From the NCBI GenBank assembly GCA_947501845.1, contig CANMXP010000001.1:1-64000 (forward strand): 64,000 bases of DNA. The letters are read 5' to 3'. This document shows, one piece after another, positions 1 to 64,000 of the stretch. The stretch comes from an uncultured Flavobacteriaceae bacterium (GTDB lineage Bacteria; Bacteroidota; Bacteroidia; Flavobacteriales; Flavobacteriaceae). The notes under the pieces were generated by a model. The model was not told the DNA's origin. It ran no database searches and saw only the letters and a program-made list of their open reading frames with translations. Position 1 is the stretch's first letter. Each line of letters starts with the position of its first letter. Position numbers and translations under genes: made by a program.

Positions 1-1185
1 CGTCAACAGGAGTTATTGATGGAAGCTAAAAGGCGAGATGCAGAACTCAAGGAAAAACAAAGGGTTCAGGACTCAATTAATAAAGCTGAGCAAGCAGCCA
101 AACGTCGGCAGGAATTATTGTTGCAGGCAAAACGAGAAGCAGAGCTCAAGGAAAAACAAAGGGTTCAGGACTCAATCAATAAAGCTAAGGAAGCAGCAAG
201 GCGCCAGCAGGAATTATTGATGCAAGCCAAAAGAGAAGCAGAGCTAAAGGAGAAACAAAGAGTTCAGGATTCTATCAATAAAGCTAAGGAAGCAGCAAGG
301 CGCCAGCAGGAGTTATTATTGCAAGCCAAAAGAGAAGCAGAACTCAAAGAAAAGCAAAGGGTTCAGGACTCAATCAATAAAGCCAAGGAAGTAGCAAGGC
401 GCCAACAGGAGTTATTGATGGAAGCTAAAAGGCGAGATGCAGAACTCAAGGAAAAACAACGTGTTCAGGACTCAATCAATCAAGCTGAGGAAGCAGCAAA
501 GCGTCAACAGGAGTTATTATTGCAAGCTAGAAAAGATGCTGAACTCAAGGAAAAGCAAAGGATTCAGGACTCAATCAATCAAGCTAAGGAAGCATCAGCA
601 AAAAAATTACAAGAATTATTAATTCAGGCGCAAAAACGAGAAACTGAATTAAAAGAAAAACTGAGGATTCAAGATTCTATTATCAAAGCTAAAGAAACGG
701 TTAAGCAAAAGGCAGAATTTTCAGAAACAGAAATAGTAGAAAGCATAAATTCAGAAAGAGCTAAATTTCGAAGTACATGTCATTATACTATAAATAGTTA
801 TGATGAATTTAGTAATAAATCCCATATTCGAACAGACCCTTATAAGCTAAGTAACAACTTATCTATAGAACTGTACAGGTCTGGAAAACAGGTCAGTATA
901 TTTTTTAATTCTCCAAAAGATTTGGGCTGTGTTAGTTATTTTTCTAATAATCGATCCTCTGTAAGAGTTAAACTTGAAAATAATCAGACAATCACATTTT
1001 ATCATACATGGAACATGGAATGTGGAGAGTTTTTGTTCAGAGGAAATCTTTCTAAATCACAGATTATAAATTTAAAAAAGGCCCCAATTAAATCTATAGT
1101 ATTAAAAGGAACAGAGGGCACACTTAATATTACAGATATAGATTATAAAGAGTTTTTTATTGATAAGTTGAAATGTATTGAGTAA
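1..1185 (+). CDS. Tandem-repeat coiled-coil protein, 5' truncated by window edge
   Basis: The reading frame is open from base 1, so the true start lies to the left and the TTG at 16 and ATG at 19 are internal. The visible N-terminal ~230 residues are seven tandem copies of a 33/34-residue charged unit with the core AELKEKQRVQDSIN, rich in Lys, Glu, Gln and Arg and without Pro or Gly. It should form a long alpha-helical rod or coiled coil. The last copy is degenerate. The final ~145 residues are different: mixed, probably beta-rich, with three Cys and a motif HTWNMECGEF. I do not recognise this C-terminal domain. No signal peptide can be judged because the N-terminus is missing. The downstream neighbour is convergent, 21 bp away. 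Function unknown; a structural or surface-linked role is only a guess. Confidence 0.8.
   Translation, partial: RQQELLMEAKRRDAELKEKQRVQDSINKAEQAAKRRQELLLQAKREAELKEKQRVQDSINKAKEAARRQQELLMQAKREAELKEKQRVQDSINKAKEAARRQQELLLQAKREAELKEKQRVQDSINKAKEVARRQQELLMEAKRRDAELKEKQRVQDSINQAEEAAKRQQELLLQARKDAELKEKQRIQDSINQAKEASAKKLQELLIQAQKRETELKEKLRIQDSIIKAKETVKQKAEFSETEIVESINSERAKFRSTCHYTINSYDEFSNKSHIRTDPYKLSNNLSIELYRSGKQVSIFFNSPKDLGCVSYFSNNRSSVRVKLENNQTITFYHTWNMECGEFLFRGNLSKSQIINLKKAPIKSIVLKGTEGTLNITDIDYKEFFIDKLKCIE
25..720 (+). repeat. Tandem 99/102-bp coding repeat (7 copies visible)
   Basis: Units begin at about 25, 127, 226, 325, 424, 526 and 628; lengths are 102, 99, 99, 99, 102, 102 and a degenerate last copy. 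Units starting at 25 and 424 share the 34-residue form (KRRDAEL) and are both preceded by the same bases (CAACAGGAGTTATTGATGG), so a higher-order period of 399 bp (four units) overlies the basic one. The array probably continues left of the window. It is in frame throughout, so it is a protein repeat, not a CRISPR. Confidence 0.9.
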
Positions 1186-1206
1186 GTAATATAAAAATTA
1201 CTTTGT

Positions 1207-2388
1207 TTAGTTTGCTTTAGTAGAAACAATCACAATTTTGTTATCATCAATATCTGTAGTAAAAAACAAATACAAATCGCCTCCTTCTTTAATATTAAAT
1301 TTCTTCCGAATTTGAGGAACCGTTTCAGGAAAATTCCTAGTTGTAATATTTACTTTAGAAAGACCAATCCTTTTTAAGGCCTTTTTATTGTAAGATATAA
1401 TATTTTCAATTTTAAAAGATCTGCCAGGGAAATCGATTAAAATATCACTGGTATATAAATGAGAATGCTTATGAAGTTTATAAACATTAAGCCGATTACT
1501 AATACAATGAAACGCACCAGCTTTTAAAATAGCACTGTTGGGTTCGTATAAATAGGTGAGTGGTATGTGGTATTGGGATTCTAAAACTTTTTCTTTTGCT
1601 ATTGAAAAATTAAAGTGTTCTTTTGTTTTCTTTTTAATATTGACTGTTTCTACACCAATGTCTCCTTCAAAACCATTTTCTAAAATCCAAAGCAATTCTT
1701 TAACCTCGTTATTTACGGCGACGACATGAATTGTTTTTACATGTTCTAACTCATTGACACCAACCGATAAGTCCAGTAAAGGTGATGTTTTAATCATGAT
1801 GTTTTTTGAATGCATGAATAGTAAATCAAGATGCTCTGGAACATTAGGAAGGCAATCGTTTAGAAAGAAAACTTTCCCTTTACTGTCGTGTCTTCTAGAA
1901 GGATCTACATAAATCCAATCGAATTGTTTCACAGAAGTTTTTAAAAAGGCAATACCATCTGTGTTTTTAAGAGTAATGTTGTTTGTATTTAGTTGTTTGT
2001 AATTGTGGGTTACAATATCTGATAGGCTATCATTGATTTCACAATGCGTAACGGCTTTAAATGCTTTCGAAAAATAATAGCAATCTACCCCAAAACCACC
2101 AGTTAGGTCTACTATAGATTCACCGTCAATTAAACTGGCTTTGTATTTGGCTGTTATTTCTGAAGACGTCTGTTCAATATTTAGCTTATTCGGATAATAG
2201 ATTTTATTGCAATGAAACCAGGTGGGCAACTTTTTTTCACAGCGTTTTTTGGCTTCGATTTGTTCAATAACGATTTTGGTTTCAACTGAAGGAAACAAAG
2301 TACCCTTTAACAACAATACGGTTATATCAGAATTTAAATGGGTGTTTATAAAACCTTGTATTTCGGTATTTAAAATTGTGGTATTCAA
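1207..2388 (-). CDS. Class I SAM-dependent methyltransferase with THUMP-like domain (PG_1098 type)
   Basis: This 393-residue protein has a Rossmann methyltransferase core: SAM-binding motif VDLTGGFG at residues 93-100 and a motif IV-like YVDPSRR around 160-166. The C-terminal ~90 residues look like the THUMP-like RNA-binding module of Bacteroidota proteins in the PG_1098 group. Families with this build act on RNA, so an RNA (rRNA or tRNA) methyltransferase is the best inference; the target base is unknown. The gene lies 9 bp downstream of the AI-2E family gene on the same strand and is probably co-transcribed with it. The start ATG at 2388 gives the usual N-terminal helical region. Confidence 0.8.
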   Translation of the reverse strand: MNTTILNTEIQGFINTHLNSDITVLLLKGTLFPSVETKIVIEQIEAKKRCEKKLPTWFHCNKIYYPNKLNIEQTSSEITAKYKASLIDGESIVDLTGGFGVDCYYFSKAFKAVTHCEINDSLSDIVTHNYKQLNTNNITLKNTDGIAFLKTSVKQFDWIYVDPSRRHDSKGKVFFLNDCLPNVPEHLDLLFMHSKNIMIKTSPLLDLSVGVNELEHVKTIHVVAVNNEVKELLWILENGFEGDIGVETVNIKKKTKEHFNFSIAKEKVLESQYHIPLTYLYEPNSAILKAGAFHCISNRLNVYKLHKHSHLYTSDILIDFPGRSFKIENIISYNKKALKRIGLSKVNITTRNFPETVPQIRKKFNIKEGGDLYLFFTTDIDDNKIVIVSTKAN

Positions 2389-2397
2389 ACAGCGATG

Positions 2398-3486
2398 TTA
2401 TAAATCTTTAGTGAGTTTCTTTACAATTTTGTTTTCAGATAAAAACTCTTTTAAAATAACTTTTATAGCTGTGTATGCAGGAACAGCGATAATTAAACCG
2501 ATAACGCCAAATAATATACCCGTAATTAAAATCACTAAAAATATTTCTAAAGGGTGCGATTTTACACTTTTTGAAAAGATGATGGGCTGACTCCCAAAAT
2601 TATCTACCAACTGCCCGATCATAAATACAATAAAGACCCAGAATGTTTTAGGTAAAATAACGTCACTAAAACTCTCACCAAGATTACTTGTCATGGTTAA
2701 TGTTATCATTAAGAAGGCACCAACTAATGGTCCTACATATGGTATTAGATTTAACAAAGCACATAAAAAAGCTATAACAATAGCATTTTCTACACCTATA
2801 ATAAGCAAACCTATTGTGTAAATAATAAATAAGATTAATATTTGAAAAATGAGCCCCACAAAGTATCTGGAAAGTAAATCTTTAATTTTATTTGATGAGC
2901 TTTTCCAACGGGATTCTTTATTGTCGGGTATAAAGGTTAGGAGACCATTTTCGAACAACCGACTATCTTTTAAAAAGAAAAACGAAATAAAAAGCACTGA
3001 AAACAAGCCAATACTAAAACTTCCCAAGCCACTCACTACAGAATTTAAAAAGTCGGGAATTAACGAATAATCTATTTTAGATAAGAGGTTAGATTCTTTT
3101 ATAGACTCTTCTAAATCAATCTGATGTAAATCGAAATAAGTGATGATTTCTGTATACAAATTTTCAATATTAACCTGTAACTCATCTATGTTTAAAAGCG
3201 ACAAATTTTGTCCCTGTTTTATAACTAATGGTATAAAAAGACCTACCAACCCTAAAAATAATCCTAAAAGAACCACCATAGTAACTATAACAGCGATGGT
3301 GTTTTTAAACTTTAAACGATGCTCAAAAAAGAGAACAATAGGCCTGCCTATTAAAGAAATAACTGCGGCAATCGCTACATAACCAATAACCGACTGTATT
3401 TGGTATAAAAAGTAAAGCACTAAAGCAATACCTAGAATAATAGCTATAGCTTTTAAGATACCATTAGAAATTGTATTTGAATTCAA
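2398..3486 (-). CDS. AI-2E family transporter (PerM-like inner-membrane protein)
   Basis: The 362-residue polytopic membrane protein has a helix pair near the N-terminus, a less hydrophobic segment at about 85-150, and several helices in the C-terminal half. The region near IPYVGPLVGAFLM and the ending helix ILFGVIGLIIAVP are typical of the AI-2E/PerM family. Members export small molecules or ions; AI-2 export is established only for some, and no substrate can be read from this sequence. It is first in a likely two-gene unit with the methyltransferase at 1207-2388. No usable Shine-Dalgarno is seen, as expected in this phylum. Confidence 0.88.
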   Translation of the reverse strand: MNSNTISNGILKAIAIILGIALVLYFLYQIQSVIGYVAIAAVISLIGRPIVLFFEHRLKFKNTIAVIVTMVVLLGLFLGLVGLFIPLVIKQGQNLSLLNIDELQVNIENLYTEIITYFDLHQIDLEESIKESNLLSKIDYSLIPDFLNSVVSGLGSFSIGLFSVLFISFFFLKDSRLFENGLLTFIPDNKESRWKSSSNKIKDLLSRYFVGLIFQILILFIIYTIGLLIIGVENAIVIAFLCALLNLIPYVGPLVGAFLMITLTMTSNLGESFSDVILPKTFWVFIVFMIGQLVDNFGSQPIIFSKSVKSHPLEIFLVILITGILFGVIGLIIAVPAYTAIKVILKEFLSENKIVKKLTKDL

Positions 3487-3499
3487 TTAATTAAGTTTT

Positions 3500-3582
3500 G
3501 AATAGTAAATCTAGTCATTTCGAACCAAAAGAAGAAATCACATGCACTAATTTTATGAGTAATAGCTTTAATTCAATGTAAT
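3500..3582. repeat. Possible relic of an interspersed intergenic repeat
   Basis: The spacer between two minus-strand genes contains AGTCATTTCGAACC followed by AGAAATCAC. This resembles the short repeats with GTCATTTCGA...GAAATC that are scattered between genes in many Bacteroidota. No coding frame is visible. Copy number cannot be checked within this window. Confidence 0.3.
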
Positions 3583-4083
3583 TTATAACAATTGCTTCGT
3601 CATTTCATAAAGAGCAATATTGGTTGCCTGTACGACATTCATACTGCTATTTTGACCGAACATATCTATATGAATAATGGCATCAGACATATTTAAAATA
3701 GCTTCCGATATTCCATAGTTTTCATCACCAATAACTAAAGCTATTGATTTTTCTGTTGAAAATTTAAAATTATGAATGGGTTGACTCGCTTCTGTAATTT
3801 CTAATGAAATAATTTGATAATCATTTGTTTTAAAGGTCTTTACTGTTTCTGAAGTTGATGAAGCAATTTCATAATTAACATATTTTTCGGTAGCTCTTGA
3901 CGTTTTTGCCATTTTACGACCAAAGGGAATATGCTCACCACAAAGGATTAATTTTTCAACTCCAAAAGCATCAGAAATACGAAACAAGCTGCCAATATTT
4001 GATGCATTTGTTACATTATCGCAAACTAAAGTGATAGGGAAGGTGCGTTTGGTAAAGTTTGTATCGTAATGAGTGAGTTGCAT
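3583..4083 (-). CDS. TrmH/SpoU family RNA 2'-O-methyltransferase
   Basis: This 166-residue SPOUT-fold protein shows the three SpoU motifs: motif 1 NASNIGSLFRISDAFG near residue 26, motif 2 IALVIGDENYGI near residue 113, and motif 3 SSMNVVQATNIALYE near the C-terminus. It is short, with only the catalytic domain and no N-terminal RNA-binding extension, like TrmL- or TrmH-type enzymes that methylate the tRNA ribose. The exact substrate is not decidable from sequence. It is flanked by spacers carrying repeat relics, so it is probably transcribed alone. Confidence 0.85.
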   Translation of the reverse strand: MQLTHYDTNFTKRTFPITLVCDNVTNASNIGSLFRISDAFGVEKLILCGEHIPFGRKMAKTSRATEKYVNYEIASSTSETVKTFKTNDYQIISLEITEASQPIHNFKFSTEKSIALVIGDENYGISEAILNMSDAIIHIDMFGQNSSMNVVQATNIALYEMTKQLL

Positions 4084-4167
4084 GTTTTAGTATTCAGTGT
4101 TCGGTCGCAGTATTAAGTGGTAGTTATAAACTTAACTTTGCGTCTTCGCGGCTTTACGAAGATAAAT
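4084..4167. repeat. Repeat-like spacer with small palindrome
   Basis: The spacer contains CTTTGCGTCTTCGCGGC followed by TTTACGAAG, in which CTTCG and CGAAG can pair. Similar GTCTTCGCGG strings are common intergenic debris in Flavobacteriaceae. It is not coding. Terminator function is possible but no T-run follows on the minus strand. Confidence 0.25.
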
Positions 4168-4839
4168 TCAATTTTCAAAAGCATATTTAACAATATTTGC
4201 GCCCATTTTAAGCGCTTTTTCTCTAACATCTGCAGGATCGTTATGCACTTCGGTATCTTCCCAACCATCTCCTAAATCGCTTTCGTAAGTAAATAACAAT
4301 ATAAGTCGGTCGTCTTGAAAGATTCCAAAAGCCTGAGGGCGTTTGCCGTCATGTTCATGAATTTTGGGTAAACCTTTTGGAAACTTATAAACCGTGTTGA
4401 ATATTTTGTGATTGGCAGAGAGCTCAATTAAATCTTTATCAGGAAATACCTTTTTTAGTTCTTTGGTTATAAAGGGTTCCATACCATAGTTGTCATCTAT
4501 ATGCAAAAAACCACCAGATATTAGATAGTTTCTCAAGTTCTCGGCATCTGCTTCGCTAAAAAATACATTACCGTGCCCCGTCATATGCAATAAAGGAAAC
4601 TGAAAAATATCAGCGCTACCAACCTCTACAGTTTGAGGTTTAGGTGTTATCTTGGTATTTATATTTTGGTTACAAAATGCAATTAAATTTGGTAATGCTG
4701 TTGGGTTACCATACCAATCACCACCACCTTTATACTTTAAAATTGCTAATTCTTGAGCCATACAGTTTGCTGTCAATAAAGACATGCTAAAAATAAGTAT
4801 TTTTGTAAGATTTTTGATTTTAACCCAACTAAGTATCAT
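4168..4839 (-). CDS. DUF4159 domain-containing exported protein
   Basis: The 223-residue protein has an N-terminal hydrophobic stretch ending in NCMAQE, a plausible signal peptide cleaved before QEL. The mature protein starts with LAILKYKGGGDWYGNPTALP and contains HMTGHGNVFF and GGFLHIDDNYG, hallmarks of DUF4159, a glutamine-amidotransferase-like fold. The family has no established biochemical role; in many Bacteroidota it is a stand-alone secreted gene. It is divergent from the DUF1223 gene, with 25 bp between the two chosen starts, so their promoters must overlap each other or the coding ends. Confidence 0.85.
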   Translation of the reverse strand: MILSWVKIKNLTKILIFSMSLLTANCMAQELAILKYKGGGDWYGNPTALPNLIAFCNQNINTKITPKPQTVEVGSADIFQFPLLHMTGHGNVFFSEADAENLRNYLISGGFLHIDDNYGMEPFITKELKKVFPDKDLIELSANHKIFNTVYKFPKGLPKIHEHDGKRPQAFGIFQDDRLILLFTYESDLGDGWEDTEVHNDPADVREKALKMGANIVKYAFEN

Positions 4840-4864
4840 AGATTCAAAAATAAAAAGAATTGCT

Positions 4865-5593
4865 ATGCAAAAGTTACTTTTAACTATAATTATATCATCA
4901 TTTTTATTTCAACCAGAAAAAACAGAACCGTTTAAACCATTAGTTGTTTTAGAATTGTTCACATCTCAAGGCTGTTCTAGTTGTCCGCCAGCAGATGATT
5001 TGTTAGATGAAATTAAAACTAAATATGCAGATAATGAAGTGATTGCTTTGTCGTACCATGTGGATTATTGGAATTATATAGGATGGAAAGATCCTTTTAG
5101 CAAGAAAGCATTTAGTAATAAACAGCGCGCTTATGGGCGTAAATTTAATAGTGGCTCTATTTATACGCCACAAATTATTGTTAATGGAAAAGAGCATTTT
5201 GTTGGTTCTAGCAGAAATATAATGACTGTAAAACTTAATAGTTATTTAGATAAAACACCCATAAATGTAGTTGCCCTTAGTAATATTAAAAGAGATAGCG
5301 GTATTTTTTCCTTTGATTATAAAGTAGAAGGTGCTATTGATAAAAAAACGTTACGGGTTGTCTTAGTTATTAATGAAAGAACCACATCAATCAAACGTGG
5401 TGAAAACAGAAATAGAACACTTAAGAACACTAATATAGTTGTTGAAGAAATGTATCTGAATTTGGATTCTGCTAGTGGGAAAGCAAGTATAGTTATCCCA
5501 GATATGGTCACTCAAAGCGATGACTTATCTATAGTAGCATTAATACAAACCGAAAATTTGGATATTACAGGAGGTGGTCAAATAAAACTATAA
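4865..5593 (+). CDS. DUF1223 family thioredoxin-fold protein
   Basis: I start at ATG 4865 (242 residues) because it opens a signal-peptide-like stretch (MQKLLLTIIISSFLF). The longer frame from 4784 would run into the divergent neighbour. LFTSQGCSSCPPAD contains a CxxC pair (Cys37, Cys40), and TPQIIVNG holds the cis-Pro of a thioredoxin fold. The C-terminal ~100 residues are beta-rich. DUF1223 proteins are periplasmic or secreted with no confirmed reaction; a redox role is inferred from the CxxC. The 3' end overlaps the convergent rsmE by 6 bp. Confidence 0.85.
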   Translation: MQKLLLTIIISSFLFQPEKTEPFKPLVVLELFTSQGCSSCPPADDLLDEIKTKYADNEVIALSYHVDYWNYIGWKDPFSKKAFSNKQRAYGRKFNSGSIYTPQIIVNGKEHFVGSSRNIMTVKLNSYLDKTPINVVALSNIKRDSGIFSFDYKVEGAIDKKTLRVVLVINERTTSIKRGENRNRTLKNTNIVVEEMYLNLDSASGKASIVIPDMVTQSDDLSIVALIQTENLDITGGGQIKL

Positions 5594-6295
5594 TTCATTT
5601 ACAAAAGCCACTGAATGGCAAGCCACTATGGCTGCTGTTTCTGTACGTAACCTGGTGTCTCCCAATGTGACTGGTATGAAATTGTTTTGAATAGCCAGTT
5701 CGATTTCTTTAGTAGAAAAATCACCTTCTGGTCCTATTAAAATAGTGATGTCCAGTTTGGGTTTTAGTTCTTGTTTTAAAGATTTTTTATCGGTTTCCTC
5801 ACAATGCGCAATAAATAGGTCTCCTTTAAAATTTTGATTTAAAAAAGCCTTAAAAGGAATAGCATCATTTAATTTAGGTAAATAACAACTCAAGGATTGT
5901 TTCATGGCCGATTGTAAAATACGCTCAAAACGTTCTGGTTTAATGACCTTGCGCTCACTGTGGTCACAAATAATAGGAGTGATGCTGTCAATACCTATTT
6001 CAGTCGCTTTTTCTAAAAACCATTCGTAGCGATCGTTCATTTTTGTTGGAGCGACGGCCAAATGTAAATGGTAATCCTTCTTGGACTGTAATGATTTGGA
6101 AATTACAGTTGCCATGCACTTATTAATATTTGGTATGGAAATTTCTGCAGTAAATAACCAACCGAGTCCGTTTGTAATATATAATGTGTCTCCAATGTTT
6201 TTACGCAGCACTTTTACAATATGCTTACTTTCTTCTTTAGGAAAAGAAAATTGTTCTGTACGCTCTGTAATCTCTGAATTGTAAAATAGCTGCAT
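5588..6295 (-). CDS. rsmE: 16S rRNA (uracil-1498-N3)-methyltransferase RsmE
   Basis: The 235-residue protein has family-typical length. It has an N-terminal PUA-like segment (about 1-70) and a C-terminal SPOUT domain with ILIGPEGDFSTKEIELA and the knot signature LGDTRLRTETAAI. Established role: N3 methylation of U1498 in 16S rRNA in the assembled 30S subunit, using SAM. It converges on the DUF1223 gene with a 6-bp overlap, leaving no room for a separate terminator. The ATG at 6295 gives the conserved start MQLFYNSEI. Confidence 0.95.
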   Translation of the reverse strand: MQLFYNSEITERTEQFSFPKEESKHIVKVLRKNIGDTLYITNGLGWLFTAEISIPNINKCMATVISKSLQSKKDYHLHLAVAPTKMNDRYEWFLEKATEIGIDSITPIICDHSERKVIKPERFERILQSAMKQSLSCYLPKLNDAIPFKAFLNQNFKGDLFIAHCEETDKKSLKQELKPKLDITILIGPEGDFSTKEIELAIQNNFIPVTLGDTRLRTETAAIVACHSVAFVNEL

Positions 6296-6394
6296 AAAGC
6301 GAAGATAAAAATGATTTATAATTTACTAATGAGGATTTACAATTTTTAAACTGAAAATACGGCAAACTGAGACTGAAAACTGAACATTGCTAAC

Positions 6395-7417
6395 TTATAT
6401 TTTTAATCGAGCAGAAGCCGTAATACTTTGTTCTGCAAAATCACCTTCTAAATATTTTAAGTAACCTACAATAGCTATCATAGCTGCATTATCTGTAGTA
6501 AATTCAAATTTAGGAACGTAAGTGGTCCAACCAAATTTTTGTTCACCATCTTTTAAAGCTTGGCGTATACCAGAATTAGCAGAAACCCCACCGCCTATGG
6601 CAATTTGTTTAATACCCGTTTGTTTGGTAGCCCGTTTTAATTTATCGATTAAAATACCAATAATAGTATATTGTATAGACGCACAAATATCATTTAGATT
6701 TTCTTCAATAAAATTAGGGTTTGCTTTTACTTCGCGTTGTACAAAATAGAGAATGGCTGTTTTTAATCCAGAAAAGCTAAAGTTTAAGCCAGCTACCTTT
6801 GGTTTCGTAAAATGATATGCTTTTGGGTTTCCTTGTTGTGCGCGTTTATCAATTTCTGGCCCTGCAGGATATCCCAAACCAAGTATTTTTCCGCTTTTAT
6901 CATAAGCTTCCCCAACGGCATCATCAATGGTTTCACCAATAACAGTCATATCAAAATAGCTTTTTACTTCAACAATTTGAGTGTGTCCGCCAGAGATAGT
7001 CATTGCTATAAAAGGAAACGATGGTTTGTTAAAACCTTTTTCATCTATAAAATGCGCTAAAATATGCGCTTGCATGTGGTTAACATCAATTAATGGAATA
7101 TTTAAGCCGTAAGCAAAAGATTTAGCAAAAGAGGTACCCACTAGTAAAGAGCCCATTAAACCAGGACCACGGGTAAATGCAATAGCATGCAATTGATCTT
7201 TGGCTATTCCTGCCTTTTTTAATGCTTGGTCTACTACAGGAACAATGTTTTGCTGGTGTGCCCTAGAAGCTAATTCTGGAACAACACCGCCATATTCTTC
7301 ATGTATTTTTTGACTTGCTATAACATTGCTTAAAATTTTCCCGTTGTATATTACAGAAGCAGCAGTATCATCGCAAGAAGACTCAATTCCCAGAATGTAA
7401 ATATTTTGTGAAGACAT
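6395..7417 (-). CDS. tsaD: tRNA N6-adenosine threonylcarbamoyltransferase TsaD
   Basis: This 340-residue Kae1/TsaD protein begins with ILGIESSCDDTAASV. The metal-binding HxxxH is HMQAH (His114, His118), and the ASKHA-type phosphate motifs ISGGHTQIVEV and AIGGGVSANSGIR are intact. TsaD transfers threonylcarbamoyl from TC-AMP to A37 of ANN-decoding tRNAs, working with TsaB and TsaE, which are not in this window. Essential in most bacteria. It is divergent from the TamB-like gene across a spacer that holds a palindrome (7457-7486). The spacer downstream (6296-6394) carries an ACTGAGACTGAAAACTGAAC string typical of flavobacterial intergenic debris. Confidence 0.97.
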   Translation of the reverse strand: MSSQNIYILGIESSCDDTAASVIYNGKILSNVIASQKIHEEYGGVVPELASRAHQQNIVPVVDQALKKAGIAKDQLHAIAFTRGPGLMGSLLVGTSFAKSFAYGLNIPLIDVNHMQAHILAHFIDEKGFNKPSFPFIAMTISGGHTQIVEVKSYFDMTVIGETIDDAVGEAYDKSGKILGLGYPAGPEIDKRAQQGNPKAYHFTKPKVAGLNFSFSGLKTAILYFVQREVKANPNFIEENLNDICASIQYTIIGILIDKLKRATKQTGIKQIAIGGGVSANSGIRQALKDGEQKFGWTTYVPKFEFTTDNAAMIAIVGYLKYLEGDFAEQSITASARLKI

Positions 7418-7456
7418 TAGTAAATATTAGGCACAATAATTGTTAATTTTGAAACA

Positions 7457-7486
7457 GAATAAAAATCTAACCCTTAGATTTTATTC
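7457..7486. promoter_or_regulatory. Palindrome in the tsaD/tamB divergent spacer
   Basis: GAATAAAAATCTAA, loop CCC, TTAGATTTTATTC: 13 pairs with one bulged A. It lies about 40 bp upstream of the tsaD start on the minus strand and upstream of the TamB-like gene on the plus strand. It could be an operator for either gene or a cruciform-type spacer element. It has no clean T-run, so I do not call it a terminator. Confidence 0.4.
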
Positions 7487-7582
7487 GTAAGTACAAAAAT
7501 AGGGTATTCTTAATTCAAATTATAATTTAAAAGCGGTATCAAAAAGATCTTAAAAATAGTATCAAAAATAATCGGCATTATT

Positions 7583-10500
7583 TTGCTGCTTTTCATCATT
7601 TTGGTGCTAGTACTTTCTATACCTCCAATTCAAACTAGTTTAGGGAATTATGCCACAAAAAAGATAAATGAAGATTTTGGAACCAACATAAGTATTGGCA
7701 AGGTAGGTTTACAGTTTAATGGAGATGTTGAGTTTAAAGATATTTATATTAAAGATTATAAGCAGGAGGCTCTTATAATCATAGCCGAATTAAATACCTC
7801 TATTCTAAGTTTTAGAAACTTGTCTAATGGTAAATTAGAATTTGGAGATATTGACGTTATAGACTTGTTTTTTAATATAAAAACGTATGAAGGCGCAAAA
7901 GATACTAATCTTGATATTTTTGTTGCCAAATTAGAAGGCGATAATCCCCAAAAAGGAGATGGTAGCTTTTTACTATCGTCGAGCGATGTATCTGTTTATA
8001 ACAGTGTTTTTAAGCTATCTGATGAAAATAAAGAGAGTAAGGATATTCTTATTTTTAATAATTTAAATATCAATGCTACCAATTTTTTAATTAAAGGAAG
8101 TGATGTAAGTGCCAGGATTAATACACTATCTCTTGTAGATGACCGTGGATTGGTCTTGCAAAATCTCATGACAAATTTTGCATATACCCTTACAGATATG
8201 ACATTTGCTAATCTTCAAATAGAGACACCTAAATCTGTTTTAAAAGGCGACCTAAAGTTTTCCTACGATAGAAAGGATTTACAATTCTTTACAGATAAAG
8301 TTTTGGTTTCGGCAAATTTTAAAGATTCTAAGGTTCAGTTAGACGAGCTCAATACATTTTATAACGAATTTGGAGTCAACCAGTCTGCCGAATTTAGTGT
8401 CAATTTATCAGGTACCTTAAACGACTTGAAAACCAAGAACTTAAAATTAAATACGAGTAGAAATACAAGGGTTTATGGCGATGTTCATTTTAAAAACCTG
8501 TTTAATAAAAAAGCCGACAATTTTTCTATGAATGGGTATTTTAGGAACCTATCTTCAACATATAAAGATTTAAAAGGTTTATTGCCTAATGTTTTAGGAG
8601 CGGCTATACCCACCTCGTTTGATAGATTGGGCATGTTTATTATTGTTGGACATTCACAAGTAACCTCCTCAAAAGTTATTGCAGATATTGAAATAGTTAC
8701 AGAATTGGGATTTATCGATTCTAATTTAGAAATAGCGAAAATTAATGATATAGATAATGCCTCTTACAAAGGAAACATCATTTTTGAACAATTTGATTTT
8801 GGAACCTTTCTTAACGACCCTGCAGTTGGTAATGCTTCTTTAAATTTTGATGTAAACGGTAAGGGTTTTGTTGCAGAAAATATTAATACACAGGTAAAAG
8901 GGGATATTTTTGAAGTAGACTATAACGATTATAATTATAAAGGGGTTAAGGTAGCAGGAAACGTTAGAAACAAAATTTTTGATGGAAACCTGACTGTAAA
9001 CGATAAAAACTTAAAACTAAACTTTGCGGGACTTGTAGATTTTTCTGAAGTTGTTAAAAAATACGATTTTGAGGCTAATGTTGATTATGCGAATTTAAAG
9101 GTGCTAAACTTTGTAAAGAAAGACAGTCTTTCCATCTTTAGAAGCCGTGTTAAAATGAATATGAATGCCAGTAATTATGATGATGCTTATGGTAAAATTT
9201 CTTTTAGGAGAACCTCTTATAAAAATCAGAATGATAATTACTATTTTAATAAACTAGATGTACTTTCCCGCTTTGAAGGTGATACGAGATTTATAGAGTT
9301 TAATTCTCCAGATATTATTGAAGGTGAATTACAAGGGCGTTTTGTCTTTAAAGATTTAAAGAAGTTATTCGAAAACTCATTAGGACATATCTACACCAAT
9401 TATGTTCCACATAAGGTCGCCACAAATCAAAGTATAGATTTTAATTTTAAAATTTATAATAAGATTATTGAAGTGGTTTATCCAGAGGTTGAACTAGGCA
9501 AAAATACATTCATTCGAGGGCGTGTAGAAAGTGACGAAAAAAACTTTAAGCTCACCTTTAAATCACCAAAAATTAGATTGCTGGATAACTTTGCCACTCA
9601 TATTGATCTGCAAGTAGATAATAGTAATCCGCTTTTCAATACTTATATTGAGGTAGATAGCTTAAGTACAAAATATTATAACATTTCTAAATTCAACTTA
9701 ATCAACGTAACGGTAAACGATACTTTGTTTATGCGTTCAGAATTTAAAGGTGGTAAGCGGAATAACGACAGCTATAATTTGAGTTTCTATCATACTATTA
9801 ATGAGGCTAATGAATCTGTTATTGGCTTTAAAAAATCTGACGTAACCATTAAGAATAATAAGTGGTTTATTAATGAAGAAAAAGATAGATTCAATAAAGT
9901 ATCATTCAATAAAGATTTCACCAAATTTGATATTGATAGGTTTAAAATTAATCATAACAAAGAAGAGATTAAACTTTCTGGTTTTTTACGGGATTCTACC
10001 GAGAAAGATTTGAAGTTAAATTTTAAGAATGTTGATTTAGCAAAAATAACACCAGATATAGATAGTTTAGCTTTAGCAGGCAATGTAAACGGTAAATTGG
10101 ATATCCTTCAAAAAGGCGGGAATTATTTGCCAAACTCTTCAATTATTATTGATGATTTTAAGGTTAATGATTTTTTATTAGGCTCATTTGATGCTGCCAT
10201 TACAGGTAACAAAACACTTACCAACTATAAAATGGATGTGGTTATTAAAAATGATGTTTCAAAATCGTTTAGTGCGATAGGAAACATAAACGTCGCAGGT
10301 AAGCAAGCGACCATAGATGCCAATTTAAACTTTAATGATTTTAATCTAGTGCCTTTAAACCCGCTATTAGAAGATGTTTTAACCAATATTCGCGGAGAAG
10401 CCTCAGGCGATGTACATCTTGTAGGTAAACTTAATCATCCAGATATTAATGGGCATTTAACTTTAAATAATGCAGGGCTTGGCATTCCGTATCTCAATGT

Positions 10501-11980
10501 TGATTACGATTTTAACAATAAGGCATCCGTTACTCTAAAAAAACAGCATTTTATTTTTAACAAAATTCAATTAAAAGATACCAGATATAATTCCAAAGGA
10601 GAACTTAATGGTTCATTAAGTCATGTGAATTTTTCAAATTGGAGTTTAGGTTTAGATATAAAAACCCCGCGATTATTAGTCTTAGATACCAAAGAAACAG
10701 AAGATGCTTTGTATTATGGTACGGGTTTTATAGGTGGTAGGGCAAGTATTGCTGGGCCAACAGAACAATTAGTTATTGATGTTATAGGAGAAACCAAGCG
10801 AGGTACTGTGTTTAAAATACCTCTTAGTGATGCAGAATCTTTTGGAGATAATACTTTTATTCATTTTATAACAAAAGAAGAAAAGGAAGCCAGACAAAAA
10901 GGAGAAGAAGTCGTTTTTAATGAAATCAAGGGACTGGAGCTGGATTTTGATTTAGATCTTACAGAAGAAGCAGAAGTAGAAATTATTATAGATAAAAATA
11001 CAGGGCATTCACTAAAAGGACGTGGTCGGGGTGGATTATTAGTTGAAATTAATACGAATGGTAAATTTAAGATGTGGGGAGATTTCTCTGTATTTGAAGG
11101 GGTTTATAATTTTGCCTATGGCGGTTTAATTCAAAAAGAATTTATTGTGCAGCCTGGTGGAACGTTAGCATGGAATGGTGATCCATTAAATGCCATAATG
11201 AATATGAACGCTATTTATAAAACTCAGGCTAACCCTTCGCCATTATTAGATAATCCTATTAACAGAAGTATTCCTGTAGAGCTAAATATTAGTTTAAAAG
11301 GAGATTTAGAAAAACCTGATCCAGATTTTAGTTTTGAATTTCCCAATGTGAATTCAACTATTAAATCGGAGCTTCAATACCGATTAGAGTCTGCAGACGA
11401 TAGGCAAAATCAAGCCCTGTACTTAATATCCACGGGAGCTTTTTCTAGAGGATTGAATGAATTAAATTTCTCTGGAACTATATCAGAACGCCTTAACGGC
11501 ATTATTAGTGGTATTTTTACAAATGGAGATAGTAAACTTAATTTAGGCGTAAACTATGAAGCAGGTCAAAACAGACCCGATTATCAAACAGATGACCGTG
11601 TTGTTGCCACCATACAAACACAAATTAGTGATCGTGTACTTATAAATGGTAAAGTAGGTGTGCCAGTAGGTGGAGCAGGTGCTACAGAAACCGTTATTGC
11701 TGGAGACGTAGAAATTGATTTTCTGTTAAATGAAGAGGGAACATTGACAGCCAAAGTGTTTAATAGAGAAAATAGTATTAGAAATTTTGGTGAAGCAATA
11801 GGATATACTCAAGGTGTAGGTCTTTCATATAGTGTCGATTTTGATACTTTTAAGGAATTGCTTCAAAACTTTTTTAGAAAACAAAAAAAAGAAGATATTA
11901 CTCCACAAGAAAAAACAGAAGACATAGACGCTAGTGCCTTGCCAAATTTCATTAAAGTGAAACCTTCTACACAAAAATAA
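7583..11980 (+). CDS. tamB: TamB-like translocation/assembly protein (DUF490 C-terminal domain)
   Basis: This giant protein of at least 1465 residues has one N-terminal membrane helix followed by long beta-rich repeats. Its conserved C-terminal TamB (DUF490) domain includes YNFAYGGLIQKEFIV, PGGTLAWNGDPLNA and a final AEVDIDFLL-like strand region. TamB/AsmA-type proteins bridge the inner and outer membranes and are implicated in outer-membrane protein assembly and phospholipid transport. The first permitted start codon in frame is TTG at 7583, already inside the membrane helix. Upstream codons from 7538 read IKKILKIVSKIIGIIL, exactly the basic N-terminus expected, but begin with ATC. The real start is therefore uncertain (see findings). 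It is expressed divergently from tsaD, with no same-strand partner immediately downstream. Confidence 0.88.
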   Translation: MLLFIILVLVLSIPPIQTSLGNYATKKINEDFGTNISIGKVGLQFNGDVEFKDIYIKDYKQEALIIIAELNTSILSFRNLSNGKLEFGDIDVIDLFFNIKTYEGAKDTNLDIFVAKLEGDNPQKGDGSFLLSSSDVSVYNSVFKLSDENKESKDILIFNNLNINATNFLIKGSDVSARINTLSLVDDRGLVLQNLMTNFAYTLTDMTFANLQIETPKSVLKGDLKFSYDRKDLQFFTDKVLVSANFKDSKVQLDELNTFYNEFGVNQSAEFSVNLSGTLNDLKTKNLKLNTSRNTRVYGDVHFKNLFNKKADNFSMNGYFRNLSSTYKDLKGLLPNVLGAAIPTSFDRLGMFIIVGHSQVTSSKVIADIEIVTELGFIDSNLEIAKINDIDNASYKGNIIFEQFDFGTFLNDPAVGNASLNFDVNGKGFVAENINTQVKGDIFEVDYNDYNYKGVKVAGNVRNKIFDGNLTVNDKNLKLNFAGLVDFSEVVKKYDFEANVDYANLKVLNFVKKDSLSIFRSRVKMNMNASNYDDAYGKISFRRTSYKNQNDNYYFNKLDVLSRFEGDTRFIEFNSPDIIEGELQGRFVFKDLKKLFENSLGHIYTNYVPHKVATNQSIDFNFKIYNKIIEVVYPEVELGKNTFIRGRVESDEKNFKLTFKSPKIRLLDNFATHIDLQVDNSNPLFNTYIEVDSLSTKYYNISKFNLINVTVNDTLFMRSEFKGGKRNNDSYNLSFYHTINEANESVIGFKKSDVTIKNNKWFINEEKDRFNKVSFNKDFTKFDIDRFKINHNKEEIKLSGFLRDSTEKDLKLNFKNVDLAKITPDIDSLALAGNVNGKLDILQKGGNYLPNSSIIIDDFKVNDFLLGSFDAAITGNKTLTNYKMDVVIKNDVSKSFSAIGNINVAGKQATIDANLNFNDFNLVPLNPLLEDVLTNIRGEASGDVHLVGKLNHPDINGHLTLNNAGLGIPYLNVDYDFNNKASVTLKKQHFIFNKIQLKDTRYNSKGELNGSLSHVNFSNWSLGLDIKTPRLLVLDTKETEDALYYGTGFIGGRASIAGPTEQLVIDVIGETKRGTVFKIPLSDAESFGDNTFIHFITKEEKEARQKGEEVVFNEIKGLELDFDLDLTEEAEVEIIIDKNTGHSLKGRGRGGLLVEINTNGKFKMWGDFSVFEGVYNFAYGGLIQKEFIVQPGGTLAWNGDPLNAIMNMNAIYKTQANPSPLLDNPINRSIPVELNISLKGDLEKPDPDFSFEFPNVNSTIKSELQYRLESADDRQNQALYLISTGAFSRGLNELNFSGTISERLNGIISGIFTNGDSKLNLGVNYEAGQNRPDYQTDDRVVATIQTQISDRVLINGKVGVPVGGAGATETVIAGDVEIDFLLNEEGTLTAKVFNRENSIRNFGEAIGYTQGVGLSYSVDFDTFKELLQNFFRKQKKEDITPQEKTEDIDASALPNFIKVKPSTQK

Positions 11981-12137
11981 TCCTCATTTTTTCGCTTTAT
12001 TCATCGCTGTTTTCCTAATAAAACAAGTTTTTTATTAACTAAAACGTTATAGTTCAACAACTAAAATTAAAATAAGATAAATGCTTATAGATATATGCGT
12101 TTAGTTTATTAATTTTACGTGTAAATTATAAAATTTA

Positions 12138-14143
<2,006 letters not shown>

Positions 14144-14156
14144 ATTATTAATTTAG

Positions 14157-14200
14157 TCCACAGAGTTACTTTGCGAACAAAGTAATTCTGTGGATTTTTT
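14157..14200 (+). terminator. Intrinsic terminator after gap
   Basis: A 17-bp stem (TCCACAGAGTTACTTTG with CAAAGTAATTCTGTGGA, one G-T wobble) encloses loop CGAA and is followed by six T. It sits 13 bp after the gap stop codon and 12 bp before the next gene's ATG. That next gene must either rely on read-through or have a promoter inside this hairpin region. Confidence 0.93.
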
Positions 14201-14212
14201 ATTTGTAAACTT

Positions 14213-15079
14213 ATGATTTTAATTGTTGATAGTGGTTCTACAAAATCCGATTGGATAGCAGTAGATAATAATGGTAACCAATTACTGGAAAAGATTCGTA
14301 CTAAGGGGCTTAATCCTGCCATTTTACCCGAAAAAAAACTAAAAAAAATAATTAAATCTAATAGTTTATTAAAAGAGCATAAAAAAAGTGTAACACATAT
14401 TTTCTTTTATGGAGCAGGTTGCGGTACAGAAAAACCAGTAGCTCTTTTAAAAGGAGTACTGGAGTCTATATTTGTTAATGCTCACATAGAGGTAAACGAG
14501 GACACCATGGCCGCGGTTTATTCTACAATTAACCATGACAAAGAAGCTGCTGTAGTTTGTATTTTAGGAACAGGATCCAACTGTAGCTACTATAATGGAG
14601 AGCAATTGGAGCAACGTGTTGTCTCTTTAGGGTATTCTGTTATGGATGATGCTTCTGGTAATTATTTTGGACGCCAACTAATAAGAGACTATTACTTTAA
14701 TCATATGCCAGAAGATGTAAAAGTAGCTTTTGGTACCAAGTTTAATATGGAGTCTGATTATATAAAGTATAACCTGTATAAACAGCCTAACCCGAATGCT
14801 TATTTAGCAAATTTTGCCGAGTTTATGTTCTTACATAAAGATTCAGAATACACGATCAATCTTATAAAAAAAGGTATTCGATTATTTGCTACTAACATGA
14901 TTATGCAATATAAAGAGGAATTAAAAACTAAAACTGTTCCAGTTCATTTTGCGGGGTCTATAGCATATTTTTCTCAAGATGAAATAAAAGAAGTAGCTCA
15001 AGAAATGGGCTTCACAGTGGGTAATTTTGAAAGAAGACCTATAGAAGGTCTAGTTGCTTTTCATACTAAAAATTTGTAG
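14213..15079 (+). CDS. BadF/BcrA-type ATPase, probable N-acetylglucosamine kinase
   Basis: The 288-residue ASKHA-fold kinase has phosphate-1 motif ILIVDSGSTKSDWIAVD at the N-terminus, CILGTGSNCSYYNG in the middle, and GYSVMDDASGNYFGRQLI typical of the BadF/BadG/BcrA/BcrD family, whose short members include N-acetylglucosamine kinases. The likely reaction is phosphorylation of GlcNAc recovered from the cell wall or chitin, consistent with the amidase and GH3 hydrolase elsewhere in the window. Substrate is inferred, not proven. The start ATG at 14213 lies only 12 bp past the upstream terminator. Confidence 0.8.
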   Translation: MILIVDSGSTKSDWIAVDNNGNQLLEKIRTKGLNPAILPEKKLKKIIKSNSLLKEHKKSVTHIFFYGAGCGTEKPVALLKGVLESIFVNAHIEVNEDTMAAVYSTINHDKEAAVVCILGTGSNCSYYNGEQLEQRVVSLGYSVMDDASGNYFGRQLIRDYYFNHMPEDVKVAFGTKFNMESDYIKYNLYKQPNPNAYLANFAEFMFLHKDSEYTINLIKKGIRLFATNMIMQYKEELKTKTVPVHFAGSIAYFSQDEIKEVAQEMGFTVGNFERRPIEGLVAFHTKNL

Positions 15080-15209
15080 TATTTTAATCATGTATTAAAA
15101 TTATATATAGACAAACTGAGTCTACTCTTTTTCATGCTTAGTTTCAATCGGTAATTCAGTATATTAGTCCTTTCTATCGTTTGTTATATAATTTTAAATG
15201 TTTTTATAA

Positions 15210-16013
15210 ATGCGTAAATTCAAAACTTCGCTGGTATTCATTATTATTTTAAGTGTTGCATCATGTGGCTCTAAAAACTCAAAAAAATCAAAGCACATTA
15301 ATGAAGCTAGTCAATGGGAATCGCTCTTTAATGGTGAAAATTTAGATGGTTGGATCCCTAAGTTTTATCATCATGAACTAGGCGATAATTATGCCAATAC
15401 ATTTCGCGTAAAAAATGGCGTTATTCAAGTTAATTATAACAATTATAAAGAGTTTGGTGATCGTTATGGTCACTTATTTTATAATAAACCATTCTCTTCA
15501 TATCATTTAAAGTTTGAATATCGGTTTACAGACCAATGGATGAAGGATGCTGCATCATATACTTACAGAAACAGTGGTGTTATGTTTCATTCTCAAGCCC
15601 CTAAAACGATACTTAAAGAGCAAAATTGGCCTATCTCGGTCGAGTACCAGATTTTAGCAGAAGAAACAGAAGGTGAGTCTAGACCAACAGGCAATATGTG
15701 TTCGCCAGGTACCGAAATTTTTGTAAACAACGAAATTGCTGCGCAACATTGTGTACCTTCTTCCTCTAAGACTTATAAATGGGATGAATGGGTTAAAGGG
15801 GAACTAATTGTTTATAGCGATTCGCTAGTTATACACATTGTAAATGGGAAGGAAGTCCTTCGATATAACTCACCGCAAATAGGAGGTGGGACTACCAAGG
15901 GATATGATCCAGCAATCAAAATTGATGGGAAAAGCTTAACAGAGGGCTATATTGGCTTGCAGGCAGAAGGGCAAGGCATAGAATTTAAAGAAATTAAAAT
16001 AAAGGAATTATAG
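15210..16013 (+). CDS. DUF1080 (3-keto-disaccharide hydrolase type) lipoprotein
   Basis: The 267-residue protein has a lipoprotein signal: hydrophobic core LVFIIILSV then lipobox ASC with Cys at residue 19. The mature part is one concanavalin-like beta-sandwich of the DUF1080 family, beginning SLFNGENLDGWIPKF. It also has NSGVMFHSQAP and IGLQAEGQGIEFKEIKIKEL at the C-terminus. Several DUF1080 proteins are 3-keto-glycoside hydrolases, so a role in sugar breakdown at the cell surface is likely but unproven. No sugar dehydrogenase partner is adjacent. Confidence 0.85.
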   Translation: MRKFKTSLVFIIILSVASCGSKNSKKSKHINEASQWESLFNGENLDGWIPKFYHHELGDNYANTFRVKNGVIQVNYNNYKEFGDRYGHLFYNKPFSSYHLKFEYRFTDQWMKDAASYTYRNSGVMFHSQAPKTILKEQNWPISVEYQILAEETEGESRPTGNMCSPGTEIFVNNEIAAQHCVPSSSKTYKWDEWVKGELIVYSDSLVIHIVNGKEVLRYNSPQIGGGTTKGYDPAIKIDGKSLTEGYIGLQAEGQGIEFKEIKIKEL

Positions 16014-16057
16014 AGTTTTGATATAATTTGAATAAGTTTGTTAAAACGTATAAATAA

Positions 16058-17485
16058 ATGGGCTTTTTCTCATATTTGACTAAATCTATAAAAAAAAGAA
16101 AGATATTGTCTTTTTTTATTTTTATTTCCATAGTTACAATTCTATTGGGAGGCTATTTATTTCTCGAAAAAATAATTGACTTAAAAACCATAGCACTATT
16201 CTTATTTTTTCTAACGACCATCCAGGTTTTTGTATTGCAGTACTTTTTTAAAAATCAGTTAAAAAATGATACAAGACAACGAAATTTGTACGTACGTATA
16301 AATGAACTAAAAGAAAACCTTGAAGAATCTGATAAAATAGCTGAATATAAATCAATTTATTTGGCTAATATGAGTTATGAGGTTCGTACGCTGCTCAGTA
16401 CAGTTTTAGGTATGCTAAATATGTTAAAGCAAACAGAACTTAATGATGACCAGAAAGCACAAGTAGAAATTGCTGAGTATTCTTCGAGGCACTTATTACA
16501 ATTAGTGAATATGGTCACCGATAATGCCGATGTAGAATCAGGAGATCTTAAATTGGATTTATTGGCAATCGATTTAAAATCAGATTTATCTCAGCTTTTT
16601 AAGGTTTTTGAATATCAAGCTTGGGAAAAAGGGCTTGAATTCGATTTTAAGTTTTTGTATGAAGAAAAAGAAACGTTTTCTCTTTTAGGGGATTCTGCCA
16701 AAATTCAGCAAGTATTAATCAATTTGATTAACAATGCTATAAAGTTTACGAACTCAGGGAAAATATCGATCATAGTCGATCAAACTATAGGTATTGACAA
16801 CGATCAAATCGTGACGTTTTATATTAAAGATACTGGTATTGGTATGCGGCAAGAAGAGGTTAATCGAATTTTCGATAATGCTTCAAGCCCTTATGATGCC
16901 TCTATGATGAGAGATTATAGAGGGGGAGGTATTGGGCTTTCTATTTCACATCAATTGGTAAAACTAATGGGAGGTGAATTAAAATTAGAAAGCAAAGAAA
17001 ATGAAGGCTCAACTTTCTATTTTAGCTTACAGTTAAAAAAGACATTAAATGTTAAAGTAGGAAATGTTGAAATAAAACCAATCTTTCAAGACAAGTTTAG
17101 TGTTTTGGTCGCAGAAGATAATCGAATGAATCAGAAGGTAATTAAATTTTTGTTAGAGCGGCAAGGAGCCGATTGTACTTTTGTGAAAAACGGTATTGAA
17201 GCTGTCGAGCTATATAAAATTTTAGATTTCGATATGGTGTTTATGGATATTTATATGCCAGATATGGATGGTTATCAGGCAACTAAAACTATACGGGCAA
17301 CTGAAAAATATACGACTAAAAAGACTCCAATAATTGCTGTTTCTGCCAGTGCTTTTGAAGAAGATATAGTGAATGCTAAATTGGTTGGAATTGATGATTT
17401 TTTAGCAAAACCAATAGAAACAGATCAGCTAAAAACATTATTGATTAAGTACTCAAATAAAAATGAAACATTGGGCTTAAAATAA
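16058..17485 (+). CDS. Hybrid histidine-kinase-like protein lacking the H-box His
   Basis: The 475-residue protein has two membrane helices (about 17-36 and 43-63), a coiled coil (75-100), a HisKA-like region (100-165), an HATPase domain (N-box LINLINNAIKFT around 219-231, G1 DTGIGM at 258-263, G2 GGGIGLSIS at 289-297) and a C-terminal receiver (acidic pocket AEDN at 352-355, phospho-acceptor Asp397, Lys451). The H-box reads NMSYEVRTLL instead of the usual NMSHEIRTPL: Tyr107 replaces the phospho-accepting His and Leu replaces the Pro. ATP-binding and receiver motifs look intact, so it may be a pseudokinase, scaffold or phosphatase. No partner regulator is adjacent. It converges on ridA. Confidence 0.85.
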   Translation: MGFFSYLTKSIKKRKILSFFIFISIVTILLGGYLFLEKIIDLKTIALFLFFLTTIQVFVLQYFFKNQLKNDTRQRNLYVRINELKENLEESDKIAEYKSIYLANMSYEVRTLLSTVLGMLNMLKQTELNDDQKAQVEIAEYSSRHLLQLVNMVTDNADVESGDLKLDLLAIDLKSDLSQLFKVFEYQAWEKGLEFDFKFLYEEKETFSLLGDSAKIQQVLINLINNAIKFTNSGKISIIVDQTIGIDNDQIVTFYIKDTGIGMRQEEVNRIFDNASSPYDASMMRDYRGGGIGLSISHQLVKLMGGELKLESKENEGSTFYFSLQLKKTLNVKVGNVEIKPIFQDKFSVLVAEDNRMNQKVIKFLLERQGADCTFVKNGIEAVELYKILDFDMVFMDIYMPDMDGYQATKTIRATEKYTTKKTPIIAVSASAFEEDIVNAKLVGIDDFLAKPIETDQLKTLLIKYSNKNETLGLK

Positions 17486-17519
17486 ATAAAACCAAATCTC
17501 TTTTAAAGCCTTTTATTTA
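17483..17519. terminator. Weak AT inverted repeat between convergent genes
   Basis: TAAATAAAA and TTTTATTTA are perfect 9-bp inverted arms separated by 19 bases. They overlap the stop codons of the kinase-like gene and ridA. This could act as a weak two-way terminator, but the stem is pure AT. Confidence 0.3.
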
Positions 17520-17893
17520 ATAGCAATCATACTAATCTCTACGTTAACATCTTTTGGTAATCTAGCAACCTGTACTGTTTCTCGAGCTGGTGCCGTATCA
17601 TCATTAAAATAACTACCATACACCTCATTTATTTGGGAGAAATCATCCATATTACTAATAAAAATGGATGTTTTTATAACATGATCAAAAGTCATGTTTG
17701 CTGCTTTTAAAACCGCTTTAAGGTTCTGCATAACTTGTACTGTCTCAGTTTCTATATTTTCCAAAACAAGGGCTCCTGTTTCTGGGTTTAAGGCAATTTG
17801 ACCAGAAGTATATAACGTATTTCCACTTAAAATAGCTTGATTGTAAGGACCAATAGGAGCTGGGGCTTCAGATGTTGTAATTATTTTTTTCAT
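17513..17893 (-). CDS. ridA: RidA family enamine/imine deaminase
   Basis: The 126-residue RidA/YjgF protein has canonical length. N-terminal APAPIGPYNQAI, LYTSGQIALNPETG and the C-terminal PARETVQVARLPKDVNVEI are all present, including the substrate-binding Arg and the Glu equivalent to E. coli Glu120. RidA hydrolyses reactive 2-aminoacrylate-type enamines from PLP enzymes and prevents damage to them. It lies 23 bp downstream of lptD on the same strand, so it is probably co-transcribed. It converges on the hybrid kinase-like gene with a short AT inverted repeat between. Confidence 0.95.
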   Translation of the reverse strand: MKKIITTSEAPAPIGPYNQAILSGNTLYTSGQIALNPETGALVLENIETETVQVMQNLKAVLKAANMTFDHVIKTSIFISNMDDFSQINEVYGSYFNDDTAPARETVQVARLPKDVNVEISMIAIK

Positions 17894-17916
17894 TGCATAA
17901 TACCTTTTTCAATTAT

Positions 17917-20691
17917 CTATAGCGTAATATCTGGTTGTCTTCGTTTTTCATATTTTAAATCTTTTAAAATACTAGACTTAATACCAATAAAGAAATTCCA
18001 TGAAGTTCTTGTACTAAAAGGTACCCAACTAAAATTCATGCGCCAACTCAATAAATCACGTTCAAAACGTAACTGTGTATAGGTGAAACCAGCATTCTTT
18101 AAATCGTATCCAGAGGATGCTCCAATGGACCATTTAGGAGACAATTCAATATCTCCAGAAAACATGAGTGAGTGTGAGGAAATTTCATTTTGTCGTCTGG
18201 AATTTGAATAGTTTACGGCATAAGCTAAACGTAAATTCCAGGGTATTTTATAATTATAGTGATCGCTTGGAGGCTTTTCTTCATCCTCCTTTTTATCATT
18301 AATTTGTTGATTGGCAAAATCTTCAGAAACTCCAAACAGATCATCAGCACGTCCACCACTACGCAAATTTTCTTCAAGGTTTTTATCCTTTTCTTTGTTA
18401 TCACCATTTTTACTAGAAAAGGACCAGCTAGCTGTAGCATTAGCACTTGTTAATCTAAAAAGGCTACCGCCGTTGTCAATATTAAACTGATCAATTTTTT
18501 TATTGTTGTTATCCAAAGCATAAGGATCTAAAGTGGCACCAAAATTCAAGCTCATTTTGTTATCAAAAAGTTGCGTACCACCACTCACTCTTACTGGACT
18601 CCATTGTAATGAATCCCCAGCAAAATTGTAAGACGTAGAAAAGTTTAAATTATTTAATAAAATAACTTTTTTAGGCTCTGTAGCCGTACTATCCTTATCG
18701 CGAACTTTGGCTTCAAAATTATTTGAGAGCGAGAAGCCCATAGAACTTGAAAAGTTCTTATTAGGTGTTCCAAAAACACCTTGCTCAAATCTAGTATACT
18801 CTAAATTGTTATTTTCTCTAATAATATCCAATTCGGCTTCTGTTAAACCATCTGCGTTTACAACCTCTGCAGTTTCATAATATTTATCAAAAGCTGGATT
18901 TATATTATAACTGATAGATGGCCTTATTACATGCCTTATAGCTTTTATTTTGGGATCTTTGCCCTCTTTTTCAAAGTTGAACATACCATAAATAGTAGTT
19001 CCTAAACTGGTACTAAAATTGTAAGTTCTAAAGGAGTCAAACCCGTTAATAGTTTCTGTAGTTGATTGACGCTCTACAGCATCATAGGTTTCTTTTATCG
19101 TTTTAAAGGTCCATACTTCATTGTAATTTGTACTAGCACTTAAACTAAAATACTTAAATACTTTAAAATTGGTACTCAGCGGGATGGTATGTTGAAAACC
19201 TGTTTTGGCATCGTCAAACATTTCTTTTTTAAAGAAAAGAGAATCGGTGGTCTGAATTCTGTTTTCACCTCTTACGTTATACTGTAAATTTATATTTTGA
19301 ATAATCCCTTTTTTAGAGCCAGTTTTTGAAGCAAATGGGTACATTCGGCCAACACTTCCTTGAAATGTAGGAAGGGTCATGTTTATGGTCTCCGTATTGG
19401 TGTTTTGCGAATGTGTTGCTGTTAAACTAAAATTCACTTGAGGTTCTCCTTGAAACGTTTTAGAGTAAGATACAGATGATGACAACGTATTATTTAAAAA
19501 GGCTCCAGTATTTACTTGATTTACAGAAGTACGATAATAGGTACTACTACCTAGGTTAACCGAGGCCGAAAATCGCGAATTAGGATTTGCTTTGGAATCT
19601 TGGCTATGAGACCAGCGTAAATTATAAATGGTACTTCTAGAATAATCTGGAAAACCACGCTCACTATTAATTATATTTTCGTATCTAAAACCTAAATTAC
19701 CTCTAAATTTGTAGCGTTTGGCGTAAGTACTTTCTAAACGAAGACCATAACTACCATTGGTATAGTAATCTCCAATAGCTGCTAAATCTACATAATCACT
19801 AATTGCAAAATAATAACCCCCATTTTGTAAAAAGAATCCACGGTCGTTTTGTTCTCCAAACGAAGGAATAATTAACCCAGACGTTTGTGTTTCGCTTTGA
19901 GGGAAAAAAGCAAAGGGAACTCCAATAGGAGTTGGTACATCATATATAAATAAATTTGCTAATCCTGTAACTATTTTTTTACCAGGAACAATTTTTGCTT
20001 TTCGAAGTTTGATATAATACTCAGGGTCTTCGAGATCGACAGCAGTAGTATATTTGGCATTTCTTAAGAAATAAACAGAATCATTTTCCTTCTTGGTAAT
20101 TTGAGCAATTACAGTTCCTTCACCTTGTTCTGTTTTAGAATTAAATATAAGCGCCTTTTTAGTTTCGGTATTAAAAATAATAGAATCGGGCTCAACAACA
20201 TTATTACCTTGTGTAAAAACGGGTTTTTGAGTATAACCTTCAATAGAATCCGTTATACCCTTCGCATATACCGTGTTTTTAGTATAATCAATTACGATAC
20301 TCCCAGAAGTAATATTCATATCACCATAATCAATCTTAGCTTGATTGTATAGGTAAAGCTTTTGTTTTTTTTGATTAAATCTAGTGTAATCCTCGGCGTG
20401 ATAAACAACAATATTTTCTAAAAGATCTTTTTTGGGAGCAATAGAATCTGTTAATGTGGAATCCTGACTTTTTTCAGAGATTTCAGGAATAAGAAGGCTG
20501 TCGGTACTAACAACCACGCTATCTCTAACACTTTGTTTAATCGTTTTGCCTTTTTTTGGAATATCTTGAGCAAAGCTTAACGTGTTAATAAACACTGTAA
20601 AACTTAGTGCAAAAAGTATTTTAAAGTTGTTTGTATGCAACGCTTTTAAATGTATTTTTGTAAAAGTATGGCTCGGTTTTTGAAAAGCCAA
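17917..20691 (-). CDS. lptD: LPS-assembly outer-membrane protein LptD
   Basis: This 924-residue Bacteroidota-type LptD has a signal peptide ending LSFAQ (about residue 41), then an OstA-like beta-jellyroll (roughly 90-240; VYHAEDYTRFNQKKQKLYL, SGSIVIDYTKNTVYAKG) and a long C-terminal beta-barrel. FFPQSETQTSGLIIPSFGEQ marks the jellyroll-to-barrel junction. LptD, with the LptE lipoprotein, inserts LPS into the outer leaflet. A low-complexity acidic stretch near residues 760-800 (NDKKEDEEKPP) is probably an external loop. The gene is divergent from the amidase gene and precedes ridA. Confidence 0.93.
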   Translation of the reverse strand: MAFQKPSHTFTKIHLKALHTNNFKILFALSFTVFINTLSFAQDIPKKGKTIKQSVRDSVVVSTDSLLIPEISEKSQDSTLTDSIAPKKDLLENIVVYHAEDYTRFNQKKQKLYLYNQAKIDYGDMNITSGSIVIDYTKNTVYAKGITDSIEGYTQKPVFTQGNNVVEPDSIIFNTETKKALIFNSKTEQGEGTVIAQITKKENDSVYFLRNAKYTTAVDLEDPEYYIKLRKAKIVPGKKIVTGLANLFIYDVPTPIGVPFAFFPQSETQTSGLIIPSFGEQNDRGFFLQNGGYYFAISDYVDLAAIGDYYTNGSYGLRLESTYAKRYKFRGNLGFRYENIINSERGFPDYSRSTIYNLRWSHSQDSKANPNSRFSASVNLGSSTYYRTSVNQVNTGAFLNNTLSSSVSYSKTFQGEPQVNFSLTATHSQNTNTETINMTLPTFQGSVGRMYPFASKTGSKKGIIQNINLQYNVRGENRIQTTDSLFFKKEMFDDAKTGFQHTIPLSTNFKVFKYFSLSASTNYNEVWTFKTIKETYDAVERQSTTETINGFDSFRTYNFSTSLGTTIYGMFNFEKEGKDPKIKAIRHVIRPSISYNINPAFDKYYETAEVVNADGLTEAELDIIRENNNLEYTRFEQGVFGTPNKNFSSSMGFSLSNNFEAKVRDKDSTATEPKKVILLNNLNFSTSYNFAGDSLQWSPVRVSGGTQLFDNKMSLNFGATLDPYALDNNNKKIDQFNIDNGGSLFRLTSANATASWSFSSKNGDNKEKDKNLEENLRSGGRADDLFGVSEDFANQQINDKKEDEEKPPSDHYNYKIPWNLRLAYAVNYSNSRRQNEISSHSLMFSGDIELSPKWSIGASSGYDLKNAGFTYTQLRFERDLLSWRMNFSWVPFSTRTSWNFFIGIKSSILKDLKYEKRRQPDITL

Positions 20692-20812
20692 AATTACATA
20701 TATTTTTCTGTGATTGATTTAATAATCAGTTAAAAATTTAAAATTAAAATAAACCGAGTTTTTAATCGACAAAACTCTTGATAAATCCCTTTGTTAAAAC
20801 GGTAAATATATT

Positions 20813-20842
20813 GAGATGTTACATGTTTTTCGATTAAAATAA
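20813..20842 (+). promoter_or_regulatory. 30-bp conserved intergenic motif, copy A
   Basis: GAGATGTTACATG then TTTTTCGATTAAAATAA ends 13 bp before the amidase start codon, in the lptD/amidase divergent spacer. It matches 26 of 30 positions with a second copy at 62971-63000. Its place in the 5' leader suggests a cis-regulatory or RNA-level element. I do not recognise a named site. Confidence 0.5.
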
Positions 20843-20855
20843 ATTTATATACCAC

Positions 20856-21962
20856 ATGAAAACGCACAGAGTATTACTTTTCGTATCCTTTATAATAGTA
20901 TTAACATTTTCATCATTTATAAAAACAGATGGAAATTTTAATAAAGATAAATTTGTTGTTGTATTAGATGCTGGTCATGGTGGCCATGACCCAGGTAACT
21001 TGGGTAATGGTTATAAGGAAAAGGATATTGCCTTAAAAATAGTTTTAGAAGTTGGACGTATACTTCAAAAAGATCCCAATATAGAAGTTGTTTATACACG
21101 AAAAAAAGATGTGTTTATCGATTTGTTTGTTAGAGGACAAATTGCAAATAAAGCAAATGCAGATTTATTTGTGTCTGTGCACTGTAATTCTCATAGCTCA
21201 CAAGCTCATGGAACGGAAACTTTTGTATTAGGGACACACAAAAATCAAACAAACTTTGAAGTGGCTAAAAAAGAAAACTCAGTGATTTTTCTTGAAGATG
21301 ATTATGAAAAGAACTATGCAGGCTTCGATCCTAATTCACCAGAATCTGTTATGAGTATATTATTGAGTCAGGAAGAATACCTAGACCAAAGCATTACATT
21401 AGCTAGTATAATACAAAAAAAGTTTACTCATAGATTAAAACGTAAGAACAGAGGTGTTAAACAAGCAGGGTTTATTGTTTTGCACCAAACAGTTATGCCT
21501 AGTGTTTTAGTTGAAACAGGGTTTTTAACGTATAAAAAGGAAGGTTCTTATTTAAACTCTAAAAAAGGACAACAACAAATGTCCAGTTCTATTGCTAATG
21601 CTATTTTGGAATACAAAAGGAGTTTAGATAAAAATGTAAATAATTTTTCAAGCGATGAAGAGGTCGTCAAAGAGCTAGCTGTAGAACCGATCTTGGGGGA
21701 TATCGTCTTTAAGGTTCAAATAGCTGCAGGGTCTACGCCACTTGAAACAAAACCTTACAATTTTAAAGGCTTACAAGGAGTTTCTCGTTTAAAAGATGGT
21801 CATGTTTATAAATACTTTTATGGAGCTACATCTAATTATGACAAAATAAAAGTACTGGAAGGAGAAGCCGCAGAAAAAGGCTATACTTCAAGTTTTATTG
21901 TTGCTTTTAAAGATGGAAAAAAAATAGCATTGATTGATGCTTTAAAAACAACTACGAATTAA
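20856..21962 (+). CDS. N-acetylmuramoyl-L-alanine amidase (Amidase_3, AmiA/B/C type)
   Basis: The 368-residue exported zinc amidase has an N-terminal signal or anchor segment (7-22). The catalytic domain starts at VVVLDAGHGGHDPGN: zinc ligands His41, Glu55 and His109 (SVHCNSH), catalytic Glu220 in VLVETGFLTYKKE. The C-terminal ~85 residues (FKVQIAAGSTPLE onward) look like a SPOR-like peptidoglycan-binding domain. It cleaves the lactyl amide between MurNAc and the stem peptide, typically during septum splitting. It precedes the MCE gene by ~50 bp, a pairing common in Flavobacteriia. The conserved 30-bp motif lies just ahead of its start. Confidence 0.95.
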   Translation: MKTHRVLLFVSFIIVLTFSSFIKTDGNFNKDKFVVVLDAGHGGHDPGNLGNGYKEKDIALKIVLEVGRILQKDPNIEVVYTRKKDVFIDLFVRGQIANKANADLFVSVHCNSHSSQAHGTETFVLGTHKNQTNFEVAKKENSVIFLEDDYEKNYAGFDPNSPESVMSILLSQEEYLDQSITLASIIQKKFTHRLKRKNRGVKQAGFIVLHQTVMPSVLVETGFLTYKKEGSYLNSKKGQQQMSSSIANAILEYKRSLDKNVNNFSSDEEVVKELAVEPILGDIVFKVQIAAGSTPLETKPYNFKGLQGVSRLKDGHVYKYFYGATSNYDKIKVLEGEAAEKGYTSSFIVAFKDGKKIALIDALKTTTN

Positions 21963-22011
21963 GCTGTTTCTTTCAAATTTATTTTAAATTTGTTTTCTAA
22001 TACATTTTAGT

Positions 22012-22944
22012 TTGAAAATATCAAGAGAAGTTAAAACTGGCATATTAGTAATATTGGGAATCTCCCTATCTATTTTTGGATTTAATTATTTAAAAGGTCA
22101 AAATCTGTTCGATTCTACTAATGTTTACTATACCGAATTTGATTATAACGCTTTGACTCAATCGTCTTTAGTAACGGTTAAAGGGAACTCCGTAGGGAAA
22201 ATTAAAGATATCACTTACGATTTTAAAACTGGAAAAACCCGAGTGGCATTTTTTGTAAATGAAGAATTAAAGTTTTCAAAAAATAGTATTGTTAGACTTT
22301 ATGAAACTAGTGTCATGGGAGGTAACGCTATAGCTATAATAATGGCTGAAGATGGAGAAACTGCAAAACCTGGGACTGTTTTAAAATCTGAAGTAGAAAC
22401 AGGACTGGTGTCCAGTCTTTCAAAGAATTTTTCTGGAATTAGTAGTGAGCTTAATTCTACATTAAGAGCGACAGACACCTTATTTACAAGTTTAAATACG
22501 TTTGTTAATGATAATTCTGAAGCAGGGTTAAAAAGTACTATCAAAGAGTTAAACGAAACTCTAAAATCTTTTAAAACAACTTCAAATACCGTTAATAATG
22601 TCATTGCAAAAAATGATAAAAATATAGCAGGTATTCTTGAAAAGTTTAAAACAACTAGTGATGGTTTAGCGGCGTTAACAACAGAACTTAAGAATGCGAA
22701 TGTTGGTTCAACTGTAGAAAACCTAAACAAAACCCTAAACAATTTAAATGGTATATTAGCTGCTATTGGTAAAGGAGAAGGGTCTATGGGAAAACTTCTT
22801 AAGGATGAAACTTTATATAATAATTTAGAAGGAGCCACTAAAGAAATGGAAGCCTTATTGCGAGATATCAAGTTGCACCCAAAACGCTATTTCAGAATTT
22901 TATCAAAAAAGGAAATTCCATACAAAGAAGAGGAAACTAAATAA
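22012..22944 (+). CDS. MlaD/MCE family lipid-transport protein
   Basis: The 310-residue protein starts at TTG 22012, which gives the standard MCE N-terminus MKISREVKTGILVILGISL with one membrane helix. The MCE domain follows (about 36-115; SSLVTVKGNSVGKIKDI, VRLYETSVMGGNAIAII), then a long helical segment (135-300) likely to form a hexameric tunnel or needle. MCE proteins move phospholipids between membranes with an ABC transporter (MlaE/MlaF), which is not next to this gene. Immediate neighbours are the amidase upstream and the Fe-S pair 5 bp downstream, an arrangement conserved in the family. Confidence 0.92.
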   Translation: MKISREVKTGILVILGISLSIFGFNYLKGQNLFDSTNVYYTEFDYNALTQSSLVTVKGNSVGKIKDITYDFKTGKTRVAFFVNEELKFSKNSIVRLYETSVMGGNAIAIIMAEDGETAKPGTVLKSEVETGLVSSLSKNFSGISSELNSTLRATDTLFTSLNTFVNDNSEAGLKSTIKELNETLKSFKTTSNTVNNVIAKNDKNIAGILEKFKTTSDGLAALTTELKNANVGSTVENLNKTLNNLNGILAAIGKGEGSMGKLLKDETLYNNLEGATKEMEALLRDIKLHPKRYFRILSKKEIPYKEEETK

Positions 22945-22949
22945 ACCTT

Positions 22950-24263
22950 ATGCATTATTTACCCAATATTCTTTTTGCTATAATACTAATTGCTGGTATT
23001 GGTTTTTTTGTTAAAAATATAAAAAAACTTTCCCGAAATATTAAATTAGGTCGCGATGTAGATGTTAGTGATAATAAATCGCAACGCTGGAAAAATATGG
23101 CAATGATTGCCTTGGGACAAAGCAAAATGGTACGCCGTCCCATTGCAGGCTTTTTACATGTTGTGGTATATATTGGTTTTATAATAATTAATATGGAGGT
23201 CTTAGAAATTATCATTGATGGAATTTTCGGGACTCATAGAATTGGTTTAAAAGTCTTACCACAATCTTTTTACGGCTTTTTAATTGGTGCTTTTGAGATA
23301 TTAGCAGTTTTAGTGTTTGTATCTGTTATTTTATTTTGGATACGCAGAAATGTAATAAGGTTACAACGTTTCTGGAAAAGTGAAATGACTAGTTGGCCTA
23401 AAAATGACGGTAATAATATTTTGTATTTTGAAATGGTGCTTATGACTTTGTTTCTGGTTATGAATGCGACAGATATTCATTTCCAGAATATGAACTCAGG
23501 TAATGCTATCAGCCAATTTATAGCACCTTGGTTTAGTGGCCTATCTAACACAACACTACATTTTATAGAAAGAAGTGCATGGTGGTTGCATATTATAGGG
23601 ATACTAATTTTCTTGAATTATCTTTATTTTTCAAAGCATTTACACATATTATTAGCTTTCCCTAATACTTTTTACGGAAAACTACAACCTAAGGGGCAAC
23701 TGGATAATTTAGAAGCAGTTACAAAAGAAGTTAAAATGATGATGGATCCTAATATTGATCCATTTGCAGCACCTGCCGAAGGAGCCGAAGGTGAGATACC
23801 TGCTAAGTTTGGAGCCAGTGATGTACAAGATTTAAGCTGGGTACAATTACTAAATGCTTATACATGTACAGAATGTGGACGTTGTACTAGTGAGTGCCCT
23901 GCAAACCAAACAGGTAAAAAACTGTCGCCCCGAAAAATTATGATGGATACCAGAGATCGTCTTGAGGAGGTTGGCAAAAATATAGATGCCAATAAAGGTG
24001 AATTTAAGGATGACGGAAAACAACTATTAGACAACTATATCACGAGAGAAGAACTTTGGGCATGTACATCATGTAATGCTTGCGTAGAAGCTTGTCCAGT
24101 AAGTATAGATCCACTATCAATTATTTTAGATATGCGTCGTTATTTGGTTATGGAGCAGTCTGCTGCCCCAACAGAATTAAATAATATGATGACCAATATT
24201 GAAAACAATGGTGCGCCATGGCCATACAATCAAATGGATAGATTAAATTGGAAGAACGAATAG
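22950..24263 (+). CDS. Membrane (Fe-S) oxidoreductase subunit (HdrC/NarI-like)
   Basis: The 437-residue protein has about six membrane helices in the first ~240 residues, resembling a NarI-type cytochrome b or quinone-interacting module. The soluble C-terminal ferredoxin domain carries two 4Fe-4S motifs: Cys306, 309, 312, 316 (CTECGRCTSECP) and Cys372, 375, 378, 382 (CTSCNACVEACP). With the CCG-type partner encoded 38 bp downstream it forms a heterodisulfide-reductase or glycolate-oxidase-like electron-transfer pair. Donor and acceptor are unknown. It follows the MCE gene by 5 bp, so translation is probably coupled. Confidence 0.88.
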   Translation: MHYLPNILFAIILIAGIGFFVKNIKKLSRNIKLGRDVDVSDNKSQRWKNMAMIALGQSKMVRRPIAGFLHVVVYIGFIIINMEVLEIIIDGIFGTHRIGLKVLPQSFYGFLIGAFEILAVLVFVSVILFWIRRNVIRLQRFWKSEMTSWPKNDGNNILYFEMVLMTLFLVMNATDIHFQNMNSGNAISQFIAPWFSGLSNTTLHFIERSAWWLHIIGILIFLNYLYFSKHLHILLAFPNTFYGKLQPKGQLDNLEAVTKEVKMMMDPNIDPFAAPAEGAEGEIPAKFGASDVQDLSWVQLLNAYTCTECGRCTSECPANQTGKKLSPRKIMMDTRDRLEEVGKNIDANKGEFKDDGKQLLDNYITREELWACTSCNACVEACPVSIDPLSIILDMRRYLVMEQSAAPTELNNMMTNIENNGAPWPYNQMDRLNWKNE

Positions 24264-24301
24264 TTTATTATTATTATAAATTCAAAAAATCAAAATAAGA
24301 A

Positions 24302-25093
24302 ATGAGCGAATTACTAAAAGTGCCAACTATGGCAGAATTTATGGCTCAAGGCAAGCAACCAGAAGTGTTATTTTGGGTTGGTTGTGCAGGTAGTTTTGAT
24401 GATAGAGCAAAAAAAATCACAAAGGCTTTTGTTAAACTATTAAACAAAGCTAATGTTGAATTTGCAGTATTAGGCACCGAAGAAAGTTGTACAGGAGATC
24501 CAGCAAAGCGATCTGGAAACGAATTTTTGTTTCAAATGCAAGCGGTAACTAATATAGAAGTATTAAATGCATATGAAGTAAAAAAAATAGTTACAGCTTG
24601 TCCGCATTGTTTTAATACGATTAAAAACGAATATCCAGAATTAGGTGGTCAATATGAAGTCATGCACCACACACAATTTTTAAAAACCTTATTGAATGAA
24701 GGTCGTTTGACTGTTGAGGGCGGACAATTTAAAGGCAAACGTATTACATTTCACGATCCTTGTTATTTGGGTAGAGCTAATAATGTATATGAAGCTCCAA
24801 GAGTGCTTATACAAAAGTTAGAAGCAGAATTGGTTGAAATGAAGAATTGCCGACGCAACGGTTTGTGCTGTGGTGCAGGTGGAGCACAAATGTTTAAAGA
24901 ACCTGAAAAAGGAGATAAAGATGTTAATGTAGAAAGGACAGAACAGGCATTAGATGTCAAACCAGAAATTATTGCAGCAGGTTGCCCATTTTGTAACACG
25001 ATGATGACCGATGGTGTAAAAGCCAAAGAAAAAGAAGCAGATGTTGCCGTTATGGATATCGCTGAACTTATTGCTAATGCTCAGGATTTATAG
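24302..25093 (+). CDS. CCG-domain (Fe-S) oxidoreductase subunit (HdrB/GlcF/LutA-like)
   Basis: The 263-residue soluble protein has two cysteine-rich CCG domains: CPHCFNTIKNEY, CYLGRANNVYEAPR, CRRNGLCCGAGGAQMF and CPFCNTMM. Such domains bind a non-cubane 4Fe-4S cluster in HdrB and also occur in GlpC, GlcF and LutA. It is the natural partner of the upstream membrane Fe-S protein. The substrate is unknown; a quinone-linked oxidoreductase is a reasonable inference. It lies in the gene order MCE, Fe-S membrane protein, CCG protein, small conserved protein. Confidence 0.88.
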   Translation: MSELLKVPTMAEFMAQGKQPEVLFWVGCAGSFDDRAKKITKAFVKLLNKANVEFAVLGTEESCTGDPAKRSGNEFLFQMQAVTNIEVLNAYEVKKIVTACPHCFNTIKNEYPELGGQYEVMHHTQFLKTLLNEGRLTVEGGQFKGKRITFHDPCYLGRANNVYEAPRVLIQKLEAELVEMKNCRRNGLCCGAGGAQMFKEPEKGDKDVNVERTEQALDVKPEIIAAGCPFCNTMMTDGVKAKEKEADVAVMDIAELIANAQDL

Positions 25094-25142
25094 TTTTATT
25101 ATTCCTGTGGCAGCGGGAACCCACTTAATTTAGTTTATTAAA

Positions 25143-25628
25143 ATGTTAGTAGATTTTAACATATTACCAGAAGAATCACGTGTTTGGATTTACCAAGCAA
25201 ATCGCTCATTTACCGAGCAAGAGATTGAAGAAATACAGTCTAAATTAAATGTTTTTATAGAGAATTGGACTGCGCACGGAAGTGATTTACAAGCAGGGCA
25301 TTTAATCAAGTATAAGCGCTTTATTATTATTGGTTTAAACCAAAATTTAAATGCAGCAACTGGTTGTTCTATTGATGCTTCGGTCCATTTTATTCAACAA
25401 TTAGAAAAGGAATATAATGTCGACTTGATGGACAAAATGAATGTGTCTTACAAACAAGGAGAGTATATTGCTTACAAGCCACTCATTGACTTTAAGAAAA
25501 TGGCAAAAGACAAAGCCATTTCTAAAAATACTATTGTGTTCAATAATTTAGTGACTAATATTTTGGAATTTAAGGAAAATTGGGAGGTTCCTGCCAGTGA
25601 GAGTTGGCATAGTAGGTTTGTTAAATAG
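25143..25628 (+). CDS. Conserved small protein of the Fe-S cluster block (misnamed 'ABC transporter ATPase' in databases)
   Basis: The 161-residue soluble protein has N-terminus LVDFNILPEESRVWIYQANRSF and later FIENWTAHGSDLQAGHLIKY and GCSIDASVHFIQQLEKEY. It has no Walker A, no signature motif and no membrane helix, so despite a name often attached to homologues it is not an ABC ATPase. The GCSIDAS cysteine and WTAHGSDL are the most conserved-looking parts. It follows the CCG-domain gene by 49 bp and belongs to the same probable transcript. Function unknown. Confidence 0.8.
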   Translation: MLVDFNILPEESRVWIYQANRSFTEQEIEEIQSKLNVFIENWTAHGSDLQAGHLIKYKRFIIIGLNQNLNAATGCSIDASVHFIQQLEKEYNVDLMDKMNVSYKQGEYIAYKPLIDFKKMAKDKAISKNTIVFNNLVTNILEFKENWEVPASESWHSRFVK

Positions 25629-25828
25629 CTCAATGTCAAAATTTCGGTTTAATCTCTCTCAACAAGTATTAATTAAGCCAGAAAAAGGGTATTAAATTTG
25701 AGACCGTTGCCTTGTATTTGTTTTAGACCAAAAAAATATAAGATTGCAAGGTATTTACTTTAAAAAAACTTTTATATATCAAATAGAATAATGATTTTTA
25801 CAGCTTTCAAAAGCGTAAACATGAAATT

Positions 25829-27052
25829 ATGGCTAACGATATAATTCTATTAAATATTTCTGGGCAAGATAAACCAGGATTGACCTCTAGTTTAACCTCT
25901 GTTTTATCTGAATACGGAGCCAAAATATTAGATATTGGACAAGCAAATATCCATGATACTCTATCCCTAGGGATGTTATTTGAAATTAAGTCTGGGGCAA
26001 AATCAGCTGCTGTATTAAAAGATATACTTTTTAAGGCTTATGAATTAGGTATTACAGCGAAATTTACACCCATTACGCTTGAAGATTACGAAAAATGGGT
26101 AGGCTCGCAAGGAAAAGATAGGTATATAGTTACTATTTTGGGAGAAAAATTAGCAGCCGAACAAATATCAGAAGTCACTAAAGTCATCTCAGAAAAGAAT
26201 TTAAATATAGATTCTATTAAAAGACTTACAGGACGTTTGTCTTTAGTGAAACCCGAAGAATATCCTAGGGCATCTATTCAATTATCGATTCGTGGGAGAA
26301 TTGATAACAAAGAAGAAATGACTGCTAAGTTTATGGAAATTTCAAGAGAATTAGATGTGGATATTGCTTTTCAGGAAGACAATATCTATAGAAGGAACAG
26401 ACGTTTGGTATGTTTTGATATGGATTCTACGTTAATACAAACCGAGGTTATTGATGAATTGGCTGAATTAGCAGGTGTTGGTGATGAAGTAAAAGCCATT
26501 ACAGAATCTGCTATGCAGGGAGAAATAGACTTTACAGAGAGTTTTAAACGACGCATGAAATTGCTTAAAGGTCTGAGCGAAGATGTACTTCGTGATGTTG
26601 CTGTTAATTTACCTATAACAAAGGGAGCCAAAAGACTTATAGATACTTTAAAAAGTTACGGGTTTAAAACGGCCATTCTATCAGGAGGTTTTACTTATTT
26701 TGGACATTATTTAAAAGAAGAATTGGGTATGGATTATGTATATGCCAACCAATTGGAGATTAAAGATGGTGTTTTAACTGGTGGTTATCTGGGAGATATT
26801 GTTGATGGTAATAAAAAAGCAGAATACCTTAAAGAAATTGCTAAAAATGAAGAAATAGATATAAGTCAAACCATTGCGGTTGGAGATGGAGCCAATGATC
26901 TTCCTATGTTAAACCTTGCAGGATTAGGGATTGCTTTTCATGCAAAACCTACGGTAAAGGATAATGCACAAAGCTCAATTTCAAGTATCGGGTTAGATGG
27001 AGTACTGTATTTATTGGGGTACCACGACAGGCATATAGATTTAATTGAATAA
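25829..27052 (+). CDS. serB: Phosphoserine phosphatase with two ACT domains
   Basis: This 407-residue protein has two ACT-like domains (about 5-80 and 98-180) followed by a HAD phosphatase. The HAD signature DMDST has nucleophile Asp197, and ILSGGFTYFG and AVGDGANDLPML complete the motifs. It makes L-serine from phosphoserine, the last step of the phosphorylated pathway. The ACT part suggests amino-acid feedback control. It is preceded by a 200-bp non-coding spacer and followed by a 270-bp one, so it is probably transcribed alone. Confidence 0.95.
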   Translation: MANDIILLNISGQDKPGLTSSLTSVLSEYGAKILDIGQANIHDTLSLGMLFEIKSGAKSAAVLKDILFKAYELGITAKFTPITLEDYEKWVGSQGKDRYIVTILGEKLAAEQISEVTKVISEKNLNIDSIKRLTGRLSLVKPEEYPRASIQLSIRGRIDNKEEMTAKFMEISRELDVDIAFQEDNIYRRNRRLVCFDMDSTLIQTEVIDELAELAGVGDEVKAITESAMQGEIDFTESFKRRMKLLKGLSEDVLRDVAVNLPITKGAKRLIDTLKSYGFKTAILSGGFTYFGHYLKEELGMDYVYANQLEIKDGVLTGGYLGDIVDGNKKAEYLKEIAKNEEIDISQTIAVGDGANDLPMLNLAGLGIAFHAKPTVKDNAQSSISSIGLDGVLYLLGYHDRHIDLIE

Positions 27053-27322
27053 AAAAGGTTCAATTTATAGGAAACGATAAAAATCTGCAGACATCTAAAC
27101 GTATATACGTCCTTAATAATTTAATTAAAGGCAAGCAGAGTTTTATGAAAACAGATAAATGTCTGAAAGTGAGGACTAATACTGGTGCTTTTCAAAATAA
27201 TAGTTGATCATTTCTGTAAAAATCTATCCTAAAGTCTTTTTATCTTCTCTTTAAAAGTATTAATTTGGCATTATTATTAGTATTAAGTTAATAGCAATTA
27301 ACGCTTCCTAATTCATTCTTTT
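27053..27322. other. Non-coding spacer serB to GH3 fusion
   Basis: 270 bp of AT-rich sequence with no credible open frame on either strand and no hairpin followed by T. It probably contains the promoter for the downstream hydrolase, but no clear Bacteroidota -33/-7 pair (TTTG, TAnnTTTG) stands out. Confidence 0.5.
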
Positions 27323-30241
27323 ATGCGCCATATCTTTTTTATAGGAATATCCTTTTTTACAATCTTTTCTGTGTTTAGTCAGGTGGCTAAAAACCCTTTA
27401 TTAGCTAATAATCAAAAAGCTCAACAAAAATGGGTAGATAGTATTTATGAATCTATGACTTTAGAGGAAAAGGTGGGGCAGTTATACATGGTACAGGTTA
27501 TGTCTGATCAGGATGCTACTTCAAAAAATAAGATTGTTCAGCTTATTAAAGATTACCATATAGGAGGTTTAATCTATTCAAATGGAGGCCCCGTTAGACA
27601 GGCGAAATTAAATAATGAATTACAATCATTTTCTAAAACCCCATTGTTAGTTGGAATGGATGCAGAGTGGGGGCTTAGCATGCGTTTGGATTCTACTTAT
27701 GCTTTTCCGTGGAATATGACCCTTGGAGCCATAAAGGATAATGACCTTATAGAACAAACAGGTAAAAAGATAGGGGAGCACTGTAAGCGTTTAGGCGTAC
27801 ATTTTAATTTTGGACCTGTTGTAGATATTAATACAAACCCTAAAAACCCTATTATAGGAAATCGATCTTTTGGAGAAGATCGCGATAATGTTACAGAAAA
27901 AGCCCTGGCTTTTATGAAAGGTATGCAAGAGGCGGGCGTTTTGGCCAATGCAAAACATTTTCCAGGTCATGGCGATACAGATCAAGATTCACATGAAACC
28001 TTACCAACTATAAATTTTAATGCAAAACGCATAGATTCTATTGAGTTGTATCCCTACAAAAAGCTTATTAAGGAAGGTCTTTCCAGTGTTATGGTAGCAC
28101 ATTTAAATGTACCTAGTTTAGAGTCCCGATCTGGCTATCCATCGTCACTATCAAAGCATATAGTAACAGATATTTTAAAGGATTCTTTAGGTTTTCAAGG
28201 TCTTATATTTACAGATGCACTAACTATGAAAGGTGCTTCAGATTTTAGTGAAACTGGAGATATAGATTTGGCGGCCTTTAATGCAGGAAATGATGTGATG
28301 TTAATGTCTGAAGACGTAGGCATAGGCGTTTCTAAAATTGTTGATGCTTGTAATAAAGGAGATATTACAGAAGAGCGTTTAGCACATTCAGTTAAAAAAA
28401 TATTACTGGCTAAATATAAAGTAGGATTACATAATTACGAACCTATTGGGCTCTATAATTTGCCTAAGCATTTGAATAGACTTGAAGATGATATCTTATA
28501 TGAAGAATTGATCGAAGATGCTATAACCGTTGTGAAAAATGATAGACATTTAATGCCTTTAAGACAATTAGAAACTAAAACGATTGCCTATGTAAGTATG
28601 GGAGACGACAGTGGTTTTACTTTTTTTAATGAATTAAAAAAATATACAAAAGTACACCATATTACAGCAAATAATTTAGATGAATTGATTAAGAAGCTTC
28701 AAGTATATAACACGGTTATTGTAGGGTTGCATCGCTCAAATGACAGTCCGTGGAAGGATTACCAATTTACTAATAAAGAAATAGTTTGGTTACAAGAAAT
28801 AGCCAGAACACATACCGTTGTTTTAGATGCTTTTGTTAAGCCTTATGCGCTTTCAGAATTAAAAAGTATCGAAAATATAGAAAGCATTGTAGTGAGTTAC
28901 CAAAACAGTAAAATAGCACAGCAAAAATCGGCACAACTTATTTTTGGTGCTATTGCAGCAAAAGGACATTTACCTGTATCTGTTGGAGACTTTTTTAAAG
29001 TAGGTGATGGGCTTCATCTTAATGATATTAAAAGGTTAGGATATACCGTTCCTGAACGTGTTGGTATGAGTTCCCAAAAATTAAAACGTGTGGATTCTGT
29101 AGCATGGCATGCGGTAAAACATAAAATGACACCAGGTATTCAATTGTTAGTAGCAAGAAAAGGGCAAGTCATTTATAACAAAAGCTTCGGTAAACATACT
29201 TATAAAGGAAAAAAAGAGGTGGAATTTGATGATATTTACGATGTGGCATCTTTAACAAAAATATTGGCAACACTACCTTTAATGATGGAGTTGGAAGAAA
29301 ATGGTATCGTGTCATTAGATAGTAAACTTTCAAAAATATTACCTGAGTATAAAGGTTCAAATAAAGAAGATATAACTATTAAAAAAATGCTGTCTCACTA
29401 TGCTAGATTAAGGCCATGGGAACCATTCTATTATCATACTTTAGATACTGTTACTAAACGTCCAAGTAAAAAATATTACAGAGGAAAAAGAACAAATAAA
29501 TTCAATATAGAAGTTACCAAAAATTTATTTTTACGTTCTGATTATAAGGATTCTATAAATGGTATTATTAAAAATTCAGAATTGTTAACAAGGCTACGCT
29601 ATAGGTATAGTGACTTCCCTTATTACATTTTAAAGAAATTTATTGAAACACATTACGACAAAACTCTTGATGAATTAGTACAAGATCATTTTTATCAATC
29701 ATTAGGAGCTAATAATACATTGTATAACCCATATCATAAAATAAGTAGTAAAAAGATCGTTCCAACAGAGGAGGACGATTATTACAGATACCAAAAAGTA
29801 CATGGCTATGTGCATGATATGGGGGCTGCTATGCAAAACGGTATAGGAGGACACGCAGGTATTTTTAGTAATGCTAATGATGTGGCAAAAATTTTACAAA
29901 TGTACCTGCAAAAGGGTTTTTATGGAGGCAAACGTTATTTAAAATCGGAAACTATAGATAAGTTCAATACTTGTTATTATTGTAGTAAAGGCAATAGAAG
30001 AGGCGTAGGGTTTGATAAGCCACAATTAGGAGAAGAAGGTCCCACATGCGGTTGTATATCCATGACAAGCTTTGGGCATTCAGGATTTACAGGTACTTAT
30101 GCATGGGCAGACCCAGAAGAAGAAATAGTATATATCTTTTTAGCAAACAGAACATACCCGAAAGCAGGCAAAAATTTATTATTGAAGGAGAATATTAGAA
30201 CCGAAATACAGCGCTTAATTTATGAAGCGATAGAAGATTAA
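27323..30241 (+). CDS. GH3 beta-N-acetylglucosaminidase (NagZ-like) fused to serine beta-lactamase-fold domain
   Basis: This 972-residue exported protein has a signal peptide ending VFSQ (about residue 20). The GH3 domain (40-370) carries the NagZ signature KHFPGHGDTDQDSHETLP with the Asp222/His224 acid-base dyad and nucleophile Asp298 in FTDALTMKGA. A GH3 C-terminal-like domain spans about 385-560. A class C beta-lactamase/esterase fold (580-970) has Ser643-x-x-Lys646 in VASLTKI and a probable YxN equivalent in RYRYSDFPYY. The GH3 part removes GlcNAc from muropeptides. The fused serine hydrolase may act on peptide or ester bonds of the same polymer. The fusion is widespread in Bacteroidota, so it is not a local accident. 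Confidence 0.92.
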   Translation: MRHIFFIGISFFTIFSVFSQVAKNPLLANNQKAQQKWVDSIYESMTLEEKVGQLYMVQVMSDQDATSKNKIVQLIKDYHIGGLIYSNGGPVRQAKLNNELQSFSKTPLLVGMDAEWGLSMRLDSTYAFPWNMTLGAIKDNDLIEQTGKKIGEHCKRLGVHFNFGPVVDINTNPKNPIIGNRSFGEDRDNVTEKALAFMKGMQEAGVLANAKHFPGHGDTDQDSHETLPTINFNAKRIDSIELYPYKKLIKEGLSSVMVAHLNVPSLESRSGYPSSLSKHIVTDILKDSLGFQGLIFTDALTMKGASDFSETGDIDLAAFNAGNDVMLMSEDVGIGVSKIVDACNKGDITEERLAHSVKKILLAKYKVGLHNYEPIGLYNLPKHLNRLEDDILYEELIEDAITVVKNDRHLMPLRQLETKTIAYVSMGDDSGFTFFNELKKYTKVHHITANNLDELIKKLQVYNTVIVGLHRSNDSPWKDYQFTNKEIVWLQEIARTHTVVLDAFVKPYALSELKSIENIESIVVSYQNSKIAQQKSAQLIFGAIAAKGHLPVSVGDFFKVGDGLHLNDIKRLGYTVPERVGMSSQKLKRVDSVAWHAVKHKMTPGIQLLVARKGQVIYNKSFGKHTYKGKKEVEFDDIYDVASLTKILATLPLMMELEENGIVSLDSKLSKILPEYKGSNKEDITIKKMLSHYARLRPWEPFYYHTLDTVTKRPSKKYYRGKRTNKFNIEVTKNLFLRSDYKDSINGIIKNSELLTRLRYRYSDFPYYILKKFIETHYDKTLDELVQDHFYQSLGANNTLYNPYHKISSKKIVPTEEDDYYRYQKVHGYVHDMGAAMQNGIGGHAGIFSNANDVAKILQMYLQKGFYGGKRYLKSETIDKFNTCYYCSKGNRRGVGFDKPQLGEEGPTCGCISMTSFGHSGFTGTYAWADPEEEIVYIFLANRTYPKAGKNLLLKENIRTEIQRLIYEAIED

Positions 30242-30333
30242 ATATGAAAATGAGTATGACTAAAAATTTATTACCTATTGAAAAATTTACTATACGAATT
30301 ATATCTTACCAAAAAAGAAAATCAATATAACGG

Positions 30334-31470
30334 ATGAAAATAGGAATTGTTTGTTATCCAACATTTGGAGGGAGTGGTGTTGTTGCTACAGAACTTGGTT
30401 TAGAATTATCTAAACGTGGGCATGAAGTACATTTTATCACATATAACCAACCCGTTAGATTGGAGTTGTTAAGTAATAATGTGCATTACCATGAGGTAAA
30501 TGTTCCAGAATACCCCTTGTTTCATTATCAACCCTACGAGCTAGCTTTATCTAGTAAATTAGTAGATATGGTGAAACTTCATAAAATAGATATTTTGCAT
30601 GTACATTATGCTATTCCGCATGCTTATGCAGCTTATATGGCAAAAAAAATGTTGCAAGAAGAAGGTATTTATGTGCCTATAGTTACAACATTACACGGCA
30701 CAGATATTACTCTTGTGGGAAGTCATCCTTTTTATAAATCGGCAGTGACATTTAGCATTAATAGATCGGACGCAGTAACAGCAGTATCTCAAAGTTTAAA
30801 AGATGATACATTACGTTTGTTCGACATAAAAAATGATATTCATGTTGTGCCAAACTTTATTGATTTAGATAAATACAAACACAGTTTTACAGATTGTCAA
30901 CGAGCAATGATGGCAGATGACCATGAGAGAATCATTACACATATTAGTAATTTACGTCCTGTAAAACGTGCTCAGGATGTCATCTCTGTATTTTATAATA
31001 TTCAAAAAGAAATGCCAGCAAAACTTATGCTGGTAGGTGAAGGGCCAGAGCGTGAAAGAATAGAGGTCCTTTGCCAGGAGTTGGGAATTCTTGATAAGGT
31101 TGTTTTCTTTGGAAGAAGTAACGAAATAGATAAAATATTGTGCTTTAGCGACTTGTTCTTGCTACCATCTCAAACCGAGAGTTTTGGTTTAGCAGCATTA
31201 GAAGCTATGGCGTCTCGTGTCCCAGTTATCTCAAGTAATACAGGAGGGATTCCTGAGGTAAACTCACATAATATTTCTGGGTTTTTAAGTAATGTGGGGG
31301 ATGTAGACGATATGACTAAAAATGCGCTTTATATTTTAAGCGATGAAAAACGTTTACAGACTTTTAAAGATAATGCTCGAAAAGAAGCTTTAAAATTCGA
31401 TTTACATGCCATAGTACCACAGTATGAAGCTATTTATGAAGATACTTTAACAAAGTGTTTGGTGTTGTAA
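30334..31470 (+). CDS. bshA: N-acetyl-alpha-D-glucosaminyl L-malate synthase BshA
   Basis: This 378-residue GT4 glycosyltransferase has N-terminal MKIGIVCYPTFGGSGVVATELGLELSKRGHEV, the signature BshA start. HGTDITLVGSHPF, HISNLRPVKRAQDV and the nucleotide-sugar motif ESFGLAALEAMA with the EX7E glutamates follow. BshA joins UDP-GlcNAc and L-malate in the first step of bacillithiol synthesis, the low-molecular-weight thiol of Firmicutes and many Bacteroidota. bshB and bshC are not in this window. The 92-bp spacer upstream shows no real gene. A bidirectional terminator follows. Confidence 0.95.
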   Translation: MKIGIVCYPTFGGSGVVATELGLELSKRGHEVHFITYNQPVRLELLSNNVHYHEVNVPEYPLFHYQPYELALSSKLVDMVKLHKIDILHVHYAIPHAYAAYMAKKMLQEEGIYVPIVTTLHGTDITLVGSHPFYKSAVTFSINRSDAVTAVSQSLKDDTLRLFDIKNDIHVVPNFIDLDKYKHSFTDCQRAMMADDHERIITHISNLRPVKRAQDVISVFYNIQKEMPAKLMLVGEGPERERIEVLCQELGILDKVVFFGRSNEIDKILCFSDLFLLPSQTESFGLAALEAMASRVPVISSNTGGIPEVNSHNISGFLSNVGDVDDMTKNALYILSDEKRLQTFKDNARKEALKFDLHAIVPQYEAIYEDTLTKCLVL

Positions 31471-31493
31471 GAACAATAATTATCATAAAAAAA

Positions 31494-31530
31494 CGCCCAG
31501 TCACTGTACGAAGTGGAATGGGCGCTTTTT
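31494..31530. terminator. Bidirectional terminator between bshA and the beta-barrel gene
   Basis: Outer stem CGCCCA/TGGGCG, inner CACT/AGTG with small mismatches, preceded by seven A and followed by five T. It serves both convergent genes. Confidence 0.85.
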
Positions 31531-31554
31531 AATATATATGTGTAATGTTTTAAT

Positions 31555-32046
31555 TTAGAATTGATAACGAATACCTAAAGCGATATCAAAATCTAAATCG
31601 TTGTTATCGTAAATATCATCTCCAAAACCAATTTCTGGTCTAAAGTCTAATGATAATAATAATGGAATTTCAAAATTATACTCAATACCAATATCTCCAG
31701 CAGCAAAAACAAATGTATCGGTTACATCACCTCCACCAGGAACATCAAAGCTAAAAGAGCCTATGCCTCCACCAGCACCAACATACCAATTAAAAGAGCC
31801 ATCTAAAGGAAATATCCACTGGTATAATCCAGCAAGTTTAAATCCATCAAAGTTATCTCCATCTCTCCATCCTAAATCTAATTCTAACCTATTATTGTCG
31901 CCTAGAGCTCTTTGGTAAGACACTTCAGCACCAAATCCGTCACTGTCACCTAATCGTAATCCAATAGCATTTTCTGAAATACTTTGAGCGCTAGAGGCAA
32001 ATGTGAAACCTAAAATAGCAACCGATAATAAAAATAATTTCTTCAT
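31555..32046 (-). CDS. Outer-membrane beta-barrel protein (porin-like)
   Basis: The 163-residue protein has a clear signal peptide (LFLLSVAILGFTFASSAQS). The mature part is made of alternating amphipathic strands ending in aromatic residues, with the terminal Phe of GIRYQF as expected for an outer-membrane barrel. Size suggests eight strands, as in the OmpW/OmpX/opacity superfamily. Repeated acidic Gly/Asp stretches (GLRLGDSDGFG, GDDIYDNNDLDFD) probably form loops or turns. Function is unknown. It shares the terminator with bshA and is divergent from the FAD/Fe-S gene. Confidence 0.85.
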   Translation of the reverse strand: MKKLFLLSVAILGFTFASSAQSISENAIGLRLGDSDGFGAEVSYQRALGDNNRLELDLGWRDGDNFDGFKLAGLYQWIFPLDGSFNWYVGAGGGIGSFSFDVPGGGDVTDTFVFAAGDIGIEYNFEIPLLLSLDFRPEIGFGDDIYDNNDLDFDIALGIRYQF

Positions 32047-32194
32047 AAGTTTAAAGTTTTGTTTGATTAATGATATACGATATCTTTCCTAAAAAAGATT
32101 ATTCTTTTAATATTTGATTCGTTAAACAAAAATAACGCCAAAATTGTATTTATATTTAACATCTTTTTAGATTTATAAACATATTTATTAAATA

Positions 32195-35122
32195 ATGGGG
32201 CTGACTCCACATTTTGAAGTATTAAGCGATAAGCTTTCTGGCGAGTTATATTATGACGATTTAATAAAATCCATATATGCAACCGATGCTTCTGTATATA
32301 GAATATTACCACTGGCTGTAGCTTATCCTAAAAACAAAGAAGATATAAAGCTGTTAATCGCTTTTGCCAAAGCCCATAAAACATCTTTAATTCCAAGAAC
32401 TGCGGGAACTTCACTTGCAGGCCAATGTGTTGGAGAAGGTATTGTGGTAGATGTGTCTAAACATTTTACTAAGATTTTGAGTCTTAATGAAAAAGAACAA
32501 ACCGTTACTGTACAGCCCGGTGTGGTAAGAGATGCATTAAATAATTATTTGAAGCCTTTTGGTTTATTTTTTGGCCCCAACACCTCTACGTCTAATAGAT
32601 GTATGATAGGTGGTATGGTTGGTAATAACTCTTCAGGAACAACGTCTATACAATATGGAGTAACGCGTGATAAAATTATAGCGTTACAAACAGTTTTAAG
32701 CGATGGTAGCGACGCTGTTTTTGGTGAAATAACTTCAGATGAATTTATTGGTAAAACAAAAGAAAGTTCACTAGAAGGAAATATTTATAAAACCATTCAT
32801 TCAGAACTTAGTTCACAGGCTGTTCAAAAAAATATCGTTGACAATTTTCCAAAACCAGAGATTCATAGAAGAAATACAGGCTATGCTATAGACGAATTGA
32901 TTAAATCTGATGTGTTTACTGATGTTTCAGAAAAGTTTAATATGTGCAAACTACTTTCTGGAAGTGAAGGGACTTTGGCTTTTACTACACAAATTACTTT
33001 AAAATTGGATGAACTCCCTCCAAAAGAAGGCGTTATGGTAGCAGCGCATTTTGATAGTATAGAAAATTGCTTAAAAGCAGTTGAACCCGTTATGAAGCAT
33101 AATTTGTACACCTGTGAAATGATGGATAAAACCATTTTAGATTGTACGAAACATAATAAAACACAACAAGAAAACAGAGGCTTTATAGTAGGGGACCCTA
33201 AAGCTATTTTAATGTGTGAAGTTCGTGCGAATCATGAAGACGATGTAGAAGCATTAGTTAAAAACTTGTTGGAAGACATAAAATCTTCAGGCTTAAGTTA
33301 TGCGTTTCCTGTACTTAAAGGAGAAGATATTAACAAGGCAAATGACTTACGAAGTGCAGGCTTAGGGCTTTTGGGAAATATTATAGGTGATAAAAAAGGA
33401 GTAGCTTGCATAGAAGACACTGCAGTAGCATTACCAGATTTATCCAACTATATCATGGATTTTGAAAAGCTTATGAGAGGCTATAATCAAGAGGCTGTGT
33501 ATTATGCACATGCTGGTGCTGGTGAAATACATTTGCGCCCCATTTTAGATTTAAAGAAGCAAGCAGATGTTGAATTGTTCAGAAAAATAACAACAGATGT
33601 AGCGCATTTAGTAAAGAAATATAGAGGGGCAATGAGTGGGGAGCATGGTGATGGTATTGTGCGTTCTGAGTTTGTTGCAATGATGATTGGAGATGAAAAC
33701 TATAATATATTAAAGCAAATAAAAAAAGTATTTGATCCTGATGTTATTTTTAATCCAGGCAAGATTGTTGAAGCGTTACCAATGGATGATTCCTTGCGTT
33801 ATGCTCCAAATAGAACAGAGCCAGCAATAGATACTTTGCTAGATTTTTCGAAGTCTCTGGGTATACTGCGTGAAGCCGAAAAATGTAACGGTTCTGGAGA
33901 TTGTAGAAAGCTGCCTGAATTTGGGGGGACCATGTGCCCTAGCTATCGGGCTACTCGAAATGAAAAAGATACCACACGAGCAAGAGCCAATGCCTTGCGT
34001 GAGTTTTTAACGAATTCAGATAAGGTAAATAAGTTTGATCATAAAGAATTAAAAACAGTCTTCGATTTATGTTTAAGTTGTAAAGCTTGTGCTAGCGAGT
34101 GCCCTAGTAGTGTTGATGTAGCAAGTTTAAAGGCTGAATTTCAATATCAATACCAGAAAGAAAACGGTGTGTCGCTAAGAACAAAATTGTTTGCTTATAA
34201 TAATAAGCTAAATAAAATGGGGAGTAAACTCCCAAAGCTTACTAATTTTATATTTGCTAATAGCCTGACTTCATCTGTTTTAAAAAAATCTTTAGGCGTT
34301 GCTAAAGAAAGAAGCTTACCTTTAATTTCGAAGCATAGTTTAAATAGGTATTACAAAAACTTCAAAGCAACAAGAAATAGAGGGAATTATATAAAAAAGG
34401 TGTATTTGTTTAACGATGAGTTTACCAATTATTTGGATACGCAAATAGGTATAGATGCCTTAGCACTTTTAAGCGGGTTAAATTATTTTGTAGAAGTGAT
34501 TGGTAATGCTGAATCTGGCAGAGCCTTTTTATCAAAAGGCCTATTAAAACAAGCTAAAGATGTTGCTAATAAAAATGTAGGGTTGTTTAAAGATAAAATT
34601 TCAGAAACTACACCATTACTTGGGATTGAACCATCTGCTATTTTAACTTTTAAAGATGAATATTTAAAATTAGCAGATGATAAAGCCTCTGCAGAAAAAA
34701 TAGCTAAATCGACTTTTTTAATAGAAGCGTTTATTCAGCAAGAAATAGCTTTGGGAAATATAACCGAAGCGCAATTTACTCTGCAGGAAAAAACGATTAA
34801 GTTTCATGGGCATTGCCACCAAAAAGCGATGAGCAATCAATTATCTAGTTTTTCTGTTTTGAACTTACCAAAAAATTATAAAGTGACTATTATTCCTAGT
34901 GGCTGTTGTGGTATGGCAGGAAGTTTTGGTTACGAAAAAGAACATTATGAGGTAAGTATGCAAATAGGGGAGCAAATACTATTTCCTGCTGTAAGAAAAG
35001 CACCAGAAGCCGTTGTTATTTCTGCAAATGGAACAAGTTGTAGACACCAGATAAAAGATGGTACACAACGAGAAGCAAAACACCCTATTACTATTTTAAA
35101 AGAAGCCTTAATTGAAGCTTAG
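32195..35122 (+). CDS. FAD- and Fe-S-binding oxidoreductase (GlcD-GlcF fusion, YdiJ-like)
   Basis: The 975-residue single chain has an N-terminal FAD-binding PCMH domain (about 35-270; IPRTAGTSLAGQCVGEGIV, GGMVGNNSSGTTSI), a FAD-oxidase C-terminal domain (290-530; GEHGDGIVRSEF), a ferredoxin region with CNGSGDCRKLP and CLSCKACASECP, and a final CCG domain (HGHCHQKAMSNQ, PSGCCGMAGSFGYE). This is the build of E. coli YdiJ, a D-2-hydroxyglutarate dehydrogenase, and of D-lactate dehydrogenase fusions. It oxidises a D-2-hydroxy acid and passes electrons on through Fe-S centres. Which acid is not decidable. It is divergent from the barrel gene and stands alone. Confidence 0.9.
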   Translation: MGLTPHFEVLSDKLSGELYYDDLIKSIYATDASVYRILPLAVAYPKNKEDIKLLIAFAKAHKTSLIPRTAGTSLAGQCVGEGIVVDVSKHFTKILSLNEKEQTVTVQPGVVRDALNNYLKPFGLFFGPNTSTSNRCMIGGMVGNNSSGTTSIQYGVTRDKIIALQTVLSDGSDAVFGEITSDEFIGKTKESSLEGNIYKTIHSELSSQAVQKNIVDNFPKPEIHRRNTGYAIDELIKSDVFTDVSEKFNMCKLLSGSEGTLAFTTQITLKLDELPPKEGVMVAAHFDSIENCLKAVEPVMKHNLYTCEMMDKTILDCTKHNKTQQENRGFIVGDPKAILMCEVRANHEDDVEALVKNLLEDIKSSGLSYAFPVLKGEDINKANDLRSAGLGLLGNIIGDKKGVACIEDTAVALPDLSNYIMDFEKLMRGYNQEAVYYAHAGAGEIHLRPILDLKKQADVELFRKITTDVAHLVKKYRGAMSGEHGDGIVRSEFVAMMIGDENYNILKQIKKVFDPDVIFNPGKIVEALPMDDSLRYAPNRTEPAIDTLLDFSKSLGILREAEKCNGSGDCRKLPEFGGTMCPSYRATRNEKDTTRARANALREFLTNSDKVNKFDHKELKTVFDLCLSCKACASECPSSVDVASLKAEFQYQYQKENGVSLRTKLFAYNNKLNKMGSKLPKLTNFIFANSLTSSVLKKSLGVAKERSLPLISKHSLNRYYKNFKATRNRGNYIKKVYLFNDEFTNYLDTQIGIDALALLSGLNYFVEVIGNAESGRAFLSKGLLKQAKDVANKNVGLFKDKISETTPLLGIEPSAILTFKDEYLKLADDKASAEKIAKSTFLIEAFIQQEIALGNITEAQFTLQEKTIKFHGHCHQKAMSNQLSSFSVLNLPKNYKVTIIPSGCCGMAGSFGYEKEHYEVSMQIGEQILFPAVRKAPEAVVISANGTSCRHQIKDGTQREAKHPITILKEALIEA

Positions 35123-35280
35123 AAATGTGAATAAAAGTTAAAGGAGTTTGCTCTGTTTTGTCACGCTAAGCGCAGTCGAAATACTAATAAACCGAATCTA
35201 ATATTATTTTCGGCTCTTATAGGCTAACATTAGCCTCTAATCTTAATGGTATTCACTTGGCTCTTGTTCTGCGATATGTT
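35123..35280. repeat. Spacer with relic of a CGCAGTCGAA-type interspersed repeat
   Basis: Between two convergent genes, TCACGCTAAGCGCAGTCGAA at 35161-35180 matches the form of a common Bacteroidota intergenic repeat, in which GCT(A/G)AGCGCAGTCGAA is the core. No coding frame is visible. Genome copy number cannot be judged here. Confidence 0.4.
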
Positions 35281-36387
35281 TTATTTAATGAGCTCAAAAT
35301 CCAATATATCCAACTCATTACCATTTATAATAATAGAAACTTGATGCCTTCCAATATGAAATTTACGAGTTGTAATGACTTTAAATGATTGTTTTCTATT
35401 AATAACCGTGGTTGAGTTTTCTGGAAAGTCCCTTTCACTTATTTTAAAGACTTTTCTCGATAATGAACCATTTGCTTTTTGATAGTAAAGACCATATTCT
35501 AATCGGATTTTAGATGTATTCTGGCTAGTATTGGCGAGCTTAAAAGTAAACTCTACAGCATCTCCAATTTTAATTTTTTGGGTCAGGATTTTAAAATCGG
35601 TTATTTTTATATTATCAATATTTCCAAAACCAAATAACGTCATCACTTCAGCATTACCCTGTTTTAAAAGGGTTCTGCAGGCATGTTTAATGAGCCAATC
35701 GGTTTCTTTGGTCTTGCCTTGCCATTTTTTAACAAGTGTAATAACGGTTTCTGGATGATCTTTAGAGATATCGTTTAAATTATTTGCTACGCTTCTTCGT
35801 ACATATTCAGATGAATCATTTTTTAAATTTTTAAGAATAGGCATAATGGGTGCAGGGTTATATTTTAATGAAGGAATAGCCATGGCCCAAGGAAGTCTTG
35901 GTCTGCATCCCTCTGTAGCTAACCTTCTAACCGAGGGATGTTTGTGTTTAGACCAAAGCAACATTTGCTTCATTATATTCTCCTGATATTTTATTATAAA
36001 GGGTCTAACAGCAAATTCGCAGCTTACAAATTGTGTTATAGTTTCAAATGCTTTTATGGATACTTCATAATGATTTAAACCGAAAAGTTCTACAAAATCT
36101 GGCAGAAATATGTATTCCAAATTATCTGGCTTAACACCGTTTTTTTCTAGTACAGGGATAAGTTTTAATATGGTCTCAACATTTACATTAAAACGATCTG
36201 ATAAATGATTTTTAAGTACCATTGTAATATGTCGCATGCGCTGTTTTAGCTCTCTGTTTTCCCATTCATTATCATATATATCCTTTAGGAAAGCTGCTTC
36301 GTTAAAATGAGGAACGACTTCTTTAACAGAAGTCGTAAAGCGATCAAAGAATTTCGTATTATATATATATTTAAGTAATTCTGCCAT
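35281..36387 (-). CDS. DNA alkylation repair protein (AlkD/HEAT-like)
   Basis: I place the start at ATG 36387 (368 residues, MAELLKYIYNTKFF), the usual N-terminus; a longer frame reaches 36423. The central part is all-alpha HEAT-like repeats as in AlkC/AlkD glycosylases, with RRLATEGCRPRLPWAM and YVRRSVANNLNDISKDHPE. The last ~110 residues are a beta-rich add-on (FTFKLANTSQNTSKIRLEYG), resembling an immunoglobulin-like domain. AlkC/AlkD excise alkylated purines such as N3-methyladenine without base flipping. The C-terminal sandwich fits the AlkC-like branch. Substrate is inferred from the family only. Confidence 0.85.
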   Translation of the reverse strand: MAELLKYIYNTKFFDRFTTSVKEVVPHFNEAAFLKDIYDNEWENRELKQRMRHITMVLKNHLSDRFNVNVETILKLIPVLEKNGVKPDNLEYIFLPDFVELFGLNHYEVSIKAFETITQFVSCEFAVRPFIIKYQENIMKQMLLWSKHKHPSVRRLATEGCRPRLPWAMAIPSLKYNPAPIMPILKNLKNDSSEYVRRSVANNLNDISKDHPETVITLVKKWQGKTKETDWLIKHACRTLLKQGNAEVMTLFGFGNIDNIKITDFKILTQKIKIGDAVEFTFKLANTSQNTSKIRLEYGLYYQKANGSLSRKVFKISERDFPENSTTVINRKQSFKVITTRKFHIGRHQVSIIINGNELDILDFELIK

Positions 36388-36435
36388 TTTATTTTTTATG
36401 GATATTAGACTAAGTCTTGACAATAGACATTAATT

Positions 36436-36622
36436 TCATTTAGCAAATCTATAATGTTTGATTCCAACATCTTTCTCTGTGGCTTCGACTCTTAAAACTT
36501 TATCTATATCCTCCATAATCAATAGACCAATGATCTATTTCTGGGATTTTAGAGAAAAAGTTGTTTACGGTGGCTAACTTTTGATTGTTATCTATGTTTG
36601 TCTTAAATACTAAAATATTCAT
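36436..36622 (-). pseudogene. Small conserved protein gene broken by a one-base frameshift
   Basis: From ATG at 36622 the minus strand reads MNILVFKTNID...IDHWSIDYGGYR then a stop at 36500. In the next frame the sequence continues EDIDKVLRVEATE to a stop at 36436. Removing one base in GATTATGG (about 36514-36520) restores a single frame of about 61 codons through WSIDMEDIDKVLRVEA. The 187-bp span is 62 codons plus one base. The joined product resembles small flavobacterial proteins with a W-x-(I/F)-D-x-ED-x-D-x-(I/V)-L-(R/K)-(V/I)-E core and a likely ferredoxin-like fold; function unknown. It is last in a minus-strand row behind the WYL regulator, NTF2-like and lipoprotein genes. It could also be a sequencing error. 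Confidence 0.7.
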
Positions 36623-36663
36623 TTTATATTGTTACTAATTAATCTTTTTAAAGATTTTCTTAA

Positions 36664-36728
36664 GTTAGAGCACAATCGAGATGTATTACAACTAATATAT
36701 TAAAGTGTACTCGATTGCGCTTAAACTA
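36664..36728. repeat. Long-armed imperfect inverted repeat
   Basis: An 18-bp arm ending CACAATCGAG (36664-36681) pairs with CTCGATTGCGCTTAAACT (36711-36728), with three mismatched or wobble positions and a 29-base AT-rich loop. It lies between the lipoprotein gene and the frameshifted small gene. Neither side shows a T-run, so it looks more like an interspersed palindromic element or mRNA hairpin than a terminator. Confidence 0.5.
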
Positions 36729-36762
36729 GACTTGAGACTATTAATAAATTCCTGTTGTAATA

Positions 36763-37485
36763 TTATCTTTCTGTGTCTATCACCACATTGAAATGATAAA
36801 ACGCCATAGTGGTTTCGTCTATCATTGCAAAATATTTTTGAGCAACAACGTCTTCTAAAATGTGTTTAGATGCTTTTTTTGCACTCTCCAAATCACTCCA
36901 ATAAACGACATCCATCCATTGTCCATCATCGGTTATAGAAAGTTTTCTTGAAATATATCCTTTGTGTTTTTCTAATATTGGATTTATGTTTTTTGCAGCA
37001 TCAATCACTTGATTCTTGTTGAATTCTGGTTTTGTTTTGAAAAGAACCAGTTCAACAACTTTAGTGTCACCTTGCTTTGGTGTAGTCATTATTAAAGGAG
37101 ATGTAATGAGCATTTTACTTGTCTCAGGGTCAGGAATCATGGTGGCAAAAAATGCTTGGCAAATTTCACTCTTCATTTCTATTTCTGAGGCATCTTCAAA
37201 AGCTTTAACGTTGGTATAATAAACAATATCTCCCATGAGATCTGGTTCGTTATTAGAAAATAACATTTTACGTCCTAAATACCCATCAAATTTATCAACC
37301 ATGGGGTCTATAGCTTCAGAAAGGTTAATTATTTTTTCTTTGGAATATTCGGGTTTGGTTTTTGCCATTACAAGGACTATGGTACCAACGTCTTCCTTTT
37401 TTTCTATTATTTGCATTTTTTCTTTTTTTTGAGCATTACAGCCAAATAGGATTAAGAAGGCTGATAATATTGATAATTGTTTCAT
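36763..37485 (-). CDS. Lipoprotein with two ABM-like ferredoxin-fold domains
   Basis: The 240-residue protein has a lipoprotein signal (LSILSAFLILFGCNAQ, Cys at about residue 16). The rest is two similar halves of about 100 residues. Each starts with a strand of the type VVELVLFKTKPEFNK / TIVLVMAKTKPEYSK and contains a K-G-Y-x-(S/G)-R-K motif, as in the antibiotic-biosynthesis-monooxygenase dimeric alpha-beta barrel. An internal duplication therefore makes one full barrel in one chain. ABM-fold proteins include monooxygenases and haem-degrading enzymes, but no activity can be assigned. It belongs to the WYL-NTF2-ABM row. Confidence 0.75.
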   Translation of the reverse strand: MKQLSILSAFLILFGCNAQKKEKMQIIEKKEDVGTIVLVMAKTKPEYSKEKIINLSEAIDPMVDKFDGYLGRKMLFSNNEPDLMGDIVYYTNVKAFEDASEIEMKSEICQAFFATMIPDPETSKMLITSPLIMTTPKQGDTKVVELVLFKTKPEFNKNQVIDAAKNINPILEKHKGYISRKLSITDDGQWMDVVYWSDLESAKKASKHILEDVVAQKYFAMIDETTMAFYHFNVVIDTER

Positions 37486-37531
37486 TTTTTAGATTTGTTT
37501 TTGTGTATTGCAAAATGATGTGATGTTCTAG

Positions 37532-37909
37532 TTATAGAACACTTTGCCAAAGAATTTTATCTATTAACCAGGCCTCCTCTTTTATAAGGAACAGGTAGTC
37601 ACAGCCCTTTCTGTTAGGAGCCCAATCCATTTCAAGTTTTACAACAGCAATCTTTTCTTGTAAGTCAAGAATTTGAATTTTTGCTTCAGAATTAGGCATA
37701 ATATGATCTTTATTATAGTCTGCTGCCCAATTCTTGATTTCCTTAATTTCAACTGTAGAAGTGCCCATCCAGTTGTTGGATTCATAATTATACATAAATC
37801 CTGTTTTAGTAGCATTTTTAGTAAAAAACGTATCAATTAATTTGATATCCATGCTTTTAAAAGCTTGTGGATACTTTTTTGAGGTTTCAATTACTGCATC
37901 TTGTTCCAT
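37532..37909 (-). CDS. NTF2-like (SnoaL/lumazine-binding type) small protein
   Basis: The 125-residue cytoplasmic protein has the cone-shaped NTF2-like pattern: helical N-terminus (AVIETSKKYPQAFKSMD), then LIDTFFTKNATKTGFMY and a curved sheet ending in AWLIDKILWQS. Such folds bind small hydrophobic molecules or act as enzymes. No catalytic residues are identifiable. It is 46 bp upstream of the ABM-like lipoprotein gene and 64 bp downstream of the WYL regulator, so the three are probably one unit. Confidence 0.75.
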   Translation of the reverse strand: MEQDAVIETSKKYPQAFKSMDIKLIDTFFTKNATKTGFMYNYESNNWMGTSTVEIKEIKNWAADYNKDHIMPNSEAKIQILDLQEKIAVVKLEMDWAPNRKGCDYLFLIKEEAWLIDKILWQSVL

Positions 37910-37973
37910 TTACTTATTTGTTTATATAATTAATAATGAAACAAAAATAAAATGGGGGAGTGACAGCCTTGTG

Positions 37974-38663
37974 TCAACTAGGTTCTATAAATCTGCTAAA
38001 ATATTTTGAAAGACTAAAATCATGCTGATAATCAAAGGTTTGAGAAGTCTGATTGATTTTTGAAATTCTATCTAATCTAAATTCTCTTATTTCCTTTCTT
38101 AGTCGGCAATACGCAATAGCTATCCAAGCTTTCTCAGTATAGTAAACACCTAAAGGTTCAATTTCTCTTAGTGTTTGCTCATCCTTATAAATAGAATGGT
38201 AAGCTATTTCCAAAACTTTGGTATTGGTGATTGATTTTTGAATTACAGATAACCAATTACTTTCAAATACCTCTTTTTTATATGAAGGTGTTATTCTGTT
38301 TTCTAATTTGGTAATATTTTCTTTTTCTAGACTCCTCAAAACCGACTTGATTTTTATAAGTACAGAATTAAAATCTTTTATAAGGGAGGCATCACCCTGG
38401 TTAGAAATGAGTTTTTCAGAAACAATTAACGCATTTGCTTCTTCTTCTGTAATCATTATGGGAGGTAGTGAGTAACCATCAACAATAAAGTACCCAACAC
38501 CATTTTCTGCTCCAATTGGGATTCCAGCTTCTTGAAGCGTTTTTATATCTCGATAAACAGTTCGTAAGCTAATTTCAAATCTATCGGCAATCTCTCTGGC
38601 TGTAACCACTTTTTTAGATTGTAACTGAATTAAAATAGATGTTATTCTGGTGAGTCTGTTCAT
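37974..38663 (-). CDS. YafY-family transcriptional regulator (HTH + WYL)
   Basis: This 229-residue DeoR-like regulator has an N-terminal winged HTH (1-60; ITSILIQLQSKKVVTAREIADRF then EISLRTVYRDIKTLQEAGIP), the GVGYFIVDGYSLPPIMIT linker and a WYL-type ligand-sensing domain at 140-215 (EIAYHSIYKDEQTLREIEPL, WIAIAYCRLRKEIREFRLDRI). WYL domains bind small ligands or nucleic acid and control defence, repair or metabolic genes. It heads a co-directional set with the NTF2-like and ABM-like genes, which are its most likely targets. Confidence 0.88.
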   Translation of the reverse strand: MNRLTRITSILIQLQSKKVVTAREIADRFEISLRTVYRDIKTLQEAGIPIGAENGVGYFIVDGYSLPPIMITEEEANALIVSEKLISNQGDASLIKDFNSVLIKIKSVLRSLEKENITKLENRITPSYKKEVFESNWLSVIQKSITNTKVLEIAYHSIYKDEQTLREIEPLGVYYTEKAWIAIAYCRLRKEIREFRLDRISKINQTSQTFDYQHDFSLSKYFSRFIEPS

Positions 38664-38753
38664 TAAAATCAGATATCTGTAGTTATAGATGAACTGACAA
38701 AATTAACAGAATTTTATTATAAGGATATAATTAATTATGCAATTATAAAGGTA

Positions 38754-39611
38754 TTATTTAGCTTTCTTTTTTTCCTTTACCTGTTGCTCTACAATAGTAA
38801 TAGCAGCTATTAAATCCTTTACTTCTAAGTTCTCCATGTCTTCATCGACATAAAAGGGCGCAAATTTGTCTTTATTATAATTATATATTTTCCAACGTTT
38901 AAATTGGTATTCAAGCGCGGTAAAGTTTTCAATCCAATCTCCAGAATTCAGATACATGGTTTTACCATATTTATTTTCTTTATACTCCATTTTGGGCTGA
39001 TGTATATGTCCGCAAACAACATAATCGTAACCGTTTTCAATGGCTAAATCAGAAATAACTTCTTCATAATCATTAATATATTTTATGGCGCCTTTAACAC
39101 CATTTTTAACCTTCTTAGATAGTGAATAGCGTTCTTTGCCTCGCTTTTCTAAATACCAGTTTACTAAACGATTAAGGAGTGTAAGTAAATCGTAACCATA
39201 GCCGCCAAGTTTAGCAAGCCATTTTGCATTTTGTATAGAAACATCAAAAACATCACCATGGAAAAACCAAGCTTTTTTACCATTTAATTCTAAAACAAGT
39301 TTATCCACAATAGAAATATTGCCAATAGTTGTATTGCTAAATTTACGTAACATTTCGTCGTGATTTCCAGTAATATAAATAATGTCGACACCATCGGAAG
39401 CCATGTCCATAATCTTCTTGATTACTTTTAAATGCGATTTAGGAAAGTAACGTTTACTAAATTGCCAGATATCAACGATATCTCCATTTAAAACCAATTT
39501 TTTTGGTTCAATACTATTTAAATAAGTAAGGAGGTGTTTAGCATGACACCCATAAGTTCCCAGATGTACATCCGAGATTACTGCGATTTCTATTTTGCGT
39601 TTAATTTTCAA
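38754..39611 (-). CDS. UDP-2,3-diacylglucosamine diphosphatase-like metallophosphoesterase
   Basis: This 285-residue calcineurin-fold enzyme has all five metal motifs: SDVHLGTYG, LNGDIVDIW, TGNHDEMLRKF, FHGDVFD and CGHIHQPKM. Helices inserted around 130-190 resemble the LpxH/LpxG-type lipid-binding cap. In Bacteroidota this family is the candidate for the LpxH step of lipid A synthesis (UDP-2,3-diacylglucosamine to lipid X). It is longer than E. coli LpxH by ~45 residues, so the substrate is inferred. The C-terminal tail is very Lys-rich (QQVKEKKKAK). It is divergent from aroC. Confidence 0.82.
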   Translation of the reverse strand: MKIKRKIEIAVISDVHLGTYGCHAKHLLTYLNSIEPKKLVLNGDIVDIWQFSKRYFPKSHLKVIKKIMDMASDGVDIIYITGNHDEMLRKFSNTTIGNISIVDKLVLELNGKKAWFFHGDVFDVSIQNAKWLAKLGGYGYDLLTLLNRLVNWYLEKRGKERYSLSKKVKNGVKGAIKYINDYEEVISDLAIENGYDYVVCGHIHQPKMEYKENKYGKTMYLNSGDWIENFTALEYQFKRWKIYNYNKDKFAPFYVDEDMENLEVKDLIAAITIVEQQVKEKKKAK

Positions 39612-39805
39612 TAAAAGGAGGTCTTAGGGTTATTCTACAAATTACAGGTTTTTATATTATGTAAATATTATCTTATAATTATTTAAATATCAGTATTGTG
39701 TTAAACAATTGTTATCTTAATTAATTCTAATAAAATCAAGGTCTTTATGCTATTTCACTTTCGTATCTCTAAGAATAGATTTATTTTAGCAGCAAAATTT
39801 TATTT

Positions 39806-40867
39806 ATGGCGGGCAATTCCTTTGGAAAACTATTTAATTTAACAACTTATGGAGAATCTCATGGACCAGCTTTAGGTGGTGTGATTGATGGTTGTCCTTC
39901 TGGGATAGAGTTAGATTTAGAGGCTATTCAGAACGAACTTAACAGAAGAAAACCTGGTCAATCTGCTATCGTTACACAGCGTAAAGAACCAGATACGGTT
40001 AAATTTCATTCAGGTATTTTTGAAGGGAAAACAACAGGGACTTCTATTGGGTTTGTTATTGAAAATACCAATCAGAAATCCCATGATTATACCCATATTA
40101 AAGATAGTTACAGACCTAGTCATGCAGATTATGTATACGACAAGAAATATGGTTTTAGGGACTATCGTGGTGGTGGACGAAGTTCTGCAAGAGAAACAGC
40201 TTGTCGTGTGGTTGCAGGTGCTATAGCCAAACAAATGCTAAAAGGCATTGAAATTACGGCTTATGTTTCTGGAGTTGGTACGATGAAGCTTGATAAACCT
40301 TATACGGAATTAGACTTAACCAAAATAGAATCAAATATTGTAAGATGTCCAGACCAGGATATGGCAGCAAACATGGAGACTTACATAAAAGAAGTTCGAA
40401 GTAAAGGAGATACTGTAGGGGGCATTGTTAGTTGTGTAATAAAAAATGTACCAGTTGGCTTAGGTGAGCCAGTATTTGATAAATTACATGCAGAATTGGG
40501 TAAAGCCATGCTTTCCATTAATGCTGTAAAAGGATTTGAATATGGTAGCGGATTTGAAGGAAGTACTATGTATGGAAGTGACCATAACGATGCTTTTAAC
40601 AACGATGGTACGACAAAAACTAATTTCTCTGGTGGGATTCAAGGCGGTATAAGTAACGGTATGGATATTTATTTTAATGTCGCTTTTAAACCTGTTGCTA
40701 CGCTTATTCAGAAATACGAAACTATAGATAAAGAAGGAAATACTGTTGAAATGCAAGGTAAAGGACGTCACGACCCATGCGTGGTTCCAAGGGCAGTCCC
40801 CATTGTAGAAGCCATGGCAGCCTTGGTTTTAGCCGATTTTCACTTGATTAATAAAATGCATAGGTAG
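39806..40867 (+). CDS. aroC: Chorismate synthase
   Basis: The 353-residue protein has family length and signatures: [19 protein letters not shown] near the N-terminus, the FMN-site block [19 protein letters not shown] and the C-terminal [20 protein letters not shown]. It converts 5-enolpyruvylshikimate 3-phosphate to chorismate using reduced FMN, the last shared step to the aromatic amino acids. It stands alone, with no other aro genes in the window. A weak GATTGTT/AACAATC hairpin follows at 40890-40915. Confidence 0.97.
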
Positions 40868-40962
40868 TTCTTAGATTTACTATCAAACGGATTGTTTAAT
40901 GCTTTTACAACAATCTAAAAATAAACAGTTAATAATTTATCAATTGATTTAATTAAAAGAAA

Positions 40963-41901
40963 ATGAACAGGAATTTACTTGTTATTGTATGCTTGCTCAT
41001 TCAAATTCTATGCGCTGCCCAAAACCCCTTTATCACACATATGTATACAGCAGATCCATCTGCGAGGGTTTTTAATGATACCTTGTTTGTATACCCTTCT
41101 CACGATGAAGACACCGCAACCAATTTCAATATGGAGGATTGGCACGTATTTTCGACTACCGATATGCAAAACTGGACAGATCATGGTGTGGCATTTTCTT
41201 TAAAAGATATAAAATGGGCATCATCAAAAGCCTGGGCACCAGATTGTATAAAACGTCATGACAAATATTATTTTTACTATCCTGTGGAAAAAAGCAAAAT
41301 AGGAGTAGCGATTAGTCATAAACCTTATGGGCCATTTGTAGATCCGTTAAATAAACCTTTAATTGATATCCAAACCAAAGGTGTTGTATGTAATCGTGAT
41401 TTTATTGACCCTGCTGTGTTTATTGACGATGATGGACAGGCTTATCTTTATATGGGACAGTTGGTGGTTAATGCCATAAAATTAAATGAGGATATGATAT
41501 CCTATGATGGAAAAGTACATCTGCTGGAAGGTACTGACGATTTTTTTGAAGCTATTTGGATGCACAAATATAATGGGATTTATTACCTGTCTTATGTTGG
41601 TAAAAGTGGAGAGATTAAGTATGCTGTCAGTGATACTCCATTAGGACCTTTTGAATATAAAGGTGTTATTTTAGAAAAAATGAATAGCGGAACAAATCAC
41701 CATTCTATTGTAGAGTATAAAGATGAATGGTATATGTTTTATCATAATTCCGATCTATATTTTAAGAATCATCCCGAAGAAGAACCAAAGTTTGGTTGGG
41801 GGCATAAAGGAAGCCCACATCCATTTCGCAGATCCATTTGTTTTGATAAACTGTATTACAATCAAGACGGAACCATACAGAAGGTGGTTACTACAAAATG
41901 A
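40963..41901 (+). CDS. Glycoside hydrolase family 43 enzyme
   Basis: The 312-residue exported protein has a signal peptide ending LCAAQ (about residue 20) and a single five-bladed beta-propeller. The three GH43 acids are visible: base Asp31 (TADPSAR), pKa modulator Asp149 (DFIDPAVFIDDDG) and acid Glu196 (EAIWMHKYNGIYYLSYV). Family members act on xylan, arabinan or arabinoxylan side chains; no carbohydrate-binding module is present. It is not part of a polysaccharide-utilisation locus here: no SusC/D pair is adjacent. The dicarboxylate symporter gene follows after ~90 bp. Confidence 0.92.
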   Translation: MNRNLLVIVCLLIQILCAAQNPFITHMYTADPSARVFNDTLFVYPSHDEDTATNFNMEDWHVFSTTDMQNWTDHGVAFSLKDIKWASSKAWAPDCIKRHDKYYFYYPVEKSKIGVAISHKPYGPFVDPLNKPLIDIQTKGVVCNRDFIDPAVFIDDDGQAYLYMGQLVVNAIKLNEDMISYDGKVHLLEGTDDFFEAIWMHKYNGIYYLSYVGKSGEIKYAVSDTPLGPFEYKGVILEKMNSGTNHHSIVEYKDEWYMFYHNSDLYFKNHPEEEPKFGWGHKGSPHPFRRSICFDKLYYNQDGTIQKVVTTK

Positions 41902-41992
41902 TAAGCAATTTGTAAACAGCCTTATCAAACACGCTAAAAATACTTATCTTGCTTTTGGAAATTTACAATCAGTTATATAGAAATATTATTGT

Positions 41993-43315
41993 ATGAAAAA
42001 AATGGCATTACACTGGAAGATTATCATAGGAATGATTTTAGGAATCGTTTTCGGTTTTATTATGAATTCTGTTGGAGCAAAAGATTTTGTAAGTGATTGG
42101 ATTTCGCCTTTCGGAACGATTTTTATAAATCTATTGAAGCTTATTGCCGTACCATTAATCTTGGCGTCATTAATAAAAGGGATTTCAGATTTAAAAGATA
42201 TTTCTAAAATTAAAACTATGGGGCTGCGTACTATAGGTATTTATATAACAACAACCATAGTGGCTATAATTATAGGTTTAAGTATCGTGAATATTATAAA
42301 GCCAGGAGAGGGTATGCCGCAAAATACCATCGAAAAAATTAAGTCAAAGTACGAGAATGATGCTGGTGTTGCCGATAAGTTAACTAAAGCTTCTGCACAA
42401 AAAGATGCAGGCCCTCTACAGGCCTTAGTTGATATTTTTCCAAGTAATATATTTAAAGCATTGGGAGACGCAAAGATGCTACAGGTTATTTTCTTTGCAC
42501 TATTTGTTGGTATTTGCTTATTGTTAATTCCAGAAGAAAAGGCAAAACCATTAGTGAATTTTTTCGATTCGTTGAATGAGGTCGTCATGAAAATGGTAGA
42601 CTTAATCATGCTTTTCGCACCCTATGCTGTGTTTGCTTTAATGGCAAATGTCATTATTGCTTTTGATGATACCGAAATACTTCTAAAATTATTAAATTAT
42701 GCATTATGCGTTGTAGGAGGCTTAATTTTAATGATTGGGTTTTATCTCCTATTAGTGAGTTTTTATACTAAAAAATCGCCTATGTGGTTTTTAAAAGAGA
42801 TTAGTCCAGCGCAACTATTAGCCTTTTCAACCAGCAGTAGTGCTGCAACTTTACCAGTTACTATGGAGCGTGTAGAAGAGCACCTAGGGGTCGATAAAGA
42901 AGTTTCAGGGTTTGTTTTACCAGTTGGAGCTACTGTTAATATGGATGGAACGAGTTTATATCAGGGTATTGCGGCAGTATTTATTATGCAGGTTATCTGG
43001 CCAGAAGGTTTAACATTTACAAATCAATTGGTAATCATTGCAACAGCTTTATTAGCCTCTATAGGGAGTGCAGCAGTGCCAAGTGCAGGTATGGTGATGT
43101 TAGTTATTGTTTTAGAATCTATAGGTTTTCCAGCAGAATTATTGCCTATAGGCTTAGCGCTTATTTTTGCAGTAGATAGGCCATTGGATATGTGTAGAAC
43201 AGTTGTAAACGTTACAGGTGATGCTACGGTGTCTATGATGGTTGCTAAATCTTTAGGGAAATTACATGAGCCTCAACCTAAAGAATGGGATGATAATTAT
43301 GAAAAAGTAAAATAA
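41993..43315 (+). CDS. Dicarboxylate/amino-acid:cation symporter (DAACS, GltP/DctA type)
   Basis: This 440-residue inner-membrane transporter has about eight helices plus two re-entrant loops. The Ser-rich loop AFSTSSSAATLPVTMERV and the substrate/ion site GATVNMDGTSLYQG are canonical, as is the C-terminal DRPLDMCRTVVNVTGDA. It imports glutamate, aspartate or C4-dicarboxylates with Na+ or H+. The DRPLDMCRT aspartate-arginine pattern fits acidic amino acids best, but the choice is tentative. The sulfurtransferase gene starts 5 bp downstream, so the two are probably co-transcribed. Confidence 0.93.
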   Translation: MKKMALHWKIIIGMILGIVFGFIMNSVGAKDFVSDWISPFGTIFINLLKLIAVPLILASLIKGISDLKDISKIKTMGLRTIGIYITTTIVAIIIGLSIVNIIKPGEGMPQNTIEKIKSKYENDAGVADKLTKASAQKDAGPLQALVDIFPSNIFKALGDAKMLQVIFFALFVGICLLLIPEEKAKPLVNFFDSLNEVVMKMVDLIMLFAPYAVFALMANVIIAFDDTEILLKLLNYALCVVGGLILMIGFYLLLVSFYTKKSPMWFLKEISPAQLLAFSTSSSAATLPVTMERVEEHLGVDKEVSGFVLPVGATVNMDGTSLYQGIAAVFIMQVIWPEGLTFTNQLVIIATALLASIGSAAVPSAGMVMLVIVLESIGFPAELLPIGLALIFAVDRPLDMCRTVVNVTGDATVSMMVAKSLGKLHEPQPKEWDDNYEKVK

Positions 43316-43320
43316 AAATA

Positions 43321-44142
43321 ATGAGTTCTAATATTTCAATACCCTCATCTGTAGTTTCAGTAAATTGGCTTCATAATAATTTAGAAGCGAATAACCTTAT
43401 TATTTTAGATGGTACTATAAATAAAGTATTTGATACATCACAAATACAAATACCAAATACACGATTTTTTGATATTAAAAAGAAATTCAGTGAGGTTAAC
43501 GCTTCCTTTCCTAGTACATTTCCAACGCAGGGGCAATTTCAAAAAGAAGCTAGCGCTTTAGGGGTTAACAAAAACAGTGCTATTGTGGTTTATGATGATA
43601 AGGGAATTTACTCCAGTGCTCGTGTATGGTGGTTGTTTAAGGCTTTCGGGCATGATAATATTGCTGTTTTAAATGGTGGATTGCCTTCTTGGAAAAGAAG
43701 CAATTACAAAACTGAAGCTATGCAAAGCTACACAGGAGAATTAGGGGATTTTGAAGCGAATTACAAGCCAGAATATATGACGTTTTTTGATGGCATGAAA
43801 CAGGCTTCAGAAAATAAAACCCATTGTATCATTGATGCACGATCTGAAAGTAGGTTTAATAGTATGGAACCAGAACCTAGAGATGGTTTGCGAATGGGGA
43901 ATATTCCTAATTCTGTAAATTTACCTTTTACAGATTTATTAGTTGATGGTGAATTGAAATCTAAAGAGGCTATTGAAAAAATATTTAATGAAAAGGCAGA
44001 TAAAGAAGATGCCATTATTTTCTCGTGTGGTTCAGGTATTACAGCATGTGTGTTGGCTTTAGGAGCACGTATTTCAGGATATAAGAATATGTCTGTTTAT
44101 GATGGTTCTTGGACCGAATGGGGGAGTTTAGTTAATGAATAA
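43321..44142 (+). CDS. Two-domain sulfurtransferase (thiosulfate / 3-mercaptopyruvate type)
   Basis: The 273-residue protein is a tandem rhodanese: an inactive N-terminal copy (1-135; VVYDDKGIYSSARVWWLFKAFG) and an active C-terminal copy with Cys236 in the loop CGSGIT. The CGSG(I/V)T loop is the form associated with 3-mercaptopyruvate sulfurtransferase rather than CRKGVT thiosulfate sulfurtransferases. It transfers sulfane sulfur to thiols or cyanide. No signal peptide, so cytoplasmic. It starts 5 bp after the symporter gene. Confidence 0.92.
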   Translation: MSSNISIPSSVVSVNWLHNNLEANNLIILDGTINKVFDTSQIQIPNTRFFDIKKKFSEVNASFPSTFPTQGQFQKEASALGVNKNSAIVVYDDKGIYSSARVWWLFKAFGHDNIAVLNGGLPSWKRSNYKTEAMQSYTGELGDFEANYKPEYMTFFDGMKQASENKTHCIIDARSESRFNSMEPEPRDGLRMGNIPNSVNLPFTDLLVDGELKSKEAIEKIFNEKADKEDAIIFSCGSGITACVLALGARISGYKNMSVYDGSWTEWGSLVNE

Positions 44143-44145
44143 GCA

Positions 44146-44316
44146 ATGGATACTTATTGTGAAATTTGTAAAAAAGAAACCTTAGAGCTATTGATTTTCC
44201 TAAAGACCATTTATGTGTAATTGTGTTTGAAAAATTTGGAGTTACCTGCTAAACGTATTACAGGATTTTATTCTGAGAATAAAAATCTGGGGGTTGTATT
44301 GAGAAGTTTTAAGTGA
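44146..44316 (+). pseudogene. Possible decayed small zinc-ribbon-like gene
   Basis: From ATG 44146 frame 1 reads MDTYCEICKKET. The sequence makes protein-like sense next in a second frame (RAIDFPKDHLCVIVFEKFG) and then in a third (ELPAKRITGFYSENKNLGVV...SFK) up to TGA at 44314-44316. Three frames that hand over without gaps suggest a ~57-codon gene with two frameshifts; CEIC and the later Cys would be metal ligands. The evidence is only by eye, so confidence is low. It lies 3 bp after the sulfurtransferase stop. Confidence 0.35.
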
Positions 44317-44383
44317 AGTCTCAAAATTCATATCTAAATAAGAATACTTAGATATGAACTCTGAAACTTTTAATTATCTGATA

Positions 44384-46447
44384 TTATAAATTGACTCGTT
44401 TATACCTTGGGTACTTTAATACATAAGAGAAATTAAACTTATTTGATTGATTAGGTTTAAGGTTTATTTTCCATTCCAGAAATCCTTTTTTAGAATCGAA
44501 TATGGCTGTCCCATGGTCTATACCATCCACTTTAATGTCTTTGTTTTGACTTACAGGAATTCTATCAATCAGGATTAAATTAATAGTAGATTGCTTATTG
44601 TTTTTTAATTCTATTTCATAGTCTTTGTTAACTACTTTGTTGTTTCCTATAAAATTGCTTTTCTTAAAATTATTAATTGAGTTACGTTTAACCACGACAT
44701 TTGGATCAACTCCCAAAGAAACAGTGAGGCTATCTGTTGTGGCTTGTGGATTAATATTGGTTTTACCAGAATAGCTTCCTTCAAAATAAATGTTTGCTTC
44801 TCCTGGAAGTAAATTATATTTTTCCCAATCTCCCATTTTTGCAGTTAAAAATACATTTTCATTTACTACTGGAACTGTAAAGTATGCGAAAGTAGCGGGG
44901 ATTTCATATCTGTCAATTTCAATTACAGTAAGATCTCCATCTGAAGGAATTGTATATAATTTTTTAATTTCGAATCTTCGGTTTATAATACCTTCTTCAA
45001 TGATATCCCCATTTGATGTATATTCTTCTTTTTTAGTAGTAACTAAAATAACACCACTATTTCCTCTAGATCCATATATTGCTGATCCACTTGTATCATC
45101 TAAAATTTCTGTGGATAGAATCAAATTCGGATCTAGGCGTGACAAGTCATTTTGAGATCTCGGAACCCCGTCTATAATAACCAAAGGGCTTGAATTATTT
45201 GAAACAGAGTTTTGACCTCGTATTTTAATCTTTGAGACACTTCCTGTAACTGCTGTTTTTTTTACTGTTCCATAACCAGTAACTACAACTTCTTCTAATG
45301 CTTCCATATCTGGATTCATATTAATATTTATGATACTTGAGTGAATAGGTAAGGTTTCAGATTTATAACCTATATATGAAAATTCAAGTTCTTTTCCATT
45401 ATTAGTTTTTATACAGTATTTACCATCAAAATCTGTAGAGGTTCCATTAGAAGTGCCCTTCATTATAACATTAACCCCTGGTAAAGGAATACCCGTTTCG
45501 TCGGTAACAATACCACTTACTGTTTGAACAAATGGATTGTATTTATAATTATAACTTTTAGTGGCTTTATCATTGTTATAACTGCTATATCTACTTATAA
45601 AATTTAAATATTTTGGATTTATTTTTGGCTTTTCATTATTTGTGTTAGGATCACTAGTAGAAAGAGTGAGTTTTACATTATTCCAATTACTTCCTGTACT
45701 TTGATATACGTGTGCTTTATAAGAAAGTTGTAATGGTTTATTAATTTTTTCGGCTTTTATATCATATACAGGAAACCAACCAACATTATCAACATTATAT
45801 TTTATAATTAAATTTAAATGACTTATTACATCTGTATTAAGTTTTACTGTAATCTCACCAGTTTGGATTTTATCAGTAACATTAAATTCGGTTAATTGTT
45901 TTTGTATTTCTGAAATCTGCTCATGCTTTTCTCGCTTCTTTTTACGAGATGTATGGATCTGGTTTTTAATTTCTGTAATACGCTTTCTGTAATATTGGGC
46001 AAACTGTTGAAGTTTTTCTAATGTTACAGCTTCTTTTTCATTGGCTATATGTCTATTGTCATGGATTATTTTGAGCTCTTCTTCGTAGCCAGAAATTAAA
46101 TCATCTTCAAATTGAATACTGTCTTTTAGTATTATAATTTGGTTTTGAAGGGATTCAATGGTTTCTGATTTATTTTTTTTTGATAAATAATTAATACCAA
46201 AATTGATAGATAGAACAGAGGCTGACTTTAATCCAGAAATTTGAATACTGCTTTCCTGAATGTTTGGAGAAAGTTGGTCAAACTTAAATGATGTGGTTCC
46301 TACTGGTAAAGTAACTTTTGCGGTTCTAATAATCTGTGCCCCATTAACATAAACTATAACCTCATTTATAGATGTTGCTGTTGGTTTTTGATTACTGGAA
46401 AAAGTAATAGTGGATGTAAATAAAAATAAAAAGAGTAAATGTTTCAT
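44384..46447 (-). CDS. DUF4139/MuiA-family protein with nested CarboxypepD_reg and SusC-like plug domains
   Basis: I start at ATG 46447 (687 residues), which opens a signal peptide (MKHLLFLFLFTSTITFSS); the frame itself reaches 46486. The N-terminal DUF4140 part (TSINEVIVYVNGAQIIRTAKV) is followed by a coiled coil (about 95-190) and DUF4139 (210 onward, with NVGWFPVYDIKAEK). At about 309-475 an insert carries a carboxypeptidase-regulatory domain (SGIVTDETGIPLPGVNVIMK) and a TonB-plug-like segment (EEVVVTGYGTVKKTAVTGSV, PLVIIDGVP, GSAIYGSRGNSGVILVTTKK). DUF4139 then resumes to the end. The plug lacks any barrel. MuiA relatives were named for suppressing mucoidy; the role here is unknown. Confidence 0.85.
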   Translation of the reverse strand: MKHLLFLFLFTSTITFSSNQKPTATSINEVIVYVNGAQIIRTAKVTLPVGTTSFKFDQLSPNIQESSIQISGLKSASVLSINFGINYLSKKNKSETIESLQNQIIILKDSIQFEDDLISGYEEELKIIHDNRHIANEKEAVTLEKLQQFAQYYRKRITEIKNQIHTSRKKKREKHEQISEIQKQLTEFNVTDKIQTGEITVKLNTDVISHLNLIIKYNVDNVGWFPVYDIKAEKINKPLQLSYKAHVYQSTGSNWNNVKLTLSTSDPNTNNEKPKINPKYLNFISRYSSYNNDKATKSYNYKYNPFVQTVSGIVTDETGIPLPGVNVIMKGTSNGTSTDFDGKYCIKTNNGKELEFSYIGYKSETLPIHSSIININMNPDMEALEEVVVTGYGTVKKTAVTGSVSKIKIRGQNSVSNNSSPLVIIDGVPRSQNDLSRLDPNLILSTEILDDTSGSAIYGSRGNSGVILVTTKKEEYTSNGDIIEEGIINRRFEIKKLYTIPSDGDLTVIEIDRYEIPATFAYFTVPVVNENVFLTAKMGDWEKYNLLPGEANIYFEGSYSGKTNINPQATTDSLTVSLGVDPNVVVKRNSINNFKKSNFIGNNKVVNKDYEIELKNNKQSTINLILIDRIPVSQNKDIKVDGIDHGTAIFDSKKGFLEWKINLKPNQSNKFNFSYVLKYPRYKRVNL

Positions 46448-46567
46448 GATGATGTTGGTTTTAATTTTTAATAAAACTACCATCATCTATTCTGTTTTAA
46501 AACTAAGAATGAGTGATTGGGGTATTTGTTGATGTGAAAGTATTATCTGATTTAGACAAATAAAAAC

Positions 46568-46984
46568 CTAACTCAAAAATTTACTCTTTAATTCGGGCGT
46601 AGGAATCATACAGGCATCTTTTTTGCCATACCACTTGTAACGATTTTTTGCAATGTAATCGTAGACCCAATTTCGAATAAATGGAGGAACGATAAAAAAT
46701 ACTGTTATTAAGCTTTGCGGAAACCCTGAATGTTTTGCAATTTTTAAAGCTGCGGTAGATTTTGTTGCTAAACTGTCTTCTGGAGTGTACAATAGTATCG
46801 AATCGGTTTTTTTAGTGTCTATATTGAAGTGCTCAATAAGCTCTTTACCCACTTCGCTTTGCAGAGCAGCAAACATAAAGATATTCTTCTTATCATGTTT
46901 TATAACATATTGCACACTACTGTTGCAGAGATTGCAAACACCATCAAATAAGATTAACTTTTTATGTTTTGGAACATTTTTCAT
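46568..46984 (-). CDS. DCC family thiol-disulfide oxidoreductase (DUF393)
   Basis: The 138-residue protein has the defining D-G-x-C-x-x-C motif in LILFDGVCNLCNSSVQYVI near residue 11, and FAALQSEVGKELIEHF, both typical of DUF393. It resembles a thioredoxin-like fold; the CxxC suggests disulfide chemistry, but no partner is proven. It has no signal peptide. The Lys/Arg-rich C-terminal half (DYIAKNRYKWYGKKDACMIP) is standard for the family. It lies alone between the MuiA-type and mutS2 genes. Confidence 0.9.
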   Translation of the reverse strand: MKNVPKHKKLILFDGVCNLCNSSVQYVIKHDKKNIFMFAALQSEVGKELIEHFNIDTKKTDSILLYTPEDSLATKSTAALKIAKHSGFPQSLITVFFIVPPFIRNWVYDYIAKNRYKWYGKKDACMIPTPELKSKFLS

Positions 46985-47142
46985 GTTATGTATGTTACTA
47001 TTTGACGGTTTCTTAGATACACAGTATTATTAAATTGAACTTTAGAACAGTTCGTGGCAACGTCTATAATAATCTTCTTTTAAAGATACAACGACAAAGA
47101 TACTACATTGAAAATGTTGTTTCTTTAAAATTTGGTGCGATC

Positions 47143-49308
47143 TCATTTTTTAGCCTCCACTAATTCCAATTGTTCTAAGCTTACATTGGTAGTAAAGATG
47201 CCATAATTAACAACAGCTTTATTCTTTTCAATTTTATCTATGCTACCAACTGCCCGACCATCTTCCATGCGTACACGGTCTCCAATTTTAAAAACAGGTT
47301 TTGGTTTTGGAGCTTCAATAGCTTTCTTCTTGGCCTCTTTTTTCTTTTTACGTATAACGGTAACTACTTTTTCAGCTTCTTTTTTTACTTGCTCTTCCTT
47401 TGCTTTTATTACTTTTTTCTGTTTTGCTGTTACTTTTTTACGCTTGGAGTTCTCAATTTGTACCAGCTTGAAAAGCTCAGACATCAGTTCGCGTTTTTGT
47501 TTGTTTTCAAAGTACTTTTCGGAAATATCGTTTACTTTTTGTCCGAGATAAATTAAGCGTTGATTATTGTCGTATAACTCTTGGTAGTTCTCTAGTTTCT
47601 TTTGGATTTTCGCATTGATTTCTTCAAGCTTGTCTGCTTCTTCTATTTTTTTCTTTTCGTTTAGTTTCAACGATTGGCCAGTTTTTTCTAAACGAGAACG
47701 CTCTTTTTGAAGTTTAGCAATCGTAGCATCAAAGCGTACTTTACTGCGTTCTATTTTCTTTTTGGCGCGGTTTATTAAACTGTAAGGAATCCCATTCTTT
47801 TGAGCAACTTCAAAAGTGAATGAACTACCAGCTTGACCAATAACCAATTTAAAAAGCGGTAGGAGCGTGCGTTCATCAAAAAGCATATTAGCATTCAGCA
47901 TGTGGGGCAGCTCATTTGCCAAAATTTTTAAATTTGAATAATGTGTTGTTATAATACCAAACGCCTCTCTGTGATAAAACTCTTCTAAAAATGTTTCAGC
48001 CAAAGCACCTCCAAGTTCTGGATCACTTCCCGTACCAAACTCATCAATTAAAAAAAGGGTGTTTTTATTACACTTCTTTAAAAAATAATTCATTTGTTTT
48101 AAACGATAACTATAGGTGCTTAAATGATTTTCAATAGATTGATTATCTCCAATATCACTTAGAATCCTATCGAACAAACAAATTTTACTACGCTCATGAA
48201 CTGGAATGAGCAAACCACTTTGTAGCATGACTTGTAATAAGCCTACTGTTTTAAGTGTAATACTTTTTCCTCCAGCATTAGGACCAGAAATGACTATAAT
48301 TCTACTATCTTGTTTTAGTTCTATGGTTTGTGGAAAGGTAGTTTCTTTCTTTTCTAAATTATTTAGATATAAAAGAGGGTGGTAAGCGTCTCTTAAAAAC
48401 ATGCTTCTCCCTTCCGAAATTTCAGGAAGAATAGCATTCATAGATCGGGCATATTTAGCTCTTGCCGAAATAACGTCCATATTTATTAAGAATGTCTGAT
48501 AGTCTTCTAATAATGGCAAAAACGGTCGAATAAAATTCGTGAGGTCCTTTAAAATACGAATTACCTCTTCTTGTTCTTCATACTCTAAGTTGTTAAGCTC
48601 TCGTGAGTGCTGTAGGGTCGTTTCTGGTTCTATATAAACAATACTGCCCGTTTTACTGCCTCCCATAATGGCACCCTTTACCTTACGACGATACATAGCT
48701 TTTACGGCAAGCACACGTTTGTTGTCTACTACAGACTCACGAATATCATCTAAATATTCAAGATTGTGATACGTATTAAGAGCTGTAGAGAAACTGGCGT
48801 TTATTTTACCTTTTATCTTATTTATAGACTGACGCAATTCAAAAAGTAAGGAGGAAGCATTATCTTTTATATCTCCAAATCGGTCTACAATAGCATCCAC
48901 TTTTTCAATAATAACTTTGGTAACCTCAATATGTGATGCATATTCGTTGAGTTTCGGATAATATTCTTCAAACTTTTTTAAATAAGTAACAATATCATTT
49001 GTAGTTAATGATATGGAAACTATTTTTTTTAATGCATGCACTTCTAAATATGTGTTTTCAATACGTAAAAGTTTAATTTCCTTTGAGATAGCATCAAATC
49101 CATGGTTTGGAATGCGATTATCATTATAAAAAGACGATAAGTACTCATTGGTTAATTGCAAAGCATCAATAAGTGCTTCCTTGGTTTTGTAAGGACTCGT
49201 TAATAATGCTTTCTCATTGCCTAGAGGTGTTACACAATGTTCGCTTACTTGTTGCAGGACCGTTGAAAATTCTAGGTCTTTTAATGTTTTGTCATGAATA
49301 TTTATCAT
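47143..49308 (-). CDS. mutS2: MutS2-type ATPase without Smr domain
   Basis: I start at ATG 49308 (MINIHDKTLKDLEFSTVLQQ), the usual MutS2 N-terminus; in-frame ATGs at 49320 and 49338 are alternatives. Helical core domain first, then the ABC-type ATPase with Walker A GPNAGGKSIT (about residue 341) and Walker B LFLIDEFGTGSDPELGG. A long Lys/Glu coiled coil (about 510-650) follows, then a small KOW-like beta domain (FKIGDRVRMEDGRAVGSIDKI) that ends the protein. The C-terminal Smr endonuclease domain of classical MutS2 is absent. MutS2 has been linked to suppression of recombination and to ribosome-collision rescue; the second role normally uses the KOW/Smr region. Confidence 0.88.
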   Translation of the reverse strand: MINIHDKTLKDLEFSTVLQQVSEHCVTPLGNEKALLTSPYKTKEALIDALQLTNEYLSSFYNDNRIPNHGFDAISKEIKLLRIENTYLEVHALKKIVSISLTTNDIVTYLKKFEEYYPKLNEYASHIEVTKVIIEKVDAIVDRFGDIKDNASSLLFELRQSINKIKGKINASFSTALNTYHNLEYLDDIRESVVDNKRVLAVKAMYRRKVKGAIMGGSKTGSIVYIEPETTLQHSRELNNLEYEEQEEVIRILKDLTNFIRPFLPLLEDYQTFLINMDVISARAKYARSMNAILPEISEGRSMFLRDAYHPLLYLNNLEKKETTFPQTIELKQDSRIIVISGPNAGGKSITLKTVGLLQVMLQSGLLIPVHERSKICLFDRILSDIGDNQSIENHLSTYSYRLKQMNYFLKKCNKNTLFLIDEFGTGSDPELGGALAETFLEEFYHREAFGIITTHYSNLKILANELPHMLNANMLFDERTLLPLFKLVIGQAGSSFTFEVAQKNGIPYSLINRAKKKIERSKVRFDATIAKLQKERSRLEKTGQSLKLNEKKKIEEADKLEEINAKIQKKLENYQELYDNNQRLIYLGQKVNDISEKYFENKQKRELMSELFKLVQIENSKRKKVTAKQKKVIKAKEEQVKKEAEKVVTVIRKKKKEAKKKAIEAPKPKPVFKIGDRVRMEDGRAVGSIDKIEKNKAVVNYGIFTTNVSLEQLELVEAKK

Positions 49309-49499
49309 TCGCTTTCTCATCAAGAAATAAGTGAACAAAGTTAAAAATTCTATTTGATTAGGACCATAGTTTAGTAAGAAGTAAATAATAAGCTAAAACT
49401 CTTAAATTATGTTAATTAACAGTAGATCGTCATTCTTTAACATAACGCTAACATCTGCGGATAGGATTTGTACATACCTTGAAAACGCAACCAAAAAAT

Positions 49500-50600
49500 A
49501 TGACTAAAATGAAAACGAACAACCTTACCACATTATTTATGTGTTTATTACTTACTTTAAGTTTTAGCACATTTGCACAAGTCAATACACCTAGAGGAAG
49601 TCAGCAAGCTATAATGACCCAACGGGTAGGTATTTCAGATGTTTCAATAATCTATTCCAGACCCAGTGTAAAGGGTAGAGAGGTTTGGGGGAAATTAGTG
49701 CCTTACGGAATGAATAATTTAGGATTTGGAACGGCTACTGCTGCGCCTTGGAGGGCAGGAGCAAACGAAAATACCACGATAACGCTTACCCATGATGCCA
49801 AAATAGAAGGAAAAGCCATTAAAGCTGGAACTTACGGATTTCATGTAGAATTGAAAGATGAAGATAATGCCACTGTAATCTTGTCCCATGATGCCAATGC
49901 TTGGGGAAGCTATTTTTATGATGTCTCTAAAGATGCTTTACGGGCAGATGTTAAAACGAAGTTTGTAGCACATAAAGAATTGTTGACTTATGAAGTTAAT
50001 GAAATACAACCAAGCTATGCCATAGTATCTCTTGTATGGGAGAAAAAAGAAATTCCTTTTAAAGTAGAGTTCGATGTTACTAATATTGTTTTAAATGAAT
50101 TTAGAGCTAAATCTATAGGACGTCAAGGTTTTAATAGACAAAATTGGGAAAATATGGCACGTTTCTCATTAAATAATGGAGGTGATTTAAATGAGGCCTT
50201 AGGTTGGATAAATGGAGCTATTGAAGGTAATTTTTACAGTCAGAAAACGTTTAATAACCTGGCAATAAAAGGACAGATATTAAATAAACTTGGAAAGACT
50301 CAAGAATATGCGGCATTAATGGACGAAGCTTCAACCATGGCGAATAAAAACCAGTTGAATAATATCGGTTATCAAATGTTAGCAGCCAAAGATTATGACC
50401 GAGCACTTAAATACTTTAAGTTAAATGTAGCAAATAATCCCAAAGACGCTAATTCTCATGACAGTTTAGGAGAGTGTTACAAGACTATGGGCGATAAGAA
50501 AAATGCGATTAAGCACTTAAAAAAGTCATTATCATTAAACCCACCAGCCAATGTAAAAGCAAATTCAGAAAAGCTTTTGGGTGAGTTGGGTGCTTTGTAA
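49500..50600 (+). CDS. DUF2911 protein with C-terminal TPR
   Basis: I prefer ATG 49500 (or 49509) over the TTG at 49479, because the signal peptide (LTTLFMCLLLTLSFSTFAQ) follows directly. About 366 residues. The DUF2911 domain (roughly 25-190; VGISDVSIIYSRPSVKGREVWG, APWRAGANENTTI, KAGTYGFHVEL) is beta-rich and often found in exported Bacteroidota proteins of unknown role. The last ~120 residues are TPR-like helices (NIGYQMLAAKDYDRALKYF, HDSLGECYKTMGDKKNAIKHL). Probably periplasmic. It is followed by a strong terminator. Confidence 0.88.
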   Translation: MTKMKTNNLTTLFMCLLLTLSFSTFAQVNTPRGSQQAIMTQRVGISDVSIIYSRPSVKGREVWGKLVPYGMNNLGFGTATAAPWRAGANENTTITLTHDAKIEGKAIKAGTYGFHVELKDEDNATVILSHDANAWGSYFYDVSKDALRADVKTKFVAHKELLTYEVNEIQPSYAIVSLVWEKKEIPFKVEFDVTNIVLNEFRAKSIGRQGFNRQNWENMARFSLNNGGDLNEALGWINGAIEGNFYSQKTFNNLAIKGQILNKLGKTQEYAALMDEASTMANKNQLNNIGYQMLAAKDYDRALKYFKLNVANNPKDANSHDSLGECYKTMGDKKNAIKHLKKSLSLNPPANVKANSEKLLGELGAL

Positions 50601-50642
50601 AAAATCATCAATCAAATTACAAATACAAACCGTGTGACAAAG

Positions 50643-50669
50643 CTCAACCCGAAAGGGTTGAGTTTTTTT
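50643..50669 (+). terminator. Intrinsic terminator after the DUF2911 gene
   Basis: CTCAACCC, loop GAAA, GGGTTGAG, then seven T. A perfect 8-bp GC-containing stem 42 bp after the stop. Its T-run touches the last codon of the convergent miaE, so both genes share this site. Confidence 0.92.
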
Positions 50670-51249
50670 AACCATGAACGGTTTCGGTTTTTCCGTAGTT
50701 TTTTATTACAATGCTTTCAAACTCTATGAGTTCTTTCCAGCGTTTATCTACATCTATATCTTTTCCATATTTACGTGCAAACCCTATGAAAGTTGTATAA
50801 TGTCCAGCTTCACTAATCATTAAATCATGGTAAAACTTAGAAAGTTCGGGGTCTTTTATTTTTTTTGACAATAGTTTGAAACGTTCACAGCTCCTGGCTT
50901 CAATCATGGCCGAAAACAAAAGCCTGTCTACCATACATTGCAGTCTGTTTCCACCTTTGTTCATGAATTTGTACAGTTCATTAACATAGCTGTCCTTACG
51001 CTCTCTACCCAGTTTATAGCCACGTTTCTTTATAATATCATGAACCATTTGGAAGTGTTCCAGCTCTTCTTGAGCCAATACTAATAAATCAGTAACTAAG
51101 TCGGTATACTCAGAATTTAAAGTAATAATAGTGATGGCATTAGTTGCTGCTTTTTGCTCACACCAAGCATGATCGGTCAGAATCTCTTCAATATTAGACT
51201 CTACAATATTTACCCAGCGCGGGTCTGTTTCTAGTTTTAAGCCAAGCAT
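50668..51249 (-). CDS. miaE: tRNA-(ms2io6A)-hydroxylase
   Basis: This 193-residue ferritin-like di-iron monooxygenase has helices with the metal-binding pattern: DHAWCEQKAA, EELEHFQMVHDIIKKRG, MIEARSCERFKLL and SEAGHYTTFIGFA. MiaE hydroxylates ms2i6A at position 37 of certain tRNAs in an O2-dependent reaction. Length is family-typical. The recG gene lies 45 bp upstream on the same strand. The stop codon sits inside the terminator of the convergent DUF2911 gene. Confidence 0.9.
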   Translation of the reverse strand: MLGLKLETDPRWVNIVESNIEEILTDHAWCEQKAATNAITIITLNSEYTDLVTDLLVLAQEELEHFQMVHDIIKKRGYKLGRERKDSYVNELYKFMNKGGNRLQCMVDRLLFSAMIEARSCERFKLLSKKIKDPELSKFYHDLMISEAGHYTTFIGFARKYGKDIDVDKRWKELIEFESIVIKNYGKTETVHG

Positions 51250-51294
51250 ATTCGTTTTTTTGTAAAAGTAAGGTTATATAATTAGCCACTAAAA

Positions 51295-53832
51295 TTACGA
51301 GATGTAATTCCAGATATTTTTGTATTTACTCAATGCTTTATAAGCATCTAAAACCACTTTATTGTTGTTGGAAGAGAGGGTAGCATCATTTTTAAGTATA
51401 TTTTTGGCGTGGTGTCTTGCCAATTTTAGAATATCGTTATCTTTTATAATATCGGCAATTTTAAGATTCAAGACTCCGCTTTGTTGGGTTCCCATAATAT
51501 CTCCAGGTCCGCGTAAACGTAAATCAACTTCTGCAATTTCAAAGCCGTCGCTGGTTCTTACCATGGTTTCTAAGCGTGTCTTGCTATCATTGCTAAGTTT
51601 GTGACTTGTCATTAAAATACAATAACTCTGTTCAGCACCACGTCCCACACGTCCACGAAGCTGATGCAGCTGTGATAAACCAAAACGCTCTGCGCTTTCA
51701 ATAATCATAACGGAGGCATTAGGTACATTAACACCAACTTCAATAACGGTGGTCGCTACCATAATTTGCGTTTCACCTTTTATAAAGCGTTGCATTTCGT
51801 AATCTTTATCTGCAGGTTTCATTTTTCCATGAACAATGGATATCTGATAATCTGGTAAAGGAAAGTCCCTAGCAATACTTTCGTAACCGTCCATTAAATC
51901 TTTATAGTCCATTTTTTCATTTTCTTGAATTAATGGATATACAATATAAATTTGTCTTCCTTTTGTTATTTCATCTCGGATAAATTTGAAAACATTCAAT
52001 CGATTTTTATCGTAACGATGTACTGTTTTTATGGACTGCCTTCCTGGGGGTAATTCATCGATAATAGAAATATCTAAATCACCATAAACCGACATGGCCA
52101 ATGTTCTTGGAATTGGCGTTGCTGTCATTACTAAAATATGTGGAGGGACAGGAGCTCCACTAATCTCCCCAGAGGGGAGACTTTTTAATTGCTCTTCGAT
52201 ATGTCTCAAAACATTATCAATATCTCCTATTATATGTATGTTGTTAAGCCGAATGACTTTAAAACCAATTTCATTTAATATTTGAGTGCGTAAGGCATCT
52301 GCTTCTTTTTGTTCAATAGTATTATGGTAACCTCCGTCAACTTCAATTATTAAATTTTTTTCCAGACAAATAAAGTCAACTATAAATTCATCAATAATAT
52401 GCTGTCTTCTAAATTTATAATTAAGTTTTTTATTTCTCAGAGATTCCCATAAAATGGATTCTGCCTGCGTACTTTTCTTTTTGTTTTCTGCTTGAAGTTT
52501 TTTTAATAAATTGTATGCTGAAGGGCGAGCGGTCATATACTTTTGACGAACGGATTTTGCGTCCTCCCTTCGGGAGGATTGAGGAGGGCCTTTCTTCCAC
52601 AATTTACTTCGTTGAGCAACTCCAAATCGATGCTGTTCATCTATAATAGCAAGTCCTAAATTTTTAAATTTCACCTTATCTTCAAGAAGAGCGTGAGTGC
52701 CAATGAGGATCTGTAAATCGCCATTTTCTAAACTTTCATGAATTTTTTTTCTTTCTGAAGTTTTAGTTGAGCCAGTTAGTGTTTTTATACTGATATTCAG
52801 TTCTTTGCATAAATCATGTAATCCATTATAATGTTGGACTGACAAAATTTCAGTCGGAGCCATTAAACAGGCTTGGAAACCGTTGTCAAGTGCTATTAAC
52901 ATTGACATGAGAGCAACTATAGTCTTGCCAGAACCTACATCACCTTGTAACAACCTGTTCATTTGTGCATTACTGCCTAAATCAGCACGAATTTCTTTTA
53001 AAACACGTTTTTGAGCACCTGTTAATTCAAAAGGTAAATGGGCTTTGAAAAAGGTGTTGAAATAATTGCCAACCTTTTCAAAAGGAAAGCCTTTTATTTT
53101 CGATTTATGGACTAGGTTTTTGATAATAAGTTGTAATTGAATATAAAATAATTCTTCAAATTTTAATCGAAATTGGGCTTTGGAAAGTAACTCTTGACTT
53201 TTCGGAAAATGCACATTAAAAAGAGCTTCACTTTTGGAAATTAATTTGAGTTCAGTAAGCAGAGGTTCAGATAGTGTTTCTGTAAACCTATTTCCTGTCT
53301 CTATAAAAAGCTGCTGCATGATTTTGCTAATCACACGATTTGTAATACCTCTGTTTGATAGTTTCTCTGTTGACGGATATATTGGTTGCATAGCAGAGCG
53401 TAAATTCCCTTTATGCTCATCAACCCCCTCAATATCTGGGTGTGGCATGTTGAACTTGCCACTAAACCAATTGGTTTTTCCAAAAATAACGTATGGCTTA
53501 TTGAGTTTCAAGCTCTCACGGATCCATTTCTGACCTCTAAACCAAACAAGCTCCATAGTGCCTGTATCATCTTGAAAAGTCGCGACCAAGCGCTTGCCGC
53601 GTTTTTGAGCAACTTCTTTAAAGCCAGTAATTTTACCAATTATTTGAACATCTGCATTACTGCGTTGCAGTTTATTGATTTTATAATACCGCGTTCTGTC
53701 TATGTATCTATTTGGAAATAGGTTGATTAAATCTTGATAAGTGTGTATGCCCAACTCTTTTCTCAATAAATCAGCACGATTAGGACCGACGCCTTTTAGG
53801 TAATCTATTGGTGTTTGAAGCTTTGCTGACAT
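51295..53832 (-). CDS. recG: ATP-dependent DNA helicase RecG with in-frame DUF559 nuclease insert
   Basis: The 845-residue protein is about 145 longer than the ~700 expected. The wedge/OB part spans 1-260. Helicase motifs are in order: Walker A GDVGSGKT (297-304), motif II DEQH (398-401), motif III TAT (570-572), then GQIYIVYPLI-type, VATTVIEVGVNVP and QLRGRVGRG, with RLRGPGDIMGTQQSG at the end. Between motifs II and III lies a foreign block (about 415-561), with VDFICLEKNLIIEVDGGYHN as its nuclease core (Asp486, Glu497, Asp499). Both RecG halves look intact and the frame is open, so one chain can be made. RecG remodels stalled forks and branched DNA. Whether the insert blocks, tolerates or adds activity is unknown. 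Confidence 0.93.
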   Translation of the reverse strand: MSAKLQTPIDYLKGVGPNRADLLRKELGIHTYQDLINLFPNRYIDRTRYYKINKLQRSNADVQIIGKITGFKEVAQKRGKRLVATFQDDTGTMELVWFRGQKWIRESLKLNKPYVIFGKTNWFSGKFNMPHPDIEGVDEHKGNLRSAMQPIYPSTEKLSNRGITNRVISKIMQQLFIETGNRFTETLSEPLLTELKLISKSEALFNVHFPKSQELLSKAQFRLKFEELFYIQLQLIIKNLVHKSKIKGFPFEKVGNYFNTFFKAHLPFELTGAQKRVLKEIRADLGSNAQMNRLLQGDVGSGKTIVALMSMLIALDNGFQACLMAPTEILSVQHYNGLHDLCKELNISIKTLTGSTKTSERKKIHESLENGDLQILIGTHALLEDKVKFKNLGLAIIDEQHRFGVAQRSKLWKKGPPQSSRREDAKSVRQKYMTARPSAYNLLKKLQAENKKKSTQAESILWESLRNKKLNYKFRRQHIIDEFIVDFICLEKNLIIEVDGGYHNTIEQKEADALRTQILNEIGFKVIRLNNIHIIGDIDNVLRHIEEQLKSLPSGEISGAPVPPHILVMTATPIPRTLAMSVYGDLDISIIDELPPGRQSIKTVHRYDKNRLNVFKFIRDEITKGRQIYIVYPLIQENEKMDYKDLMDGYESIARDFPLPDYQISIVHGKMKPADKDYEMQRFIKGETQIMVATTVIEVGVNVPNASVMIIESAERFGLSQLHQLRGRVGRGAEQSYCILMTSHKLSNDSKTRLETMVRTSDGFEIAEVDLRLRGPGDIMGTQQSGVLNLKIADIIKDNDILKLARHHAKNILKNDATLSSNNNKVVLDAYKALSKYKNIWNYIS
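52138..52590 (-). mobile_element. In-frame DUF559 nuclease cassette inside recG
   Basis: An insert of about 441 bp encodes residues ~415-561 of the RecG chain. Junction copies: GGCCCTCCTCAA (52579-52590, read on the minus strand) and GTCCCTCCACAT (52138-52149), 9 of 12 identical, encoding GPPQ and VPPH; VPPH is the native RecG sequence before ILVMTATP. GC-rich hairpins lie just inside: TCCTCCC-TTC-GGGAGGA (52562-52578) and TCTCCCC-AGA-GGGGAGA (52164-52180). The coding part has the DUF559/Vsr-like order ...FRRQHIIDEFIVDF..IIEVDGGYHN..GFKVIRL. No own stop codon is present; an internal ATG (at about 52536) could allow separate translation, but only as a fusion to the RecG C-terminal half. Mobility is inferred. 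Confidence 0.8.
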
Positions 53833-53998
53833 AACAGCGAATTTAGGATATTTGATTAAATTTTAAAAGCAAACATTAGCTATCATTAATTCTTTTCTTT
53901 AAGGTTCTTTGTGGTATTCGTTTTTTATGACTGTGTGGGCGTTTTTTTTGGTTTTAATCTTAATTTGTATATTTACATAGCCTATTAACCCCAAAGAC

Positions 53999-55393
53999 AT
54001 GAAACCTTATTTAACCCTAATCATGTTCATATGCATTTTGAATGCGTGTGAAAAATCGAATATTGAAAACTTAGACACTCCTAATCCTCCTTCTTCTAAT
54101 GATGTTATATACGAAGATAAAGCTTGTTCGTCTTGCGATTTTGTTGTTCAAGAGAATGCATGGCAAGTTGATGGAAGTGTAGAGCAACTCAGAACAGATG
54201 GTACTATGGCTAAAATTCAACCAGGAGATACCATTGGAATTACAGGAAATAGAGCGGGAATACAATTTGTAAATATTGCTGGCACTGAAGAAAAACCTGT
54301 AGTAATTACCAATTGTAATGGGGCCGCAAGAATAGGCATCACTATTAATGAATCTAAAGGACTGCATTTTATAAATTCAAAACATTTTGTGATATCTGGA
54401 GCAGGAAGTACTTCGCAAAAATATGGTATCAAGCTTATTGGATATTTTGGTATTGAAATAACCGATTACTCGACCAATTTTGAAATTTTTGCAGTAGAAG
54501 TACTTGGTGCAGGATATGTTGGTATTGCTGCGAGAACTAGTCCGCCATCATACCCAGATTGTGTTAATGCAGATAATACCAGAGCTGTATTTACTCAAAA
54601 GAATACCTTGATACATCATAATTATATTCACGATACTGGTGGTGAGGGTTTTTATATTGGAGGTTCTCATTGGCATAAACTATGGGATGAAAAATGTCCA
54701 GGTGTATATGAGCCTGAGCTTCATGGCGTACGTGTTCATCATAATATCTTAGAGAATATAGGTATGGACGGTATCCAAGTAGGAAGCGCCTCGAGAGACG
54801 TGAAAATTTATAACAACACCATCAATAATTTTGGAACACGAAGCGTAGGAGGTCATATGACGGGCTTTCAAATTAACCCTGGTACTACTGGGGAATTGTA
54901 TAATAATGTTGTGAATAGCGGTAATGGTTTTGGTATATTCGTTCTAGGAAAAGGAGATAATTTAATATACAACAATCTAATTATTAAGCCTACTTACGAC
55001 GGTATTTATACTCAAGATAGAAGCCCAGCTGCCAATGCAGGTTTTTATATTATTAACAACACAATTATTGAGCCTGGAGTAAAAGGTATTGGGTGGAATT
55101 CTTATGAGACCAGTAATAATGAAATTGTTAACAATATAATTTATAAACCAGCTCAGGAGTTTATAGGTAGTGATGGTCATAACGACAACTACTTTTATGA
55201 TAACAATCTGGAGTTAAGAGGTGACGAGGGAATTAAATTTGGTGAAAATTACCAATTACTTAATGGATCTATTGGAGCCATAGACAAGGGGAAAGATATA
55301 TTTGATAAATATAAAATAGCTTTTGATATTTTGGGTAATCAAAGACCAAGTGGGTCTAGTTATGATATTGGGGCTTATGAATACACTGATTAG
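53999..55393 (+). CDS. Right-handed parallel beta-helix lipoprotein
   Basis: The 464-residue lipoprotein has signal TLIMFICILNACEKS with Cys at about residue 17. The mature protein contains many short Asn/Ile/Gly strands typical of parallel beta-helix repeats (VKIYNNTINNFGTRSVGG, IIKPTYDGIYTQDRSPA, YIINNTIIEPGVKGIGW). It ends with the common closing element SYDIGAYEYTD. CSSCDFVVQENAWQVDGS may form a capping disulfide. Such folds include pectate lyases, alginate lyases and adhesins. I see no family-defining catalytic set, so activity is open. It is flanked by spacers of ~150 bp and not part of an operon. Confidence 0.85.
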   Translation: MKPYLTLIMFICILNACEKSNIENLDTPNPPSSNDVIYEDKACSSCDFVVQENAWQVDGSVEQLRTDGTMAKIQPGDTIGITGNRAGIQFVNIAGTEEKPVVITNCNGAARIGITINESKGLHFINSKHFVISGAGSTSQKYGIKLIGYFGIEITDYSTNFEIFAVEVLGAGYVGIAARTSPPSYPDCVNADNTRAVFTQKNTLIHHNYIHDTGGEGFYIGGSHWHKLWDEKCPGVYEPELHGVRVHHNILENIGMDGIQVGSASRDVKIYNNTINNFGTRSVGGHMTGFQINPGTTGELYNNVVNSGNGFGIFVLGKGDNLIYNNLIIKPTYDGIYTQDRSPAANAGFYIINNTIIEPGVKGIGWNSYETSNNEIVNNIIYKPAQEFIGSDGHNDNYFYDNNLELRGDEGIKFGENYQLLNGSIGAIDKGKDIFDKYKIAFDILGNQRPSGSSYDIGAYEYTD

Positions 55394-55542
55394 CTTTTTT
55401 TGATACATATTTATGATATTACTCCATCTTAGGTTTTGATCAACTTGATAAGACATGGCTTTGCTTTTTTGTTAAAAACGAAGTTGTGAGGTAAGAACAT
55501 CAAAAAATTGTATTTTGGCTTAACATTTGATGTCTTGAATAT

Positions 55543-57498
55543 ATGATGCGTCCGTATACTTTAATCTTATTCCTTATTCTTGTTAAATCCTGGGGGCAAC
55601 AAACCGATTACGTCGATTTTAAAGTAGCTAAGGCTAATATTGCATTTGGAGAGCTTATGCAGAAGGAAGTGAAAGGTGTTGTTTCCTATGAGTTTGATAT
55701 TTTAAAAGACGTAGATTCAGTCTGTATTGATGCTGTTAATTTTGATGAAATCGAATATGAATTAGATGGAAAAATCAATGGTAAATTCTATGATGGCAAA
55801 CGATTAATAATAAAACACCCTTTTAAATTGGGTAATCATCATAAAGTAGATGTTACATGGAAAACCAGACCTAAAAAGGCGATGTATTTTATAGATTGGG
55901 ATTATGATGGAGGAAACAAGCAAATCTGGACACAAGGTCAAGGTAAATATACCAGTAATTGGTTGCCGAGTATTGATGATATGAATGAGAAAATTGAATT
56001 TGATTTATCGGTCACATTTCATAAAGATTATAAGGTTATTGCCAACGGAAAACTTATTGAAAAAACAAATAAGGGTAATGTAATTAGTTGGCATTTCGAT
56101 ATGCAAAACCCCATGCCGAGTTACTTAGTGGCGTTAGCTATTGGTAGATACGATAAAAAGGTTGAATACTCAAAAAGTAACATACCGTTAGACATGTATT
56201 TTTATCCAAAAGATTCATTAAAGTTTGAGCCAACATATCGTTACACCAAACATATGTTTGATTTTTTAGAAGAAGAAATTGGCGTACCATACCCGTGGCA
56301 AAATTATAAGCAAGTACCAGTAAAGGATTTTTTATATGCGGGGATGGAAAACACAAGTGTAACCATTTTTTCTGATGCTTTTGTGATTGATTCTATCACT
56401 TTTGTAGATAAAAACTATGTAAATGTTAATGCTCATGAACTGGCACATCAATGGTTTGGTGATTTGGTTACCGAGACCTCAGGAACCCACCATTGGTTGC
56501 AGGAAGGTTTTGCGACTTATTACGCTTTGTTAGCAGAACGAGACGTATTTGGAGACGATTATTACTACTGGAGGCTTTACGAATATGCTCAAGAGTTATT
56601 GGAACAACAAAAAGCAGGGCAAAGCACGTCGCTTTTAAATCCTAAATCGAGCAGTACGACATTTTATAAAAAGGGAGCCTGGGTATTGCATATGTTACGT
56701 GAGAAAGTGGGGGATATGGCTTTTAAAATTGCAGTAAAAAACTATCTGAACAAAAATCAATTCAAAAACGTGGAGACTAACGATTTTATAATTGAAGTCG
56801 AGCAGGCGAGTGGTCAGGATTTAGGTGCGTTTGCAGAGGTTTGGCTAAAAGCTAAAAAGTTTAATTTTGATGATGCTTTAGAGAGTCTTAAAAAATCTGT
56901 TTTTATACAAGAATATTTAATGGTTGATTGTGAGGCTTATACATCTAAATGTAAAGAGTCTCTATCTTCTGGAGTTTCAGAGGAAGCTAAAATAAAAGTC
57001 ATTTCACAAATGTTTGACCGATTGCAAAAAGAAGATTTTAAGAACTCTTTACAAGTTCGTCAAGCCATTGCCAAAAATATATCTAAAGTCCCAGAAAAGC
57101 TAAAAAAAGAATATGAAACACTGCTAGAAGATAAGTCCTATGTGACGATTGAAGCTGCTTTATTTGGATTGTGGAACAGTTTCCCTAAAGACCAAAACAA
57201 ATATTTAGAAAAAACCAGAGGCATTCAAGGTTTCTATAATAAGAATATTAGAATGCTTTGGTTAACACTTGCTTTGCTTACCGATGATTTTGAATCTGAA
57301 AATGACGACCTATATTTTAATGAATTACTTGATTACACAAGTCCAAAGTATGGTTTCGAAATCCGTCAGAATGCCTTTAGCTATTTAAAATGGATAAGTG
57401 CTTGCGGTGAAAAATGTCAAGAAAATTTACAACAAGCTACTAAACATCATAGTTGGCAATTTTCCAAGTTTGCAAAAGCGATGTTAAAAGCTAAATAA
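55543..57498 (+). CDS. M1 family metallopeptidase
   Basis: The 651-residue exported protein has a signal peptide ending SWGQ (about residue 19). An N-terminal beta-saddle comes first, then the thermolysin-like domain with zinc motif HELAH (His298, Glu299, His302) and third ligand Glu321 (LQEGFATYY), 18 residues apart as in M1 enzymes. The exopeptidase motif is YAGMENTSVTIF. The C-terminal ~200 residues are helical repeats. It probably releases N-terminal residues from peptides at the cell envelope. The stop lies 3 bp from that of the convergent PorP/SprF gene. Confidence 0.93.
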   Translation: MMRPYTLILFLILVKSWGQQTDYVDFKVAKANIAFGELMQKEVKGVVSYEFDILKDVDSVCIDAVNFDEIEYELDGKINGKFYDGKRLIIKHPFKLGNHHKVDVTWKTRPKKAMYFIDWDYDGGNKQIWTQGQGKYTSNWLPSIDDMNEKIEFDLSVTFHKDYKVIANGKLIEKTNKGNVISWHFDMQNPMPSYLVALAIGRYDKKVEYSKSNIPLDMYFYPKDSLKFEPTYRYTKHMFDFLEEEIGVPYPWQNYKQVPVKDFLYAGMENTSVTIFSDAFVIDSITFVDKNYVNVNAHELAHQWFGDLVTETSGTHHWLQEGFATYYALLAERDVFGDDYYYWRLYEYAQELLEQQKAGQSTSLLNPKSSSTTFYKKGAWVLHMLREKVGDMAFKIAVKNYLNKNQFKNVETNDFIIEVEQASGQDLGAFAEVWLKAKKFNFDDALESLKKSVFIQEYLMVDCEAYTSKCKESLSSGVSEEAKIKVISQMFDRLQKEDFKNSLQVRQAIAKNISKVPEKLKKEYETLLEDKSYVTIEAALFGLWNSFPKDQNKYLEKTRGIQGFYNKNIRMLWLTLALLTDDFESENDDLYFNELLDYTSPKYGFEIRQNAFSYLKWISACGEKCQENLQQATKHHSWQFSKFAKAMLKAK

Positions 57499-57501
57499 AT
57501 A

Positions 57502-58497
57502 TTACTTTCTTCTTTCTAAATTTGCTGGGTTTCTACAAATTAGACAGCCTGTTAAATAAGTGATTGACAGCTCGTAAACGCCATCGGTTCTACCAATTTT
57601 TGAGGTGTTTATATCATAGGAAAAACCAAAGCGTAGCTGCTCGAATTCTAATCCTATAAACGTGTTGATAGAAGTTAGCAAATGACTATTTAAGCTATTT
57701 TTTGCAGGGTTGGTAACTGCCATTGCTCCCAACATGAGTTTTTCCAGTTTTACTGTTGTGCCAATATCTAATCTATTATACTGCCCCTGCTGCATATAAT
57801 TAAGAGAAATAAGCATGTCGTTATAATCAAAATAAGGAAACTTATAATTGGCATGTATGGAATAAAATATATCTAATGGAACATTGCCATTTTCTATAAA
57901 TGAAATATTGGGCTTGTTTAAATGTTTTATAGAAGCGCCTAACCATATATCGGTATCATTACGTGTATTTTTTTTGTCAAAAACAAAACCGGTTGAGAAA
58001 TCCAAAAAAGTTACATTTCTATTTGCATTTAAAGCAAAGACGTCTGAAGAAATTGGGTTGATGGTTTCCGAATTAATGTTAATTTGATCTGCTAACACTA
58101 AATTTCTAAAATTAAATGATTTGGTACCGAAACCAACCTCAATAGCGGGCCTGAAATACCAATCGTTAGCTAATCTTACATGATATGCGAAGTTTACGTT
58201 ACCTTGCAAATGGTTGTAGTCGGTATTATTTTCATGCTGATTTAAAATACTAAAACCTATACCTCCAACGTTTTCAATCAAGGAATTGAAAAAAGCATAT
58301 TCGGTATCAACTCTTAAATTTAAACTGGGCCATTGTGTTCTGTGAATTAGGCCAAAATATGAAGCGTTCTCAAAACCCGAAAAACCTGGGTTTGTAGTTT
58401 CTGGAACTAAAAAATATTGAGAAAAAATAGGATCTTGGGCTTCTGTTTCTAAGCAAAAACAGCTTATAATAATTATAACTAATATTTTAATTTTCAT
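57502..58497 (-). CDS. PorP/SprF family type IX secretion membrane protein
   Basis: The 331-residue outer-membrane protein has a signal peptide (CFCLETEAQD) and the opening QDPIFSQYFLVPETTNPGFSGF that defines the PorP/SprF family, followed by barrel-like strands (FRPAIEVGFGTKSFNFRN, LRFGFSYDINTSKIG, YELSITYLTG). In Flavobacterium SprF is needed for secretion and surface attachment of SprB. PorP/SprF proteins form complexes with type-B cargo. Here it lies 17 bp downstream of the giant T9SS cargo gene, so this gene is very likely the dedicated partner. Confidence 0.93.
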   Translation of the reverse strand: MKIKILVIIIISCFCLETEAQDPIFSQYFLVPETTNPGFSGFENASYFGLIHRTQWPSLNLRVDTEYAFFNSLIENVGGIGFSILNQHENNTDYNHLQGNVNFAYHVRLANDWYFRPAIEVGFGTKSFNFRNLVLADQININSETINPISSDVFALNANRNVTFLDFSTGFVFDKKNTRNDTDIWLGASIKHLNKPNISFIENGNVPLDIFYSIHANYKFPYFDYNDMLISLNYMQQGQYNRLDIGTTVKLEKLMLGAMAVTNPAKNSLNSHLLTSINTFIGLEFEQLRFGFSYDINTSKIGRTDGVYELSITYLTGCLICRNPANLERRK

Positions 58498-58514
58498 TTA
58501 TTAAGCTGTATCTA

Positions 58515-61500
58515 TTATTTAATTAAAGTTAAAACGCCTTCTTTTATTATGTTTCCGCCATAAAAAGTTTTTGCTATAAACTTAAATTGGTAATTTCCAT
58601 TTTCGGCTCTTGTGTTTTTTATTTTTCCATCCCAACCTCTTATGTTTTCACCACTTTCGGAATATATTATACTTCCCCAGGTATCATAAATATTTAAGGT
58701 CATATCATTTAAACCTATAAAAACGGGAAAAAAGTAATCGTTTAGATTGTCGCCATTTGGAGTGAATGCATTTGGCATAACAAGGCTATACCCTTTTTCA
58801 ACAACTAAAGTTGTTTCGCTGGTATATTTACATCCAAATGGATAAGTAACGGTTTGTTTAACGGTGTATGTGCCTTCCTTGGTGTATGTGTGTTCTGGGT
58901 CTATTTCACTTGAAAGATTTCCGTCTCCAAAATCCCAACTGATATTAATAAAATCGCCTATAGCAGTGTTTGTAAATTGTATGGGGTCATATATGGAGTA
59001 TAAATCATAAGTACTAAACCCAAAAGAATCTACAGTAAAACTAGAGCCGTCTATTACTGGAGTTGCAACTTGAATAGAGAAATCTTTAACACATCCAAAG
59101 CTATCTGTAACTGTAAGAATAACTAAACCATTGGTTTCGGTATTCATTATTTCATTATTTTCACCTGTTATAGTTCCACTAGACCAGCTAAGTTGATAAG
59201 GTGGAATGCCTCCCTTAACATTTGCTATAAAAGTTTGATCGACTTCTTTAGTGTCACAATTAAAATTAGTGATTACTTCAAAAGGAGCTTCAAGAGGTTC
59301 AAACCTTTTAACTTCAAAAGATTCGGTTTCTGTACAGCCATTGGCATCAGTAACTGTGACGGTATAAATATCTGGAGGAATATTTGATAAATCTTCTATT
59401 CTTGAACCATTACTCCATACAATTGATAAAGGTAAAGAGCCGCCAGTTATCTCTAAATCAATAGCTCCGCTATTTACATCGTCACAATCTAAGGCGTCTG
59501 ATGCAATCCCTATTAATGTTAGTAAAGGAGGTTCATGAATAGTGAACGATTCCTGTAAAACACACCCTTTGGCATCGGTAATGGTTACCGAATAATCTCC
59601 TGGACCAATATTGTTTCGTTCATCCCCAGAGGTAGAGCTATCGTCCCAAACCAGCGTTACAGGGCTTTCGCCTCCTACCAGATTTAATTTTATACTCCCA
59701 TCGCTATCTCCAAAACACGATACGTCTTTAACGTCTGGATTAATATCAAAAATAGGAGCATTATTCAGAACTATAGGAAAATTAACTGTACAGTCTAAAG
59801 CATCGGTTATTGTAACAGTATAAGTACCATGAGATAAGTTGTCCTGTACCATACCAGTACCTAAATTACTCCATTGAATGGGAGCATAAGGCGGGACACC
59901 TCCAGAAATACCATTAATAGTTATAGCTCCACTATCATCATTGTAACAAACTATTTCCTTGATTGTATAATCTAATTTTATTTCTGGGTTTTGTGGAACA
60001 GTAACTTGTAAGTTTTCGGTACACCCAGAATTATCTGTAACAACTAAATTATAAATCCCAGCTTCAATATTCCTTAAATTTCTATTGCTACTTCTAAATC
60101 CGTTAGGTCCAGTCCAGTTATATCTATAATTAAAAACACCAGGAGTTGTTTCTGTAGCCCTACCACCAGTTACGTTTACATCTATTTCTCCTGTAAACGC
60201 TCCATAACAAAGAATAATATCAACAGGACTTGCTAAACTGACTTCTAGCAAAGGTGGTTCAATAATTGTGTAAGAACTCGTTAAGGTATTACAATTATTA
60301 ACTTCAGTAATAGTGACTTCGTATTGCCCAGGAGCCAGGTTGCTTAGGTCTTCTGATGAAGCAGAAAATGTCGGGTCTCCAACTTTTGTCCATACAAAAG
60401 TATAAGGGGTTGTTCCTCCACTAACATTTAGATTAATTCGCCCATTATTTAAACCAAAACAGGTGATGTCATTTTTGCTATCACTTAAAATCTGGAATAA
60501 GCCTGGTTCGGTAACTCTGTAATTCGCAGTAAAAGGGCAGTTGCCATCATCGGTAATTCTTAAAGTGTAATTTCCAGGTTCTAAATCTCTAAGGTCTTCA
60601 TCGTTGCTATTAAATCCATTTGGACCTGTCCAAGAAATAATATAAGGAACCCCAGTTGAAAAAGGGGTGCCTCCCGATATGGTAATGTCTATAGAGCCGT
60701 CATCTGAGTCAAAACAGGTGTTATTGATAATATTTTGCGTAACATTAATTAATGGATTAACAGTTACGGTTACTGTAAAACCTGGACCAGGACAGTCATT
60801 AGCAATAGGAGATACTGTATATGTTGCTGTAGCTGGAGCACCTGTATTATTTGATAGTCTCTGGCTAATGTTATTTCTTGGAGATGATTGAGCTGTTGCA
60901 CCACTGATAGCTCCAGAAGGGTTCGCCACAGGAGTAGACCAGGTATAGGTAGTCCCAGTTGGAACATTATCCGTGCTATTAGTAAACGGTCTAACTAGAA
61001 AAGTCTCTCCGCTACAAATTTCTGCAGTTTTTGGAGATATAATGGGAGATAACACCATATCTACAGAAAAGTTAGCTGTTTTGGTTGTTGTACCACAGCT
61101 ATTTGTAACACTAAAAGTGGCTGTATAGTTTCCACTTGTAGTATAGTCTATAGATCCAGGGTTTAATGATGTTGATGATGAAGGTGTACCCCCAGGAAAA
61201 CTCCATAAATAAGTTAAAGTTTCAGTGCTTGCTGCACAGGTTTCTAAAACTCTACCTACGGGGTTAATAGTTGCGGAATTACAAAAATCTGAAATGGGTT
61301 CCAATTCAGTTTTAGGTCTTTGTTTTACTTGTATGGTTTTGGTAACAACACGGCGTATGCCACACGAATTCCATGTCGTTAACCTTAAACTATAAGTCCC
61401 AGAAGTTGAGAAACGAAATGTAGGCTCTCTTGAAGATGAATTTGTTCCATTTACAAAACTCCATTGTTCTGGTTCTTCTCCACAAAAACTATCATAATAA

Positions 61501-62882
61501 TTTATAATTTCCCAACGATAAGTTTCGGCTCCACAGCCTAAACTAGCATCTGTGGTATTTGTAACTTGAAAATTTTCTAATAGACATGCATTCCCAAATG
61601 TAAAATCTGGTTCTAATATAGGCTCTACGCATATTGTTTTTGAGACTGAGGTTCCAACTCCGCAAGGTGTTTCGGCAGCTAAGGTTATGGTATATGTTCC
61701 AGGAGTTGTATATACGTGGCTAGGGCTAACAGCTCTTGAAGGCGGGCTTCCGTCACCAAAATCCCATGTATATACATTAAATGTACTACAGTCATTAGTA
61801 TAGCCAGCTATAGTTGTATTGCTGAAAAAAGTAGATGTGTTTGCACATACAATGTTACTAACATTAAAATTTACAGTAGGTACGTCTAAAATAATAATAG
61901 GGCCAGCAGTAAGGAACGTGCTGCCACAGGATGTAGTTATTGTTAAACTTACAGTGTTGCCACCAGGACAATTAAACCTAGTAAATGTATGTGGAATTGG
62001 AAAATCTTGTGATGCTGGAGGGTTTGCTGCATTATAATAAGGAGAGCTTTCTAACTGTGATTGCGTATAGCTTGCTGTATTGCCATCACCATAGTTTATT
62101 TGATAATTGGTATCTGAAGGGTTTAATGCCCAAGACCCAATAGCAAATTCTATAGGAGCTAGTGGAATACATAAATTGGTTGTATTACCAGGAGCTATTA
62201 AAGCACCAATAGGATTATTAGAATTTTTTATAACATAGGTAATAGAATTATTGCAGCCGCTATTACCAATACCAGTAACAACCATATTGTATGATCCTAG
62301 GGATGTATAGGTATGCATTTTAGGAAAGGTTACATTGGTTTCAGAAGTCCCATCTCCCCAATCGATATTATATGATGCTATGCACGCAGATGAATTAGAA
62401 TTGTTACCAACATTTATGGTGTATTGTGGATCTGTATTATTGTCACCACATTTTTCAAAAGGAGCACTAGAGCCAGGAGGTGCATTTAAATTTACAAATT
62501 CTAAATCGGGCTGTTGTTGAATTGAAATAATTTTCGTTATAGGCGTGTTATCTCCATTGCCATCTGTAACTGTTAATGTTACACTGTTATTTTGAAAACC
62601 ACAACCTAATTCGGTATAGAGGTGTGTAGGGTTTCTTTCAGTAGATGTCTTACCATCTCCAAAATCCCAACTAAACGTAAATGGGGCAACTCCAGAAACT
62701 GTAGGTGCAAATGTGATTGCTGTCCCAGAACAAGTGCCATCATTATTAAAAGTAAAGTCAACAGTTGGAGGCTTAATGACGCTTTCAGTATTAGAAATAT
62801 TATGTATAACAGATTTGTTTAATCCAAAAAAAGTAACAATTATTAAAAAAAATAAAAAGGTAAGAAAGGAATTCTTGTTCAT
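58515..62882 (-). CDS. SprB-like T9SS type-B surface adhesin with PKD and SprB repeats
   Basis: The 1455-residue secreted protein has an N-terminal signal (FLTFLFFLIIVTFFG). PKD-type domains (about 40-420, e.g. FTFSWDFGDGKTS, YTWDFGDGSPPS) lead to Cys-rich Ig-like domains (to ~700). Six or seven SprB-type repeats (about 720-1265) then follow, each with a (D/N)G-x-I-x-(I/L)-x-(V/I)-x-GG core and ending Y-x-(V/L)-x-(I/V)-T-D-x-x-(G)-C. A last PKD (1300-1360) and the type-B sorting domain close it (MPNAFTPNGDNLNDYFFP, DTWGSIIYSE, GWDGKIKN). It should be exported by T9SS and held at the surface with the PorP/SprF partner 17 bp downstream. Likely role: gliding or adhesion. Confidence 0.93.
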   Translation of the reverse strand: MNKNSFLTFLFFLIIVTFFGLNKSVIHNISNTESVIKPPTVDFTFNNDGTCSGTAITFAPTVSGVAPFTFSWDFGDGKTSTERNPTHLYTELGCGFQNNSVTLTVTDGNGDNTPITKIISIQQQPDLEFVNLNAPPGSSAPFEKCGDNNTDPQYTINVGNNSNSSACIASYNIDWGDGTSETNVTFPKMHTYTSLGSYNMVVTGIGNSGCNNSITYVIKNSNNPIGALIAPGNTTNLCIPLAPIEFAIGSWALNPSDTNYQINYGDGNTASYTQSQLESSPYYNAANPPASQDFPIPHTFTRFNCPGGNTVSLTITTSCGSTFLTAGPIIILDVPTVNFNVSNIVCANTSTFFSNTTIAGYTNDCSTFNVYTWDFGDGSPPSRAVSPSHVYTTPGTYTITLAAETPCGVGTSVSKTICVEPILEPDFTFGNACLLENFQVTNTTDASLGCGAETYRWEIINYYDSFCGEEPEQWSFVNGTNSSSREPTFRFSTSGTYSLRLTTWNSCGIRRVVTKTIQVKQRPKTELEPISDFCNSATINPVGRVLETCAASTETLTYLWSFPGGTPSSSTSLNPGSIDYTTSGNYTATFSVTNSCGTTTKTANFSVDMVLSPIISPKTAEICSGETFLVRPFTNSTDNVPTGTTYTWSTPVANPSGAISGATAQSSPRNNISQRLSNNTGAPATATYTVSPIANDCPGPGFTVTVTVNPLINVTQNIINNTCFDSDDGSIDITISGGTPFSTGVPYIISWTGPNGFNSNDEDLRDLEPGNYTLRITDDGNCPFTANYRVTEPGLFQILSDSKNDITCFGLNNGRINLNVSGGTTPYTFVWTKVGDPTFSASSEDLSNLAPGQYEVTITEVNNCNTLTSSYTIIEPPLLEVSLASPVDIILCYGAFTGEIDVNVTGGRATETTPGVFNYRYNWTGPNGFRSSNRNLRNIEAGIYNLVVTDNSGCTENLQVTVPQNPEIKLDYTIKEIVCYNDDSGAITINGISGGVPPYAPIQWSNLGTGMVQDNLSHGTYTVTITDALDCTVNFPIVLNNAPIFDINPDVKDVSCFGDSDGSIKLNLVGGESPVTLVWDDSSTSGDERNNIGPGDYSVTITDAKGCVLQESFTIHEPPLLTLIGIASDALDCDDVNSGAIDLEITGGSLPLSIVWSNGSRIEDLSNIPPDIYTVTVTDANGCTETESFEVKRFEPLEAPFEVITNFNCDTKEVDQTFIANVKGGIPPYQLSWSSGTITGENNEIMNTETNGLVILTVTDSFGCVKDFSIQVATPVIDGSSFTVDSFGFSTYDLYSIYDPIQFTNTAIGDFINISWDFGDGNLSSEIDPEHTYTKEGTYTVKQTVTYPFGCKYTSETTLVVEKGYSLVMPNAFTPNGDNLNDYFFPVFIGLNDMTLNIYDTWGSIIYSESGENIRGWDGKIKNTRAENGNYQFKFIAKTFYGGNIIKEGVLTLIK

Positions 62883-63263
62883 GTAGAGTATTTAGTAACA
62901 GTTGGTTAATGCTAAACTAATATTTTGTTAATGTTAAGCAAGTTTTTGGCGTTGAAAAGAAGTAAATTTCGATATGCTACATTTTTTTCGATTTAAATAA
63001 AAAAAAGGGTGTTTATATCTAGAAATGAATGGTTAGAATCTATTCAAGATATAATTAGTTGCACACTAATTTCTTAAATCATTATCTCTTATTGGTTGCT
63101 TAAATAGCTATTCTTTCTTATTTGGCTAGAATTTTATGATGAAATATGTTTATTCCACAAAATGCATAAAATGGCTATGTAAAATTCCAAATACTTAAAT
63201 AAAGGATTTTTAGTATTAAAATTAATATTGGTTCTCACTATATTTACAATTAGAATAATAAAA
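62883..63263. other. Non-coding divergent spacer, adhesin to patatin
   Basis: 381 bp at very low GC without a credible open frame. It must hold promoters for the adhesin (minus) and the patatin gene (plus). It contains the second copy of the 30-bp motif (62971-63000). No hairpin followed by a T-run, no tRNA and no clear TTTG/TAnnTTTG promoter pair were seen. Confidence 0.6.
62971..63000 (+). promoter_or_regulatory. 30-bp conserved intergenic motif, copy B
   Basis: GATATGCTACATT then TTTTTCGATTTAAATAA matches the copy before the amidase gene (20813-20842) at 26 of 30 positions. Here it lies ~90 bp upstream of the adhesin start but in the opposite orientation, and ~260 bp before the patatin gene in the same orientation as copy A. 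Confidence 0.5.
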
Positions 63264-64000
63264 ATGAAAGCATTAGTAATTTCAGGAGGTGGCAGTAAAG
63301 GGGCGTATGCAGGTGGTGTAGCTCAGTATTTAATAGAGGAAGAGAAGAGGGATTACGATATGTTTTTAGGCACATCTACAGGAAGTTTACTGGTGCCACA
63401 TCTAGCAGCTGATGAAATAAGTAAGATTAAAGAGGTATTTACAAATGTTAATCAAGGTAATATTTTTAGTGTGAACCCTTTTGTGCAGCGGAAAAAAGGA
63501 AATCGTGAATTCGTATCAATCGATTTTATAAATACCCTTTGGCAATTCATTAAAATGAAGCGGACTTTTGGAGAAAGTAAGGCATTAAGGCGTTACCTGA
63601 AAAAGCATTTTACTGAAACCGAGTACAACCTGATTAAGGAAACCAAAGAAGATGTTGTTGTTACAGTATCTAATTTGTCTAAAAATAGAGTGGAATATAA
63701 GTCCATAAAAGATTTTAGTTACGACGAATTTTGTGATTGGATATGGATTTCTTGCAATTATATTCCTTTTATGTCTTTGGTTAAAAGAAATAGTTTCGAG
63801 TATGCCGATGGCGGACTAGGTTGTGTAGTGCCTATTAGAGAAGCTATATTGCGAGGCGCTACAGAAGTTGATGCCATCGTTTTGGAGTCTGAGAATATGG
63901 AATACAACAAAGTCTTGGGTAAAAATCCATTTTCTTTAATGATTAATTTGTTTAGTCATTTACTAGACCAAGTAGAACGTAGTGATATTACTATTGGTAA
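63264..64000 (+). CDS. Patatin-like phospholipase, 3' truncated by window edge
   Basis: ATG 63264 opens a frame with no stop to base 64000 (245 codons visible). All patatin motifs are present: oxyanion loop GGGSKGAYAGG at residues 8-18, nucleophile Ser in GTSTGS (about 46-51) and the catalytic Asp in YADGGL (about 182). Patatin-like enzymes are Ser-Asp dyad lipid acyl hydrolases. No signal peptide, so cytoplasmic or peripheral on the membrane. The visible part has no partner domain. The full length and any C-terminal domain lie beyond the window. Confidence 0.92.
   Translation, partial: MKALVISGGGSKGAYAGGVAQYLIEEEKRDYDMFLGTSTGSLLVPHLAADEISKIKEVFTNVNQGNIFSVNPFVQRKKGNREFVSIDFINTLWQFIKMKRTFGESKALRRYLKKHFTETEYNLIKETKEDVVVTVSNLSKNRVEYKSIKDFSYDEFCDWIWISCNYIPFMSLVKRNSFEYADGGLGCVVPIREAILRGATEVDAIVLESENMEYNKVLGKNPFSLMINLFSHLLDQVERSDITIG

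Follow-up and report, generated by a model that had tools for sequence, protein, structure and literature searches.

A chimeric recG gene in the window

The stretch of DNA analysed here (the window; 64,000 nucleotides from an uncultured Flavobacteriaceae bacterium) contains a recG gene that forms a single unbroken open reading frame of 845 codons, encoding 845 amino acids (Table 1). Pfam recognizes the RecG wedge, DEAD and Helicase_C domains in the product, with a DUF559 domain lying between DEAD and Helicase_C. A sequence-only reading of this locus had proposed just such a continuous RecG frame with a foreign nuclease between helicase motifs II and III, and this is confirmed by the open reading frame, by Pfam, by empty-site relatives and by alignment to T. 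maritima RecG (1gm5), where residues 515 and 519 bracket the insertion point, past the motif II region and ahead of motif III. Residues 415–562 are assigned to the insert because the window can be compared with the same site in same-genus genomes: empty sites there read SKLWKKNTSPPHILVMTATP, and the window reads SKLWKK-G...V-PPHILVMTATP, the empty-site relatives used as reference for the insert limits reading SKLWKKNTSPPH. The insert starts GPPQSS, ends GAPV and takes the place of the three-residue linker NTS of relatives, a net gain of 145 codons. This alignment with relatives shows that, of the limits first read by eye (52138–52590), one was off by three codons and the other was correct.

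Table 1. Features of the recG locus, with the evidence for each
Feature	Position	Strand	Evidence
recG, chimeric ATP-dependent DNA helicase	51295..53832	-	open reading frame; matched by T. maritima RecG 1gm5 before and after the insert
in-frame insert, residues 415-562, 148 codons	52147..52590	-	comparison with empty alleles in same-genus genomes
hairpin, 5' end of insert, CCTCCCTTCGGGAGG	52563..52577		single occurrence of its pattern in the window; chance expectation 0.01
codon of E458, conserved Glu of the T-x-A-E-x-x-L-W helix	52459..52461	-	Glu in 137/139 in-frame cassettes
presumed active-site stretch D486 ... E497-x-D499 ... H503	52324..52377	-	conservation across cassettes
DUF559 nuclease domain (PF04480), residues 450-549	52186..52485	-	Pfam E 3.2e-29; structure model; fold match to 3hrl and I-Bth0305I
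hairpin, 3' end of insert, TCTCCCCAGAGGGGAGA	52164..52180		single occurrence of its pattern in the window; chance expectation 0.00

Both hairpins are GC hairpins and the nuclease lies between them; the whole window was searched with the pattern of each, allowing at most one mismatch. With a terminal inverted repeat score of 8, where the control median is 7, only the two separate hairpins are distinctive in this copy. The same insert occupies the same place in eight further genomes sampled from the family and in 12 named contigs (L108–L119), and we therefore rejected an assembly chimera. The RecG search of the window's own genome gave no second RecG among the matches listed. A model of the whole chimera, built from an alignment of 13 rows only, reached pLDDT 59 and pTM 0.29 and was discarded. 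From the open frame and the purifying selection described below, we infer that one RecG–nuclease chain of 95 kDa is made.

The nuclease domain appears to remain in that chain unspliced. Inteins have an N-terminal Cys/Ser/Thr splice block and a C-terminal HN followed by Cys/Ser/Thr. Inteins with a homing endonuclease resemble the present insert in that a nuclease is translated in frame within a conserved host protein; here, on the other hand, no splicing motif is visible by eye, as had been noted from the start, the ends vary in relatives, and the insert is apparently not excised. Nor did the region 51000–54200 give any Rfam match up to E 1 that would indicate a group I or II intron, and the frame is open through both ends. 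Some of the cassette-carrying host proteins are essential, and the burden of foreign sequence in them would be explained if the insert were removed, as a non-canonical intein, as an intron or through translational bypass. Both ends are in frame and free of stops, however, which neither introns nor bypass require, and together with the Rfam result and the variable ends this makes removal extremely improbable.

The nuclease domain

The DUF559 domain in RecG scores 101.4 bits against a gathering cut-off of 20.6 and belongs to the family PF04480. When a structure model of the insert (pLDDT 84, pTM 0.76; alignment of 71 rows) was compared with the PDB using Foldseek, only three matches had E ≤ 0.001, namely 3hrl, which is NGO0050 and is annotated as endonuclease-like, and, with two of its chains, 3r3p, the structure of the I-Bth0305I homing endonuclease catalytic domain (E 7.4e-5); Vsr (1vsr) was a weaker match to the model (E 0.099). 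A sequence profile search places the same two at the top (3hrl, E 4.6e-30; I-Bth0305I, E 1.2e-7), followed by five weaker matches from E 0.036. Judged by sequence and model, the insert nuclease is a homologue of I-Bth0305I, with an apparent EDxHD homing endonuclease fold and with E, D, E-x-D and H as presumed catalytic residues. I-Bth0305I is described in passages of PMC3943268 as phage-derived and with an extended DNA-binding region; the two are alike in sequence and catalytic fold (3r3p), but the present insert hardly extends beyond a catalytic domain and the intron search gave nothing. DUF559 is already known as a Vsr-like domain, according to the excerpt of PMC12907096 that deals with Caulobacter VsrA; VsrA and NGO0050 (3hrl) belong to the same domain family and are separate proteins, not inserts. 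The residues E, D, E, D and H are intact in 136 of the 139 in-frame cassettes collected below, the three exceptions being L117 (RecG) and L232 and L058 (both LeuRS), of which the last two have a decayed nuclease in a frame that is still open.

Cassettes in other host proteins

RecG is one of many hosts. Some related copies stand alone; others are embedded in another gene whose frame continues without a break across the nuclease. The matches listed for 60 genomes, the own genome among them, include 44 to DUF559 with at least 79 bits, 18 in open frames of 573–1282 amino acids and 26 in frames of 119–229, so that free-standing copies are the majority of the full-length ones near the window. A tandem pair of almost identical free-standing DUF559 genes (L040 and L063; genome G005, contig C24, 87824–88706) has starts 565 bp apart. 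Matches to the cassette occur in 112 of 299 genomes of the family and 187 of 395 genomes of the phylum, and the best 80 loci of a named-genome scan are all Bacteroidota by their titles. The wider searches together gave 207 matches, 179 of them unique, with 40 in frames shorter than 220 amino acids ('free') and 139 in longer frames, the latter number being an upper bound since a few 'other' frames are perhaps chance long frames. The collection is biased, its loci being the best matches to in-frame cassettes, and its in-frame part covers only frames that are open through the nuclease.

A script assigned the in-frame cassettes to LeuRS (38), RecG (25), MetH (24), IleRS (20), methylmalonyl-CoA mutase (4), restriction-like proteins (3), UvrD/RecB (3), MazG (2), PurL (1), HisD (1) and other frames (18); ValRS accounts for five rows within the LeuRS and IleRS classes, four recognized by motif and one assigned by hand. 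RecG, LeuRS, MetH, IleRS, HisD and ValRS were named by eye from translations, and the LeuRS and MetH hosts were confirmed by profile in the genomes concerned. HisD and PurL are C-terminal fusions in which the frame ends inside the element. Pfam, run on 15 frames, found DUF559 co-framed with MazG, Ham1, ABC-F, aldehyde dehydrogenase plus MaoC, DegT, UDP-GlcNAc epimerase, MetRS, GH31, M23, methylmalonyl-CoA mutase (two frames), UvrD and UvrA; the PurL frame combines DUF559 with a glutamine amidotransferase domain, and one frame (L177) gave no host domain by Pfam. Taking all searches together, the cassette shares a frame with members of some 15 or more protein families, the majority of which are unrelated to one another. 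A LeuRS search of 17 genomes, chosen mostly as cassette carriers, gave one locus each over the cut-off among the matches listed, and in 11 of the 17 that locus is the chimera (1098–1251 amino acids). A fusion specific to RecG was rejected as a sufficient explanation, as most collected cassettes sit in other hosts.

Several further observations concern these hosts. A second LeuRS cassette site lies directly ahead of a TMPGWAGSS-type motif (L178, L212, L213, L223), and two LeuRS genes (L047, L064) contain an extra short in-frame stretch, NSSPSGRLGGA or NSSPLGRLGGA, that resembles a gene-less element end. Other cassettes lie in long frames that resemble, by eye, type I restriction helicase subunits (L226, L231) or restriction-methylase-like proteins (L227, L228, L234).

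Spread by phage or plasmid was considered and rejected, matches in such records being few and of low identity. With a 123-amino-acid query, 39 of 72,556 plasmid records and 2 of 50,697 phage records gave a match, always below 60% identity, and among the 80 relatives retained out of 85 in viral contigs one (L259) is 51% identical over most of the domain, one short segment is 52% identical and the other 78 are lower.

Anatomy of the element

A MetH gene (L094) holds two cassettes that are 86% identical in protein and are mutual nearest relatives; their DNA homology starts at AGCCCCCC and stops at GGGGGGCT. Four copies with similar ends, two of them free-standing, occur in genome G486, one end reading CCTCACCCCCCGGCCCCCTCTCC-loop-GGAGAGGGG and being inverted at the far side. 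A hairpin search of G486 gave 21 matches, against none for the reversed-pattern control, and revealed six inverted hairpin pairs without a nuclease, with starts 57–109 bp apart. Inspection by eye shows in-frame reading of a single hairpin in PurL (L240) and of one pair (L246); at the other hairpins of this GC-rich genome, long open frames are common and prove nothing. Across the collection, from which three cassettes were excluded for short flanks, a terminal inverted repeat score of at least 12 is reached by 55 of the 137 in-frame cassettes and by 20 of the 39 free ones, compared with 0/134 and 1/37 in the respective control flanks and 5/137 and 1/39 for the best of 20 shuffles. The hairpin score within a single flank is only moderately raised (48/137 in-frame cassettes versus 27/134 controls). 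The flavobacterial right-end hairpin pattern occurs in 10 of 60 genomes, eight of them being the own genome and its genus, too few to address co-occurrence with DUF559. The own genome also holds a decayed free-standing DUF559 gene between repeated palindromes (L073:1000–1700, contig C4 near 30010), with TCTCCTCTT...AAGAGGAGA on both sides and CCTCCCT-type palindromes likewise on both. Many copies could have their nuclease translated separately, because an in-frame ATG precedes the conserved helix in 91 of 123 in-frame cassettes (32 have none).

Hairpin ends of this kind might be moved in trans by another enzyme, for example a RAYT/Y1 transposase, with DUF559 as a passenger or accessory. GTAG REP elements have been hypothesized to be RAYT-moved (PMC3733652, abstract and passages), and the nuclease-less pairs of G486 fit such a scheme; the argument against it, a weak one, is that DUF559 is the sole gene between the ends in the copies read and keeps its active-site residues. 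On balance we regard mobilization in trans as unlikely.

Insertion sites and relatedness between copies

Two sites in MetH, A and B, are both occupied in three genes (L094, L149 and L165), and the two cassettes of L149 have different nearest relatives, which indicates that the same MetH loops have been used more than once; judged by nearest neighbours, each site has received at least two cassette lineages. The junctions vary, the host loop after PFI being absent in L165 and L198 and present in others, and site B elsewhere contains a single hairpin (L095). Because the junctions are non-identical and loop B also holds a hairpin or another repeat, these data point to tolerant linkers filtered by selection rather than to one exact target sequence. 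The other repeat is a different short in-frame one, translated RHAKLDSASQ or CNAELDSAS (L105, L176).

For 99 of 137 in-frame cassettes the nearest relative occupies the same host site. Among pairs whose genes clearly differ, the most similar (ValRS L125 and IleRS L068) is only 68% identical; jumps between genes therefore look old, and no recent one was seen among the 137. No target-site duplication is evident by eye. Reuse of loops, this sharing of host sites and the homing endonuclease fold are what one would expect of strict homing, in which the nuclease cuts one exact site in an empty allele and the cassette is copied there, the hairpins having no role. Such a scheme is at odds with junctions that differ within one loop, with the missing loop residues, with the many different host genes and with the similar hairpin ends found in different hosts, and we consider it very unlikely.

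History at the RecG site

The search for the RecG site in relatives covered 60 genomes, own included. Eleven same-genus genomes comprise three with the full insert, five with a short in-frame insert and three with an empty site; one short form (L010) has both element ends and no nuclease, and three others (L011–L013) retain the 5' end. In a wider set of 60 recG frames, of which 49 distinct rows were retained, 24 are full, 6 short and 19 empty, one short row (L024) having no recognizable element end. Carriers among the named contigs include Tenacibaculum, Polaribacter, Flavobacterium, Maribacter, Aequorivita, Winogradskyella, Algibacter and Tamlana. The full state is patchy on the RecG tree, with 13 changes versus a shuffled mean of 16.7 (23 of 500 shuffles as low). 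All 25 RecG cassettes form a single clade in a fast tree of 173 of the 179 cassettes, six with scores under 100 having been excluded. For the 24 full rows, the insert and host trees have 9 of 21 splits in common, with 12 of each unshared, a comparison that rests on a short insert and few well-supported branches; insert and host distances correlate (Mantel r 0.68; 0 of 2000 permutations equally high). Exact empty sites lie close to full ones on the RecG tree, where support is 82–86, and deletion alone does not explain them; either re-invasion or an exchange with empty alleles by recombination would suffice. A co-conversion scan round the site in 12 same-genus alleles, which are 10–19% divergent, showed no local dip in divergence. 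In four same-genus alleles, dN/dS is 0.05–0.13 for the insert and 0.03–0.04 for the host part (rough values, dS being 0.8–2.2), which suggests that the insert is under purifying selection. The simplest reading of these patterns is one old insertion, inherited mostly vertically, with losses. The colonization of RecG proposed by the sequence-only reading is thus supported as regards a foreign cassette from an apparently mobile family and not as regards a fresh event, given the mostly vertical history and the shortened and empty sites.

Selection on the insert and its mostly vertical history would also be expected of a domesticated nuclease that is retained because it benefits the host or RecG itself, perhaps through cleavage of remodelled forks. 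The core D, E-x-D and H are retained in 24 of 24 full RecG copies, one RecG row (L117) lacking the first Glu, and the terminal inverted repeats have decayed (score below 12) in 23 of 25, the window's copy included. Yet within one genus three sites are empty and five hold a short insert, and the same residues are kept in cassettes of metabolic enzymes unrelated to forks, such as LeuRS, MetH, methylmalonyl-CoA mutase and GH31; moreover, domestication in RecG would leave the other hosts unexplained. Domestication seems to us rather unlikely.

A probable mobile element resident in proteins

The insert is probably an old copy of an apparently mobile Bacteroidota element, consisting of a small DUF559 endonuclease gene (seemingly of the Vsr/I-Bth0305I-like type) with inverted hairpin ends and moving by the mechanism set out below. 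It is best read as a palindromic element of REP/RPE-like character, equipped with a homing-type nuclease and living as a translated part of proteins. Several lines of evidence support this account: the many hosts, the genomes in which the sole LeuRS is a chimera, the twin copies in MetH, the inverted repeats, the gene-less pairs, the short form L010, the catalytic residues, the dN/dS values and the match to I-Bth0305I. The mobile nuclease unit envisaged in the sequence-only reading is supported by the in-frame cassettes in many genes, the MetH twins and the homing endonuclease homology; a vertical phylogeny combined with the absence of similar cassettes elsewhere, which would have spoken against it, is not what was found. 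Other points weigh against mobility: the RecG insert tree partly follows the host tree and the RecG terminal repeats mostly score below 12, as a domesticated domain would; the jumps look old, single-flank hairpins are only moderately enriched, neither a target-site duplication nor a divergence dip is evident, and most full-length copies near the window are free-standing.

In the mechanism that we propose for the mobile element, first of all, insertions that keep the frame in tolerant linkers would survive, the host protein still functioning with the domain in place. Second, the nuclease would be translated as an extra domain of the host and could cut DNA. Third, cutting may promote copying of the element through break repair at the hairpin ends or in empty alleles; by analogy, the nuclease would be what drives mobility. 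The long-lived RecG copy would then reflect repeated gain, decay and loss, and not a benefit specific to RecG. Whether this amounts to a class of mobile elements whose habitat is the protein, as a translated and unspliced domain, with a hairpin-ended homing-type nuclease in frame in conserved, often essential Bacteroidota genes and propagation through host expression, is in our view an even call.

Comparison with known elements

Intragenic in-frame REPs and Rickettsia palindromic elements (RPE) are already known, and passages of PMC3733652 describe palindromic elements in frame in protein genes, including those for UvrA, RecB-type proteins and tRNA synthetases. The present element resembles them in being palindromic, here with hairpins at both ends, and in frame within protein genes, and shortened in-frame forms and single hairpins occur here too. 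In those passages, on the other hand, they encode some 20 to 82 amino acids and no gene is mentioned, whereas the element here is 148 codons long with an apparently intact nuclease and falls outside a short, gene-less definition. Of the two analogies first drawn for the insert, that to the Rickettsia elements thus fits better than that to inteins. The REPtron, a RAYT transposase gene with its REPs (as outlined in the same excerpt of PMC3733652), likewise has one gene between inverted hairpin repeats, and gene-less hairpin pairs are present in at least one genome here; the enclosed gene, however, is a DUF559 nuclease and not a Y1 transposase, which sets the element apart from REPtrons.

Literature searches confined to open-access papers showed no report of DUF559 cassettes inside other proteins. 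If our reading is true, the element would be the autonomous partner so far missing for in-frame palindromic elements such as RPE and the gene-less hairpin pairs. The question becomes testable with a version that bears a nuclease and hairpin ends and that also has shortened forms and gene-less pairs. It would furthermore show that certain loops of synthetases and repair enzymes can accommodate an entire foreign nuclease domain, and it warns that DUF559 inside such proteins is an insertion and not a purposeful fusion.

A final observation concerns the CGTC-tagged REPs, which in PMC3733652 have a CGTC tag beside a stem of 8–9 bp. The G486 hairpins (L238–L258) differ from these in their stems of about 14 bp, and CGTC lies within 8 nt of 7 of the 21 (background 2.1%), a possible link to the tagged REPs in spite of the longer stems.
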